Origin: Hericium rajendrae
Lineage: Eukaryota > Basidiomycota > Agaricomycetes > Russulales > Hericiaceae
DNA length: 64,000 nucleotides
Direction: 5' to 3'
Assembly (NCBI GenBank): GCA_033439255.1
Contig: CM065892.1
Span: 248,001 to 312,000 of the forward strand
Within the stretch, counting starts at the first letter, position 1. Each line of letters opens with the position of its first letter. Position numbers and translations under genes: made by a program. Positions 1 through 64,000 of this stretch are shown piece by piece. The notes beneath the pieces are model-generated. The model saw only the letters and a program-made list of their open reading frames with translations, was not told the DNA's origin and ran no database searches.

Positions 1-215
1 GTATTTAGTAGATGAGGCGAGTAGGAGTATAGGGCGTAGTTGGTGGCGGAGAAGAGCGAGCGCTTGAACTGGCGCGCCTCGACGCGTCGACGTGAAGACG
101 CGTGAGCCACGTGCTGCGCGTCTCGTATGTCAAACGTGTGCACTGTGCATGATAAATCAAATGGCTTGATGTTTGGAGAGTCATTGTCTGACTGACACCT
201 CGTCAGAGCGTACAT
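1..215 (-). other. Possible partial open frame running off the left edge
   Basis: On the minus strand an ATG at 215-213 opens a frame that stays open for about 71 codons to the window edge (beginning MYALTRCQSDNDSPN). I do not recognise it. It could be the first exon of a gene to the left, or chance. Its end lies outside the window and the codons are not strongly biased, so this is only a pointer. Confidence 0.2.
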
Positions 216-264
216 ACTAGCGTCGTGCTAACTACTGAGAACATCGGTCAGAAAATACATAGGC

Positions 265-1953
265 TCAGGCCTCTTTCTTCCGGAGCCGTTGCAGTTCTTC
301 CTCAGTCACGAAACCCACGGGGCATCACTGCGCCTTCGACCGGTTTGACCTTCTTTCTGAACTCCCGAGCCATCTCAATCATAGGAACCCACGCGACATG
401 CTCATGAGTGTTGATCCACTCGATGAAGCGCTCCTTAGGACACGCAGACGTTCGTCAGCACTGGATTACGGGGAGCAACAGCAAAACTCACCAGCATGAG
501 AAGTACGTGGGGACGTCTGACGACGAGGTATCAACACATGAGGCGCACGACGATTTGAAGCTGCTTACCCGCTCACGTCAGGGTGGATCGTTATGGGGAA
601 TATGAAGTCTTCCTCCTCCCTGCGAAGGCGGGAATCAATACGAGGCACTATTTGACAGCCCGATGAGCTGACCTGTATAGATAGGTGAAAGTATCTTTCC
701 AAAGTTGCTCGACGTCTCGTGCATTGACCTAGGCCCAGTTAGTCCACAGCCCTCACAGCCAAACCAGGAAACGTACCCAGCCATGTGAGTTGGGGCTTGA
801 CTTGATAAACCTGTCAGCGCAATCAGCAAGATGCGCGGTAGTGAATGAAATTAAACCTACATCATCGGTGGAAGATCATCCAGGTACCTACAGCGCATAA
901 GAGCTCAGCATACTCGAGTATATTAAATGATGAAAAAAAATGAGAAGAACCGACCAATTAGCCGGAATCTCGACCAGTCCGGTCTCTTTGCCCTTCTGGA
1001 GGGGCTTCATCCACGTCGCAGCTTCCGCTTTATAATCAATCTTCGTCCAGGTGTCCTGATCTCTCAGGTAGTATGCTTGTGAGCTGTGCGAAACAGTCGA
1101 CATCCAGACTTGTCTCGATCTATTTGAAGCACGCACTCGTGGGCCATGTTTGAATGATCTGGAAGGCAGATAAAGTCAAAGCTAATTCTTCTTCGCGGGT
1201 GATCCTTGCCTACCATATTCGATGCCCTTATCGAGCAGCAGTTGCGACCCTTCGTGGCTCGTCTCCCACCACGGTGCGACGCTTCCCTTAGGAGGTACAC
1301 CATGGTTGAACTTGGTCAGGAGCTCATAAGTATGGTCCAGAATATCCTTTTGCTGCTTGAAGCTCATGGATACGGGATTCTTTCGACTTCAATTAACGCG
1401 CCGGGCTCGTTCAGAAAAACCGCCGTTGCTTACTTCATGAGAGTATCCATGCAATCCGCTAAGTGCAGCATAGATTAATGAGCACTACACGTCGTGTGAA
1501 GAGAGGTCCTGGCGCTCTTACATTTCATGTCCCGCATCGCGAACTGCTGCAAGTTGGCCAGGAAATGTCTCAAGGCTATGACCTATTGTTCAGACAACAA
1601 AGGTCATTCGTAGGAGTTCATTCCCAGAGCTTGACTCTCGTACATACCTGGGATAAACCAGGTGGTTTTGATCTGGTACTTATCAAACAGCTTGAGAAGG
1701 CGCGGAACACCGACTTCTCCAGCGTACATCCCCTGTCAGACGACCACATATATGAGGCCGGGGATCGACACCCCATCCAACAGCAAAATCTACCCTCGAG
1801 ATATCCAATGGGGAATCTTCGCCCCCGTAAGACCCAAGCCTGTCACGATTGCAGAAATGAACCTCTCGATGCTGGTTGTCGATATGTGCATACTCACCAA
1901 CCGGCCACTGCATCCACATCGACACCAAATCCAATGAGGACTCTGCGAGGCAT
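265..1953 (-). CDS. Polysaccharide deacetylase family protein (PuuE/PgdA-like)
   Basis: NodB-fold carbohydrate esterase 4-type hydrolase of the cytosolic, signal-less subgroup that includes PuuE allantoinase and Helicobacter PgdA; the substrate of this fungal branch is not established. The start is ATG 1953-1951 ([19 protein letters not shown]), with the family's early Asp-rich strand. Later exons give [15 protein letters not shown], then [20 protein letters not shown], the H-x-x-S-H metal motif in GLHGYSHE, then [43 protein letters not shown] and [20 protein letters not shown]. The stop is at 267-265 after LQRLRKKEA. Introns are short and numerous (about eight). Exons on either side of each join match the family order; one join near 1130-1080 did not resolve cleanly with a GT donor. 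The gene is divergent from the gamma-tubulin complex gene. No signal peptide is visible, so secretion as a chitin deacetylase is unlikely. The family call is firm; the reaction is not. Confidence 0.85.
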
Positions 1954-2410
1954 TCTGTGCTATGAGGTGGATTCAAAGTTGTAGACCAGGAGGCTCTGGC
2001 TGCTGTAGATAAGGCTTGCAATTCATTATCAGCGGTGACTGGAACCCATGACGGCGTGATGTCCGTCGGAGCTCCCGCACCCACGCAAATCTGACCTTTT
2101 TCATACGATGATATCACATTGGTGAGGCTAGATACTTATCTTCCAGAGTCTAAATTTGTCGGCAGAATGAGGTCGGAATGAATTTGGAGATCGACGGTGT
2201 GCCTGGAGAAAGCTCGTTTAAGACCTCGGCCATGTCGGCGACGCGTCTGTGGCTGGGACTCGCAGACTTTACGCAGCCATTCGATGGCTCTTATCCTCTC
2301 GCCATGAACATTGAAACCCTCGGAACGCTCGTAGGTCGTTGAATTGAAGATATAATAAACCACCTAGAACAAACCTTACAACCATTGATTGAAGGCCTTA
2401 ATCACACAAC
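1954..2410. promoter_or_regulatory. Divergent intergenic region, deacetylase / GCP
   Basis: About 460 bp separate the two start codons. It must hold both promoters. I see no TATA box, repeat or RNA gene; open frames on the minus strand here have no recognisable sequence. Confidence 0.4.
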
Positions 2411-5400
2411 ATGCCGCGGCCTCATCTGACGATCACACCTACCCAACCACCCCCTTCGCGAGCTGATTCCCGTGGTCCTCCTTCCAGCCTATCGTCAGCA
2501 AGACCACTGTCGAGCGCGTCGTACAGGCCTCCCTCCAGTGCGTCCTTTAGACCTCCGTCAAGCGCCTCCCTTCGACCGCCGTCGAGCGCTTCCACGCGCC
2601 CATTATCGAGCCTTTCCACCTACAGGCCGCCCTCGAGCGCATCAGTGCGGTCAGCGTCTCGCGCCTCTCAGCGGCCGGGTTCACGCGCGTCCTTGCGCCC
2701 TCCAACAAGACAGTCTGCCCGTCACCAGCCCGCCATCCAGGCCCTCGTGGGGAAGCTGACTGGTCTGGATGCCGAGGAGCATGAAGATGCGTTCCGAGCT
2801 GCCGTCGACTCCGTTGCTCGAAGCATAGACAGCATCACGAAGACAGCCCCGAGCTCGAATATGGGCGACATGGATAAGCAGGTTCACGGGTATCTTGGTT
2901 TCTCTTCACCTTTGGGATGTAAGCTGATTGGTGTAGTCGTGTTCGAAAGGCGCGTATAGTTTCCCAGGATCCGTGGGCGAACGCCCTTGGCACGGCATAT
3001 GCAAATTTGAAAGAGCACATGCAGCAGAGTAATGATCTGGATATGGAGATCAATGTAGGTCGTTGTCCGAGGCGCAACGCATCCATGCTCATATTGAGCA
3101 TACAGTCGTCACGTCTTGCTGACCATCTGCAGCTCCTGGTACCGATATGTCTTGGATGAAAGCATCATTCGCTGATGCATAAATAGATGCTACTATCCCG
3201 GCCTCCAGATGAAGGAACGCTGCAATATGCCGAAAATTACCTCGAAAACATCCGGAATCCCCCTCCCAAGCCACCAGGGCTGACCTGGAAAGACATTCTG
3301 GACGAAGAGCCTTTCGAAGGCGACCACTGGGAGGGCGTCTATGGCCTTCCTCCAGGCAGCACTGTAGAAGGTTGGGAGACAAAAAGCCTGGAGAGCACGC
3401 CTCCACTCTCACCCCTGGATTCGGGCACCCACAGCGATGTAGACCTTTCATCTCTAGACTCCGCAGAACCGATCGAGCCGGTTGCGACCCACAAGACGGA
3501 GACCCCCTTATATCGTGACGAGCCGTACGCGCATCGTCGTGAAGTAGAAGAACTGCAAGCCAGGCAATATTGGAGAGTCGACTGGCATCCAGACGTTCCT
3601 CCCCCAGAAGAATTTGACATCGGCGATGCATCTTCTTTCGGTGCGATCTCTTCTAGAGGCTGTGACCGTTATCATACATAGATCATGTTGACACCATGTA
3701 GGTCCTTCAATCACTCGCGTATTGGAAGGGACAAGTCTCTTGGGGATCTACAGTAGCCATCATCAGGTGCGCAGATGATTAATTCGCACTGCACGTTACT
3801 CAACCTTGTTAACAAAGAAAAAGTACATTTATGAACATGATATGGTCCGCGAAGTTCTCATAGCGCTGCAAGGAAGGCATAACCTTGTCCTTCGCTGGAC
3901 GCACCGCGACAGCACTGCATTTTTCTTCGAGGTACTTGTAACAGTCGGTTCAGTGGTCATGAGGCTGACGATAGAAAAGCCATACAAAGACGCTCCGCAA
4001 TTGGCGCACCTATCGCCAGCATCACAAGGGTCCATTCTTCAATCGTTTGCGCGGACAGCTACCGTAGTCGAGCACCTGCGGAAGTTCACTGCGAGCATCC
4101 TGACCAAAGCCACGCGGGTCATTGACCCATCTATCCGACGTCCACGCCTCTCCAGCCATGCAAACACCGCGACGCTGAGTCTGCAAGCTTTCTCCGATGC
4201 AGTCGCGTCTCGGCTCCGGGACTTCGACAGATGGTGCGCCGCGCAGGAAGAAGCGATCGGTCTGGCGCGCGCAGGCGTCGGTCCGCCCACCGTCGTCAGC
4301 CTCCTCAGCCTCGAGAAGCACCTCCGCGACACTTTCTCGCGCAGCTTCGAGGTGCTCCTGGACGTCACACGGCAGGCGATGCGGCGCGCGGCGCGCTCGC
4401 ACGACGTGGACGCCGAGATATGGATGCTAGCGGAGCTGCCGGTGCGCATGGCGCCGTCGGCCGCGAGCACGCTGCTGTTGGATGCGCTGCTCGCGGCCGT
4501 GCAGGACCACCTTGCAACGGGCGACGCGACGACGTCTGATGCGCTCATGCATGCGTTCGTCGAGGCGGCGGAGCCGACGTGGTGCTTGATTCGGCGCTGG
4601 CTACAGGACGGGATGCCCATTCTCAATCAGTTGGAGAGGCAGAGGAGGGCGCCGCTCGGCGTCATTGATGACGAGTTCTTTGTCGAGGACAATGAGCTGA
4701 CTATCCTGGATCCGGACTTCTGGACGGACGGCTACGCGCTGCGGGACGGGTCCGACGAGATCAACGGATCGAAGTGCGTGCCGATGTTCCTCGGACATAT
4801 CGCACCATTTATTCTTGGCGCCGGCAAGAGCATCGGTCTGCTGCGTGCCCTGGGGATCACCATTGCAGTCGAGGACGAAGCGGATTCGCCGGCCCACTGT
4901 CTCACTTTCTCCAGCCTGGTGACGGAGCTGTCCTCCGATGGCTGCAGCCGCATATTCTCCGTGGACGATCTCTCCCGCCTGGTATATGACAGTCTGTTGC
5001 CCCGCTGCCAGATCGTGCAGAGTCAGCTAGCGCAGGTTGTCATCGAGGACTGCCAGCTGTGGACGCACCTCGCGGCCATCGAAGACGTGTACCTGATGCG
5101 GCGAGGCGACATCATGTCGCGCTTCTGCGATACGATTTTCGCGAAGGTGCGTTGGCCATGTGTTGTTGAAAAAATGGCCATTCACGACCGGACAGGCGGA
5201 CAGCGGCCAGAGCTGGGGCGACTTTCATTTTCTCAATGGCGTCTTCCGTGACATCACGACGTCGGGTCCGGACGCGTGTGTCGACCCCGCCCTCGTCCGC
5301 TTATCGTACCGCGGCGGGCGGGACGCGCTGGCTAATCAGAGCGTGCGAGCATTCGGGGGGCTCTCTGTCGAGTACGCGGCGCCTTTCCCGTTGACGTACG

Positions 5401-6389
5401 TTTTCGGGCCGCGGGCGACGCAGGTGTACTCTTCCATCTTCGTGTTTCTGCTCCAGATCAGACGGGCGAAGAGCGTGCTGGAGCGGATTCTTGTCCGGGG
5501 GGCTGCGAAGGGCGCGCGTGCTGGGAATGATTTGAAGATGCTATATGCCTTGCGGAGCAGGCTGTCGTGGTTTATGACGTGAGTTTCTCGCTGCCATCGT
5601 CATCTCTATGTTAGATTGAGCCCCGTCAGTGCCCTGCTAGACTTCATCACGACCTACGTCAGTTACCAGAGCTTGATTACTTGGTCATCGAGTGCTCAGC
5701 TGAATGTCTGTATAGGTCATACACACTCAGCTTCTGAAATTTCATAAAGCTCTCAAGGATGCTAAATCTCTTGATGAAATCATCGAATTGCATCAAGACC
5801 AGTGAGTTCCCCCGATCTCAGTACTTGCGCTTGCTAACCAGCGATCTAAGCCTCAACACGCTCGAAGACCGATGCCTCCTCCAGTCAAACGTAAGCCTCC
5901 TCCCATCCTCCCGCTCTCCATACTCAATCAGCCCAACAGACTTCGTCCCTGCGCCGCGCGGTCGTGTCCATCCTGGACATGGCACTCTACTTCAACAACT
6001 GCTTCGTGGCGTTCGCAGGCGACACCACGCTCGACATCTCCCGCCAGTCGCTCACCGGCCTGAAGAAGCACCGCAGCCGGCGCCTGCAGCGCCTGCGCCG
6101 CAATGCCATCGGCTTCGTGCAGTCGCTGCGTGAGCGCGATTCCGACAGCTCGGACAGCGACTCGGACGCAGACCTCGAGGGGTCTGCGCCGGCTGTCATC
6201 GACGTGCTCGCCACGTCCCAGATGTCATTCGAGGAGGAGGGGTTCGGGCGGATCGATAAGATGTCGGAAGAGCTGGATGGGTTGGTGCGATTTGTGAGGC
6301 GGGGGGTGGAGAGTTTGGCGGGCGGAGCGTCTGAGGCTGCGTCGGCCTTTGGGATCTTTGCGTTTACTTTGGAGGACTGGGATAAATGA
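2411..6389 (+). CDS. Gamma-tubulin complex component (GCP5-like, Spc97/Spc98 family)
   Basis: Subunit of the microtubule-nucleating gamma-tubulin ring complex at the spindle pole body. The ATG is at 2411. The N-terminus (residues about 10-100) is a Ser/Pro/Arg-rich low-complexity tract with repeated RPPSSAS units, then LTGLDAEEHEDAFRAAVDS and DKQVHGRVRKARIVSQDPWA across a phase-2 intron. The middle exons carry the grip-1 region: EELQARQYWRVDWHPDVP, FDIGDASSF, KKYIYEHDMVREVLIALQG and ILQSFARTATVVEHLRKF. The C-terminal half has PMFLGHIAPFILGAGKSIGL, LAAIEDVYLMRRGDIMSRFC and KFHKALKDAKSLDEIIELH followed by HLNTLEDRCLL, all hallmarks of grip-2. The last exon ends ...AFTLEDWDK then stop. A short Asp/Ser-rich acidic loop lies near the C-terminus. 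At least eight introns. Family assignment is firm; GCP5 rather than GCP4 or GCP6 is inferred from length and layout. Confidence 0.87.
2490..2720 (+). repeat. Internal RPPSSAS-type peptide repeat in the GCP gene
   Basis: Roughly ten imperfect copies of a seven- to eight-residue unit (RPPSSAS, RPLSSAS, RPPSSLS, RPGSRAS) encoded in tandem. This is low-complexity sequence, probably disordered and rich in possible phosphorylation sites. Confidence 0.8.
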
Positions 6390-6711
6390 TACCAATGCCG
6401 TTCATTATTTGGGACTGTTGTCGGCGTCGCGTAGCCCTTGCTTCCTCAAGAAAAACTTACAGTCCTCACATAAACATCGCGATGACAATAGAACATGAAC
6501 TGCTCTGTTGAAGATACCACGACACCAGAGAACTAACTAACTAATAAGTAGAGAGATCCAAATGAATGAGCCGCGCATCGTCGAAGCATAACCCGACGTG
6601 CGAAAGAGACCTATGGGTCTAGCAAATTACAGTAGAAGCAGACAACAGATACAGGGTAAAATGGGCAAAACAGAAACAAGAAAAAAAATAACATCTATCC
6701 TCCCCCTCCTC
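6390..6711. other. Convergent 3' intergenic region
   Basis: About 320 bp between the stop codons of the converging GCP and Boi-like genes. It holds the two 3' untranslated regions, with an A-rich stretch near 6670-6690. No other feature seen. Confidence 0.4.
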
Positions 6712-9700
6712 TCACGCGCCCCACGCAATCGGCGCCGCGAAGGGCCCCGCATGCATCGAGCTCATCCCAATCGACTGCGTGATCTGCTTCCTCTTGTCCT
6801 CCCAGCCCTTCAACGCGCGCAGCAGCTGCACGATCTTGTCCCGCTTTCCAAGCCGCACGTCGTTGATGCTCACGCTCCCCATCTTCACGTCGTTGTCCAA
6901 CAAGAAGTCAAACAGGCGGAACAGCCCGTCCAACTTGTCATCATTTGGCCCCGATGGGAACGCAGAGTCCGGCACGGGCGGCGAGCACGGGCGGCCCTTG
7001 ATCGACTCCGCGATGCGCAGAAGCTCGAGCCCGCCGCAGATGCAGCCCGCATCGCGAATCTGCAGCTGCTTCGGCAGATGGGCATTGGCCCAATCGATGA
7101 GGCTTGGTTCGACGGCGATCTGCTTTTGGAGGGCGATCATATGCAAAGAAGAAGAGAAGCAACGGGTATTTAGATACGCGGGTATAGAAGCATTTGAGTG
7201 AAGCCTACATCAGACTGCGCGGTCCCCATTCTTCTCATCTCTCGCGAGGGCCGGATGGGCACGGGGCCTCTGGGTGTCTTCGGCGACGGCCCAGGACTCG
7301 TCTTTGCGCCCTCGGCGCTCGACACCGTGTCATTGGTGAAGAACGAGTCTACTCGCGGACGCTCGCCCTCTTTCACATTCGCCGGACTGTGTCCGGGCAG
7401 GTTCATCATCAAAATCTGCGCGTCGCGCGTCGAGAGCTGGCTGGTGTTTTCACGCCGCATGGCCTTCTGCGCCGCCGCACGAGCTGTGGGCGACGGCGGC
7501 CGTGGAGCCGGGTTCATCGCTTGTGCAACCATTAGCGGAATGGTGGGAACGTTCACGGACGACACGACAGGTTCTGAGGAAGGAGTTCAGTGCATACTCC
7601 ACAAGATACCCATGGAATGCTCACTGGTGTAGTCCCTGTCAATAGACGCCTTCATGAGAGCCTTCATCCACTCCCGTATGACAATCTGCTCATCCGAGCT
7701 GAACGAGTGCGACTTGTCGTGCTCGTGAACGATCTTGAACCCGTAGCGACCAGGATCGACCTTCTCGTCGGTGACTATCCTGTATCCAGTGGTGTTAACA
7801 TAACCCTTAATCTTGACCTCCTGCAAAATTTCTCAGCACCATTGACACCCATGAACCTGAAAGAAGCCGCTCACGCTCGTGCTATTGCTGCGTAACCAAT
7901 AGAGATGCGGCCCTTTGAGCACGAAGTACCGGTTCTTCCACGTATTATACCGGTCGCCCTTCTTCCGCATCCAGCCATTGTGATCTGGCGTGCCAATCTG
8001 CTGCAGGATGCTCTGGCCGCTCTTCAGCCCGCCGATGCCTGCAATGATCTTGGGCGAGGGCTCCGCCGTAGACGAAGTACGCTTGCGCAGAACCGCCGGG
8101 TCTCTGATGGACCCGTTACCTTTCGAGTCCTTCGAGTCCTTCGAGTCGCGCCGCTCGTTGTGCTGCTTCGTATGAACAAACGAAGAACCATCGGAGGTGG
8201 AAGGACGACGAGACTTCCGGGGTCCTCCGAGATTCAAACGCGCAAACGTCGACGGGCTCTTGTCCGTCGGGATGTCCGCATTGTCGACAAAACTGTAGAG
8301 CAAAGGAAATTGGTGTAGATTCTAAGAAAGGCGCGAAGAGACCATACGCAGAATACCTGGGAGGTGGCTTGCGCGATTTGCCCAGTGTGCCGCTGAAGCC
8401 GCCGAAGATGCTCAGACGGTCCGAGCCCTTGGTGGCGTCAAGGCTGCGCTTGCGGCTGTTGTTCCGGACGGGAGAGCTGGCCTCCCCAGGGGAGAGCGTA
8501 GATCCCTCCTTGGACGTGCGACTGGAGGACTCCTCCTTCTCCTTGCTCTTGGATGCATTTGAGCCCGAACGGCCGAAGACATTCTTGCGCTTGGGCTTGC
8601 TCTCAGAGTGTTTCGCGGTCTCGCTCTGTACCATAATGAGCAGACATTTGGGTACATAAATGCAACACTGTACCTCGCTAAGTGCGGCTCGATCGTCGCC
8701 TTCCTCGGAAATTGGGGTGCCAAACGCTTTCACGCTCGTCGCCAACGCTCCATCACTCGGAGACAACGTCAGATGGGGAGGCCGGACGTCCTACCAAAAA
8801 CATCAGTTTCATGAAATCCGGATCAAGTTACCCATTTGCGTACCAAATGCTTTCCACCCGCAGAGCTAGTGAGTAAACCAGCCGGAATCCCGAGCCCCAG
8901 CCCGATCGTCGCATCGCTCTCGTCTCCCTTATTCGACCTCGGCCGCAACCCCGGATCCGAGTCTCTCCGCGCACGGATCTGCTCCGGCACGGGTGTGGCT
9001 TGGACGTCGTCAATCTGCGGCGGGCTCTCGGGGCTGATTACAGACGCGAAACCCGGCCCATTCGAGCCCGGCGTCGTCGCGGATGCGGGCTGGGTCTGAT
9101 ACGGGCTGTTGTTGAGCGAGCTCGCGGCTATCGAGTACGAGACCGACTGCGACTGCGAATGCGAGCGCAGCGGCTGGTGCTCGGATGAGACGACGGATGG
9201 CGGGCGGCGCAGCTCCGTAATTGCGTTCGCGATGCGCATGCGCTTCCCGAACGCGAGGATGCCGAGCTCCGTCTTGAGCAGATTGACGTCGAGCTCGAGA
9301 AGGACGTCACCAGCAATCTCTTGCTCTGTGTGAGAGTAAGAGACAAAGAGCTACAAGGGATACCACAGGCGTGCTCACCTATGAACTTCTCGCAAACGCC
9401 CTCATCGAAACCCCGCGATCTGAGCCACTCTGCAACCTCCTCCACACTCCAATCCGTAGGATGCGAAGACGGCGGCCGAGACGGAGACATCTGGCGTTGA
9501 GCAATGCCAGTCTGGTTCACAACCGCTTGCAGCGATGAACGTGCACTTCCTACGGCCTGGCTGGGACCCGCCGAGGACGCAGCAGGCGACGGAAGTAGGC
9601 CTGCGGCATCTTGGATGCTACCAATGGACACAGGTGCGATGGGTACTACAGTTCCTCCGTTAGATGCAGGCTTTGGCTTTTCGATCGGTGTCTGCATGGA

Positions 9701-11244
9701 AGACGGTCGAGAATTGCGCGTTGGCTCGGGGGTGGGCGACATACGCGAAGACTGCCGCTGCGTGCCTGGCGTGACGGGACTTGGAAGTGAAGCGGACGAG
9801 GGCCGTTCGGACGCGACTTCGGTATCGATATTCGGGAATGTAGCCTGCGTCGCCGTGGGCAAGGCGGTGTCGTCTCTAAGAGCAGGAGAGGGAACGATGA
9901 AATCTTCTCTGGGGTCAACGGCGGACCCGGAGCCAAAAGACGTGCGGCTCCTTGCTGCTGCGATCTGAGTTGCATCAGAGGGCGCGCGAAGCATCTTCAT
10001 GTCTTCCTCATCCTCCTCTGGAATGTACGATGGCCGACGCTGGCGCTGGGCGGGAGTAGGCGACCCAGGCGGCTCCTCCTCATCCTCTCCTTCGCTCTCG
10101 TCACTGACTTCAACGTCGATCGGCGGCACGACCGACCGCATTACTGGTTCGTTCTCCGCCGCCTCGCGTTCCTCGGCCACGCGCTTTGCCCGCTCCGCCA
10201 GCTTCTGGCGTGCATTTCTGTAGAAGTCTTCCGCATCCGCATCGGCGTCCGTGTCCGTCCCGGTGTCGTGGTCTGTGGAATCGCCTCCGCGCGTGCTGGA
10301 GAAGGAGAAACTGCGCGCGCCGTCATCCGTCGTGCGCCCGAGCTGCTCGATCGCTTTCTGGACGTCCGTCATCGTCGCACGCATGACCTCGCCATCGCCG
10401 TTCGCACGAGGCGCGTCACCGCCGACGGTGTCCTTGGACGTGCTTGTGCTTGGTGCCTGTGCTGGCACTGGTTCTGGCTCCTCGACCAGTGGCTGAAGGG
10501 AAGTCGGCGATTTGGGACTCGTGGGCTGTTTGGTAGAACTGTCTGCCGGTATAAGAACCACTGGCGATGATGGACCAGTCTCGGCAGCGGGCGCGGGGGC
10601 TGCAGCTTGCGTGTAGCTCTTTGGAAATAGTCCGACTTTGCCGGCGAGGTTGCGACCCTTCACAAAGAACGCAGACATGTTAGCTGACCATTCTCGCAGA
10701 CGACGAAACCGATGCATGAGATGAAAGCTTTAAGCAGGGAATGACATCTGCCAGGAATGCAGGTAGACAGCCCAATGGTGACCGACAGAAAGATATGACT
10801 GGAACCACAATTCCGTTATGCATGGAACAGTGTGCACGAGGATGATGCATGGGTGAATACGTCCAGGGCAACTGCTATTTTAGCATAGCCTTATGCACCA
10901 TGGTACGATTGACGGCATTTACGTCCAGAAAAGGATAAGGCCTGCGACATCGGTGAAGGCGACCGACGAACGACAATCGCCAGCGTATATTGGCTCCCGC
11001 ACAAAACCAGGATGGATGGGGGCGGCACACGCAGGAGAAAGAAGGCGGGTGTGCACCGCCGCGAACCCTACCCACGGACGCGGGCGAACCTAGAAAACCC
11101 GACAATAAGACGACTCACTTGCCACCACCCATCACCATACAGATCGTCCCTTTCTACAACCTCGATCCGGTCTCCGGCCTTGAACGAGACCTCGTCGTCG
11201 TGCTCGGGCACGAAATCATGCAATGCGTAGACGTAGTCGACCAT
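6712..11244 (-). CDS. BOI1: Boi1/Boi2-like polarity scaffold: SH3-SAM-PH with CH-like C-terminus
   Basis: Homologue of yeast Boi1/Boi2 and fission yeast Pob1, which link Cdc42/formin polarity signalling to exocytosis at the plasma membrane. ATG at 11244 (MVDYVYALHDFVPEHDDEV) starts the SH3 domain, which continues DRIEVVERDDLYGDGWWQ and, after an unusually long intron of about 460 bp (11118 to 10658), GRNLAGKVGLFPKSY. A long disordered acidic and Ser/Pro-rich region follows, then a SAM domain (DWSVEEVAEWLRSRGFDEGV, then VLLELDVNLLKTELGILAFG), a basic Ser-rich linker, and a PH domain (GWMRKKGDRYNTWKNRYFVL, then IKGYVNTTGYRIV and EQIVIREWMKALMKAS). The last exon encodes LIDWANAHLP through LLRALKGWEDKRKQ, which resembles a calponin-homology domain. 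Stop at 6712. The start could lie further upstream: an acceptor-like TTTAG sits at about 11273, just before GHQPARNGAMVDYV. Confidence 0.88.
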
Positions 11245-11510
11245 TGCACCGTTTCTGGCGGGCTGGTGGCCCTAAATGATACAATGAAAAGCTACAAAAT
11301 GAGGGGTATCAGTGAAACGCAAAGTTAAGGATAGCAGGGGTGTTGAGATGGGGGAGATGGAAGAGAGAGTAGAGTTGCAAAGGAAGATGATGTTATGATG
11401 TGGGAACGCCCCTGTCGTCGCCCTCCGCCGCTCCCGGCCCGCCTTCCGCAGTGACTTCGTGAACGCGACTTCGTCAAACGCGTAGTACCAGTGCACCGTC
11501 ACCTCCTGCA
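11245..11510. promoter_or_regulatory. Short shared promoter region, Boi-like / LARP7-like
   Basis: Only 266 bp separate the two start codons. The segment next to the LARP7 start is GC-rich and is open on the minus strand for about 79 codons (reading VHWYYAFDEVAFTKSLRKAG) but has no ATG there. That frame could be an upstream exon of the Boi-like gene or chance. Confidence 0.4.
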
Positions 11511-13119
11511 ATGTCCTTCGCTTTCGTGCCTCGCTCGGTCAAAAAAGCAGGTAAGGCATCGCAAGGCACAACTGCAGAACCAACCAGAATATCTGCACCA
11601 ATCACGGCAATTGAAACCACCCATCCAACGGAAAGCAAGGGTAAGACAAGTCATACCGGCTCCAGCTCCCGCGCAGAGGATGCAGCCATCCTAGTCGCTC
11701 TTGCACTGTCGGAACATGCGCTGTGGACTAATCCCAGCTTGCGAGATCCAAACCGAGACGGATGTAAGTCCTCATTTCGCGTCTGCTCGGAGCGGAATTG
11801 ATGAATCCCGCAAGTCATCTCCCTCAGTCACCTCATACATTCAACACCGTATCTCAGAGCAGCCACCCTTCCCAGCGAGATTCTGATCATGAAGGCGCTC
11901 AAGACGCTCTTCGGAGACACGTTTGAAACGCGTATGATTGTGGTCAGCACGGCACGCTCCAGCCGCCATGTATCGGACAGCGATTTCGGTGGCTACGAAG
12001 TCAGGAGGAAGGACTGGAAGGCCGTCGTCGAACGGTTCTCCGAGTTCAATCGTGCGTACTGGCAAGCGCGTATGATATACATTGTGCTTCGTTTCTATCC
12101 TTTAATTAGTCCAACATCATTGACCACCATTCATCGCACAGGAAAACATCCCCCATTCATCTCGCACTGTCGCGGGCATAGTCCGTTTGGTGACGCGACT
12201 TCTTCCCGATGACGCGTCCTTCGACCGTATACAAAATGCGGTTTTGCCACCACACTATCAAGATTTGCTGCACGCCCTTCCAAAATGTAAAGGATTCGCG
12301 CTCGTCACGCTGTCCCGTCTCGAAGACGTCGAGGTACTCCTCCACGACTGGCCCTGGCACCGCGACCCAGACATTGCATACGACGAGTCTGACGTGGCAC
12401 AGTCCGGTTTCCGGACTCTGTCCAAGCCGCACTGGGATCAGCTGCAAGACGAGTATAATGCGTACCGCGCCCGGCTCCACGAGACGGTGGCGTCCGCGGT
12501 TCCGCCACAGAGACCTATAGCGCGACCGGCGCCCTTGACTTCGCACCCCCAACAAAAACGTCCTCCTGAAACCCACGCTCCTCAAGCTCAGGAAGACTCG
12601 CACGCCCTTACCGCCAACTCGCCCTTCCCCCCAAACTGCGTGATCTACGTCCGCAACGTTCACCCCTCAACGAACAAAACGACCCTCCGCGCGCTCTTCG
12701 CTTCTGCATTCGGACCCGACACCGACCTCACCGCCGCCGGCATCGACTACGTCGACTTTACCAAAGGCCTCGACACCGTGCGTCTCCTCTCCTCGCCTCC
12801 CCTACATCCCGCACTGACCGCACGTGCTTAGTGCCACCTGCGCTTCGCGACGCCCGCGCATGCCGCGCACCTCCTCGCGCACTTCACCGCACACCCGCAG
12901 GTGCACGCGCAGCCGCTTGACACGAGCGGCTCGGCAGAGGGCGGGAAGCCGATGGTGCTCGAGGTGCTGCAGGGCCGGAAGGAGGAAGCGTACTGGGAGT
13001 ACATACCGGAGAAGGTGCGCGCGCAGGCGGTGCAGAAGGCGCTGGCGGGCGGGAATGCAGGGGCTGTAGACGAGGACAGGGACGGTGCGCGGCAGCGGAA
13101 GCGGCGGCGGCAAAAGTAG
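11511..13119 (+). CDS. LARP7: LARP7/Pof8-type La-related RNA-binding protein
   Basis: Candidate La-related protein 7. In this family (human LARP7, ciliate p65, fission yeast Pof8) the La module and a C-terminal xRRM bind the 3' region of 7SK or telomerase RNA. ATG 11511 (MSFAFVPRSVKKAGK). A La-motif-like block spans LALSEHALWTNPSLRDPNRD, an intron with donor at 11764, then GFISLSHLIHSTPYLRAATL and EILIMKALKTLFG. A middle region (LLPDDASFDRIQNAVLPPHY) is followed by a Pro-rich linker, then an xRRM: NCVIYVRNVHPS, IDYVDFTKGLDT, intron, CHLRFATPAHAAHLLAHF, then VLEVLQGRKEEAYWEYIPEK. The Y-V-D triplet (RNP3-like), CHxRF and the E-x-x-Y-W helix start match the human LARP7 xRRM order closely. It ends in a basic RKRRRQK tail. 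The join near 12060-12145 does not stay in frame with the obvious GT-AG pair. Around 410-430 codons. Confidence 0.8.
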
Positions 13120-13374
13120 CATATGTACCATATTAATTCTTACTTGTATACCCCCGCATGGGCTTTGGCACGTTGTGACGCAGATAAACAGAATGTATTA
13201 TAATGAAGCAAAGCATAATCGAGAGAATAAATGCGGTGGTACGAAGTGATGGTGGGAGGTATCGCATGAATCAGGAGCACAAACAAGCAGGTCAATAACA
13301 ACAGTAAAACCAACATCATAAGTAAGACATAAACCGTCGTGAGTATCATCTCGAGCATATCTCCTCGTACGCGC
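13120..13374. other. Convergent 3' intergenic region
   Basis: 255 bp between the stops of the LARP7-like and NADAR genes. AT-rich 3' untranslated sequence; no other feature seen. Confidence 0.4.
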
Positions 13375-15623
13375 TCACGGCCCGATGTTGGCCTCGCGCC
13401 GCAGCCGGTCGCGCACGCGCATGAGCGCCTTCCCGAGCTCGTTACGGCCCGTCCCGCCCGGGCCCTCGCCCCAGAACACGTCGTTCACCTCCGCGTAGAT
13501 CAGCTCCGCGAGGCCCGTGCTTAGCAGCAGCTGCCGCAGGTCGCTATGCTGGCGGAACTTGTGGTGCAGCACCTCGTCCATCTGCCGTCACCCCTACCCA
13601 TCAGCCAAGCCCCTCCTTAAGAAAGAAGAGACTCACCATCTGAAGTGCGATCCCGTGCCAGTCCTCGCGGCAGTAGTCCGCGTGCCGCTGGCTGACCGCG
13701 TACACGTCCTCCGGGCGCTCGCACTGGCGGATGCGTGCGGCGATGTCCGGGTGGTACTCGAGGAACTTGAGCGCCTCGAACAGGTGCAGCGCCGTCGGGT
13801 ACAGCTCGTCCTGGTACAGCACGCGGTGCCGCGAGTGGTGCAGGAAGCCCGCGTACTCGCCGTACCCGCTGAAGCGCAGCGGGCCGCCGCCGGGGACGGA
13901 CGGCGAGGGCATCGGCATACCGCCCGGAACGGCGGGCATGCTGCCGGCGTGCGCGTACGGCGTGGGCATGTTGGATGGGCCTGGGGAGGGCATGCCCAGG
14001 CCGACGCCTGGCGTCGGCATGCGGTATCCGCCGCCGCCGCCGCCGGGCGTAGGCATTGGGCCGCCCATGTTCGGCGTGGGTATGGGCATGGAATGGCCGC
14101 CGCCCATGTTCGGTGTCGGCATGTGCATGGAATGGCCGCCGCTCATGTTCGGTGTCGGCATGGACATGCCATGACCGCCACCTATGTTCGGCGAGGGCAT
14201 GGGCATCGTACCACCGCCCATGCCGCCCACGTTCGGCATACCCCCGCCACGCATGTTCGGCGACGGCATGGACATCATTCCGCCACCGCCGCCACCGATG
14301 TTGGGAGAAGGCATGGGCATCATTCCCCCGCCCCCGCCGCCACCGATGTTGGGGGAAGGCATGGGCATCATTCCCCCGCCCCCGCCGCCCATGTTCGGAG
14401 AAGGCATGGGCATCATTCCCCCGCCCCCGCTGCCCATGTTCGGAGAAGGCATAGGCATGCCCCCACCTCCCTGCATAGGCGATGGCATACGCATCGGCAT
14501 GCCCGGTCCAGGCGTCGCGCCCGCACCTGGGACAGGCCTTGGAGTCGGCATGCGCATCGCCGAGGGCGCAGGCGTCGGGCCCCGCGGCGGATGGCCGTAC
14601 GCGCTGGGTGGGTTGATATCGGGGTTATCAGGCGGATGCGACGAGGGATCGGCGAGCTCGGGTTCTGGCATCTGCATGTTGCCCCCGCCGAACGGGCGCG
14701 CGAGGGCCTGCGCGAGGCTCGAGAGCCCGTGGCGGCCGTCGCGCCGGCGGAGGTTGCGGAAGAACCCGTCGCGTCTGGGTTCCTGCCGTTCGGGTTCTGG
14801 GAAGTCGGGAGGGGGATAGTGATGTCTGCGGGGCTCGGCAGGGCGATAGTAGTCTTCGCGCCTGTCCGTGCGCCTGCTTGTGCGCCCGTTGCGCAATTCG
14901 GGGAGGATGGAGCGATAGGGCGTGCTCGCGAGGATGTCCTTTGGAGGTTCGGGAAGGGGGTTGCGTCTTCTGTGAGAGAGATTGTAGGAATCGTAGTGTC
15001 GTGAGCGGTAGTCTCGCCGTCGTGGTTCATAGTCAGTCGAGGATGACGGACTGTCGAGGTCATCACGGATCTCGGAGTCGGAGTCAGAGTCGATAGAGCT
15101 CGGGGTAGGCGAGCGACGGCGGTGTCTTCGGTGTCGGGTCGACCGGTGACGGCGCGTGCGCTCGCGAGGTCTATGGCGACTCCGGTGCGAACCGCGATGG
15201 TCGAAGTCCGGGATGCGTCCGCGCGGAGGTGCGGGATAGGGAATAGGCATCTGCATCGCCGGTGCCGCCATCTGTGAAGCTGCAGCTAGCATCGCTGCAG
15301 CAGCATTTGCTGGCGCGGGGGCCAGTGTCTGAGCAGGGGCTGCTGCCTGAACATATGGAGGATCTGCACAGTTGACGTCTCATTTAGTGGCATCCAATCA
15401 ATCCGAGATGGAACGTACAATTTCCCCCAGGATACTGCCATAGAGTCGGCGCAGCATTCCAGTACTCTCTCAGCGCCTGCTCACGCGGCTTTTTTGGTTT
15501 GAACGGTCCCCAACCCCAGCCCTTCGAAGGGTAGTACGGATCATATGAAGCCTGAGGGTACTGAGCATAGCTTGGCTGGGCGTTACTGTAGTGTGGACCG
15601 TATCTGGACGAGGAGTTGCCCAT
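13375..15623 (-). CDS. NADAR-domain protein with N-myristoylation-like start and MPSPN repeats
   Basis: NADAR domains (YbiA-like, DUF1768) act on NAD/ADP-ribose-type N-glycosidic bonds; known members hydrolyse riboflavin intermediates or remove ADP-ribose from guanine. ATG 15623 gives MGNSSSRYGP, matching the N-myristoylation consensus (Gly2, Ser6). A Tyr/Pro-rich segment follows; the intron (donor near 15410) joins in frame to NYPPYVQAAAP. Then come a strongly basic Arg/His-rich and Ser/Asp region, a long Met-Pro-Ser-Gly repeat tract, and the C-terminal NADAR domain: FSGYGEYAGFLHHSRHRVLY, YPTALHLFEALKFLEYHPDI, YCREDWHGIALQM, intron (near 13636-13582), MDEVLHHKFRQHSDLRQLLL, AEVNDVFWGEGPGGTGRNEL, ALMRVRDRLRREANIGP, stop 13375. 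About 715 residues. Where bacterial YbiA proteins usually read T-S-E-H-Y this has T-A-L-H-L, so a normally acidic residue is missing. Host partner and substrate are unknown. Confidence 0.85.
13990..14500 (-). repeat. Tandem repeat encoding PMPSPNMGGGGGGMM-type units
   Basis: About ten to thirteen imperfect copies of a 30-60 bp unit inside the NADAR gene. Each encodes a variant of MPMPSPN(M/I)GGGGGGMM; towards the 3' side the units become MPTPNMGGGHSM. The copies nearest 14280-14450 are almost identical at the DNA level, which suggests recent expansion or homogenisation. Confidence 0.85.
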
Positions 15624-16295
15624 TCACTTCGAAATCATAAACAAGATGAGAAGAGGACGTTTTTGGGGTGTCGCAAGGAGGAGGGGTGGGGACAATGGGG
15701 AGAAGACGGAGGGAAGATCTCAACAAATCTGAACAATGCCCGAATGACCGTCATTCGGGCACATTTTCGGCCTTTGTTCGCTTAGCGCGCTTGTTGATCT
15801 GTACGTAGGCGGATATGACGATCTTGAGGCACGAAGGTTGAGTCCAGTATCTGCTCTATCCCCAGGAGACTACGTAGGCGCAAAATTCATGCAACATGCC
15901 GGTCAGCGATGATTTCTGGCGCATCTCGCCCGACTTGTGATGCTCACACCGCTTCCCACAGACTCCAAAGATCATCATGAGAACACAGAACTATCCCTCG
16001 ATCGCACTGAACGGTGCACATGATGGGAGGGTACCCACCCACCACGCGTGGTCGCCCAATCACACATATAGAAAGACATCTGCGTCTGGTCGAAACTCAC
16101 TGTCCGACATCGTTGAATGTGGCGTCCTGTATGTCATCGTTTCGACCCGATGGTATAAACAAGCAATGCAGACCGATAAAACCGGCATCCGCTCTTTTGG
16201 GATTTATATGCTCCCCAATGGTGCCGCAGCAGTACTAACTTCTGTTCTTCCTTCATTCTGCACTACGCCGCAGAACGCAGAACGGATGGGAAGTG
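15624..16295. promoter_or_regulatory. Intergenic region upstream of the NADAR gene
   Basis: About 670 bp lie between the NADAR start and the 3' end of the methionyl-tRNA synthetase gene, both on the minus strand. The only clear structure is the interrupted palindrome at 15738-15760. An open frame on the plus strand here is antisense to the synthetase and has no recognisable sequence. Confidence 0.4.
15738..15760. promoter_or_regulatory. 23-bp interrupted palindrome with TGAC/GTCA half-sites
   Basis: Two perfect 11-bp arms (GCCCGAATGAC and GTCATTCGGGC) flank a single C. It lies about 115 bp upstream of the NADAR start codon. The core TGAC-C-GTCA resembles paired bZIP half-sites, and the outer CCG...CGG could suit a Zn2Cys6 dimer. 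Function is inferred only. Confidence 0.4.
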
Positions 16296-18335
16296 TCATA
16301 GCTTCGGAGCGTCCTGTGCCCCGCTTTTGCGCCGGGGAAACAAGACTACCCGCTTCACCTCGCCCACAGTGCCCGCACCGAACTGAGCATGGGCCCACGT
16401 GCGTGCCGATGCGTCGACGCCGAGTGCATCGAGCAGCGTTGCCGCTTTCGACGGGATGAAGGGCTGGAGCAGGATCGCACATATACGCAGCGCCTCCGAT
16501 GAAACGGCGTAGACCTTCGCGACCGTCTCGTCGGGGGTATCAGCGCGCCATGGCTCGACGTCGGTGAGCATCTTGTTCACCTACGACAGATTTCAGCAAG
16601 ACAATTTTCTCTGCGCGTATGAAGGACGCACTGCTTGAAGTTGGAGAACAATTGCTTCCAACCCGTCAGCAACTTGGAGCTGTTGAAGGTGATCATCAAC
16701 GACCTTTGCGAGGGCTTTCAGATTTGCAACTAGATCACGCAGTTCTGGTGCATCCTCGGACGCACGCAGATAGCCATTATAGTCGTAGTTCTCAGGCAAT
16801 CGCTTCCTGATAGCGGGAGAATTGATACGAAGAAACACATTCCCGAGAGTAGATTGCAACTCCGAGAGGTACTTCTCGAGCTGTTCGAGGGACCATTCTG
16901 CGAAAGTCCCTGGAGATAAGTGCAAGCCCATCGTCGAGACATTTCGCAGTACTTGCCGGTGTCATCTTTGAATCGTCCACCGATACGCGCCATGTAATAT
17001 CTAACGACGTCCACACCAAAGTCATCCATTGCTTGCATGGGATCAGCGACGTTGCCGACAGACTTGGACATCTTCAGATTCTTCACCGTCCAGTGCCCAT
17101 GTGCCAGAAGCCGCATGGGCAGAGGAAGATCAAGCGCGAGGAGCATCGCTGGGAAATAGATGGCATGGAAGCTGCGAAGAGGAAATAAGAAATTTAGAAG
17201 ACGTCCGGGTGCATTTTAACTATGTTACCGAACAATGTCCTTCCCGATGATTTGCAAGTTTGGCGGCCAGGCGGATTTCAGGCTGTCGCCTGAAGACTTC
17301 GTCCAAGGATAGCCCGTGGCAGTCAAGTACACAGTCAATGCGTCGAACCAGACATACATAGTATGATCAGGGTCATTTGGTACTGAGATTCCCCAGTGCA
17401 GACGAGAACGTGGGCGAGATATCGACAAGTCCTCGAGGGGCATAGAGAGCGTGTCCAGCACATATGAGTGCTGATACGGAGGGTAGATGATACTGTCATC
17501 TCCTCGATAACGTGCAAGTAAGGCATCACGGCAGGCAGAAAGGCGGAATTTGTAGTTCTCTTCTTCCATCCATTCGACCGATGAGCCCGTTTCGGCAGAC
17601 ACCACAGTTGTTCCCAGTGGAGATTCGATTCGCGTCACCTGCGAGTCAGTGTAGAAGCATTCATCTGAGACGGAGTACCACCCTCGATGGATTCCCTTGT
17701 AAATTAGGCCCTTCTCATCCAAGACACGCTGGAATCACTGCATCTTAGCAAAGCTCGACAGAAATATAACCAAAGCACCTCACCCAAACGTGCTGGACGG
17801 CCTCATGATGACAAGCCTCCGTTGTCCTGATGAAGCGGGTATTCTTGATATTAGCTTTCGTTGCAAGAGTCTTTCATTGCCCACGTATTTATGAGCTGGC
17901 GGTGTATGGACATGAAAAACGATGGACACACGCGGAAGTGTTCGGTCACAGTGTCGCAGAACTTGATAGGCTCTACACCTGCCGCTTGGGCAGCTTTCTG
18001 GATTTTAAATCCATGCTCGTCGGTACCGTTGATATAGAGCACAGGTCTCTCTGGACGCGTCAGTTCGGCATGGCGAGCGATAATGTCACCCGTGACGATG
18101 GTATAGAGGTGTCCTATATGCGGTACTGCAAAGAACGCGACAGTCAACACCACTCTCTAGTCAGAAGACGCCTCGCAGAATTGATCTCACCTGCATTCGG
18201 GTAAAAGATCGGAGTAGTGACATAGAATGGCTTCTCGTTCTCTTGTCTGACCTGACGAGAGGTGGAAAGAGCGCGATAGAATAGGCCTTTATGGGATGTT
18301 ATGCATCTCGATGAATGGCATATTGACCGTAGCAT
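16296..18335 (-). CDS. MSM1: Mitochondrial methionyl-tRNA synthetase
   Basis: Charges mitochondrial initiator and elongator tRNA-Met. The first ATG in frame is 18335 (MLRSICHSSRCITSHKGLFY, then RALSTSRQVR), a basic, Ser-rich, acid-free segment typical of a mitochondrial presequence; upstream codons in this frame lack an ATG. The catalytic domain follows: FYVTTPIFYPNAG, intron, PHIGHLYT (class I HIGH motif), VLYINGTDEHGFKIQKAA, then GLIYKGIHRGWYSVSDE, MYVWFDALTVYLTATGYPW, NLQIIGKDIVRFHAIYFPA and KNLKMSKSVGN (KMSKS motif). The anticodon-binding region has VVRYYMARIG, LSELQSTLGNVFLRINSPAI and VNKMLTDVEPW, ending FPRRKSGAQDAPKL, stop at 16296. No C-terminal tRNA-binding extension is seen, as expected for the organellar form. 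It is divergent from the auxilin-like gene. Confidence 0.93.
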
Positions 18336-18676
18336 GAGAAATGCAACCACTGCTCCAATGAACGATGTCACTGGGAATGGACTGGCGTTGTTCGGTCAAC
18401 TACGTCGTCGTCCGCGAACTGGACGTCCGAGTCGACAAGCGCCGAGAAAACGTCCAGTAGACAGGGATTAGGGTTAGGGTCGGCTCGACGCGTTGGCAGG
18501 GTGGGCCCACAAGCGCCCAGGCCACTACTTTCTCGATCCTGTGTATTCACAATTTCTGCAGCCATAGGTATGTCCCCGTAACGCAACGTTCACCCCATCT
18601 CAATGCTGATCTGTCTGCAAACAGTGTATTCCGCGGATCAGTAGCCGGTCTACATCCTCACTCGCCGCAGTTCCCA
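18336..18676. promoter_or_regulatory. Divergent promoter region, MetRS / auxilin-like
   Basis: About 340 bp between the two start codons, containing the telomere-like motif at 18468-18480. No other structure seen; a minus-strand open frame of about 72 codons here has no recognisable sequence. Confidence 0.5.
18468..18480 (+). promoter_or_regulatory. Telomere-like TTAGGGTTAGGGT motif in divergent promoter
   Basis: Two exact TTAGGG units plus a T, preceded by GGGA. In other fungi Myb-domain proteins (Tbf1, Teb1) bind TTAGGG repeats inside promoters. It lies about 130 bp upstream of the synthetase ATG and 200 bp upstream of the auxilin-like ATG. Confidence 0.45.
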
Positions 18677-21578
18677 ATGTCGGATGCCTTTGCCAATCTC
18701 TGGAACTCCAGCGGCCAGTCCAAACCAAGCCAGCCATTATCGAAGGCTCCATCTACCTCAACTTCCATCACTCGTCGTCCACAGTACGATGCATTCGCAG
18801 TCATTGCTTCGTCAGGCTCTTCTGTAACGCCGAGCCCGCGTGCCATGACCCCCTCTACCTCATCCGCTCAGAAACCCACCGTCACCACCATGTCAACCAC
18901 AGCAGGTGGTGATGCATTCAGCAGTCTACTATCTAATGGATTCAGCTCATCATCAAATACCGCGAATCTGAGCATGGCCGAGCGGGCAGCTCTGGAAGAG
19001 AAGAAGCGCCGGGAAGCTCTGACGAAGCAGCAGGAAACCGTGAAACAGCAGTCTGCCGCCTGGGCCGGTTTGGACTCATTAGGGATGGGAAAGGCTCTTT
19101 CAATAACTCCTTCTGCACCCCAGCCCGCTGCATCACCACCCCAAGACGACGACTGGCTATTCGGATCCATTCCTCCTGCCAAGAAATCACCTCCAGGACA
19201 CGGTGCCATCTTCCTGGAGCATAATTTTTCAGATGTGCCCCAGCAAGTGACATCTCCAGCTCAAGATGATGACTGGCTGTCCGGATTCAACGCGCCTCCG
19301 CGGAAACCATCTTCTAGAAACATCAGTTCGACAGACGATGATGGTGGTCTTTCCGACTTCTTGTCAATGCCAGCTCCGAAGGCCAGTGCCGCTCAAGGTA
19401 AATCGGTATCACGATCATCTCAGCCAACATCGCTGCGGGACTCCGAAGAGCTAGCGTCAGAATCTAGACAAGGATCGTCTTCGGCCGATGCTCGCTCGCG
19501 TGGGCCTTCTCGATCGAATACTCCAGGGGACTTTGACTTCGGCAACCGCGAAGATACACTGCTAGCCGATGATTCTCAAGATGAGGACAACATCCTTGGG
19601 GATCTAGGGAAACCAGCAGACAGGGTTTCGAAGCGTCCTTCGCCTTCGGTGAGCAGTCTCTTGTTCGTGGGTCTCTTTAACTTATACTGATCGCGCTGGC
19701 AGAACGAACCCCGAGCTTCTCCAGGTGGTGGCAGGCCATCCAGGACTTCGACTGCGTCTCCCCCACCGCACATCATCGGTCAAATAGTAGAGATGGGTTT
19801 CACACCACAGCAAGCGCGCATTGCTCTGGCAGCTACTGACAGCGGCACGGACGTCCAGGCGGCGCTCGAGACGCTACTCGCGAACGGTGCCGGCGCATCC
19901 ACCCCTCCAACGGAGCGACCTCGACCAGAACGTGCCTCACGCCGCCGCGAGCAGCGCGAACAGTGCTATGACGACGATGGAGAGTCCCTCCCTCCTCGTC
20001 GCCGCCGTGGTGCATCCACACGATCACAGCCCTCTGACGAAGCGTCTGAAGCCACGGCCCGACAGGAGTTGGATCTACAGCAGCAAGCGGACAGGCTCCT
20101 CGCGCAGGCGAGCGAGATTGGGCTGAGCATGTTCAACAAGGCGAATGCGTTCTGGAGTCAGGGAAAAGAGCGCGCGCAAAGGCTATATGAGGAGCGCGCT
20201 GCGGCGAAGGCGGCCACCGGTACGCGTGCGCCGCAGACAGACGGGCGGCCTCGATGGCTCCAAGAGGCATTGGATCGAGATGCTGCGGCCGTGGATGCTG
20301 AGGATGCGCAACATGGAGAAGCTCCCGAGGGCGGATTTCGAGATGATGACGACGAGCCTGTGCCAAAGCCGTCGAGACGGCGTCCGAAGCCGAGTGCGCC
20401 TGCACCTCAGCCTGCAGAGCCCGCATCGGAAGCCCTATTCGGCGCCGAAGTTGCATCACCCCAAGCCTATGTATCGCCTTTCCGTCACAAGACGCTGGCT
20501 CGCACCCGCCCGGCGGCCGCACCGGCCGCAACACCCATGCCTGCCCGCGCTCCCTCTCCAATACGCCTAACGCAACGCCAAACGGTCTCCGCCTCCTCGT
20601 CCGCCATCGTCGCCTCCGCGAAACACAAAGCATCCGGCACCGAGATGTTCAAGCTTGGGCGCTACGCCGAAGCCGAGACCGCCTACAGCGCGGCCCTCGC
20701 CGCGCTGCCCGACGCGCACCTGCTCCGCGTGCCGCTCCTCAACAACCGCGCGCTCACGCGGCTCAAGACGGGCGACACCGCCGGCGCCGTCGCGGACGCG
20801 GGTGCGGTAGTCGAGCTCGTCGGACCCGCGTACCACCCCGCGCGCGAGGCGAAGGTGCAGCGCGCGGAGGACGGCACGGGCGTCGACCTCGGCGATGCGC
20901 TCGCGAAGGCGTGGCGCCGGCGCGCGGAGGCGTATGAGGGCGGGGAGAAGTGGGAGCTTGCGCGCAAGGACTGGGAGGCGCTTGCGGGCGCGGACTTTGC
21001 GGGCAGGCTGCGCAGCGAGGGCGTCGCCGGTCTGGGCCGCTGCCGCAAGATGCTGGAGGCCAGTCGCGCGCCGGAGCGTGGGAGCGGCGGGGGTGGTGTG
21101 CCGGCGGTGAAGCCGCGGCCGCGCGCTGCACGTCCGCCCCCGCGGAGGCGGGGCCCAACGCCGCCGTCGGAGGCGCTGAACCGGCTGCGCGAAGCGAACG
21201 CGGAGGCGGATGCGGAGGACCAGGAGCGCTATGAGCTGAAGGACATCGTCGATACGCGGCTCGCGGCGTGGAAGAACGGAAAAGAGACGAATCTGCGCGC
21301 GCTCATCGCGAGCCTCGACACGCTGTTGTGGCCACAGCTCGGGTGGCAGAAGGTCGGGCTGCACGAGCTGGTCACGCCGAACCAGGTCAAGATCCGATAT
21401 ACCAGGGCGATTGCGAAGCTGCATCCTGACAAGGTGCGCTCTTTCTGTGGCTGATTTATTAGCGCTTTGCTGATGGTGGTTATAGCTCAACGCTAGAAAC
21501 ACGACTGTTGAGCAACGGATGATCGCCAACGGGGTGTTTGGAAGTCTCAACGACGCATGGAACGCATTTAAACCGTAG
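18677..21578 (+). CDS. SWA2: Auxilin/Swa2-like J protein with UBA, TPR and J domains
   Basis: Clathrin-uncoating co-chaperone that recruits Hsp70 to coated vesicles. ATG 18677 (MSDAFANLWNSSGQSKPSQP). The N-terminal exon is Ser/Pro-rich and disordered, with repeated DDDWL(F/S)G motifs (near 19150 and 19270), short acidic peptides of the type that bind clathrin or adaptors. After an intron (about 19650-19703) a UBA domain appears (IIGQIVEMGFTPQQARIALA, then VQAALETLLANG), followed by charged linker, a TPR block (GTEMFKLGRYAEAETAYSAA, LLNNRALTRLKTGDTAGAV, WRRRAEAYEGGEKWELARKD) and a C-terminal J domain: LWPQLGWQKVGLHELVTPNQ, then IAKLHPDK ending exon 2 at 21433, then LNARNTTVEQRMIANGVFGS from 21486. 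The HPD catalytic tripeptide is intact. Stop 21576-21578. Domain order equals yeast Swa2. Confidence 0.92.
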
Positions 21579-22923
21579 TGCATTTTTAGAATGCGAAAAG
21601 TTGCATAATATAGTACATGGATTTAAGGACACAGATTTGAGAACATATCATGCCAGTGAGCGCTTGAGCATTGAGAGATAGTTTGCAGCTTTCCCGGTCC
21701 CGATGATGGCAGCGTACTTACTGCTATCTTACCTTTTTTGCTTTTTTTTGGGGGCCAAGTCGCGTCTGTGGCGCTAAGCGCCGGGGCCCGAACTACACGC
21801 GTCTGCTGCATGCGCCCACAATGCGCTTCGACACGTTTTCCTTCGCCACAGTTCGTCCTCATCGCAACCCCTCATCTCTCTCTCAACGCACTGCTCTTGC
21901 CACGAAGATACATGAAGAACAGTACCTGATTCAGAAACAAACTGCCTCATTGCATGTGGCTCATGAAATGCCGGTGGGCCCGTCCAGGTGACTGTCCGGG
22001 AGGCTTTCGAGTCTCCCGTTCAACAAGTACGGAGTCCACGAATCTTGCAAGCTGGACTACGTATCTTCCATCGGGTTACAACGGAGGCTCTATCTTCCCT
22101 TTGCTAGTGTTCGGATACAATTGCCCTCTGCTCAAAGGCAAGAAAGAAAGACGGGTTCTCAGGACGGCGGCAACATGCGAGGCAATCTCGATGTCTCATG
22201 TTTGTGCTCTATTGCTTTGTTGACGGCTTCTTTGCGCACACTCTGGCCATCCTGACGTCTCGTTCAAGCCGAATGCATGGCTCGTTGTCTCCTGGTTTCT
22301 TTCTTACTGCGTTCGGGCACGGTTCCGGTTCCTGGAAAAGGCTCTCGTTGGTCTCTCCGCCATCTGCTATAATCACCTACTCGCTCGCTGGCCTTTAAGC
22401 TTGGAACATGGACTTCTCTGCAGGCAACCTTCTCCATGTATCTTCTGCCCTGGCGGCGCCGTCGCGCTGGGCCGGACGCGCCCAGCCCGCCGTCGTTTGG
22501 CAGTGGCAACTCAAGGCAATCGTTGTTGGCCACCTTGGGCTCTTGCCACTCTTTCGCGCTTTGTGGACCCTCAATGGATACGCAATCGTTATGCGTCTTT
22601 GCCATGGATCTCGCTGCTACGGGCTTTTGGTATTTAACTCGGCTTTTGGGAATCGGGCTTCAGTCCTCATCGAACAACCCGCCTTCACAACTCCTCCAAA
22701 ACAGCTCTTCCGCTATAAGTCTGTCGGGATTATAGCAAGCACTTGTTATCGTGAGTTTCTGCTCCTAACCCGCCTCGCCCGACCACTGCATCATGCCGAA
22801 GTCATACCCCCTGCTAACTATGCTCTCCCATACAGGCCTTCGCCGTACCACTCGGCTAGCACTTTGCCCTCTCCTCTCTCGTCTCGTGTTTCCTCCCGCT
22901 CCAGCAGCAGTTCTTCGCTCGCC
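21579..22923. other. Intergenic region without a recognised gene
   Basis: About 1.35 kb between the auxilin-like gene and the orphan gene at 22924. Open frames occur on both strands but none resembles a known family. The last 100 bp before the next ATG is pyrimidine-rich (repeated CTC/TCC), as in many fungal core promoters. Confidence 0.4.
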
Positions 22924-23905
22924 ATGTCTTCGAATAAGCATCCGTCGCAACCGCCCCGGTTCGAAGTCCCTCCGACCAGGTACAGCGCGATCCCTGGTCT
23001 GGACGTGAACTACCGTCCGTCTCCCCTGTCATCCGGGGGCAGCAGCAGGGGCATGAACTACATCCCATCTCCGCCGCCGCCCGCGAGCGACACGGCTTAC
23101 TGGAGCCTGGACAGCTGTGCAATCGACTACACTTCGTCTCCCGCTCCCTCCAGCAGGGACAGCAGGAGCAGCAGAGGCAGCAGCCACCGCCCGTCGCCTG
23201 CTCCATCTAGCGTGTCCAGCCGGGACAGCAGGGGCAGCGGGGGCAGCAACACGTCCGAGATGATTCTGCCGAAGCGTGATCGCATCCCGCAGCTCACTAT
23301 GAACGAGATCAAGAGCTGGCGGGGCCGCTTCGGCCCACCACGCACGACGAAGGCGGTCTACTTTGACTGGTTCGGCGTCCCCCATGGCTTCGGCATGAGC
23401 GTGATGGACCTCTGCGCGCGCAGCGTCGGCGCCATCGCGGACGACATGGTCGGCGGGTATGACCAGGACTTTATTGGTCTCGGCCTCAAGACGCTCAACT
23501 TCCGCATTGCCGTACGTGTTTTCCGCCTTGTTATGTTCGATCTCCGCTGAGAATGCTACGTTCGTTAGTGGCCCGGCTACGCAGAGGAGTGGATCCGTCC
23601 CATCCAGGTCTACACCGATTACGGGACTCTCTACCGTGCGGACCTCGCGGCACACATCGCCAGCCAGTTCTCTCGGTACTGCGAGGTTCGTGGTCTTGCT
23701 CTCACACGATGTGTGACGGTGCTGACTTGATTGCATCTTACAGAAAGCGGAATATGAGAATATCCATCCTTCGGAAGCCCAATGGCGCATCTCCATCAGT
23801 GGCAAAGGCATCCAATTCCGCCACATCCATCTCGTCTCTGTCGTCAACCTCTACGGCGATGTCTGGCAGGCCGACATCACCGTCACTCCCCCTCACCAGC
23901 GTTGA
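22924..23905 (+). CDS. Orphan basidiomycete protein with Ser/Arg-rich N-terminus
   Basis: No function recognised. ATG 22924 (MSSNKHPSQPPRFEVPPTRY). The first half is low complexity, with repeated RPSP, SSRDSR and GSS units. The second half is a compact domain: ILPKRDRIPQLTMNEIKSWR, TKAVYFDWFGVPHGFGMSVM, intron (23512-23568), WPGYAEEWIRPIQVYTDYGT, then LYRADLAAHIASQFSRYCE, intron (23686-23743), AQWRISISGKGIQFRHIHLV and NLYGDVWQADITV, stop 23903-23905. Both introns join in frame with GT-AG ends, and the mixed hydrophobic and aromatic C-terminal sequence supports a folded domain. I recall similar WPGYE-containing hypothetical proteins in agaricomycetes, often in several copies, but cannot name a function. 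The long upstream open frame from 22408 has no coding signal, so I chose the internal ATG. Confidence 0.75.
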
Positions 23906-24406
23906 TTGCCTTCTCTTTCCGGTCCAACGCGCACTTCCTAGCCTCGTACGGTTCCCGCGTACATCAGCCCTCGGCTATCAAAACATCCTCGTCAAGAGAT
24001 CACCATTCATAGACTGGCCTGTATCGATACCCCACTTTTTTGTCTCTGGCTCCTGCCATTCCCACCTGTATCCACTAATTCTCTCTCCGAACTGTCTCGT
24101 AGCTGTATTCCTAGACCATTTCTCCCTTCATCTTGTGCACAATATATCCTTACATCACTCACATCCACATACATTAATCATCACATTGCATTAAAATACA
24201 TTTTACTTTGTCCATCGCTCCCTCGTTTGATTAGGTCGCGGGAACGAGGGATAGTATGCCTTATAATGAGAGCAACAACGGCCTTTCATGTCCGTCATCT
24301 TCTGAGCGGTATACTACGGTATTCCATCTAAAGCTACAACCGCTGCCGATATATCCAACTATCCTACACCTCCACCAGACTTCCCATCCGAAAACACGAT
24401 CCCTTC
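23906..24406. other. Intergenic 3' region
   Basis: About 500 bp of AT-richer DNA between the converging ends of the orphan gene and Tma22. No feature recognised. Confidence 0.4.
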
Positions 24407-25326
24407 TCACTCGGCTTTCTTCTTTTTCTCCTCGACCATCTCCACGTTATCCATGACGATACCCTTGAACACCTCGAGCCCCTTCTTGCCCTTCCCCCCC
24501 GCGTCCCCGCCGCCCTCGTTCGCCTCCTCCATCATGTCGTAGATCTCCTGCGACACGTCGCCCTGCACGATGATCTCGTCCTGGCCCGCGGCGTTCTTCG
24601 TCACGGACGCACCGGTCGCGAAGCGCTGCGCCATCATCTTGGCCGCCTTCTTCATGTCGATGCCTGTGTGCCTGCATGAGCGTGCTCCAGCGGGTGATAC
24701 ATGGGGAATGCTCACTGAATGCCTCGAGTCCGTGCACGGCGGTGACGTGTTTGCGTTTCGTCCGCTCGATGCGCTTTATCGTTACCTAGCAATCGCCATA
24801 AGCACGGCACGGACCGAGCCAGTCTGTGATGCGATATCTTACTTGTGATGCCTAGTAGCGCGGTCGGTAAGCAGGCAGCAGAGCGTACTGTCGTGAAGCA
24901 CGCACCATTTTCTTCTTCTTCGCCGCGTCCGCCTTCGCTTCGGCCTTCGCCTCCTTCTTCGCGGTGTCCTTCTCGAGCTTGCTCTGCGCCTCCAGACTCA
25001 GCGTCCCGAGCTTATTCTGTAGCGCCTCTGCGCAGCACAGATCAGCCGGACCCTCAGAGATGCAACCGCTCGGGCATACGCACCCTCGGAGTAGTACTTG
25101 TTGTACAGATCTGGATGCTCCTCGCGGAGCCATTCTTTGCACCGCGTGAAGCTCGATCCGAACTCGCAGTACTCGGGCGGGAAGCTGCATACTAGAGGCT
25201 TGCTAGTAAGTCACGCGCATGAAAATGTGACGGGGGATCGGACGGCGTACCTCCACAGTAGAGAACCTCGACGGGCGGGACGGCCTTCTTCTCCTCGGCG
25301 ACTGCTGGTTCTGCGGCCGTAGACAT
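24407..25326 (-). CDS. TMA22: Translation machinery-associated protein Tma22 (DENR homologue)
   Basis: Partner of Tma20/MCT-1; the pair promotes recycling of 40S subunits and removal of deacylated tRNA after termination. ATG 25326 (MSTAAEPAVAEEKKAVPPVE). Exons: VLYCG, intron, CSFPPEYCEFGSSFTRCKEW (the Cys-containing N-terminal zinc-binding region), then LGTLSLEAQSKLEKD and a Lys/Ala-rich coiled segment, then VTIKRIERTKRKHVTAVHGL (start of the SUI1 domain), GIDMKKAAKMMAQRFATGAS, then DEIIVQGDVSQEIYDMM, ending EMVEEKKKKAE and stop 24407-24409. About 200 residues, in the family's size range. At least four introns, the one between the two Cys exons very short. Confidence 0.92.
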
Positions 25327-25863
25327 CTTGAAATGTAAAAAGGGTTTGTAAGAGGTTTTTTGGAGCGCGTTTCATGAGCTTACCTTGCTGTCGTGGGCTT
25401 CGACTTTGTAGGTTGTATGGAGGAGATCGAGGACCAGTTCTCCTAGTCAGGCAATCTCAGATCGGGACGGAGATCTGATCACATGATGCAAATATACGTC
25501 GGATAATCGGGTTTTGTTTGGATTTTGCGCTGGCTTTTCATCTTTCTCTCGTTTGTCTTGCTAACATCTGCAGCTATCATATCAGATCGTACACAGCGTG
25601 CATTCGCCGGGACTCGGGCTATAAAACACGGCATGTAGTCGAATGGACGAGTCTAGGCGACATCCTCTCGGACACGTTTGCTCGTCCTTGCACCCAGCTC
25701 GTCAAAGGTTTCGCTGTTCAGAATGGGACCAGGATATGCTTCAAACTTGTGAAGTAAAATAAAATACACCCATAAAGGTATTGCACTTGATTCATGCCGA
25801 TTTCTGATCGACTGCTCGCTCGCAATAACGCTATCATAGAGTCCCTTTCGCGCCTCCACGCCC
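25327..25863. other. Intergenic region upstream of Tma22
   Basis: About 540 bp holding the Tma22 promoter and the 3' region of the next minus-strand gene. The CTTGAAATG stretch just upstream of the start may contain a 5' leader intron. Nothing else recognised. Confidence 0.35.
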
Positions 25864-26352
25864 TCACGTCTTCCCCTCCGGTTTCCTTCCTCCCGCACTC
25901 GCCCCCGTCGGTCCTTCATCCGGCTTACTCGTCTCGTCCTTCTTCTCCTCAGCGAACGGCGGCCGCCCACCATAACGGAGCCGCTCACCTTTCGCGCCGT
26001 CCGCGGGCACGTTGTACGGCGAGTCCTCCTTGTCGACGTTCCGGTACTCCTCCGTCTGCGCGCCCGCGCGGCTGTACGCGCCCGAGGGCGGGTGCAGCGG
26101 CCGCTGCACGGCGTCGGACGCGGCGTCGACGGTGTGCGTCTTGCTGTCGGCGGGGGCCTCCGAGTCGACGTCCTTGAAGTAGGACTCGGCCGTGTGCTTG
26201 GTCTCGGAGCGCGGGTGGGCGGTGAGCGCGAAGAGACGGCGCTGTGTCTGCAGGGATTGGTATGACGCAGGGGTCACTGTGCGCATCGTGGCGCTGGACT
26301 GGGAAATGCGCGAGGAAACGCGGGATGCGCGACGGGCGGCGTTGAATAACAT
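25864..26352 (-). CDS. Small probable mitochondrial protein, unknown function
   Basis: Single-exon open frame of 162 codons starting at ATG 26352 (MLFNAARRASRVSSRISQSS). The first 40 residues are rich in Arg, Ser and Ala with no acidic residue, as in a mitochondrial presequence; a possible cleavage region follows RRLFALTAHPR. The rest is hydrophilic and charged (TKHTAESYFKDVDSEAPADS, then RPLHPPSGAYSRAGAQTEEY and RNVDKEDSPYN), with no membrane segment. Strong GC bias at third positions supports a real gene. I do not recognise the family. The gene is followed by Tma22 on the same strand but is probably transcribed separately. Confidence 0.65.
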   Translation of the reverse strand: MLFNAARRASRVSSRISQSSATMRTVTPASYQSLQTQRRLFALTAHPRSETKHTAESYFKDVDSEAPADSKTHTVDAASDAVQRPLHPPSGAYSRAGAQTEEYRNVDKEDSPYNVPADGAKGERLRYGGRPPFAEEKKDETSKPDEGPTGASAGGRKPEGKT

Positions 26353-26752
26353 GGTCGTTCCTCAAGTCTGCGTGTTCTGTAACGTTGGGGTGATGCTCAG
26401 GACGGATTATGCAGTGAGCTACCTACTTGATGTCGCTGTATGTGGGTGTTAACGATTCGAACGGAGCGACGAGGATCAGAGTCGAAGTGGTTTATATCCT
26501 TTGCACCCTTCTGTCAGCTGGTGCGAACGCGTGACGTCATGCATTCATTCGGAAGGAAGACGTGTTTGCGCCTTCACAAAGCACCGCAGTCTCGTACAGT
26601 TCACCACGATCATCACAAGATTCTATCAGAAATACTCGACACCGGCTACAAGTCTATTCAAAAAGTCCAGTTGCACGTAGATAGGATACAGCAGCACATA
26701 CACCACTAGAAGCGTAGATAGCGAATATTGCGAAGTACTCATACACATCGAT
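26353..26752. other. Intergenic region
   Basis: About 400 bp between two minus-strand genes. No gene, repeat or RNA recognised; the sequence around 26445-26460 contains ATTCGAA but no tRNA fold could be drawn around it. Confidence 0.35.
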
Positions 26753-28034
26753 TCATTGAAAGCACGCAGACGCGACCGGCTCATCAAGCAGATCCACAAT
26801 CACAGGCTGGAAGCCGTGCCCCGCGAACGACACCGCCAGGCCGTCTGGGCCCTTCCTGCGTCTGCCCGCCGGCCAGTTCGCTGCGTTCACGAAGACTGTG
26901 CGCGGCGGGTCAGTCTGCGTCTCGGGACTCGCGGAATCGGTTTCCGAGGCGTGCCATTCGCCGACTTGGACGCCGTGGCCTTCGTGTATATGGCCAAAGA
27001 CGTGTAACCGGGGGCGCAATTCGGAAAGGCGCGCACGCAGGGACTCGCAGCCCGCTTGCACGCCGTCTAAGGTCTGATCGAGGATGTCACGCGGCGGACC
27101 GTGGGTTAACCTGTGTAAGAATAGAATGTAGTCAGTTCGTCGGCGTCGTCATTCACGGGGTAGTTTCTAACAAGATATCTGCCTCTGTAAAGTTGGAGAC
27201 AAGGTCTGGATGTAGGACAATCAGGCTGTGGCCGAGAAGTAGAAGCAAACGACACTCACCGTCAGCTTCTTTTCCGCGCTTGTAATTGAATGCCCAGTTC
27301 CAGAAGTCAGGGGTCCACTGTTTATCATGTCAGGGGCGCGTGAGCGGACATAGTGGAATACGGCGTACGGGAGATCCAAACACAGTCCACTTCCTGCCGC
27401 CTTCCCGCGTCTCAAACTCATACAGTTCATCTTCGAGGTATACAATTCCAGATTCGCGCGCATTCGTTCCGGTAAACAAGTCGAGGATTTCAGCCGAATC
27501 CTGTAGCGATCTTGAGCGATGTGATCAAAATGATTTAACGCCCAGGCATACTGGACGAACCTCTTTCTGTCGGTGCCAACGATAGTAGTTCGTCTGGTAC
27601 CAATCTCGATGGAAGCTCAGATCATGATTCCCGGCTATGACACTAAAAAACGAATGGCGTCGCTGTCAGAGGGGCCGTAGTTGGCTGGTACATCGCGTCC
27701 GATACATGGGGATGGCGACGGTCACTCACATCTTGATAGGATGGGCCATCTGGTATATCCACTCCGCAGTAGTTTTGGCTCCGTCAAACTGGCCCGTGTT
27801 GGTGAGGTCTCCACTGTGCAGTAGAACATCTCCGATGGGGACTGGGAACACGCGCTGATGTGTATCGCTGATACATACGAATCGTGTCCAGTTGCCGTCC
27901 TGTGGCTTTTGAGGGGGCGAGGCATAGCTGTAGGCTGTGTGGATGATAGCGGTCGGAGTTTTGATAGTTTTAGGAGGGTATGCCTGGGCTGGGATGCGAT
28001 TCGGGAAGATCAGAGTCGGCGAAGCATTGGACAT
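26753..28034 (-). CDS. Calcineurin-like metallophosphoesterase (MPPED-type)
   Basis: Two-metal phosphoesterase of the MPPED/UPF0046 branch; substrate unknown. ATG 28034 (MSNASPTLIFPNRIPAQAYP). Metal motifs appear in order: D-x-H in RFVCISDTHQR, GDVLLHSGDLTNTGQFDG, intron, VIAGNHDLSFHRDWYQTNYY, then a middle exon (ESGIVYLEDELYEFE, WTVFGSPWTPDFWNWAFNY), the THGPPRDILDQTLDG histidine, and GHIHEGHG. The C-terminus is FVNAANWPAGRRRKGPDGLA ... EPVASACFQ, stop 26753. All five conserved motif blocks are intact, so it should be active. The frame stays open upstream to 28223 but without an ATG, so an upstream exon cannot be excluded; the extension is basic and could act as a presequence. At least four short introns. 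Confidence 0.88.
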
Positions 28035-28343
28035 GATACGGGCAGTCGTGGAGTGGCAGCGGGTTTGCAGGCGGAGATATAGATGTCGCCTTGGCCAATT
28101 ATTCAACAACCTACAAGCAAGGGATGAAGGCTGGGCCACCAGCGCGCGATTCGGGAGATAGATGGGTCTGCAGATAACAAGTGGGTCCTTCGCAGGACGA
28201 CCAGCACGACACAATGAGAGCAATCATAAGTCTAACCTGGAGTAAGCCGAGGTCCGCCAAGCCTCAGGTTCCTGGTCCCTTTCCTCAAAAGGAAACCTTA
28301 ATATTTTGCCTTCTGCTTGCAACCCTCATCCACACGCCCAAAC
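28035..28343. promoter_or_regulatory. Divergent region, metallophosphoesterase / CCDC137-like
   Basis: About 310 bp between the two start codons. Pyrimidine-rich near the plus-strand gene. No defined motif recognised. Confidence 0.35.
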
Positions 28344-29187
28344 ATGCCTCACAAACGAGCAAAACGCTCCTTGCGCGAGCAGAAAATTCAGGCGAAGTAA
28401 GGTATCATCATCATCTTCTTCCGATGAGCTCATATCGATGTTCATAACAGAGGCAAGGACCTCGCGCCCTCCGGCAGTATCAGCCATGAAGGCATTCCTA
28501 AATCCGTATCGCGTATCCTGAACGCTGCTGCAGTTCGCGGGGATTACAAAGAGAAGAAGCGGAAGATAGAAAATGGAGAAGACGTTGGCCCGTCCAAGAA
28601 GCGGAGAAAGCAGGGCGCAGGTGCGAAGGGGAAAGAGAAGACTGACATCACCATCAAGCCCGGCGAATCATTGGCGCATTTCAACAGGTAAGGCGTATCT
28701 TCACGTGCATACCGTTATCCCTCAACTTTGTGCTAGGAGAGTCGAGGAGGACATGCGTCCTCTCGTCCGTACGGCCGTGCAAAGTGCAGCAGCCGTAGAG
28801 CGCCAAGCACGAAAAGACAAGAAAAAAGAGTCCGCCACGAAACAACACGCGAAAGACGACAAATGGAAGAAGTCCGAGACGCCTGAGCCCTCGCTGCCAG
28901 AGAAGCATCATGATCGTCCGAAGGAGTTCGCAAAGGCAGCTACATCTACGCCTCGACGGCTGAACGACATAGCCATGGCGCCGCCAGACCTGAAGAAACT
29001 CCCTCGCGGTGCAAAAAAGGTAAAAGAGGATGGTGGAACGTACCCTAAAGGCTCCGGTGTGCTGTCTATGGCTCAGAAGGCGATGATGGAGGTCGAGAGG
29101 GAGAGAATTATCAAACGATATCGAGAACTGAAGCAGAAGAAGCTTCAGGAGGCCGGGAGCCGGCGCCAGGAGGGAAGCGATGAATGA
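28344..29187 (+). CDS. CCDC137-like basic nucleolar protein
   Basis: ATG 28344 (MPHKRAKRSLREQKIQAK) precedes an intron. Exon 2 encodes LAPSGSISHEGIPKSVSRIL, then a run of Lys/Arg patches (KKRKIENG, KKRRKQGAG), and ends ITIKPGESLAHFNR. Exon 3 gives RVEEDMRPLVRTAVQSAAAV, a Lys-rich linker, LNDIAMAPPDLKKLPRG and a C-terminal helix MMEVERERIIKRYRELKQKK. Three blocks align in order with human CCDC137: KGESxxxxxxR, the VxxPPEL block, and EEERERAxxxYRALKQ. CCDC137 sits in nucleoli and at the chromosome periphery, so a nuclear and possibly ribosome-biogenesis role is inferred. No enzyme motif. Two introns, with stop at 29187. Alternative: another basic ribosome-assembly factor. Confidence 0.7.
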
Positions 29188-29475
29188 GCATTTATAGTCG
29201 ATGCCCGTCTCTTCACCTACTGTATCATACCAATAGCACTAGTTGGATACCTTTTGAGAACGACGACAACGACTGTCCAGTCTATTGCCTGCAGAGCGAG
29301 TGCATTTCGTAGTCGGGATCTTCCGAACAAGTAAGTTACTTGCAAACGCTAAACGCTAAGCGCTCGTACGAAGGGAAGGAAGGAAGTCATCGACATCGAC
29401 GCTGACGTGTTTGGTGGTCGAAGGCTTGTGTCGCATGCTGTCAGCACACCGACCCTTTGAGCGTTGAACATCTCT

Positions 29476-30866
29476 ATGTCGACCAAGAGGAAGCACTCCG
29501 AGCATACCAAGAACATTGAGAGTATTGCACCTGAGGTTCAAGACCGGGAGGCGACACCCAGCAAGAAACAAAGGAAAGGTCGGGCTCTGTTCTATGTCGT
29601 TCTTTCAGCATTGACTGACTGAATATCTAATTGGATCCATAATTAGATTCTTTGGATGGCGTCGATATTCGCGCGCTGCTCGATTTCTCTTCACCCGAGT
29701 TGTCCTCTTCCGCTGCAATAACAGCGCGCTTCGACTGCATTGCGACTCAGCTACTTCACCACCACTTATTGGTCTGCCAATCGACGACTGAAGACAACCT
29801 AAGCTCTGCCGCTCTGAGTACCGTCCAAACTGAAGAATACAATATCCTTGAGGTCGAATTCTATCTTCTCAAAGGGGACTGTCACAAGGATCCGTATACT
29901 CATGGAAATGAGGAACAACGTGTGTCTGGTCAATGGTATGTCCAACTATGGTTGTTTTAACTGTCTCTAAGCCTTTTCGACATCGTCACAACCAGGTACT
30001 TCCATCGCGCGCCTCGGAGATTGGGCATTCCGTCTCCGGCTCCGTCTGATGGCCTGCCCATATTATCAGGTTATCGAGGCGGGACCCGCAAGGGCCTTGA
30101 CCTGACGCTTGGCACATCGCCTAGCCTGCTATCGTCCAATGCACCACTGACCTCTCGATTTTTCGGCTCTACTGATACGATGCCCTCGACGTCGACAATA
30201 GAGTCCAATGTTCGCGGTGGTGTCCTCTTGCGATCCATTCTTCGAAAGTCAGACAAGCGTGTCATCTCCGGTCCATCGTTACTTGTAGACGAATTGCTTC
30301 GCGTCAGCGGAGCTACAAGCATCGTCGAGCTGGTCAAGGACAAGTGGTCCGGCGATATCTCCGCATTCCCCATCGCACCGTCAACTGCTTTTCTGGCAAA
30401 ACTCTTCCTCAGACCAATCGCAAACCAGGGCAACCCATCATCAGACAGTCCGCGTATCTACAGGTCGCCGCGCATCGGGCTTGATCTTTCCAATTCTGCA
30501 GTACAATTGTCCACTTCCGATCCCCGTATCCTTTATGTCGCCAAGCCATACCGATATTTCGTCCATCCCCATCTTCTGATAACCAACGGCCGAGGCCAAA
30601 CATTTCATGCCATATACAAGTCGTGCCTTGAAAATAGCAGTACCAAGGCTGCTGGAGATAAGGACAAGCTTGTTGACGAAGTATCTAGACTGACGGGGCT
30701 GAAGACGCAATCTGTTATCAAGTATAGCAGAGACTACGAGAGCGGCCGTTCTTCTGGGAACATCAAATCGTTCATCGGACCTATCGGGAAAGGCGCTTCA
30801 GCATCTCCAACGACATTTGTCAAAATGATGGGGTCGCTGGAACGCTTTCTTGCCAGACCGAATTGA
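29476..30866 (+). CDS. Unknown protein with some likeness to alkyladenine DNA glycosylase fold
   Basis: ATG 29476 (MSTKRKHSEHTKNIESIAPE) with a Lys/Arg patch suggesting nuclear entry. Three exons: 29476-29578, 29647-29935 and 29996-30866, all joining in frame with GT-AG ends. Exon 2: RALLDFSSPE, TARFDCIATQLLHHHLLVCQ, then ILEVEFYLLKGDCHKDPYTH. Exon 3: YFHRAPRRLG, then GLDLTLG, RGGVLLRSILRKSDKRVISG, PSLLVDELLRVSGATSIVEL and VKDKWSGD, IYRSPRIGLDLSN, YVAKPYRYFVHPHLL. The order LL-x-LL, E-x-E-x-Y, D-P-x-T-H, W-Y-F-H-R, GG-x-L-x-R-S and P-L-L-V-D-E resembles the AAG/MPG layout (LL, EtEaY, D-x-A-H, YVY, vLLRA, GP..L). That is inference from memory; the insertion between YFHR and GGVLLRS is rich in Ser. 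No known function. Confidence 0.72.
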
Positions 30867-31517
30867 CCGTCCCTACATCCATCTTATAATTCACCGATCA
30901 ACTCATCTTCTCAACTGAATTCCTGGCAGGGAATGGAGCCGGGAAAACAATACAAGCATGATTTCATCACGACAGCACACGACACCGATAACGAACCACG
31001 ACACTTGCCTAATGCGGCTTTGGCCCCCCGTCAATGTTGTTGTGTCTTGACAGCTGTTTTTCGTATTCATCGTCCACGCTGACTCATTTTGCTTTGTAGA
31101 CTTGTAGCGATCTGTAGCGATGTACGCTGGGAACCCCGTAAAAAGGCACCCAAAGGGCGTGGAAGCACCACGGATTTACCTTTCTCGCCTGCCGGCTTCT
31201 CGAGACGTTCCTCATCTTATCGTCAGATGGTGCGAAGAATGATGTTGGATAACACACCATTCCGTCGGTTATTTGATGATTTCTGATCACGCGGATACTA
31301 TACCCCCATTCTCCAGGAAGTCTTTATCCACCGGCCCTTCCCAAATGCGAATCGCGATACTGCTATCTGTGCATGGCATTGCGTCTTCATGCTTGGGCGG
31401 AGCGCGTTAGCGCCCCCGAGTGCCGAGATAGCGCGCTATATACATATTACCTGAGGTGCGCTAGGTCAGTGGTCGTCCTTGTCCTATCTCTTCTCTCGCC
31501 TCTGGATCCTCTGCACG
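30867..31517. promoter_or_regulatory. Region upstream of the permease gene
   Basis: About 650 bp. It holds GATA-type motifs at 31363-31368 and 31426-31431 and a TATA-like CTATATACAT at 31436, all within about 160 bp of the permease ATG. The rest shows no gene. Confidence 0.4.
31363..31431. promoter_or_regulatory. Paired HGATAR (GATA-factor) sites upstream of permease
   Basis: CTATCT at 31363-31368 (reverse of AGATAG) and AGATAG at 31426-31431. Both fit the HGATAR consensus bound by AreA/Nit2-type nitrogen regulators. A TATA-like element follows at 31436. Short motifs like these also occur by chance. Confidence 0.35.
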
Positions 31518-33923
31518 ATGGGCTCTTTCAGCGAGACAGACGAGAAGCACGATCATGGCATCGCGGTGGCGACAAAGGAGGTCGATACCGGTGCGCAGCT
31601 CGTGGCGGGTGCTGCAGTCGAGCTGGACGAGGCTGAGGCGACAAGGATAAGGTGTGTCAAAGCGTAGCATTGCAGGTAGCCCTCAGCTCAACGGTGTGCG
31701 ACAAGGCGCAAGATCGACAGGCACATCCTTCCGTTGATGTGTGGTACGTTTTGCCTCCGATCATCTTCGTCACAGCTATTGATATTTCGATAGTATTGTA
31801 TTGGTACGGAAAGGACGCCGTGGACTATGCTATGGCGGTTCATGTTTCACTTTTCAGGATCCAATTTATGGATAAGACGACACTGGGAAGCGCAGCAATC
31901 CTTGGGATTCAGTGCGTCTTTCACATCAATGTTCTTGTCATCATTGTAGTCTGACATCATCCAACAGAACTTCGGCGCACTTAAACACGAACCAGTGCGT
32001 GATTTTTTTTTTCATTACCCTGGCATGCATTAGCTAACTCATGTTAACTAGATACAACTGGTAGGACCCTTGTCTTTCTCCTTCGATTCGCTTTTGACGT
32101 GCTTGAAGGCTCGGTACTGTATTTTATCTGAGTTATCTCGTTTTTGAGTATCCTCAAAACTTGGCATTGCAACGGTTTCCCGTTGGCAAGTGGATGAGGT
32201 ACGTCGTTTGTTCACACTAAGTTCACAACTCGCTCGGATTAAATGACACGTCTTCAGTCTCAATGTCACTATTTGGGCCATCGCTCTCTGCGCACATGCG
32301 GCGTGCAAGAACTTTGCTGGCCTCTTCGTTGTCAGGTTGATTCTGGGGGCATGCGAGGGATCTATCACTGCCGGATTCTTGATCGTTACCTCCATGTTCT
32401 ATACTCGGACAGAGCAGACAGTCCGAGTCGGATACTGGTGTAAGTCCCGTGCTTCTATGGTGTCCTAGTATGTGCCACTGATGTCGTACAGTTTTGATGA
32501 ATGGCACATGTACGTTATCAACTTTCTGTACATCCGAGGACGTCTTGGTTGACGTCTCCATTCAGCTCAAATTATCACTGGATTCATCGCCTTCGGTTCC
32601 CTGCATATCAAGACGAAAGGCTTTGAGCCCTGGCAATGGTACGTTTCACACACATTCCGTATGCACTTACATTTACGATTTCATTCAGGCTCATGATCAT
32701 GACTGGTACTTTGACCCTCATTACTGCCGTCTGTTTCTTGTGAGTGACACTGCATGGGAGTCATCTCGTGTACTCAGCCAATGTCTAGTCTGTTTTTCCC
32801 CGACTCCCCGACAACTGCTTGGTTCTTGACCCCGGATGAGCGAGCAAAGGCAGTTCAGCGCATCAAGGTCGGTAGTCATATCATCTTCTGTGCTTCAATT
32901 AGCCCATGCGTTCTACGTTCAGAGCAATCAAACTGGAGTCGAAAATAAGACGTTCAAGAAAGAGCAGTGCGTAACGAGACACCATATTTCCGCCTCTCAC
33001 CGTGCCTGACTCCACTTTGGATTTCGTCCAGGTTCATTGAAGCGATCACTGACCCGAAGACCTGGCTGTTCGCGCTCTTCTCCGCGCTGGACAACATTCC
33101 GAATTCACTCACCAATCAGCGGCAGCTGATCGTTGCGTCATTCGGCTTCACACCGCTGCATACGACGCTGCTCGGGTGTGTTGACGGTGTCGTTGAGATC
33201 GTGACGATCTTCACGGGCGTGAAGCTCGCCGCGCGCATCCCGAACAGCCGGGCGTACGTCGGCATCGCATACTTCCTCCCGAACATCCTCGGGGTGTTCC
33301 TCATCAACTTCCTGCCGTGGAGCAACAAAGTTGGGCTACTGTTTGGCATCTGGCTCACCGGTGAGTAACCAGCATTTATCTATAGCGTGAAAGCGGATTC
33401 GATGAGCATGGGGCACAGGTGTTGGCACGACGGGCTTCGTCTTGGCTCTTTCGTGGGTGTCGGCGACCACAGCGGGGCACACAAAGAAAGTGACTGTCAA
33501 CGCGATCATGCTTTGCGCGTACTGTGTCGGCAACGCTGCCGCGCCGTTCATGTGGCAGCAGAAGTACAAACCAAGGTGGGCCCGGCCGGCTCTGCTGCAC
33601 CATTAGTGTACTGAATGCAGCGTATAGGAACCACGTCCCGTGGATCATCATCGGTGTTTCTTATGTCGCCTGCATGGCGCTACTGTTTATCATCCGCGCG
33701 CGACTCGACCGCGAGAACAAGCGCCGCGACACGGAGCCGGCGGACGAGACATACGATGACGTGTATGTTGTACGGAGGACAGAGGATGGGCAAGAGGAGG
33801 AGGTCAAGGTTGCTAAGGTCCGTGCGCGCCCCATATCTAGCATCGCGAAGGAGCTGACTGGGCATGCAGGAGTTCTTGGATCTGACGGATAAGCAGAACA
33901 GGGATTTCAGATATGTGTTGTAG
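31518..33923 (+). CDS. MFS transporter, allantoate permease family (Dal5-like)
   Basis: Proton-coupled anion:cation symporter of the major facilitator superfamily; relatives carry allantoate, ureidosuccinate, nicotinate or related small anions at the plasma membrane. ATG 31518 (MGSFSETDEKHDHGIAVATK), hydrophilic N-terminus. Translated exons give IQFMDKTTLGSAAILGIQ (first membrane segment with the family DK), NTNQYNWLGTVFYLSYLVFE, FPVGKWM, CKNFAGLFVVRLILGACEGS, MFYTRTEQTVRVGYWFLMNG, then LFFPDSPTTAWFLTPDERAK on the central loop. The second half has FIEAITDPKTWLFALFSALD, FGFTPLHTTLLGCVDGVVEI, VGIAYFLPNILGVFLINFLP, WQQKYKP, then NHVPWIIIGVSYVACMALLF. The tail ends KEFLDLTDKQNRDFRYVL, a characteristic C-terminus of this family, stop 33921-33923. 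About 500 residues, 10 or more introns. Substrate cannot be told from sequence. Confidence 0.9.
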
Positions 33924-34474
33924 TTGTGAAGGATGTAATGATGCACGAGTTTCATGTTGAACCACCAACAAATGTATTATTCGAGAATGGATGGAGTTTT
34001 CGTGGCCTCAAAAACCTATGGCATGATATTCCCGGGCCCTCTGACAATATGCACTGCGTGGGATCTATAATGCATGGTGATGACAGCAAGTACTAGCTTG
34101 GAGATCTTCGTCGAACCTCAAGCCGAATCCACAAAAGTCTATGACAACTATGCACAAACGTACACAACCACGATGCATCGAGAACCTGACGCTCACTACC
34201 AATATGGCTGAAGCATGCGTGCTCCCCGCCTAAGGCAGCCTAAGGGCAGGTGGATGACTTTGAAGGGCAGTTTGTATGGCGGTTTCGGGGGTCCAACGCG
34301 CCCACTCGTCACAACAGACGCGTCGCGTCGATGGCGTCGGCCACCACCTCTCGCGGCGAGGTCGCTTCACTCGTCTCTCTCTGCTCCCGTCCTTCTCTCC
34401 GCCCACCATCTTTTACTTCCCCATATATACCCTTCTGTGGCGCGTAGAGGTGCAGGCCGCCGTCTGTTTGGATC
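33924..34474. other. Intergenic region
   Basis: About 550 bp between the permease stop and the helicase start. CT-rich near 34370-34430 with a TATATA element at about 34422, probably the helicase core promoter. No gene seen. Confidence 0.4.
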
Positions 34475-37400
34475 ATGTCGCAGCCCAGGAACAATCTCGA
34501 CTTGCTGCAGCGACGGGCGGATAGTCGTCCGCCGGGTTCGGCGTCGCGTCCAGCTGCAGGCTCACAGTCCGAGAAGGTGCGCAATTTGCTATTATCCCGT
34601 GGTGCTTTGAGCTATATCTGTGCTGTAGTCCTTCAAATTCAAGCCAGCCAAAGCGGCGGCAACGGCATCGACTTCTTCAGGTATGCCTTCGACTTCGGCG
34701 TCTAGTCCTTCTGGACGCTGATGACCGCATAGCAAGTAGCAAACCCGCTCCGTTCGTGACGCCCCAGTATGCAAAGACCAAGCCTCTCCCACTGAAATCC
34801 GTGCCCACACCTGTACCTGCGCGGGCCATCGAGGCATGTATCGAAGTCGCGTCCTCCGACTCAACGCCCTCGAGCCCTTCTTTCGGCAACGCAATGAAAC
34901 GCGGCTCGCCCGACACGGCATTCGTTCCGCTGGCTCCCGCTGCGAGCAAGCGCCAGAAGCTGCAGGACGAGCCGGAGAAAGAGAACCGCTTTCGGTCGGA
35001 CGCGAAGGGCAAGGGCAGGGAGATGCCCATTTTTGACGCCGGTGGTGGCCATGGGGTTGCAAAGCCACGCTACGTGACGCCGGTGCCTTCGTCCAAGTTG
35101 GCTATAGCGGAAGTGCCTAGCTCAACTCAGACAAATCGTACACTTGCGCCTTTTGCATCTGCCCCCGGCAGGGACCATAGCGATCTGCAATTTGTGAGTC
35201 GTAGATCTTGGCTATCTTGCAATGTTTTTTGTTGATGTTTTCGTCTAGAAATCGGTTGCTGAGCTTCGAACATTGTATGCTTATAACGATGACGAGTGTG
35301 CAGAGGCTAGAAAGCGCCAACGAAACCATACCCTCGGAATAGATACGGGAAAAGATTTGTTCACACTTCGAGAATATATGTATGCATTTTCGTTTCTTCC
35401 CTCATCGCACTCTTTCTTACCTTGCAACTAGTCGACTTCTGGATGATCGCAACGAGGCTATCGGGGCGGAGCTCGCAGCACGCGAAAATCCCGGACTGTC
35501 ACCCAGAAAGCAGAATGTGTTCGCTGCCGAATCTTCAGGAGCAGCCACCCATTCATCCTCGAATTGGGAAGATTGCCATTCATCGTATCGAGCTTCGACA
35601 CCGCCAACTGATGACAGTTTCTTTGCCGACCATTATAATAGCGCGGCTGCGCCCAAGCACACATCCAATCCGCCTGCGACAAACAACCGAGGAGACCGTG
35701 TTGCGTCTGAAGACACCTCCAAAACGCGATATGAGCCAGTGCCACCAGATGATGCAGAGTTATGGGATCGATTCTCGGAGCCAGGCATCGTCGTGCCAGA
35801 CGACGACGGCGACTTTTCGTCTGGAGTCGCATTTGTCGAGAGTCCTCCGGATGTCGAAATCGAAGAGGTCACCTCCCATGCGGTTGCTTCCACTTCTCGT
35901 ATTCCACCGACCGCACCTGCCTTGCCTCCTCCGGCTCCGATCGACGTGCCCAAATATGACGGGGCACTCGAAAAAAGCCCTTATTACTCGGAGGTGAAGC
36001 AGAAACTATCAGCGACATTTGGTCTGCAAGAGTTCCGCAAGAATCAACTGGACGCCGTCATCGGTACTCTGTCTGGTCGCGACGTGCTAGTGCTGATGCC
36101 CACGGGCGGCGGCAAGAGTCTGTGCTACCAGCTCCCTGCCCTCTGCACGAGCGGCAGGACGCACGGCGTCTCGTTCATCGTCTCTCCACTGATTGCGCTG
36201 ATGGAAGATCAGGTGCAGCAGCTGCGCAGCAAAGATGTCGACGCGGACCTCTTCACGAGCGAGCGCGATTTCAGCGACCGATCGAAGTTGCGCAATCGCC
36301 TGTTCAGCGCGGGTGACAAACCAAGTATAGTGTATATCACTCCAGAGAGGCTGAGCGGGAGCCAGGAGATGGGTCGCATTTTGGATTACCTTTACCAAAG
36401 GGGCGAGATTGCGAGGTTCGTGATCGACGAAGCGCATCTCATCTCATCGTGGGGTCGCGACTTCCGCGATTCGGTGGGCATTACAGCGTTGTTTCCATGG
36501 TCAGTCTGATTTACCTTCTTCCCATGAATAGTACATCGCCCTCCGCACCCTGCGCGAGAAGTTCTCCAATGTCCCCATCATGGCGCTCACGGCGACAGCA
36601 ACCGAAGAGGAGCGGCGCGACATCGTCACGGGCCTCGGCATGCGCGACCACCTCTTCCTCACGCAGTCATTCAACCGCGCGAACCTCAGGTATACCGTTG
36701 TGAAGAAGCCGCAGCGCACGGTCGACTACATCTCTCGCTTCATCCAGGAGCACCACCCGGGCGCGACGGGCATCGTGTACTGCGGTGGGCGCGACAAGTG
36801 CGAGACGGTCGCTCGGCAGCTGCGGGATCTGGGCGTGGAGGCGAAGCATTTTCACGCGGAGATGTCGCCGACGGACAAGGCTAAGGCGATGAGTACGTGG
36901 AAGGAGGGCAGCTGCAAAGTGATTGTTGCGACGGTAGGTGGGATTTCGTTACGCGTGATCTGGAGCTCACCGAGGTACTGCAGATTGCGTTTGGCATGGG
37001 CATTGACAAGCCCGATGGTAAATGAAATGCGCTTCTGCTGTTCAACTCGCTCATTGTTTGCAGTTCGGTTTGTTATCCACCATGACATGCCTTCGTCTCT
37101 TGCTGGGTGAGTCATGTCTTCTTCCAATGATGCCATTGTGTATATCTCTTCGCAGATATAATCAAGAAACTGGTCGCGCGGGTCGTGATGGGAAGCCCTC
37201 TGATTGTCTCCTCCGTAAGTGCACATATGATAGCAATATTGAACCATCTCACGCTCCCATCGATACAAGTTTATTCCTTCAAAGACTTCGGCTGGCAGCG
37301 CGACCGCATAATGAAGGACGACACCCTCTCGCACGAGAACCGCGCCCGACTCAACCGCGCGCTCGAGGCGATGGACCACTTCAGCACGAACACGACCGAC

Positions 37401-38750
37401 TGCCGCCGCGCGCAGCTGCTGAGCATCTACGGCGAGCGCTTCGACCCGCGCGACTGCGGCGGCTCGTGCGACAACTGCAAGTCGACGGATGGGATCGTTG
37501 AGGAGGACGTCAGCGCGACCGCGGCGGATCTCGTTGTGCTCGTGCGCTCCGCCGAGGCGCACGGTCTGAAGATCACGAAGCCGATGTGCGTGGAGACGTA
37601 CCGCGGGTCGAAGCGCAAGGATCTGGTGGAGAAACAGGTCGACCGGCTGCAGGGCTTTGGGGCCGGGAAGGGCCAGGATAAGGGCAGAATTGACAGGACA
37701 GTGCAGCGCCTTCTGGACGATAACGTGTTCGAGCCTGTCGTCTTGTCGGCTGGGGCCAGCGGTTATTCGGCGACATACATTCAGGCAAGCTCTGGTCTTT
37801 CTCATTCGGATGAATTGCTTACGCTCCGCATGACCGCAGCTTGGGCGCAGAGCCAACGAATGGCTGAGTGGAGGACGACCGCGGCTATTGCTCAAATTCC
37901 GCGTCCAATCTGACAACAGGACCTTCTCCAGAACGACATCCCAGGCCGTCCCATCTTCATCAAGGAGGAGGGGAGCCCGCAGGGGGCTGGAGGAGGATCC
38001 GATCGAGACAGACGATCCTGCGCCGCTCTGGAACGAGGAGCCATCGCAAGCGAGCAGCAGCACTTGGCCCCCGCCACGGTCGAGGGCGACGCGTCGCGTG
38101 AATACTGGAGTTGCTGCGCCGCCAGAAGCAGAACCTGCCGATCCACATATCCTGTGTTATGCTGACCTTTCTGCGCTTCGTGCCGAGGTTCGTTCTTTTG
38201 TCCTTTGGTTGAGAACCCTACTACAACGGCTTATGTTTTCAATATGATACAGACCGCAACGAAGGAAGGATTGGAGGAAGAGGATGTCCTCGCTACGGAA
38301 ACGCTTGAGCTGTTGAGCGTCATGCTTCCCGAAGGTCCGTGGAATGGCTCCTTCATCCGTCACTACGTCTGACACCTGTTTCAGACAAAGCCGGTTTTGA
38401 GAACGTAGTCAACATGAGCCCAGACAGCGGCTCAGAAGACGACAAGTGGAAGTATTATGGAGCGGCATTTCTCAACGTCTGCACCAAATACGCCATGCTC
38501 CGGAGCGAGGCCAGGTAAGTCTTCGTAGCAGAGGTCATGCTCGAAGCGCGCCTCCGTTTTGGGGCTCCTGTTTCCACTACGTTACGCTTTCACAATTACT
38601 ATGAATTATGATATATAGATGTTAATCTTGAGCTCCGTAATTTCTAGTTCGCAGCCTTCGACAGAGGTGCCCTCGATCCAGAGCCTCAAGCGATACGAAC
38701 ACAGCGCGGAGGGCTCCGCGAGCAAGCCGCGCAGCAGGCGAGGGGCGTAG
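34475..38750 (+). CDS. RecQ family DNA helicase (Sgs1/BLM/Rqh1-type)
   Basis: 3'-5' DNA helicase acting in recombination and replication-fork repair. ATG 34475 (MSQPRNNLDLLQRRADSRPP). The N-terminus is long, disordered and basic/acidic mixed (EKENRFRSDAKGKGREMPIF), as in Sgs1 and BLM, where it carries partner-binding sites. Core motifs: FGLQEFRKNQLDAVIGTLSG (motif 0), VLMPTGGGKSLCYQLPAL (Walker A), VSPLIALMEDQVQQL, FVIDEAHLISSWGRDFR (DEAH box), IMALTATATEEERRDIV, then [35 protein letters not shown] and NQETGRAGRDGKPSDCLL. The RQC zinc-binding Cys follow: CRRAQLLSIYGERF then CGGSCDNC. A weak HRDC-like end (LSALRAEVRS, EEDVLATETLELLSVM, YAMLRSEA) lies at 38150-38520, finishing SAEGSASKPRSRRGA, stop 38750. 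More than a dozen introns. Strong call for RecQ; Sgs1/BLM orthology inferred. Confidence 0.93.
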
Positions 38751-40084
38751 ATGGTGTGCTCGCTGTACGTTGGTGGATCCTTCTTGCTTGCTCAATTTAT
38801 TGTGTATGTTTTGTGATACCTAGCTGTAATGGATGTCCTAATGTTTGCTTTGGAGGTGACGGGCGAGATGTTATGTTTCGTCTTGCCCAGTGTCTCCAGG
38901 CGGCGGCATACGATCCAAACAGGTGATGAAAGAGGCGTCGTCGTCTGCGAAGGCGGCCTTGGCCTTCGAAGGCGCTTGCAGGTTTCAATCGAGGCAATTG
39001 AAATTTCAGGCTCCGCGATCAACTTACTCAGGTTTGGTCCTCGGAACTCGCTCGGGATATCATGCGTAACAGGCGTAGGACATCCTGCTTCGCAACTTGA
39101 TGAGCACTGCAGAAGTCTCGGAGGGGACGGATTTCAAGCCATAAAAAATGGTAGCATTGAAAGCCACCAACAAACGACATCGCCCTCAGATTATGGGTGA
39201 AGTGGAGCTGATTCAACTCGTCCAAGCGGTGCGTTGAGATTGCTGTTGGTCATAAGTACACACTTGAGTTTCTCACTATTATTCCAGGCACCGCATCGCC
39301 GGACACTATTCCGACGGGAACTGGATTCCGAGCGCTACGCAGCCCGAGGGCGGGCCACCTCTACGAACCTTCAACTTGGGCATGATTCGGGTCCCAGAGC
39401 AGCCTTAAATCACTATGGTACTGCGAATTTGGATAACCGGATGATGAAGACGCTTCGTCAGGGTCTGCAGATGGTCAGGGATTCTCGAGACCCGGGACCG
39501 CAGGGAGGATGTGTGCTCGTAACCTGCATAGACGCCTTGCAGCAAAGGAATTTCTACGCCTGTCCACGAATGGTGAATGGAGATTGGCGGCGAGGGTATG
39601 CACCCTGATAGCGGTGCTATTCCTGTACAGGGCCACTTCGGAATATGTTACCGTCAGTCGTCCCTTTTATTCAGCTTTCAATGGAGGTTTATCCATAAAC
39701 TGACTCACAAAGCATGTACAAGGAGCCCGTCAAGACAATGCATTGGAATCTCTGATGATTGCTCAACCTATGCGATATATGCCGATGTATCGCTGATGAA
39801 GATTGATGGTCGGATAGTTGGAATATGGTGAGCTAGACGCTATGTGTACGGTCGATGCAGACGATCGCATGGCTGGAGTTCAGCCACGACTCGGAGACAA
39901 TTGCCCTGTCGAGGACATGCTTCTCTGCTGCCCAGCGCGTGGTTAGCCAACGATGATTGTCACAAATACAGTTGATTACTACTACTACTTAAGGTAGCAA
40001 GAATTCGGAACCTATCAGGATCGGCCAGCTGCCTTTTCGTATACTCCTTGGTCGTCCCCACAGACTCCACCCGTGCCTCGCAAG
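38751..40084. other. Gene-poor region with a weak two-exon open frame
   Basis: About 1.3 kb. An ATG at about 39150 reads MVALKATNKRHRPQIMGEVE, ending LIQLVQA at a good GT donor; an AG acceptor near 39289 then allows a frame that stays open to 39608 (containing RRTLFRRELDSERYAARG). A different frame of the same DNA reads HRIAGHYSDGNWIPSATQPE and soon stops. I recognise neither. It could be a small gene, a decayed one or chance. Confidence 0.3.
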
Positions 40085-41301
40085 ATGAGAAGATATAACG
40101 TCAAATATTATCCCCTCCCATCTGGACACTGGCCGTCATCAGCCTCTCCATGGCGCATCGATGTCCGGTCCCGCCAAGCATGGTTATATCTTGCTCTGGG
40201 TGCGGCAGGCATCATGAATATCTTTCTGATGTTGAAGTGGTGGAACGGTCCCCCACTCACGCCGTTAGATAACTACCAGATTCTGTCAGTGCCTCCCGAA
40301 CGATATCTGATGGGTCGAAAGATAGCTGACCGCTTCGCAGGAAAGCCAGCTTCCGCATTGCTTCCCCGACCACCCCCAACTCGACAGCAATTGTTACGAC
40401 GCTCTACAACGAGCTCTACACGCTCCCCATTTTGACCTTGGGACATTCCCTCTCCACACACTATGACAACACCAACTCGTCAGAGTACCCTACGCTCCCG
40501 GCCCCCAGACGGCTCCTGATGTATATCCCCCATCGAATCTCGCCACTTACCTTATGCCTAGCGCGCTCAGTCGGCTGGGAGCCGCATCCCGTCGAGTTCA
40601 TCGCACCGCCGCACAACGGCGCGGGCGTCGGCTCGCGCTTCGGCGACCAGTACACGAAGCTGGCCCTCTGGAAGCTCGACCAGATCGGCATCGAGAAGGT
40701 GGTATACCTCGACGGCGACACGCTCGTGCGCCGGCGCTTCGACGAGCTCTTCGCTATGCCGTTCGACTTCGCCGCGGTGCCCGACATCTACGGCGACGAG
40801 CGCGGCTTTGCGCTCAGCTTCAACGCGGGCGTGCTCGCGCTCCGCCCGTCCACAGCCGTGTTCGAGAACCTCCTCGCGCGCATGGAGGAGGCGGTATACC
40901 CTCCTATCATGGCCGAGCAGGCCTATCTGAATGTCTACTTCGGTGCGGAGGTGGTCCGGCTGCCGTACATCTACAATGCGAACCTGGCGGGCAAGATCCG
41001 CAGCCGCAAGCTCTGGGATTTCATGATTCAGTCGGACGCCATGCGAGTCGTGCATTATACGACCCCGAAGCCGTTTCCGGCCTTCGCAATGGGCACAGAG
41101 AACGGCGGCACGCGCGAGGCGCTGCGCCAGGCGCGCGAGACGGTGCAGTGGCACATTATGGAGACTAAAAAGGTGAATGGCGGGCTGTATCGAGAGGAGA
41201 TAGGCTGGTGGGAGGATGCGTGGAGAGACATGGAACGCGACAGGCGTGAGAAGATGGAGAGATGCACGAGGGAAATAGAGGGCGAGTCTGCTCATTTTTA
41301 A
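40085..41301 (+). CDS. Family 8 glycosyltransferase, type II membrane protein
   Basis: Retaining glycosyltransferase of the glycogenin/GlcNAc-transferase (GT8) superfamily, likely in the Golgi. ATG 40085 (MRRYNVKYYPLPSGHWPSSA). A short cytosolic tail is followed by one membrane anchor (AWLYLALGAAGIMNIFLMLK). After an intron ending near 40341, the catalytic domain starts at IVTTLYNELYTLPILTLGHS. It continues LLMYIPHRISPLTLCLARSV, GDQYTKLALWKLDQIGIEKV, then VVYLDGDTLVRRRFDELFAM, with the D-x-D metal motif as DGD, FAAVPDIYGDERGFALSFNA, GVLALRPSTAVFENLL, AEQAYLNVYFGAEV and MRVVHYTTPKPFPAF (the HYT of the family). It ends EIEGESAHF, stop 41301. Acceptor and substrate sugar are unknown; UDP-glucose or UDP-GlcNAc is usual. 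Confidence 0.9.
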
Positions 41302-41479
41302 CGTCCTGACAAGACACACAGTACCTTTTTCCCCACTACGGAACAGAGGATAGCCCGTTGACATAGTTGTATGCGTGTTTATGGCATTTCGACGTGCCCC
41401 TCAGCAATGACACAATTTGGCCTATCTCTTTATTGTACACTCACATACAATTACACTTATTATTCTCACAAACTTGCTC

Positions 41480-42513
41480 TCAAGACGCAATAACCTCGAT
41501 GACCTTCTTCGGGTTCCACTCCGGCCACACGCTGTGGCTCAGCTCCTCAGGCTTCCCCGCAACGCCTTCGCCTCTGATCCAAGAGAGATGCAGAAGGCTG
41601 GCGAAGTCATACGGGTTCACCTTCAGCGCAGCCTCGAGCTTCTCGGGCGAGAGCAGGAGAACCTCCAGTTTCTTGCCCATCTTCTGCTCGTACTGGCGAA
41701 CGATTTCGTTGAAGGACTGCAACAGAGTCAGGATCACGATAAGGCTCAAGGAGTATGTAGACGTACGATCCGCTCCCCTTCAATGCGGAAGGTGCTCCAT
41801 TCGAGCTTCGCGGGGGGAAACGTCGTCAGGATGTGCGCGAGGAAGCGGGCGATATCGCGACGCGAAGTGAACGACATTAGGAAGCAGCCGTCCGCACCGT
41901 ACGAGATCTTTCCGCTTCCGATGTCAAGATCCAAGATGCTGCATCACAGTCAGCCACTGTCTGTCCTGGGATCTGAAAGAATCACACGCACGGAATGAAC
42001 ACGAAATCGGAGAAAAGGCCGGTGTACATCAACAGGTAGGGCAGGCCGAGGTTCTTCAAAACGCCAGCCGCCTGATATTTGGCGAGGAGCGGACCGCCCT
42101 TTGGCTCGCTATATGAACTCGCAAACTCGGATGGCGCGAAGAGGCGGACTCCTGCAGCCTTTGCGGCTTGGGCCAAGGACGTCTGGAACTCCAGCGCGGG
42201 AAGAGGGAGGGTCGAGATGACAACCTCGATGCCCGCCAACACGGCCTTCAGTGCATCCTGAGACGTGTAATCAACGGCGGCGATGCGCGCGCCCTGTGCG
42301 ACGAGCTTGTCAGCCGCCTCGTTGTTCGAAGACTGTAAGAGACACGTTTGCAGTCAGTCAGTGCTCGCGAAAATGGTCTTGAACAGTACAAACAGAACGA
42401 GTAAGGAGGACAACGTCTTTGACTCTACCGGATTCCTTGAGGATGAGCAGCTCTTCAGCGATGAAGGAACCCAAGTTGCCAATGCCTGCGATGGCGTAGG
42501 TAGTGAAAGACAT
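41480..42513 (-). CDS. NmrA-like NAD(P)-binding oxidoreductase
   Basis: Atypical short-chain dehydrogenase of the NmrA/isoflavone-reductase group. ATG 42513 (MSFTTYAIAGIGNLGSFIAE) has the nucleotide-binding G-x-G-x-x-G as GIGNLG after the first strand. Next come VKDVVLLTRS, intron (about 42393-42334), SSNNEAADKLVAQGARIAAV, VLAGIEVVISTLPLPALEFQ, AKAAGVRLFAPSEFASSYSE, LGLPYLLMYTGLFSDFVFIP, intron, LDLDIGSGKISYGADGCFLM, SRRDIARFLAHIL, intron, and SFNEIVRQYEQKMGKKLEVL, ending WPEWNPKKVIEVIAS. Stop 41480-41482. No catalytic Tyr-x-x-x-Lys of classical SDRs, as is normal for NmrA. It may be an enzyme or a redox sensor; the substrate is unknown. Confidence 0.88.
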
Positions 42514-44425
42514 AATAGCAGCGGTGAGGGTGATGAGAGCGAACTATGAGATGAAATAGCTGGATGATGATCCATACCGCTGAGCAGAGCGGTATTTATA
42601 CTCCCAGAAAACCTCCTCAAATGTGCCGTTGTTGTGCGCGTCTAGGCTCGTCATTGAGATGTGTAGTGGCCTGAGATGTGTGAAGTATGTCTGCCGCATC
42701 TGCCGCATTGGACGCGTCATCGTCTAATTCGTTAACAGTGAACGAGACTTATGATCTGACTAACAAATACCAAGCCTCGATAACGGAAGCGCCTATGGTG
42801 AAACAGATGAGCACTTACTCGGCAGTTTGTATTGGGACAACTGGGCACATCTTCCAGACGGCCGAAGATTATGATGAAGAGTGAGTTTAATGCAGCATAG
42901 ACTGACCCTGTCAAGCCCTAGCAAAATCGACCGGTACGCATCTGCACCCTATGCGTATGAAGTGTCACAAGGAGCGCCAGTGAGTGCGGCCAGTCTGTGG
43001 ACTTCAGGTAGATGAATCATCCATAAACTTGCGTACCGCACAACCATGATGGTTTCCGTGGTAGCCAAATGGACTACGCGTCGTCATTCAGGGGCTTTTG
43101 GATGATGTTCGACCCAACATGCCATGGCATCATGAATCTCCAATATTGCAGTTAAGCTGCTGACTGAGGTTCGTCAGTATTGTCATCACATCATGTCATG
43201 TCTCCAGATTAGTTAAATGCAGGGCGCATAGAGATGACGTTCCTGACTGAAATAACGAAAGCGCGTCAGATAAGGCCCTCTGCAACTTGCAAAGAAACTG
43301 AAGACTTGCAAGTGATTGGACTGAGGATTGCCGACGAAAGCTTGCTCGACTCGAGACGCCGCAACGTGGATTATCCCACGCCACAGACGCGTCGACGCGC
43401 CGGTACGGAACGTGGGCGTCTGATGATATTCCCAAGATCGCTGATGCTTCCCGTCCATCGTCCATCTTCCATCGTCCATCTTCCATCGTCTTGAGGTTAT
43501 TACTTTTGCTTTCAGTATGCACCTCAAATGGTCCAAATAGACTAAGAATTGCTGCTAGCTGGAGGCTCCTTTGACGTGCTGGTGCGTCCGTATCGTATCG
43601 TCCCTGCCTAGTTCCTTGTCCTTTTTGCAGTTTTGTCACGCGGGACCACTAGTGAGGTAGATCTTGTACGGAAGGGCCATATGAGTCTATAATCTTCGTC
43701 AACTATGATTATCCTAACAAGGCTACTCTCGCTAGTAGACCAGTTACGTGATAGTCGTCCCTTTGTTCATCCACGATCTTGAAGCTTCAAGTATGTAACG
43801 GTCAACCTTACGCCTAGTCGAAACGTGATTTCATTATAGGGATTGGATCGCGCCGTCGCATCCGCAATATTCGCGTACTTAGGTCAGTAATCATGAACTC
43901 GTGCGCGACAAATCGAGTCTCTCTTCCGATTCAGGCCACTGACAAGCCGCACGAAGAATGGAAGCACCCGTCTTTTCCCAGCGCGCGCGTCCAGACGCGT
44001 CTCAAATCGGTGAATGACGTCGCTCAACTTCCACCTTTAGCTGACGATTGCGGTCTGCGAGATTGATTGCAAGATGGAAGCCGTAATTGCATACCACTGC
44101 CGAGGATCTGCGGTAAAGAAATGGCATGCTTTTGTTGAAACTCACATGATACTGCCTACAGAGAGCCCACGAGATGCCGTGTTGTACATTTTTCATGGAC
44201 AACCACGGCAGTTTTTGCGTAATCTGTTCCTTCCATCGGAATTCCCTGCATTCCGTATGAGCAGCGACATAATAGTGGAAGCGCTTTCAACCCATGACCA
44301 TCCAAGGTCCGTCATCCGAGTGCGGCTAAGTTCCAGAACGAGCCATTTCGCCCAGCCCGTCCGGCCTTGCAAGGAGGGTATATAGCGTCAGAGGTTGGAG
44401 AAAGTCTTTCATTGTCCGTGATACG
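42514..44425. other. Gene-poor region, 1.9 kb
   Basis: No recognisable gene. It includes the NmrA promoter, a short 14-bp tandem repeat (43456-43490) and the promoter of the GMC oxidase gene. Short open frames here show no family resemblance. Confidence 0.4.
43456..43490 (+). repeat. 14-bp tandem repeat, 2.5 copies
   Basis: Two exact copies of CATCGTCCATCTTC (43456-43469, 43470-43483) followed by CATCGTC. The unit is itself made of CATC subunits. A minisatellite in non-coding DNA. Confidence 0.85.
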
Positions 44426-47147
44426 ATGAATCTTCCCCAAGTATCGTCAATTGACGCAGAATACGACGTCATATTTGCAGGCGGTATGTGACTGTCGATC
44501 TTTACCAATTCCCCCGTCTCATGTCTCATTGTTTCAGGTGGAGCAGCAGCATGCGTGACGGCCGGCCGACTGGCCGCCGCTGATACGTCTTTGAAGATCC
44601 TTATTCTCGAAGCCGGTCTTGCGACAAAAGATCTTCACATCCATACGCAACCAGCGCGCTATCTGTCTCATCTTCGTCCTGAGTCGACAACCGTGCGGTT
44701 CCATGTTGAGCCCTATGTCGAGACACTGGGAGGCCGTTCATTGATCATACCTTGTGGACAATGCTTCGGTGGCGGATCCAGCGTGAACTGTGCGTTATAT
44801 CCTGTGTTTAATTTGGTCAGTGCGCTCACAGCTAGGCGCAGGGACTGTCTACACTCGTCCATCCGCATCCGACTTCGATGACTGGGAAACCAAATACAAG
44901 AATCCAGGATGGGGCTCGATAGATATCATTCCACTACTTCAAAAGGTGTGCGCTATCCAGTCCCATCACATGTCCGCATATGTTCATGTATATACCTCAA
45001 ATAGGCAGAGACATACCAAGTTGAGCCGAACGCGCCAACACATGGATGCAATGGCCCATTGAAGGTCTCCTATGGCGGGATTGCCACAAACGTTAACCTC
45101 AATTTCATGGATGTTGCAGGCCGTCTCGATCCGACTCGGGCGGCGGGTGGAGATACTAATGATTTCAAGACCTTGAATACCTGGACGGTGAGTACGCTGC
45201 GACGTTCGCCATCTCATATGCTTACTTATCTTCACTTTCTGTCGGAACGTAGAGGTTCCCGAAGTAAGCACTTTTCCAGCAATACGACTGATGACAGAGC
45301 ATCCGATCTAATCCTTCTACATCTAGGTGGATCAATAAAGAGACGGGACAAAGGTCCGACGCGGCGCATCATCACATATACAACCAGACAAACCCAAACC
45401 TGCACGTCGTTACCAGCGCACACGTACAACGCATTCTTTTTGAGTAAGTACACAAGTCTGGTCCATTTCCTATTGATCTCGATCTCAGCGTGACGGTGAT
45501 GCAGCGCCAATAAACGCGCCTCTGGTATTCAGTTCAAGTGGAATCCCAAATTCTTGCCTGGCGAGGACGCGGAACCGCAGGTCGTGCGTGCTCGACGACT
45601 CGTCGTCCTCTCGGCTGGGGCGTTCGGTTCTCCAGGAGTTCTTGAGCGCTCTGGGGTGGGCCAGAATAGTGTCCTTCGTTCGCTGGACATCAACGTCGTC
45701 GAGGAGCTGCCAGGAGTTGGAGACAACTTTCAAGGTTTGTCAACTCACCTGATTCAATCTAGAAAAGTATTGATTTACGTTCGCAGACCATAGTATCGCA
45801 TTCAACTGTTTTCTCGCAGCACCAGAAGCGGAAACGCTTGATGGCATCATCAGAAATAACCCGGATGTAGTTGCTGGTCAGTTATCGCTGGCTGCAGCAG
45901 TGTGTTCCATTCACAAGTGTGCCATTAGCGACGTCTAAAGAGTGGTCCGAAAATGGTACCGGCTTGATGGCGACGAAGTAAGACGCTTGTACTTCAGTTC
46001 TTCTTCCCCTTTTCTTACCGTTGTATCAGTGGATTCGACACTCTAATCAAGCTTCGTCCAAACGAGGAGGAACTTGAGATGCTAGGCCCGGAGTTTCGGC
46101 AAGTCTGGGATGCACAGTTTGCACACGCTCCCGATAAGCCCCTGATCTTTATGGGTCCCATGTCATCGTGTGTCTCGAATCTTCACAGCATCCCTGACAA
46201 CTGGCTGATATCATCCACAGTTTCATCGGGGACGTCACCAACGTGCCCGATCGAAAGTACTTCTCAAGCGCCTTCTATTTGGTGACTACCCTCTGTCTCA
46301 TAGGCACGGTCGATTCTCATATGAAGGACTCAGGCATACCCAGTCGCGAGAGGCCATGTACACATCGCATCTGCGGATGATGTAGCTGCACCGCTAGATT
46401 TCAAGTCAGGCTACTTCGAGAAGTAGGCACTGAACGAACCATCTCTTTCAACTTTGCTTAATTGACGATCCTATAGTATTGCAGACATCCAACCGTTCAT
46501 CTTGGCTTACAAGATCATGCGCGAGATATCCCGGAGAAATCATTTCTTTCGCGGAGAATATGCACCGACACATCCCGAGTTTCCGCCTGGAAGTCAGGCG
46601 GCGGTGATCGAGAATGGGATGCCTATCCCTTTCGACACGTCAAAGATCGTCTATACCAAGGAAGACGACAAGGCCATTGAGATGTATATGAGGAAGTTCA
46701 GTGAGTTGTGTCCTTTTGGGAGACAGTATGCGATGCTAACCGTAATTGCTTGGGAAGTTGGAACGGCATGGCATGCTGTGAGTTCCTTCATCGAGGTTGT
46801 CTCGCCGAGAATTGACGAGACCTCGATAGCTCGGCACCTGTGCAATGAAACCACGCGAGCAAGGTGGGGTCGTCGATTCCAGGCTCGATGTCTATGGAGT
46901 TCAAGGGCTGAAGATCGCTGGTACGTTCTACGTCCTCCAGGAAAGTGGGCCTGTATCTTATGGATCTTTCTGCGTAGACTTGTCGATTTGTCCTAGCAAT
47001 GTCGCCGCGGTATGTGAATCTCCATATCTACTTGACCTGAAATTGACCATTAGAGGGATACAGAACACGTACTCGGCAGCGGTCGCAGTAGGAGAGAAGG
47101 CTGCGGTCATAATCGCGGAAGATCTCGAAATTAAGCTCGTCGAATAG
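44426..47147 (+). CDS. GMC oxidoreductase, alcohol-oxidase-like
   Basis: FAD-dependent glucose-methanol-choline family oxidase, closest in layout to fungal alcohol (methanol) oxidases; it would yield an aldehyde and hydrogen peroxide. ATG 44426 (MNLPQVSSIDAEYDVIFAGG) has the dinucleotide motif GGGAAACVTAGRLAA split by an intron. Then LGGRSLIIPCGQCFGGGSSV, MLYTRPSASDFDDWETKYKN, LKVSYGGIATNVNLNFMDVA, RRLVVLSAGAFGSPGVLERS, INVVEELPGVGDNFQDHSIA, FIGDVTNVPDRKYFSSAFYL, and the C-terminal active-site region WHAVGTCAMKPREQGGVVDS with the catalytic His, and LSICPSNVAANTYSAAVAVG with the second catalytic Asn. It ends IAEDLEIKLVE, stop 47145-47147. No signal peptide, consistent with an intracellular or peroxisomal oxidase, though no C-terminal SKL is seen. 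More than ten introns. Confidence 0.9.
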
Positions 47148-47355
47148 AATAGTAGAAGGTATATGGTCTCACAACCTTGCTCATGAATAGACCACATTTG
47201 TGTTCAAATTTCACTAGACCCAACTCTTTGAGCTCCTTGACAAGTACACACTACTCCGGCCCAGAATATGTCCAATTTCATCGTTGGCAAAGACAGAGTA
47301 CAGTTATCAATACATCATTCCCACATCTTCCCTATCGTCTTTATTCAAACATTGC

Positions 47356-48134
47356 CTATGCCTCATGACCCATAGCCAGTTCTTCGCCAGCGTTCGGCCA
47401 GAACGCCTCTTCCAACTCGACGACCCTTGACCAGATCATTTCCATCCTGTTCCATCGTTCGGTGCCCGGCTTGACATCGAAGCTGTTGACCAGGCCTGCG
47501 AGGTCGTTGACGAATTTGACGAATTCATCGTTGGTCCAATTGGCGACGAATGCCCGGGTGAAGTGATCTTCAGGGACGGACGACCTCTCTTGCACAGACG
47601 CAGCATAGCGCCATGCATCGAGATAGACCTGGACGACAAATATGAGGCCAATTGAAGAGCATGGTATCAGAACCTGAGATTCACCTGTTCCATCGCCCAG
47701 ACGAAGACCAACCCGTCCAACACGTCGCCCTCCGCCGAGATTCGGGCCATCTCGGCCGTATAATCTCTCGTCTCCTTCCGCTCCCTCCAGTGGTCAATCT
47801 GCAGGTCGAACTTCTCCCCGTAGTCGTCGAAGAAGCCCACCTCGCGGACGACATTCTGCAGCGAGTAGACGAGGACGCGCAGGATGCTCTGGTTCAGCTG
47901 CTCTTCCTTCGAGCCTGGCACGTGCGTTGAGGACCACGGGATCGCTGCGATGAGGCGGCCAATGAAGCGAGGGTACGCGTGCGCTGCGTACAGACGGTCT
48001 TGCGCGAGCCAGAAGCCGAATAGTTTAGGGGAGACGGTGCCATTTCCGGCGGCCGTCAAGAAATCGTGCTCGGTGGCCGCAGAGTAGGGTCGGGGTGTGG
48101 AGAGCGAGTAGAGGAAGCTCGTTAGCGAAACCAT
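47356..48134 (-). CDS. TENA/THI-4-like protein (heme-oxygenase fold)
   Basis: Helical-bundle protein of the TenA/heme-oxygenase-like superfamily; members salvage thiamin pyrimidine or have unknown metal or redox roles. ATG 48134 (MVSLTSFLYSLSTPRPYSAA). Family features: ATEHDFLTAAGNGTVSPKLF, FWLAQDRLYAAHAYPRFIGR, LIAAIPWSS, QNVVREVGFFDDYGEKFDLQ, then VLDGLVFVWAMEQ, intron (47686-47634), VYLDAWRYAASVQE, TNDEFVKFVNDLAGLVNS and WNRMEMIWSRVVELEEAFWP. The final ELEEAFW is typical of TenA. About 240 residues; one intron. The thiaminase catalytic Cys is not obvious, so hydrolase activity is uncertain. Confidence 0.82.
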
Positions 48135-49047
48135 GGCTGCACGATTTGCAAGATGATAGCAAAAGCTGGCCTTGGTTAGTGTACCTTTCGACTCATATCG
48201 ACCGCAGGTTGAGTGTCGTCATCGATCACATGACAAAGGATATCGATTTCTGAATCTCAGCCTGGTCCCTTTTAACGCGAAAATTTGAAGAGACAGAATG
48301 AAAGTACTAGCGGATCGTGACAGACCTGGTAAAAACGAGGCCCTTCCTTTCATTTGAAGGAGGACCTTGAGGCGACAGAAATTCAGTGAAGGACAGCTGT
48401 GTGAAAGACACAAATGCCCATTCGGTGGACCTGTAGAGGTGAACCCGAATGTGGTTGAGTAGCATCTCGATTTAAGGGGAAGAAAGACGAGACTTATTAG
48501 CTTCCTTTACAGGCTATTGATTTCAGATGATATGAATTCTTGAGGAACCTAAAGCAAAAGTCATTCCTCAATCGACCAGCGCGCGTGCCAGAACCATGGT
48601 ACGACATAGTCTCCTGCTTGAAGGCTAGCATTCAGTTTTGTATAGATACATAAGATAGATTATGCATCGTCCATGCTATTTTCGCCCGAGAGTTGAGTGG
48701 AAGTCAACGATAAACGTTGTTGTGGGTGTTTGATGGATCATGTTGAAGCAAGTCGCGTCAAACGCGTTTGTGGCCAAGGACACACGTGATCGCGTCATTG
48801 GATCTTGTGGGATCTTGTGTTATGTCACGTCCGCGAAAAGCAGCCGGACTGAGGGCAGGAGCAACTCTGAGGAAGTATTCCAGCTCGTTTTCGCCCCTTT
48901 TCTCTCTCTCCTCATTTGTCACCGCTTTGCGAAACGCCTGCGAAGCTATTGGCTGACCGAGTTGTGACAGCAGCATAGTGAGTTGTTTCTATGCCCTTTG
49001 GCTTTTTCGCGGTTGAACTGATGTGTGCGTAGTTCCTTTGAGTAACA
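48135..49047. promoter_or_regulatory. Divergent region, TENA-like / RCC1
   Basis: About 910 bp between the two start codons. No gene recognised; open frames on both strands here look random. Probably two promoters. Confidence 0.4.
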
Positions 49048-50812
49048 ATGCCTCCTCGCAGCCGTTCACAGGCGGACACGACGACAAAGGCCGAGGGCAA
49101 GCCTGCGGCGCGCTCGAGCTCTCGTGCCACCGTGAAGGCGAAGGCGGCTGCCGCGCCGGTACCCACGCGCACCCGTGCTCCGACAAAACGTGTTGCCTCC
49201 CCAGACACATCACCATCACCCCCTCCTGCTCCTAAACGTGCACGCAGTACGGGTCCTAAGGCTGCTGCGAAGACAGAGATGCCACCGAAAACGAGAACCG
49301 CCAGGTCGAAGACGCCGGCCACCGGTGCACCCAGGAAGGCAAAGACGCCAGCCGCTGCTATCCCACCATTCATCCCACTCCCGACCTTCCCAGAGCGCAT
49401 GAGGCCCGCTCCGCAGATCTTCGTTTGGGGAGCTGGGAACTTTGGGCAGTTTGGCATGGGTCCTGATGCGTTGGGCGAGTATTCGAAGCCAAAAAAGAAT
49501 ATGTGGATCGAGTCGAAAATGGCGGAAGGGGCGTTTGGCGATGAGCCTGGTGCGGGAATCATAGCTGTGGCTGCCGGCGGGTTGCACACGCTTTTCGTGG
49601 ATGAGAAGGGGACTGTGCGTGCAATTACCTCGAACTGTTTGCCCTAGTGACGTGGTACTGACTATCTGTCAGGTCTGGTCATGCGGAGTTAATGATGACG
49701 CCGCTTTGGGTCGCGAGACAAAAGACATCCCAGATCCAGAACACCCGGGACAGTTCTTGGATGTCGATGAGCTGTCGTCTGTGCCGCATCCTCTCAAGAC
49801 GCTCGAAGATGAGGGCTTTCGCGCCGTCAAGATAGCAGCTGGCGACAGTATCTCAGCTGCCGTCAGCGCTGAGGGCAAACTACGCGTGTGGGGATCCTTC
49901 AGGGTGCGTCTTATGCCAATCTCGGTTTCATTTGAATCTAACCTGATTCATCTCTGAGCGCAGGCCAACGAAGGGTCGCTGGGCTTTGCCAGCGGACTCA
50001 GATATCAATTCACGCCAAAGGCTGTGCTCGAGGACGAGCAGTTTGTCTCTGTCGCGACGGGCAACAACCATCTTGTCGTTCTCACGACGCATGGGCATAT
50101 CTATAGCTGGGGTGCTGGAGAACAAGGCCAGCTGGGGCGCAAAATTCTCGAGCGGCGCAAGATCCATGGTACCAATCCGGAGAGGGTCGTCCTCGGTGTC
50201 CGTGGGCGTCGTGCTACCGCCGTCGGCGCCGGAAACTACCATTCGTTCGCCGTCGACGAAGCAGGCGATGTATGGGGCTGGGGACTCAACAGCGCGGGAC
50301 AGACAGGGACAGGTATCAATCCATATGACACAGATTCCATCGTCCAGACTCCACGGCGCGTGCCGGGTCTGAGCACCGCGGACCTCGGCAAAGAGGCTCG
50401 CATCGTCGAGATCGCAGGAGGAGATCTCCATACGCTTTTCCTCACCTCCGACGGGCGTGTATACGCGTGTGGACGTGCCGACAGCAGCCAGCTCGGGCTT
50501 CCTGCGGAACAGCTTGCGGATCTTGAGGAAGAGGGGCAGCACTTCGTTGCGGAGCCGGTGCAGGTGCCGTTCCCTGACAACGACGACCCTGTCGTGCACA
50601 TCTCTGCGGGAACCGGGTTTAACGCAGCGGTGACGAGGAATGGAGCGCTGTATTCTTGGGGCGAAGCTGAACAGGGTGAGGTGGGACTGGGAGAACCTGG
50701 CAAGGCTGAAACTCCCACTGTGGTGGTCCGACGAGAAGGCGGCTCGTGGGCCGCCGTGGGCGTATCATGTGGAGGGCAGCACACGTTGGGGTTGTTCAAA
50801 AAGCGGTCGTAG
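49048..50812 (+). CDS. RCC1: RCC1 homologue, Ran guanine-nucleotide exchange factor
   Basis: Chromatin-bound exchange factor for Ran, needed for nuclear transport and spindle assembly (Prp20 in budding yeast, Pim1 in fission yeast). ATG 49048 (MPPRSRSQADTTTKAEGKPA). Basic Ala/Lys/Pro-rich tail for nuclear import and DNA binding, then seven-blade propeller repeats: QIFVWGAGNFGQFGMG, IIAVAAGGLHTLFVDEKG, intron, VWSCGVNDDAALGRET, FRAVKIAAGDSISAAVS, LRVWGSFR, intron, FVSVATGNNHLVVLTTHGHI, YSWGAGEQGQLGRKI, VGAGNYHSFAVDEAGDVWGW, IAGGDLHTLFLTSDGRVYAC, ISAGTGFNAAVTRNGALYSW, VGVSCGGQHTLGLFKKRS. Stop 50812. Two short introns only. Repeats complete. Confidence 0.95.
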
Positions 50813-51498
50813 AGAAAATGGAAGGCCAAGGGCCATCGGCCGGTGAAACAAGCGCACTTTGATCCTAATTCATTTGTTCAGCTTGGAAGGCATGCATCAT
50901 AGCGATTCCCAGTACACGCTCTCACTCTAGATTAGAGATACATCTTATTGTTCCAGCTGAGCTTCGGTTTGGCTTCGGTCATAGCCTCAGTGCGGTTCAG
51001 TGCCTCCATGCACCGCACGTAAAATTTTGTGCGGGGATCACTGGGGATCTCAGGGCAAAGCACACCTCACCTCTCAACAATTTCGAGCACCGTTGGATGT
51101 TGCAGTAGACGATATCTTCGACGTCGAGCTCCATACAAGAGACCGATGCTGACGGCTAGACGCGGCCCGGGAATATTTTGAATATTTTGTCCGATGTCTA
51201 CCTCGACCTCGACTGTAACAGCCATTGTGATATCTTTCCGTTGCCTTTCCGTCGATTTCTCTTGTTCAAGATTGACCAGACATTCCCATAGCCCAACGAA
51301 ATCAGTGCAGAGCCAGTTGTACTTAGGCCTAGCCGGTGGCACAGGCTCCTCATATTAGTAGACTTCGCAGTACGTACGCAACGGCGTGTTTCAGGATGGA
51401 GACGCCGTTACCAGCACTGGCACCCATTCTTTCACGCTTTTCACTCTCTTACCAACACCTATCAATCACCAGACATCCAGCACCACGACAACTGCGCC
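50813..51498. other. Intergenic region
   Basis: About 690 bp between RCC1 and the TPR gene. A minus-strand open frame (51067-51342) has no recognisable family and no supporting codon bias. Nothing else seen. Confidence 0.35.
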
Positions 51499-53833
51499 AT
51501 GGCAAACCAGACCACCGCGACGCAGCTCAAGGACGAAGGAAACGCGCTTTTTGTAAGGAAGCAGTTCAAAGAGGCCGTGCAGAAGTATACCGCAGCGATC
51601 GCGCTCGACGACGGCAATGCGACTCTGTACGCGAACAGGGCGGCGTGCCTCCAAGCTTTGAAAAAGTGAGCAGTGGTTCATTCACCGCCATTCATCGCTT
51701 ACGACAATTCTGTCCAGGTATGAAGGAGCCATGGAGGACGCGAAAAAGGTGTGTGGTGGTTTGGTTCTGTATCTGTCCTGGTGCGCAGAATGTTAAGCGT
51801 CGCGCACAGGCCACTGAGCTGGACGAGAACTACCCAAAAGCATGGGCGCGACTTGCTAAGGCTCAAGAGGTATGCTTCCTCACAGTCCGCACTACGCCAA
51901 ATACTAACTCCTCCGATTAGTCTCTCAATAGGCTGCACGATGCGACTGACAGCTGGCAACGCGCACTTGACAAGCTTCCCCAGGAGAGCCCTTCGTCTGC
52001 CGACCTTACCCAGAAGCAGACCTACGAGGCAGCTTTGCAAGCACTGGAGGCGAAGATCGCTGCGTCCTACGCGTCAAATTTGAACGCTGATCAGGACGAC
52101 TCGGAGGACAATGGCGCAGAACCTCCCGTCCCTCCGCCTGCTGGTATGAAGCTGATCGTGGATAATGGGCAGACGCATTTCGATAGGGCGCAGAGGTTGG
52201 CTCCGATTCTGAGAGAGCGGGGCGAGACGATGAGCAGTGTGAGTCATGCGGGAAGTCCATCATGGTACGGAGAACTCACGGCGGATTCAGGTATTCCCTC
52301 TTGCTGAAGCTGGCGAGGTGAGAGCCCAATTGCCCGACTCATATAAGTCGTTCATTCCTTTGCAGTGGCTCCGAACAGGCACACGAAAAATATATGAGCT
52401 TGAAGAGAATGAGCGTATGTCGAGCGGGGTGATGGGGGTAAGGAGTCTCATTTTTCTGAATCCATGACCAGATCCAAAATTTCCTCAGGCTCTCGAAGAC
52501 GTCAGCAGCGCCATCCTGAAAGAGCATCGTGCCTTTCATTACTCCAAGAGAGACTGGTTAGATCGGTTCTTCAAGCAAGGTTAGATTTCCATCTCTCTCG
52601 TCCTGCAATTCGACTTGACTATACACTTCCTATCAGCACAATTTGAAGCCCATGCTACGGATGCGCCCGACTTGGCCAAGACGGATATGAACTTCGTCAT
52701 CTCTCATTCCCGGCGTCTTTATCGAGAGGGCGGCTGGGCTGCAGTGAGCGCTGCTCTCCTGACAAGTATTCAGTGAGCTCTCCCCTGTCCTGGTCGTTTG
52801 CTTTTCTCATACGTCTCCTCCTTTACCTCTCGAATAGCTACGTGATCGTCGTAGCCTACACGATGGGTGAAGGGCTTCACAGGAGCTCGGAGGCAGTCTT
52901 CATGCTGGACAAGGTTCTAGAAGTGCTGAAGTGGACGCCGCAAGAATGGCCAGATGCCAATCGAGACGGCACGGGGCGTTTGCTTCCGCGCTCAGTTGTG
53001 CGCACCATTCGGAGACTGCGTCTGCAGCACTATATGCAGGTATGCGGGCCTTCGGGCTTTTTTGCGTTGAATTTTACCCGTTCTGACGTGCCTCAAGGCC
53101 CTGGTCAGAGTTGGAAGCAAGGACGAGCGGTTAACGTATGACCACGCACTTGAGGAGGCAGATGCTCTCCTTGAGGATATCCGCGAACACCAGCACGAGT
53201 ACATAAACCTGGACAACAAGCCGGGTAGTCCGATAGCAATATTCACCTATACAAAGGCTTATTCCTTTGTGTCAGTCTCAAAGCGTTACTAAACATGGAG
53301 CCATGGCTTACTTGATCTTCTCATGCAGGATTAAAGGGTTCATCAACATGCGCCGCGGAATCGACGAGTACCTAAATCGCGGACGTAAAACCAGCCCAGT
53401 CGTCAAAGAATTCTTCTTGCAAGCACAAAGATATTACAAGGAAGCTGCGGAAATATTCCCATACGACGACGAACGCCGACCCTGTACGTATTCAGATACC
53501 GCTTTCTGCTTTATTGACCGCCCACTACCTGGGCATCTCATGCTCTGCATGGCTGCAGACTTCCTGACGCTAAGCCTTATGTGTCTCTTCCGCGCCGACT
53601 CACCTCTCGAACAAACTTTGCTCCGGGTCCCTGAAATAAATGAGGCGGCGCGTCAAGCGAAGGAGATCTGGGAACTGCTGCCTGCATTCCAACGGACCAT
53701 GGCCCAAATCGAGAGGCTCAACGAGTTCGAACAGACCATGCGGCACAAGCTTGATAAGAGGCGCATAACGATGGCAGCTGTTCGCTGCCCACCCTGGAGT
53801 TCTCTCCAGAACGTTCTTGATTGCGAGTTTTGA
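51499..53833 (+). CDS. TPR-repeat protein, probable co-chaperone type, long C-terminal region
   Basis: ATG 51499 (MANQTTATQLKDEGNALFVR). Residues 1-110 form three TPR motifs of the Hsp70/Hsp90-binding kind: LFVRKQFKEAVQKYTAAIAL, ATLYANRAACLQALKKYEGA and YPKAWARLAKAQESLNRLHD, with the N, N, K/R clamp positions plausible. The remainder is not a known domain: MKLIVDNGQTHFDRAQRLAP, then ISHSRRLYREGGWAAVSAAL, SSEAVFMLDKVLEVLKWTPQ, YINLDNKPGSPIAIFTYTKA, IKGFINMRRGIDEYLNRGRK, FFLQAQRYYKEAAEIFPYDD and ELLPAFQRTMAQIERLNEFE, ending LQNVLDCEF at 53831-53833. It is mostly helical, so further degenerate TPRs are likely. Function unknown; basidiomycete family, at least nine introns. Confidence 0.8.
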
Positions 53834-54251
53834 TATAGATACTCCGCACGCATTCTGTTTCTTGGAAGCTGTCTGCTATCCGGGCGCTATTAAGCTCTCC
53901 GGCCAAGTGCGAGGGCTGGAAACGCTATCTGCCGGCGCGTGCAACAAAACTAGAAAATATTGTGGTTCACTCCAAATTGTGACCTTCAATCCACTGAAAA
54001 TACTGCCGTGTGCTGCATTTACTGTACTTGTTGATTCTGTCGTGAGCTCGTCTGTCAGAATGACGCCGTACGGGTGGCATGTGTTTCCCAACAATGCGTC
54101 ATGTGATATCGAGCTGCTAGTTTCCCGACTGTTCCGCGTCGCCTCCGTGCTCGAATATCAATAACGACCTCGTCATGCAGTAGTTGCCCAAGGGCTTTCC
54201 TGCTCTACTACCATCTCCACATAGACGAACGGCGCGGACACGCTCTCCAGC
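53834..54251. other. Intergenic region
   Basis: About 420 bp between the TPR gene and the carrier gene. A CAGC/GCAGC-rich stretch (54270) belongs to the carrier. No other feature. Confidence 0.35.
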
Positions 54252-55857
54252 ATGCCTAGCGATTCCGTCATTGCCGCTGCAGCAGGTGCAGCGGGTGGTA
54301 TCGTGGCGATGACGGCAACATAGCAAGTACCATATCGTCCTTCGTGTTTATGTGAAGTATCTGACAGACCAAATCTTCAGTCCCTTGGTATTCCTATCCA
54401 CAAGAGCCGCTATGGAGACTAAGAATCAGAACAAGGTACGCTTGCTGTGCGGGTTTGGGTGTCTGTTTCAAGAAGTGGAGCATCCGTTGGCCTCGTGGGC
54501 TGGGAAGCCAACGTGGCGTCCTTGCAGTGCATGTCCCTGCCGTGCGTCCGGAACGTCTCCTATTGCTAACGCTCCCCGCAGTCCGTCTATCACGCCGTCA
54601 TCGACATTATCAAACGCGAAGGCATCGTTGGCCTATACAGCGGCCTGAACTCGAGCCTTCTCGGCATCGCTGTCACGAACGGGTGCGTTTCTTGCGTGTC
54701 AGCGCACTTGACCTTGCCTTCGTTTCGGTGTTTCGCTTCGTTATCGGAGAAGGCCGTCCCATGATTCTCGTACGCATGCGTGCATGAAACACCAAAATGG
54801 TCATATTCGTGTGACGAAGTAGACGCAACTCTCTATCCTGGTATCCATCTAATCACCATCCTCCATTTCACTGGACCGCCACTTTGGCTATAACCTTCCA
54901 AACGCTCACACGTCCATCCCTTCAGTGTATACTACTACTTCTATGAGCGCTCGAAAGGCATTATTTTTGCCTCGCGCGAAGGAAGCAAAGCACTGTCTAC
55001 CCTGGAATCTATGCTCGCCGGACTCATCGCTGGTATATTGATGTGGCCAGCTGTATCGCCGCGGGGTGCTGACGTAGAATGTGCCTAGGCTCTGCGACCA
55101 CAATCATCAGTAACCCCATCTGGGTCGTCCAAACGTCGCAGGCGGTTCACACAATGAACACGCCTTCCGACGGGTCCTCTTCTCCCGCTCCGAAGAAGCT
55201 TGGCATATTGGACACGGCCGCGCAGATCCTGCGAAACGGGGGTCTCTCGGGCTTTTGGCGTGGCATTGGACCTGCACTTGTCCTCGTCATAAATCCTGTT
55301 TTGCAATACACCGTGTTCGAGCAGCTGAAGAATACCCTTGTGCGGCGTCGAAGGGCACGGGCTGTCCCTGGCGGCATACTCCTAACCGATTTGGATTTCT
55401 TTATATTGGGTGCCTTATCGAAACTGGGTAGGTTCCGTTCCGGACGAGTCATTTACACAGATCGACTGACGCCGCCACTTCTGACTCCAGTCGCAACGGG
55501 CATTACATACCCTTACATGTAAGCGGGTGTCCGTGGCTAATCGCCTTCATATGCATTGATCCCTTGCCTCTTCAGCGTGGTAAAGTCGCGTCTGCAGGCT
55601 GGCCACGCGGGCGCTCAGCGATACCGCTCTACCCTCCATGGTCTCCAGACCATTGTGAAGGAGGAGGGTATTGATGGCCTCTACAAAGGTGTTGGAAGCA
55701 AGCTGGCACAAAGTGTTCTCACTGCGGCTATTCTGTTCGCTGGACAGCGCCGTATATTCGAGATTACAAAACGGGTAAATGGTCCACGGCTCTTCTCTCA
55801 GAAGAGAGCTGCTAATATATCAACCACCAGGCCATTTCGCCGGTAGTAACCAAATAG
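54252..55857 (+). CDS. Peroxisomal mitochondrial-carrier-family transporter (PMP47/ANT1-like)
   Basis: Carrier of the SLC25 superfamily that brings ATP or related nucleotides into peroxisomes for fatty-acid activation. ATG 54252 (MPSDSVIAAAAGAAGGIVAM). First repeat: intron with a GC donor at 54323 and acceptor at 54380, then YPLVFLSTRAAMETKNQ. Second repeat: SVYHAVIDIIKREGIVGLYS, GLNSSLLGIAVTNGVYYYFY, ALSTLESMLAGLIAG, intron, SATTIISNPIWVVQTSQAVH, GGLSGFWRGIGPALVLVINP, VLQYTVFEQLKNTL. Third repeat: LDFFILGALSKLVATGITYP, VVKSRLQAG, GLQTIVKEEGIDGLYKGVGS, QSVLTAAILFAGQRRIFEIT, ending AISPVVTK, stop 55855-55857. Three carrier motifs in order (YPLVF, NPIWVV, YPYIVVKSR). Possibly the PMP47 branch; the intron phase patterns and the Ala/Gly-rich start support the chosen ATG. 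Confidence 0.88.
54323..54380 (+). other. GC-AG intron
   Basis: Exon ends ...ACA TA and the intron begins gcaagtacc; it ends ...cttcag. Joining here gives TA|T CCC TTG, encoding the invariant YPL of the carrier motif. Using the nearby GT leaves an in-frame stop codon, so the GC donor is needed. Confidence 0.8.
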
Positions 55858-56831
55858 ATGGCTCTGTCAAGAGATGTGTTATATATCACAGTACGATTAT
55901 ATGCCGCTCTACGCCTCGTTCACGTACAAGGTCAGATCATCTACTTCAGAAGTACAAGGCGACCGAAACGTGGAATTTTCGACATGCAATGATCACCTGG
56001 AAGCCTCTACCTGTGCTTCGCAGCCAATGAACGTGGATAATATTCAGATCAGCAAACACGACTGCAAATTTTACCTTCTTCCCCTGCGTTTGACGACATT
56101 AATACCCTGCACCAGGCCCGATCATTTCCATTTAGGAATAGCTCCGAACCAGCTTAGTGGCCCGAGGATATCTTCGCGTCATTCCTGCGACCTGATGGCA
56201 GTGTTTTCTGGACGTCTGTGAACGGGAAGGTCATATCGAGATGCCGTGTGCCCAGCATAGCTTCCTCGGCAGCGGATTAAGGAGAGGGCACTGCATGACC
56301 AGGTAAATCTTGCATCGAAGCAGTGATTTTCCGCGCATCCTGCTGTGTTCATGCTTGAGAGCTTGTTTTAAGACCCGTCGCAACACAGCATCTATCGTTG
56401 CGATGCCGTCTCGACGACGACATTGGCACAGGGATGCTTCCAAAAGTGATCACAAAGTCCTTTGATCCGGACATTTCTCATGGGCGTCTTACAGCCACTT
56501 GCCGTAGACGTCCTGTATAGCTGCCGAAAGCTTCGACAGTCACTCAATGGTCAGAGTGACGCTCACATTAGGCAGTCGCCGGAGTTCTATCATTCAAGAA
56601 GCACATATGGTGTACACAACGTGTTCCAAGCCTGGCATATTTGGACTATACATAAGCGGCCCCTCAGGGCCCATATGGGAACATCGACCGTCCTCCGACT
56701 TCGAAGGACAGCAACATCGGACCATTTTCGAGTTCCGCGACTTTCAAGCGGCTTCAAAACCTTCGTGATCAACACTTGTCTCTGTCGCCGGCTTGCGTGG
56801 ATCCTCGACAGTCCCGAGAATTTGTTCGGAA
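55858..56831. other. Intergenic region
   Basis: About 970 bp between the carrier and the Zn2Cys6 regulator. Several open frames, none with recognisable sequence. Probably the regulator promoter. Confidence 0.35.
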
Positions 56832-59762
56832 ATGCGGCGGGGCAATTACGCGCCCAGGGCGTGTAACCACTGTAGACGAAGGTGAGCCGCCCTGATTCTC
56901 ATTTTCGTTATCAACGGCGAGCTCATCCATATTTCAATTCACCTGGTCCATCTAGAAAGACTAGATGTGATGGCGTGCAGCCCGAGTGTGCTCGCTGTCG
57001 GACATCGGGGCATGAGGTGAGTCACCAGTGGATGGATCGTCCTGTTATTCAGCTAGCTGATGTGTCCATGATGCGTTACGATAGTGCTCATGGGGCCCAG
57101 AGAGTGCGAGGAAGCCAACAACAAAACATTATGTTACGTCGCTGCAGAATATGGTTGAGGTCCTGAAGCGAAAGAACGGGTCTCTAGAGGCTCAGCTGGC
57201 CTTTTACAAGCGAGAAATTAACCAACAACATCCCGACTCTAGCAACTCGTCGCCTCTATCCGCCATGGGTCCTCTGAGTGATATTGACTCGCCGGATCGG
57301 CAGCCTGCTGCACTGGAGGACGACGTGGTCAAGCAGGAGGAGGACCCCGACCCCGTCGAGCAGCTGATCGCGCCCACTGAGCACCTCCATGTGAGCGCCT
57401 TCGGCCTTTGCGGGAAAGCACGGCTGATATTCTCTCTCAGTTCGAGGGCGACAACATTCGGCTATATGGACCGACGTCGATCTTTCGACTTGCTCCCCGC
57501 GACCAGGCCCCTGAGCGCACATCGAGGTTCCAGCAGATAGCGGAGAGCCAGTCTGGTTCTTACCGACTGTGGTACCGTGACGGTTCTCCTCAGGCCGACA
57601 TCGACTGGAAACGACATTTGCCGCAAGACGTCCCGCTCTCTCGCGCTGAGCATGACCGGTATTATTTTTCCATAGTAGAGATATTTGCTTCTTATCATCT
57701 CCATTAGCATCCTCGATCTGCTCTTTCGGTTCTTCACGTCTTGGTGCCTTCGCGTCGTCCCGGAACTCTTCCTGCACGACATGTGCAGGTCCCTGAGCAC
57801 GCCGATCGGCCAGATGCCGCCCAAAACGCCGCACTACTCGCCCATGCTGCACAACGCACTGCTGTCGGTCGCCACCGCCTTCTCGGACGACCCCGAAATC
57901 AAGAAGCTTGAGGCCCGCCGCAAGTTCTCCACCAAGGCAAAGGACCGTCTGGAGGAGGAGTGCGAGCGTCCTAATCTGAGCGTGATTTGTGCGCTGTCGG
58001 TATTGTCCAACTTTCATTCGTCACAAGGAGAGCAGACCCTTGGCTATATGTATTTTGGTAGGTCATCGCCGTCGTATAAAGGACTGTGTACTGAATGATT
58101 AGCAGGCGTCAGCGCGCGGATGTCTCAGGCCTGTGAGTAGCCTTTATATCAATTCTTCGTGCACACTGAACCAGGTAACAGTGGGCCTCGGGTTCGACTG
58201 CTCTCCATGGGTGGCGAAGGGCCTTATCTCGGAAGACACCATGCATGATCGCAACTTTGCATACTGGACGACATTTTGCCAGGTACCTGTCCCTCTTCTT
58301 TGCCTATGGAACGGATTCTGAGCGATTCCCCTGCCTGAAGGATACAACATGGTCCCTCTATGTCGGGCGGGACTTCTGTCTGCCTTCTCAGACCGACCGC
58401 CAGCGCGTCCGCGTGCCGTTCGTCGACAGCCAATTGGATCACTTCAATTGGGATTGGCCAGGCCAGAGCCTGCGACCTAACTACATTCCTCGTACCTTCG
58501 CCGCTACGTGTGACCTTATGCAAGTGGCTAGGCAGATTTTGGACGTAGTGTCAGTGGCAATTCTCCAGCCAAATGGACCCCTGGCTTATCGATGATCATC
58601 TTCAGGAGCAACTTCTCCCGCCTCAGCATCCACCAGAGGGTGGATGACTACTTGATCGGTCAAATGGAGTACGTATCGAGCGTTCTGTTGTCTGCGGCTC
58701 TCCGCTGACGTTCTTTTAATAGCTTGAAATTGCACACGTGGAAAAACAATCTCGCGCCGGAAGTCGACATCAACAAATTAACATTCGCCACTGCCATGCC
58801 GCACCAGCTCATGCTGCAGATGACTTATCATTGGCTCGGTATCATCTTGCACCGTCCGTTCTACCGCCGAAAACGGAGCACCGACGAGAAGGCCTTCGAG
58901 GTCGACCACATGAAGGTGAGCCTAGGCTTCTCGCTGTCAGTATCACCGGTATCTAACATTATGACAGCTCTGCGACAGAGCTGCACATGAGATCATGGAT
59001 TTGGCTACGAAATGGCGCGAACTCTATTCCCTCCGATACGTGCCTATCACCTTCATCCAGGTCGTCTCAGCCGCAGGCACTATCTTCGTGCTCTCCGCAC
59101 TGCAGGCCGTGTCGGGCACCAGGCTCGCCAAGGCTGCCCACCATCACGCACGGGCGAATGTGGAGAAGACGATTCAGTACCTGCACGAAGTCGGAGAATC
59201 ATTCCCGAGCGCGCGCGTCATTGGCGAAATCCTGGCCAATCTTCTGCGCGAGCAGCTGGAGGCCCGCCTAGCACGCCGAGCCGGCATGCCGCATCAGTTG
59301 GCATCAGTATCGCCCGGCGGCAGCGAGCTGTTGCAGGAGGCTTCTCCTTCCAGCTCTATGTCGATGACCTCTCCTACCGAGGAGATCTCGCCCCGCTTGG
59401 ACTTGATGCCCACGGTCGGGACACAGGAGCCCCTCATGCGGCAGGCATTCGGCCTGCATTCAGCGGACGCGTCGTTCCTTGCATATGGGATATCCTCTTT
59501 CAACAATCAGCAGGCTTCCACAAGCTTTTCCATCGGACCGTTCCCTGACCAGTCGCAATTTCTGAGTGGAGACATTGACATGGGCGCTCAGAACCTCCTG
59601 GGCGCTGAGATGTGGATGGACGGCGGGAATACATTTTCGAATGTCCCCTTCATGTCGGGCTCCCCGTCGAATTCTCCATCACAGCCTGCCTATGGGCACA
59701 ACTTCCCCTCGGAAGAAGTGATGCTGGATATGATGAGCGGCCCGGGTGTCTACAATTTCTAA
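56832..59762 (+). CDS. Zn2Cys6 transcription factor with fungal-specific domain
   Basis: DNA-binding regulator. ATG 56832 (MRRGNYAPRACNHCRRR) starts the binuclear zinc cluster; after an intron it continues RKTRCDGVQPECARCRTSGH, then the sixth Cys after another intron (CSWGPESARKP). A short coiled coil follows (LQNMVEVLKRKNGSLEAQLA). The regulatory domain contains DNIRLYGPTSIFRLAPRDQA, WKRHLPQDVPLSRAEHD, LDLLFRFFTSWCLRVVPELF, LLSVATAFSDDPEIKKLEAR, GYMYFGVSARMSQALGLGFD, FAYWTTFCQDTTWSLYVGRD, PHQLMLQMTYHWLGIILHRP, FYRRKRSTDEKAFEVDHMKL and FIQVVSAAGTIFVLSALQAV. The C-terminus is Ser/Gln/Asn-rich, typical of an activation domain, ending MMSGPGVYNF, stop 59760-59762. About 12 introns. Target genes cannot be told. 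An upstream exon cannot be excluded because the ATG sits just five codons before the first cluster residues. Confidence 0.88.
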
Positions 59763-60467
59763 GCCCGCTCCTGGCTTCTTCCCGTGCATGTCTCGCTGGT
59801 CTGCTCTTCCGCTCATCTGGTTACCTTTCCTTCATGTGATCTGTTTTCTTGGTTTGTACCATAACGGTGCTCGTCTACTCGCATTATTAGAAAAATACCG
59901 AAACCTTGCTTGGTATGCACATTCTTGTTACGCATGTATTTGTTAGTGTAGTATGCATATGGTGTACTTTTACTGGATTGACATGATGAATGGAGCTTCT
60001 TGGATATAGTTCACCGAGCTTTATACCTTGGGATTTACATGCTGAGTTTTTTGGATGTAGTGACAAAGCGCATGTCGAAGCAGGTTAGGATTTCGAACAA
60101 TCGAGGGAGGCGTAATATTAGCACAGCATGCATTAACCGCTAGCCGCGAGGCAGATACGCGCTGGAAATGTGCCAGAAATGCATCACTTCTGAGAGCTTT
60201 CGATGCATCCGAAACTCTGCCGAAATGTTGAATTCCTGGCGCATACCAGGGCCCAGTAAATATTAACAAAATGATAAAATTTACTGCGAGCAAAATACCA
60301 TCAAAATCCGATTGGAAGTAAATCTTTCGTGGCTCTTTCGCCGTGCTTTCAGTTTCACTGATTGTTGAATTTTCGGGAAATCCAAAGGGTTGAATAAAAT
60401 GAGTCGAATCAATGAATTTCAGCACACTTTCATGAGTATATCATTAGCGTGGAAATTTTCCTTTCAA

Positions 60468-60496
60468 GAGTGCTGAAAGCACTCAGAAAGCACTCA
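60468..60496. repeat. Hairpin and 11-bp direct repeat in AT-rich island
   Basis: GAGTGCT, loop GAA, AGCACTC forms a perfect seven-base stem. The same sequence contains two exact copies of GAAAGCACTCA (60475-60485, 60486-60496) and a partial third. Confidence 0.8.
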
Positions 60497-60694
60497 GAAA
60501 CACGAAATTGCCAAAGGGGTTTGACTCCGTTTCATTGCACTTTACTTTTTAAATCACAATCGTCTTTTGGTGTTCCAGAAACGCAGCTGAAATTGTAACT
60601 TTCCACAAGATATCGATGTCGGTGGAATCACTGTTAATCTATGCATTTCTAGTACACTTCCGTGATTTTTCTATTGGGTGGCCACACGCTAATG

Positions 60695-60716
60695 CATGCA
60701 GACTATAGTCTGCATG
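60695..60716. promoter_or_regulatory. 22-bp perfect palindrome upstream of TTC27-like gene
   Basis: Both halves are CATGCAGACTA and TAGTCTGCATG with no spacer. It ends about 130 bp before the ATG. Such symmetry suggests a dimeric factor site or a relic of an insertion; function is inferred. Confidence 0.45.
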
Positions 60717-60738
60717 GCATGCGCCGACTTGCCGGGCC

Positions 60739-60748
60739 AACCCTAACC
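60739..60748 (-). promoter_or_regulatory. Telobox-like AACCCTAACC upstream of TTC27-like gene
   Basis: One and a half telomere units (GGTTAGGGTT on the minus strand), about 95 bp before the start codon. It recalls the motif in the MetRS/auxilin promoter at 18468. Confidence 0.4.
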
Positions 60749-60843
60749 AGCAGCTCCCGATTTCAAAATCTGGGATCTATAGGTGATGGTGGATTGGTGA
60801 GCAGCTGCAGCCGGGAGCCTACAGCACTTGTTCTCAAGCAGCG

Positions 60844-63584
60844 ATGATCAACAGCGACAGTGTGCAAAGATCGCTCCTTACTGGCAAGTGGGATAGTGCG
60901 GAACACGGGCTCGTGGATCTCGGAAAGGCGGTCACCGAGGGTCGATTCCGGGATGTTCTTACCTCGCATCACGCCCGCGCTCTCTTCAGCATTTCCGATG
61001 CCTCGCGATTGCAGGAAGAGCCTCTGGACAAGTGGTTCGCGTTTCAAGATCCTGCGGTAAAAGAGGCAGCCGATCTCGAGCTGGTGCGTCTGCTGGTCGC
61101 CGTAGCTTGCCTAAATGCCTTCGTGCAGGCCAATTGGACGGGCCCCGATCTCGATATCAAGTCTCTGGACATGCTCATGGTACCAGAGGAGGCTTCGTCC
61201 ATCGTTACGGAAGACCTCCTGCATACCAAGGCGGTTGGAGAGCTCACGTATGGTGGAGAACCAGCGTATCACCTCGCCCAAGCCATCCCGTTATTCCGCT
61301 TCGCGCGTATCCTCCTTGACCTCCCATTCCAGCATCTGATCACCATTGACTGGTGGCGATTGCGCGCATGGAACATATATCAACAGATCCTTGACGAAGC
61401 CGTCCCAATACCCCCCGAATCCCTCGCACCGTTAGAGGATCTTGCCGAGAAACTCGATGATCCGGACCTCGTGGGGCAGCTCTGGCTTGAACGCGGATTG
61501 CAGGATCATTACCAAGGAAATGACAAGGCTGCCCTTGGATACTTCGTGCGTGCCGCGAGGACCACTCAGCTTCAATATGAGCTTACCGGTGCTCTGGGTC
61601 GACGAACGAAGTTCCAGCAAACCGATCTCAGTCAGCTGGTATTGCTGGCGCAGAGTCGGCAGCGAAAGGACAGTCCAGCAGATAAGTCCGAAGAAAGCGC
61701 TCAGCTCAATGTTACGGTGCCTTCAAAAGCCCCCGACAACCTCGCGCTGAACGACGATACGCTACTGGAGCAAACAGAGTTCACATCGTCCAATCCCGCA
61801 GCACCCGGCTCTAGCCTCAGTCACCTCAACCCGTCCGCCCAGCCGGCCCTCCATCCCCTCGACCAGTCCATCCTCCTGTCTCTCTGCCTCAACGTACGCA
61901 ATACCTCGCCCTACCACGGCCTCACCAATGAACAAATGTCGCCGTACGTCGCGCGTGTCATCTCGCACCCTCAGAACTGGACTGTGCACACGATGGCGCT
62001 CCTCCTCCGCTCGCGTCTCGAGGCGCACCGCACGCGTACCGTCGAGCGCTCGACTCTGCAGCTGCAGGCGCTCGTCGACCAGATGCCTGCGGCCGACTCG
62101 AGCGTGCCCGAGCGCCTGTGCTTCGTGCACTCGCTCCCGCTGCCCAGCAAGTGGGAGATGGAGCGTGATCTCGCGCTGCGCTTCCTCTCGATCGGCGTCG
62201 TCAAGTCCGCGCTCGCAATCTTCGAGCGCCTCGAGATGTGGGAGGAAGCCGTCAAGTGCTGGCAGGCGACGGAGCAGACGGAGACGGCGCGCGAGGTAGT
62301 GCATGACCTCCTGGAGGGCCGGAAGGCCGAGGCGGAGACGGTGCTCGCGCGGGGGAAGGCCGTCGCGGAGCAGCGCCGCACGGCGCTTGCAGTGTCGCGC
62401 GAGGCGAAGCTGTGGTGTCTTCTCGGCGAGCTGGAGCCCGAGAAGGCGCTGGAGCACTACCACCGCGCGTGGGATGCGTCCGGTGGAACGTCCGGGCGCG
62501 CCATGCGCTCCTTGGGGGGATTCCATTTCGCGCGGGGCCAGTTCGCGGAGGCCATCGTGTGTTTGCGGAAGGCAGTGGCGATCAATCCACTGCTGTCGCG
62601 CTCATGGTTCATCCTTGGGTGTGCGTGTGTGCGAGAGGAGGATTGGGATGGTGCTCGAGAGGCGTTCGGGCGCTGCGTGGCGATCGATGACGAGGACGGT
62701 GAGAGCTGGAACAACCTGGCGAGTGTCTATCTCCGCATGGATGACACAAAAAAGAAAACGATCGAAGGATCAGATTCCCAAGACGTGAGTCTGCCTTTAT
62801 CGATCCTGCGTATTCGCATTCCATTCTGATGTCTGTTCATCAGCCGGACGCGGATACCGCGGATGACAGGGCTGCGCACAACATTCCATTCGAGCACAAG
62901 ATGTTCGCCTTCCGCGCCCTGAAGCAGGGCCTCAAGTTCAGCTACGACAATTGGCGCATGTGGGCGAATTACATGATCGTCGCCATGGACGTCGGCGAGC
63001 TCGCCGAGGCCGCGCGCGCCATCGGGCGCGTCGTCGAGGAGTGCGCGGCGAAGGCCGGCGCTGCGTGCGTCGACGAGGACGTCCTGGACCGCCTGGTCAA
63101 TGCTGTGACCCGGGCGCCGTCAAATCCGGACGAGGCTGTGGAGGGCTCGGGCACTGCTGCTAGTGCAGTGCAGAATCCAAATGAAGGCCATGGGCTCGCC
63201 AGGCGGGTGGAAGACCTGTTCGACCGGGTTATCCTTCCCCGCGTATCCTCGACGAGGATCTTCCGTGCGCAGGCAAGACTGCTGACATGGCAGTCGCGCT
63301 GGGAGGAGGCATTGCAGGCGTATCTGGAGGGCTACCGGCTGAGCGCCGCGGGGAAGATCGGTAAGGGCGAGACTGACGTCGAGAAGTGGCGAGAGGGTGT
63401 GCGGGACGTCGAGGAGATTGTGGATGTGCTGGTCAACTTTGGGCCGAGGGTTGAGGGATTCAAATGGAAGCTGCAGGCCAGGAGTATCATCCGGACGTTC
63501 ATGGGTCGGACCAAAGACTTTGAAGACGAGCCGGAATGGGCGCGCTTGGTGGATCTACAGGAAGAGGTGAAAAAGGCAGATTGA
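60844..63584 (+). CDS. EMW1: TTC27/Emw1-like TPR protein
   Basis: Homologue of human TTC27 and yeast Emw1, an essential TPR protein linked to cell-wall integrity and assembly of large complexes. ATG 60844 (MINSDSVQRSLLTGKWDSAE). The N-terminal helical region reads LVRLLVAVACLNAFVQANWT, FARILLDLPFQHLITIDWWR and IPLFRFARI. A conserved block follows: LGYFVRAARTTQLQYELTGA, then LGRRTKFQQTDLSQLVLLAQ. Then comes the C-terminal TPR stack: LSIGVVKSALAIFERLEMWE, EKALEHYHRAWDASGGTSGR, HFARGQFAEAIVCLRKAVAI, LSRSWFILGCACVREEDWDG, DDEDGESWNNLASVYLRMDD. The single intron (about 62786-62842) lies after SDSQD and joins to PDADTADDRAAHNIPFEHKM. Exon 2 gives FRALKQGLKFSYDNWRMWAN, ending LVDLQEEVKKAD, stop 63584. 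About 890 residues. One of the least intron-rich genes here. Confidence 0.9.
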
Positions 63585-64000
63585 ATGGACGGCTGAGCTA
63601 ATAAAAGGTGAATTTACAGAGATATATTTGTAGCGTCAGCAACTCGCTTTGTAGCGATTATCAGAATCTAGCGATATCCCCTTGTTCGAAAGGGCCCGGG
63701 CACCTTCCAGCCGGCACACGCTCAATTCCGCAGATTGCAGAATGTCATATTACAACAACTGGAGGCACATATGCGGACAGCCTCATACCGTTTTCGAATC
63801 GTGAGTTGCCGCAGCGCAACAACGGGGGATATGGATTCGTATTCGGATTTGGATGACTTCCTACCCTTTTCAGATCGTAGTTTGTCGCAAGAAAGCAACT
63901 GGAGATAGTAACGTATCAATGTCAGGCAATCTCTTTTCTGTTTCGAGGCAACAATTCAAGATATGATTGCGGACAACACCCTACCGTTTTCGGATCGCAG
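63585..64000. repeat. Degenerate repeats at the right edge
   Basis: After the TTC27-like gene, three related blocks share the core TACC(G/C)TTTTCxGATCG: about 63786-63802, 63862-63878 and 63982-63998. Copies 1 and 2 also share a downstream stretch with GTxGCxG/AAGxxxGCAAC. Elements CAACTGGAG and GCGGACA recur between them. Spacing is uneven (76 and 120 bp). The array runs off the window; its size and nature are unknown. Confidence 0.5.

Follow-up and report, generated by a model that had tools for sequence, protein, structure and literature searches.

Pof8 (Lar7) is a LARP7-family protein that helps telomerase assembly in the fission yeast Schizosaccharomyces pombe. A telomerase role is also found in the p65 protein of Tetrahymena, and human LARP7 is part of the 7SK RNP. 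The LARP7/Pof8 family is already known in fungi from a survey of 472 species, in which Pof8 is reported to occur without Bin3 in only four (PMC8917221); the string “basidio” appears 0 times in its text, and the species list is in the supplements. The xRRM domains of these proteins are described as having neither RNP1 nor RNP2 (PMC10083321). Telomerase RNAs of basidiomycetes have been described from Ustilaginales (PMC10035886) and from Malassezia (PMC12506658). Our literature search found no paper on Pof8 in Basidiomycota or on telomerase RNA in Agaricomycetes, and the combination of LARP7 with basidiomycete retrieved one paper, which has LARP7 in its reference list only.

The window analyzed here is a stretch of 64,000 nucleotides from contig CM065892.1 of Hericium rajendrae, and all gene coordinates below are positions in it unless another contig is named. 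A Pof8/LARP7-like gene occupies positions 11511 to 13119 of the forward strand, with an ATG exactly at 11511 and a stop codon ending exactly at 13119. Its four exons, separated by GT..AG introns, join into an open frame of 481 amino acids, and the sequence blocks quoted in the initial annotation were all found within this single gene model. Exon 1 (11511 to 11763) encodes the N-terminal tail (MSFAFVPRSVKK...) and the beginning of the diverged La-motif region, whereas exon 2 (11815 to 12083) encodes the remainder of that region and strand 1 of RRM1 (RNP2-like MIYI), domain labels that were assigned by eye and with a weak profile only. Exon 3 (12142 to 12777) covers RRM1, including the RNP1-like KGFALVTL at residues 224 to 231, a linker, and the first half of the xRRM; exon 4 (12832 to 13119) covers the second half of the xRRM with its YWEYI helix-3 block, a basic C-terminal tail, and the stop codon. 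The acceptor of intron 1 (11764 to 11814; 51 bases, GTAAGT..AAG) was picked so that the reading frame runs on into DGFISLSHLI. For intron 2 (12084 to 12141; 58 bases, GTGCTT..CAG), the weak GTGCTT donor was taken, since it preserves the frame and brings MIYI and ENIP together in an RNP2-like strand. Intron 3 (12778 to 12831; 54 bases, GTGCGT..TAG) is in phase 0 and falls between T386 and C387.

The downstream convergent gene (13375-15379, reverse strand) carries a NADAR domain that is apparently split by an intron, scoring 69.3 bits in 13375-13587 and 20.9 bits, below the cut-off, in 13604-15379; the same gene has a long stretch of MPSPN repeats that is rich in Gly, Pro, and Met, with the NADAR domain behind it. 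Upstream, a divergent piece on the reverse strand (9128-11271) contains an SH3 domain (11071-11271, 41.9 bits). The adjoining long frame, 9131-10729, matched nothing in Pfam at E<=0.01, and both a SAM-like stretch in it and its joining with the SH3 piece as one gene were recognized by eye only. Elsewhere in the window, long open frames on the forward strand match the gamma-tubulin complex N-terminal domain (3779-5251), a DEAD helicase (35343-36509), and TPR repeats (60787-62829).

The assignment of the protein to the LARP7/Pof8 family, made in the initial annotation from the letters alone, is upheld by the xRRM domain (residues 335-449; 12622 to 13020 on the forward strand, split by intron 3). 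The spliced protein matches the Pfam xRRM model PF19977 over positions 1-120 of 120, with 134.6 bits against a cut-off of 23.7 bits and an E value of 2.6e-39; RRM_3 is also above its cut-off (26 versus 22.9 bits). In the unspliced genome, both halves of the domain score above the PF19977 cut-off, with 65.9 bits for a match that extends 30 bases into intron 3 and 57 bits for one that begins at the last codon of that intron, TAG, so the evidence for the xRRM is independent of the splice model. A genome search with the PF19977 profile, in which counts are lower bounds, found no second xRRM gene, and an NCBIfam search of the protein gave no match.

Among solved structures, the xRRM query retrieved two Pof8 chains as the top matches (6tzn, E of 2.3e-10; 6u7v, E of 2.9e-10), followed by LARP7 (5knw, E of 0.0038; 6d12, E of 0.004). 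With the whole protein as the query, Pof8 was again first (E of 1.6e-9); below it, an unrelated PCP-C didomain, matched in the linker region (E of 0.003), outranked LARP7 (E of 0.11). As judged by these searches, the closest relative of the protein among solved structures is Pof8 and not the LARP7 of the 7SK complex. At E<=10, the protein matched no chain of p65, although the order of La-like domain, RRM1, and xRRM would be expected to be shared with p65.

The residues that contact RNA in the known xRRMs are conserved. The RNP3 motif Y-x-D in strand 2 and the Arg in strand 3 are present as Y377 (at 12748), D379, and R390 (at 12841), which in the structure-search alignment are paired with YID..R in Pof8 and with YVD..R in LARP7; the domain also includes F336 (at 12625) and W441 (at 12994). 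Y377 and R390 correspond to Y330 and R343 of Pof8, at a distance of 13 residues in both proteins, and the equivalence of D379 with Pof8 D332 was deduced from the residue numbering in PMC5805695. According to the same source, Y330 and R343 of Pof8 were mutated as highly conserved residues whose contacts with RNA are crucial in p65 and LARP7. In the xRRM query, YWEYI of the helix-3 block pairs with YWRML in Pof8, and its Trp would be the equivalent of W533 of LARP7 (PMC10083321). A single-sequence structure prediction of the xRRM, whose input included 18 residues from intron 3, showed no helix 3 packed on the sheet, but with a mean pLDDT of 40.5 it was unusable and speaks neither for nor against the xRRM fold.

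These results bear on whether the protein could be an ordinary RRM protein, e.g., a splicing factor related to U1A/U2B''. Strand 1 of its xRRM reads VIYVRN (with Y343), which by eye is RNP2-like and near the canonical RNP2; Pfam RRM_1 gives a partial match below the cut-off (E of 0.063); and U2B'' and U1A appear in the structure search, at chance level (E of 0.16 and 0.3, respectively). However, the xRRM model is matched at all 120 positions, RNP1 is absent by eye from strand 3 (TCHLRFAT), and the Y-x-D and Arg residues are conserved. The initial annotation had named two outcomes that would count against the family assignment, and one of them, a splicing factor as the best match, did not occur, Pof8 being the best match. 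We regard an ordinary RRM protein as very improbable, a reading that is already contradicted by the xRRM profile and the structure searches.

The match to LARP7 raises the alternative of a human-type LARP7, with a 7SK-like RNA as its partner and a role in the control of transcription elongation. The two proteins share the xRRM core YVD...CH.RF.TP, and the LARP7 chains 5knw and 6d12 are retrieved at the E values given above; Pof8, however, is a far better match. An ordinary La query finds the La motif of LARP7 with ease (4wkr, E of 6.2e-8), which is not the case for that of the H. rajendrae protein. No HEXIM match was found in the genome and no 7SK above the cut-off (best hit 13.5 bits, E of 5), in searches that had no positive control and hence carry little weight. 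In addition, 7SK is reported from animals only (PMC10484740). A human-type LARP7 thus seems highly unlikely here, and alternative RNA partners to be weighed include U6 snRNA besides a 7SK-like RNA.

In the N-terminal half, no Pfam match at E<=10 was found for the La-motif region (residues 51-163) or the RRM1 region (residues 166-288). A PDB search with residues 51-288 returned no chain of a La module, only unrelated chains, and the La (PF05383) matches of the genome do not include this gene; ordinary La-motif genes are present separately on contigs C2 and C9. A putative RRM1 is suggested, by eye, by the RNP2-like MIYIEN at residue 171 and the RNP1-like KGFALVTL at residue 224. A home-built La profile, made of six La motifs (two from the same genome and four from PDB alignments), scored the protein at 5.5 bits; of 2,000 shuffles made, 1,673 were reported, and 6 of these attained that score. 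With hhalign, this profile gave a probability of 6.5% over 14 columns only. The pieces matched by the profile are NRDGFISLSHLIH and then a wing ending in YEVRRK, in the right order, and the N-terminal aromatic part of the La motif is unmatched. A single-sequence prediction of the La-motif region, whose input included 17 residues from intron 1, was unusable (mean pLDDT of 40.7). A MAFFT alignment that included two La-motif proteins encoded elsewhere in the genome was discarded, as two alignment modes disagreed.

The N-terminal La-motif-like block of the initial annotation is only weakly supported, by two pieces in the expected order with a score of 5.5 bits, and found no match in the Pfam and PDB searches. 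The order of the matched pieces is suggestive, though no proof, of a La motif in this protein. In fungal Pof8, the La motif is described as poorly conserved, chiefly in its N-terminal half, with the uridylate-binding residues lost (PMC5805695 and PMC10484740), and a barely detectable La motif is consistent with this divergence.

Compared with S. pombe Pof8, then, the H. rajendrae protein is alike in having an xRRM that is homologous along its length, with an identical Y-to-R spacing and a YW block in helix 3, and in its weak or diverged La motif, and the genome also holds genes for Bin3 and TERT. It differs in that 32 residues, including a basic tail (9 K/R), come after the xRRM match, whereas the helix-3 truncation of Pof8 spans only residues 390-402 (PMC5805695), which suggests a shorter end in Pof8. 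Another difference is that the RNP2-like VIYVRN is retained in strand 1.

The partner genes were sought in the whole genome (46.8 Mb, 19 contigs). The RNA-binding domain of TERT (PF12009) has two exon matches on contig C5, at 2368298 (63.1 bits) and 2368583 (31.7 bits), and a Bin3/MePCE homolog is encoded on contig C6 (293441-293590; 75.9 bits, one exon, model positions 7-56 of 109). The presence of TERT and Bin3/MePCE in the same genome is the setting expected for Pof8, and the Bin3 homolog agrees with the link between Pof8 and Bin3 in the survey of 472 fungal species (PMC8917221).

No telomerase RNA was identified in a search with RF02462 (Telomerase_Asco), in the neighborhood of the Emi1 homolog, or among 84 template-like loci. 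The RF02462 search of the genome, run without a positive control, gave no match. The Emi1 homolog (PF11326, contig C14) was chosen because in Ustilago the telomerase RNA is located downstream of its counterpart; no 9-base template occurs in the 1.5 kb to each side of the homolog, and a single 8-base partial one (CTAACCCT) lies upstream on the opposite strand. The template-like TAACCCTAA has 125 matches in the genome, versus 235 for the reversed control, and no telomeric TTAGGG arrays occur among the 100 of these 125 matches that were listed (contigs C1-C11); the assembly may be without chromosome ends, or the repeat may be a different one. The 84 loci examined (80 plus 4 shorter cuts) represent 87 of the 125 matches, and every one of the 13 sites of the longer CTAACCCTAAC is among them. 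Many of them recur with identical flanks and are repeat-like by eye. A near-identical TTTCAGGKTTTCTAACCCTAACCCTRATAAAAG is found in three copies, on contigs C4, C6, and C9 (loci L047, L065, and L088), and resembles a dispersed repeat that carries a short interstitial telomere-like motif. An Rfam search of 40 of the 84 loci detected no telomerase family. A loose rule, combining a P6.1-like hairpin with an Sm-like site no more than 500 bases downstream, selected 5 of the 84 loci when applied to the template strand and 6 of the 84 when applied to the opposite one as a control; since the two strands score alike, the rule carries no signal.

The reading that we favor, and consider fairly probable, is that the gene is a fungal ortholog of fission yeast Pof8 (Lar7), an RNA chaperone of the LARP7 family that would act in telomerase assembly. 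It is supported by the full-length PF19977 match, the Pof8 chains as top structures, the Y/R spacing, and the single xRRM gene found, as well as by the presence of TERT and Bin3 and by a La motif that is weak, as in fungal Pof8. Counted against it are the lack of a telomerase RNA in the searches above, a La motif and an RRM1 that are not significantly detectable, the retained RNP2-like VIYVRN, and the PCP-C didomain that ranks above LARP7 in the whole-protein search.

A Pof8/LARP7 ortholog could instead serve mainly U6 snRNA, positioning it and snoRNAs for 2'-O-methylation together with Bin3 and Lsm2-8, with telomerase being assembled without it. In fission yeast, Pof8, Bmc1, and Thc1 are jointly needed for U6 binding, and mammalian LARP7 promotes 2'-O-methylation of U6 (both from PMC10484740); the Bin3 partner gene in the genome and the failure to find a telomerase RNA partner among the loci searched also fit such a role. 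Against this, both functions coexist in fission yeast, so that a role with U6 need not exclude one with telomerase, and the closest relative among solved structures is a telomerase subunit. We consider a mainly U6-directed protein unlikely, though by no means negligible.

Returning to the Pof8 ortholog, a telomerase role is the leading interpretation and not a result, and the initial annotation was right to mark telomerase RNA binding as inferred. For the mechanism as a whole, including the bound RNA and the loading of Lsm2-8, we infer the following course. The xRRM would clamp a structured part of the telomerase RNA by means of Y377, D379, R390, and the C-terminal helix 3. RRM1 and the N terminus would help to load Lsm2-8 onto the 3' end of the RNA, the diverged La motif itself presumably no longer gripping UUU-OH. 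The Bin3/MePCE partner would then join, and TERT would assemble afterwards. The same complex probably also aids 2'-O-methylation of U6 snRNA, as it does in fission yeast.

The gene is a good ortholog candidate. It is what the published fungal survey would predict, so that it is of interest more as a handle than as a surprise. A tagged copy of the protein could serve as a bait for fishing out the telomerase RNA of the host, which sequence searches did not reveal. It is possible, if on present evidence somewhat doubtful, that in this basidiomycete from outside Ustilaginomycotina, a Pof8-type chaperone with Bin3, having lost the grip of its La motif, builds telomerase on an RNA that, for this lineage, is undescribed in the literature searched. 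If that RNA is cut from the 3' region of an mRNA, as reported for Ustilago, the Pof8/Bin3/Lsm2-8 route would be older than the spliceosomal processing of 3' ends in Ascomycota, and this assembly would act on an RNA with an entirely different mode of production. The protein would also bear on the question of whether telomerase assembly by LARP7 and Bin3 is an ancestral trait in fungi.
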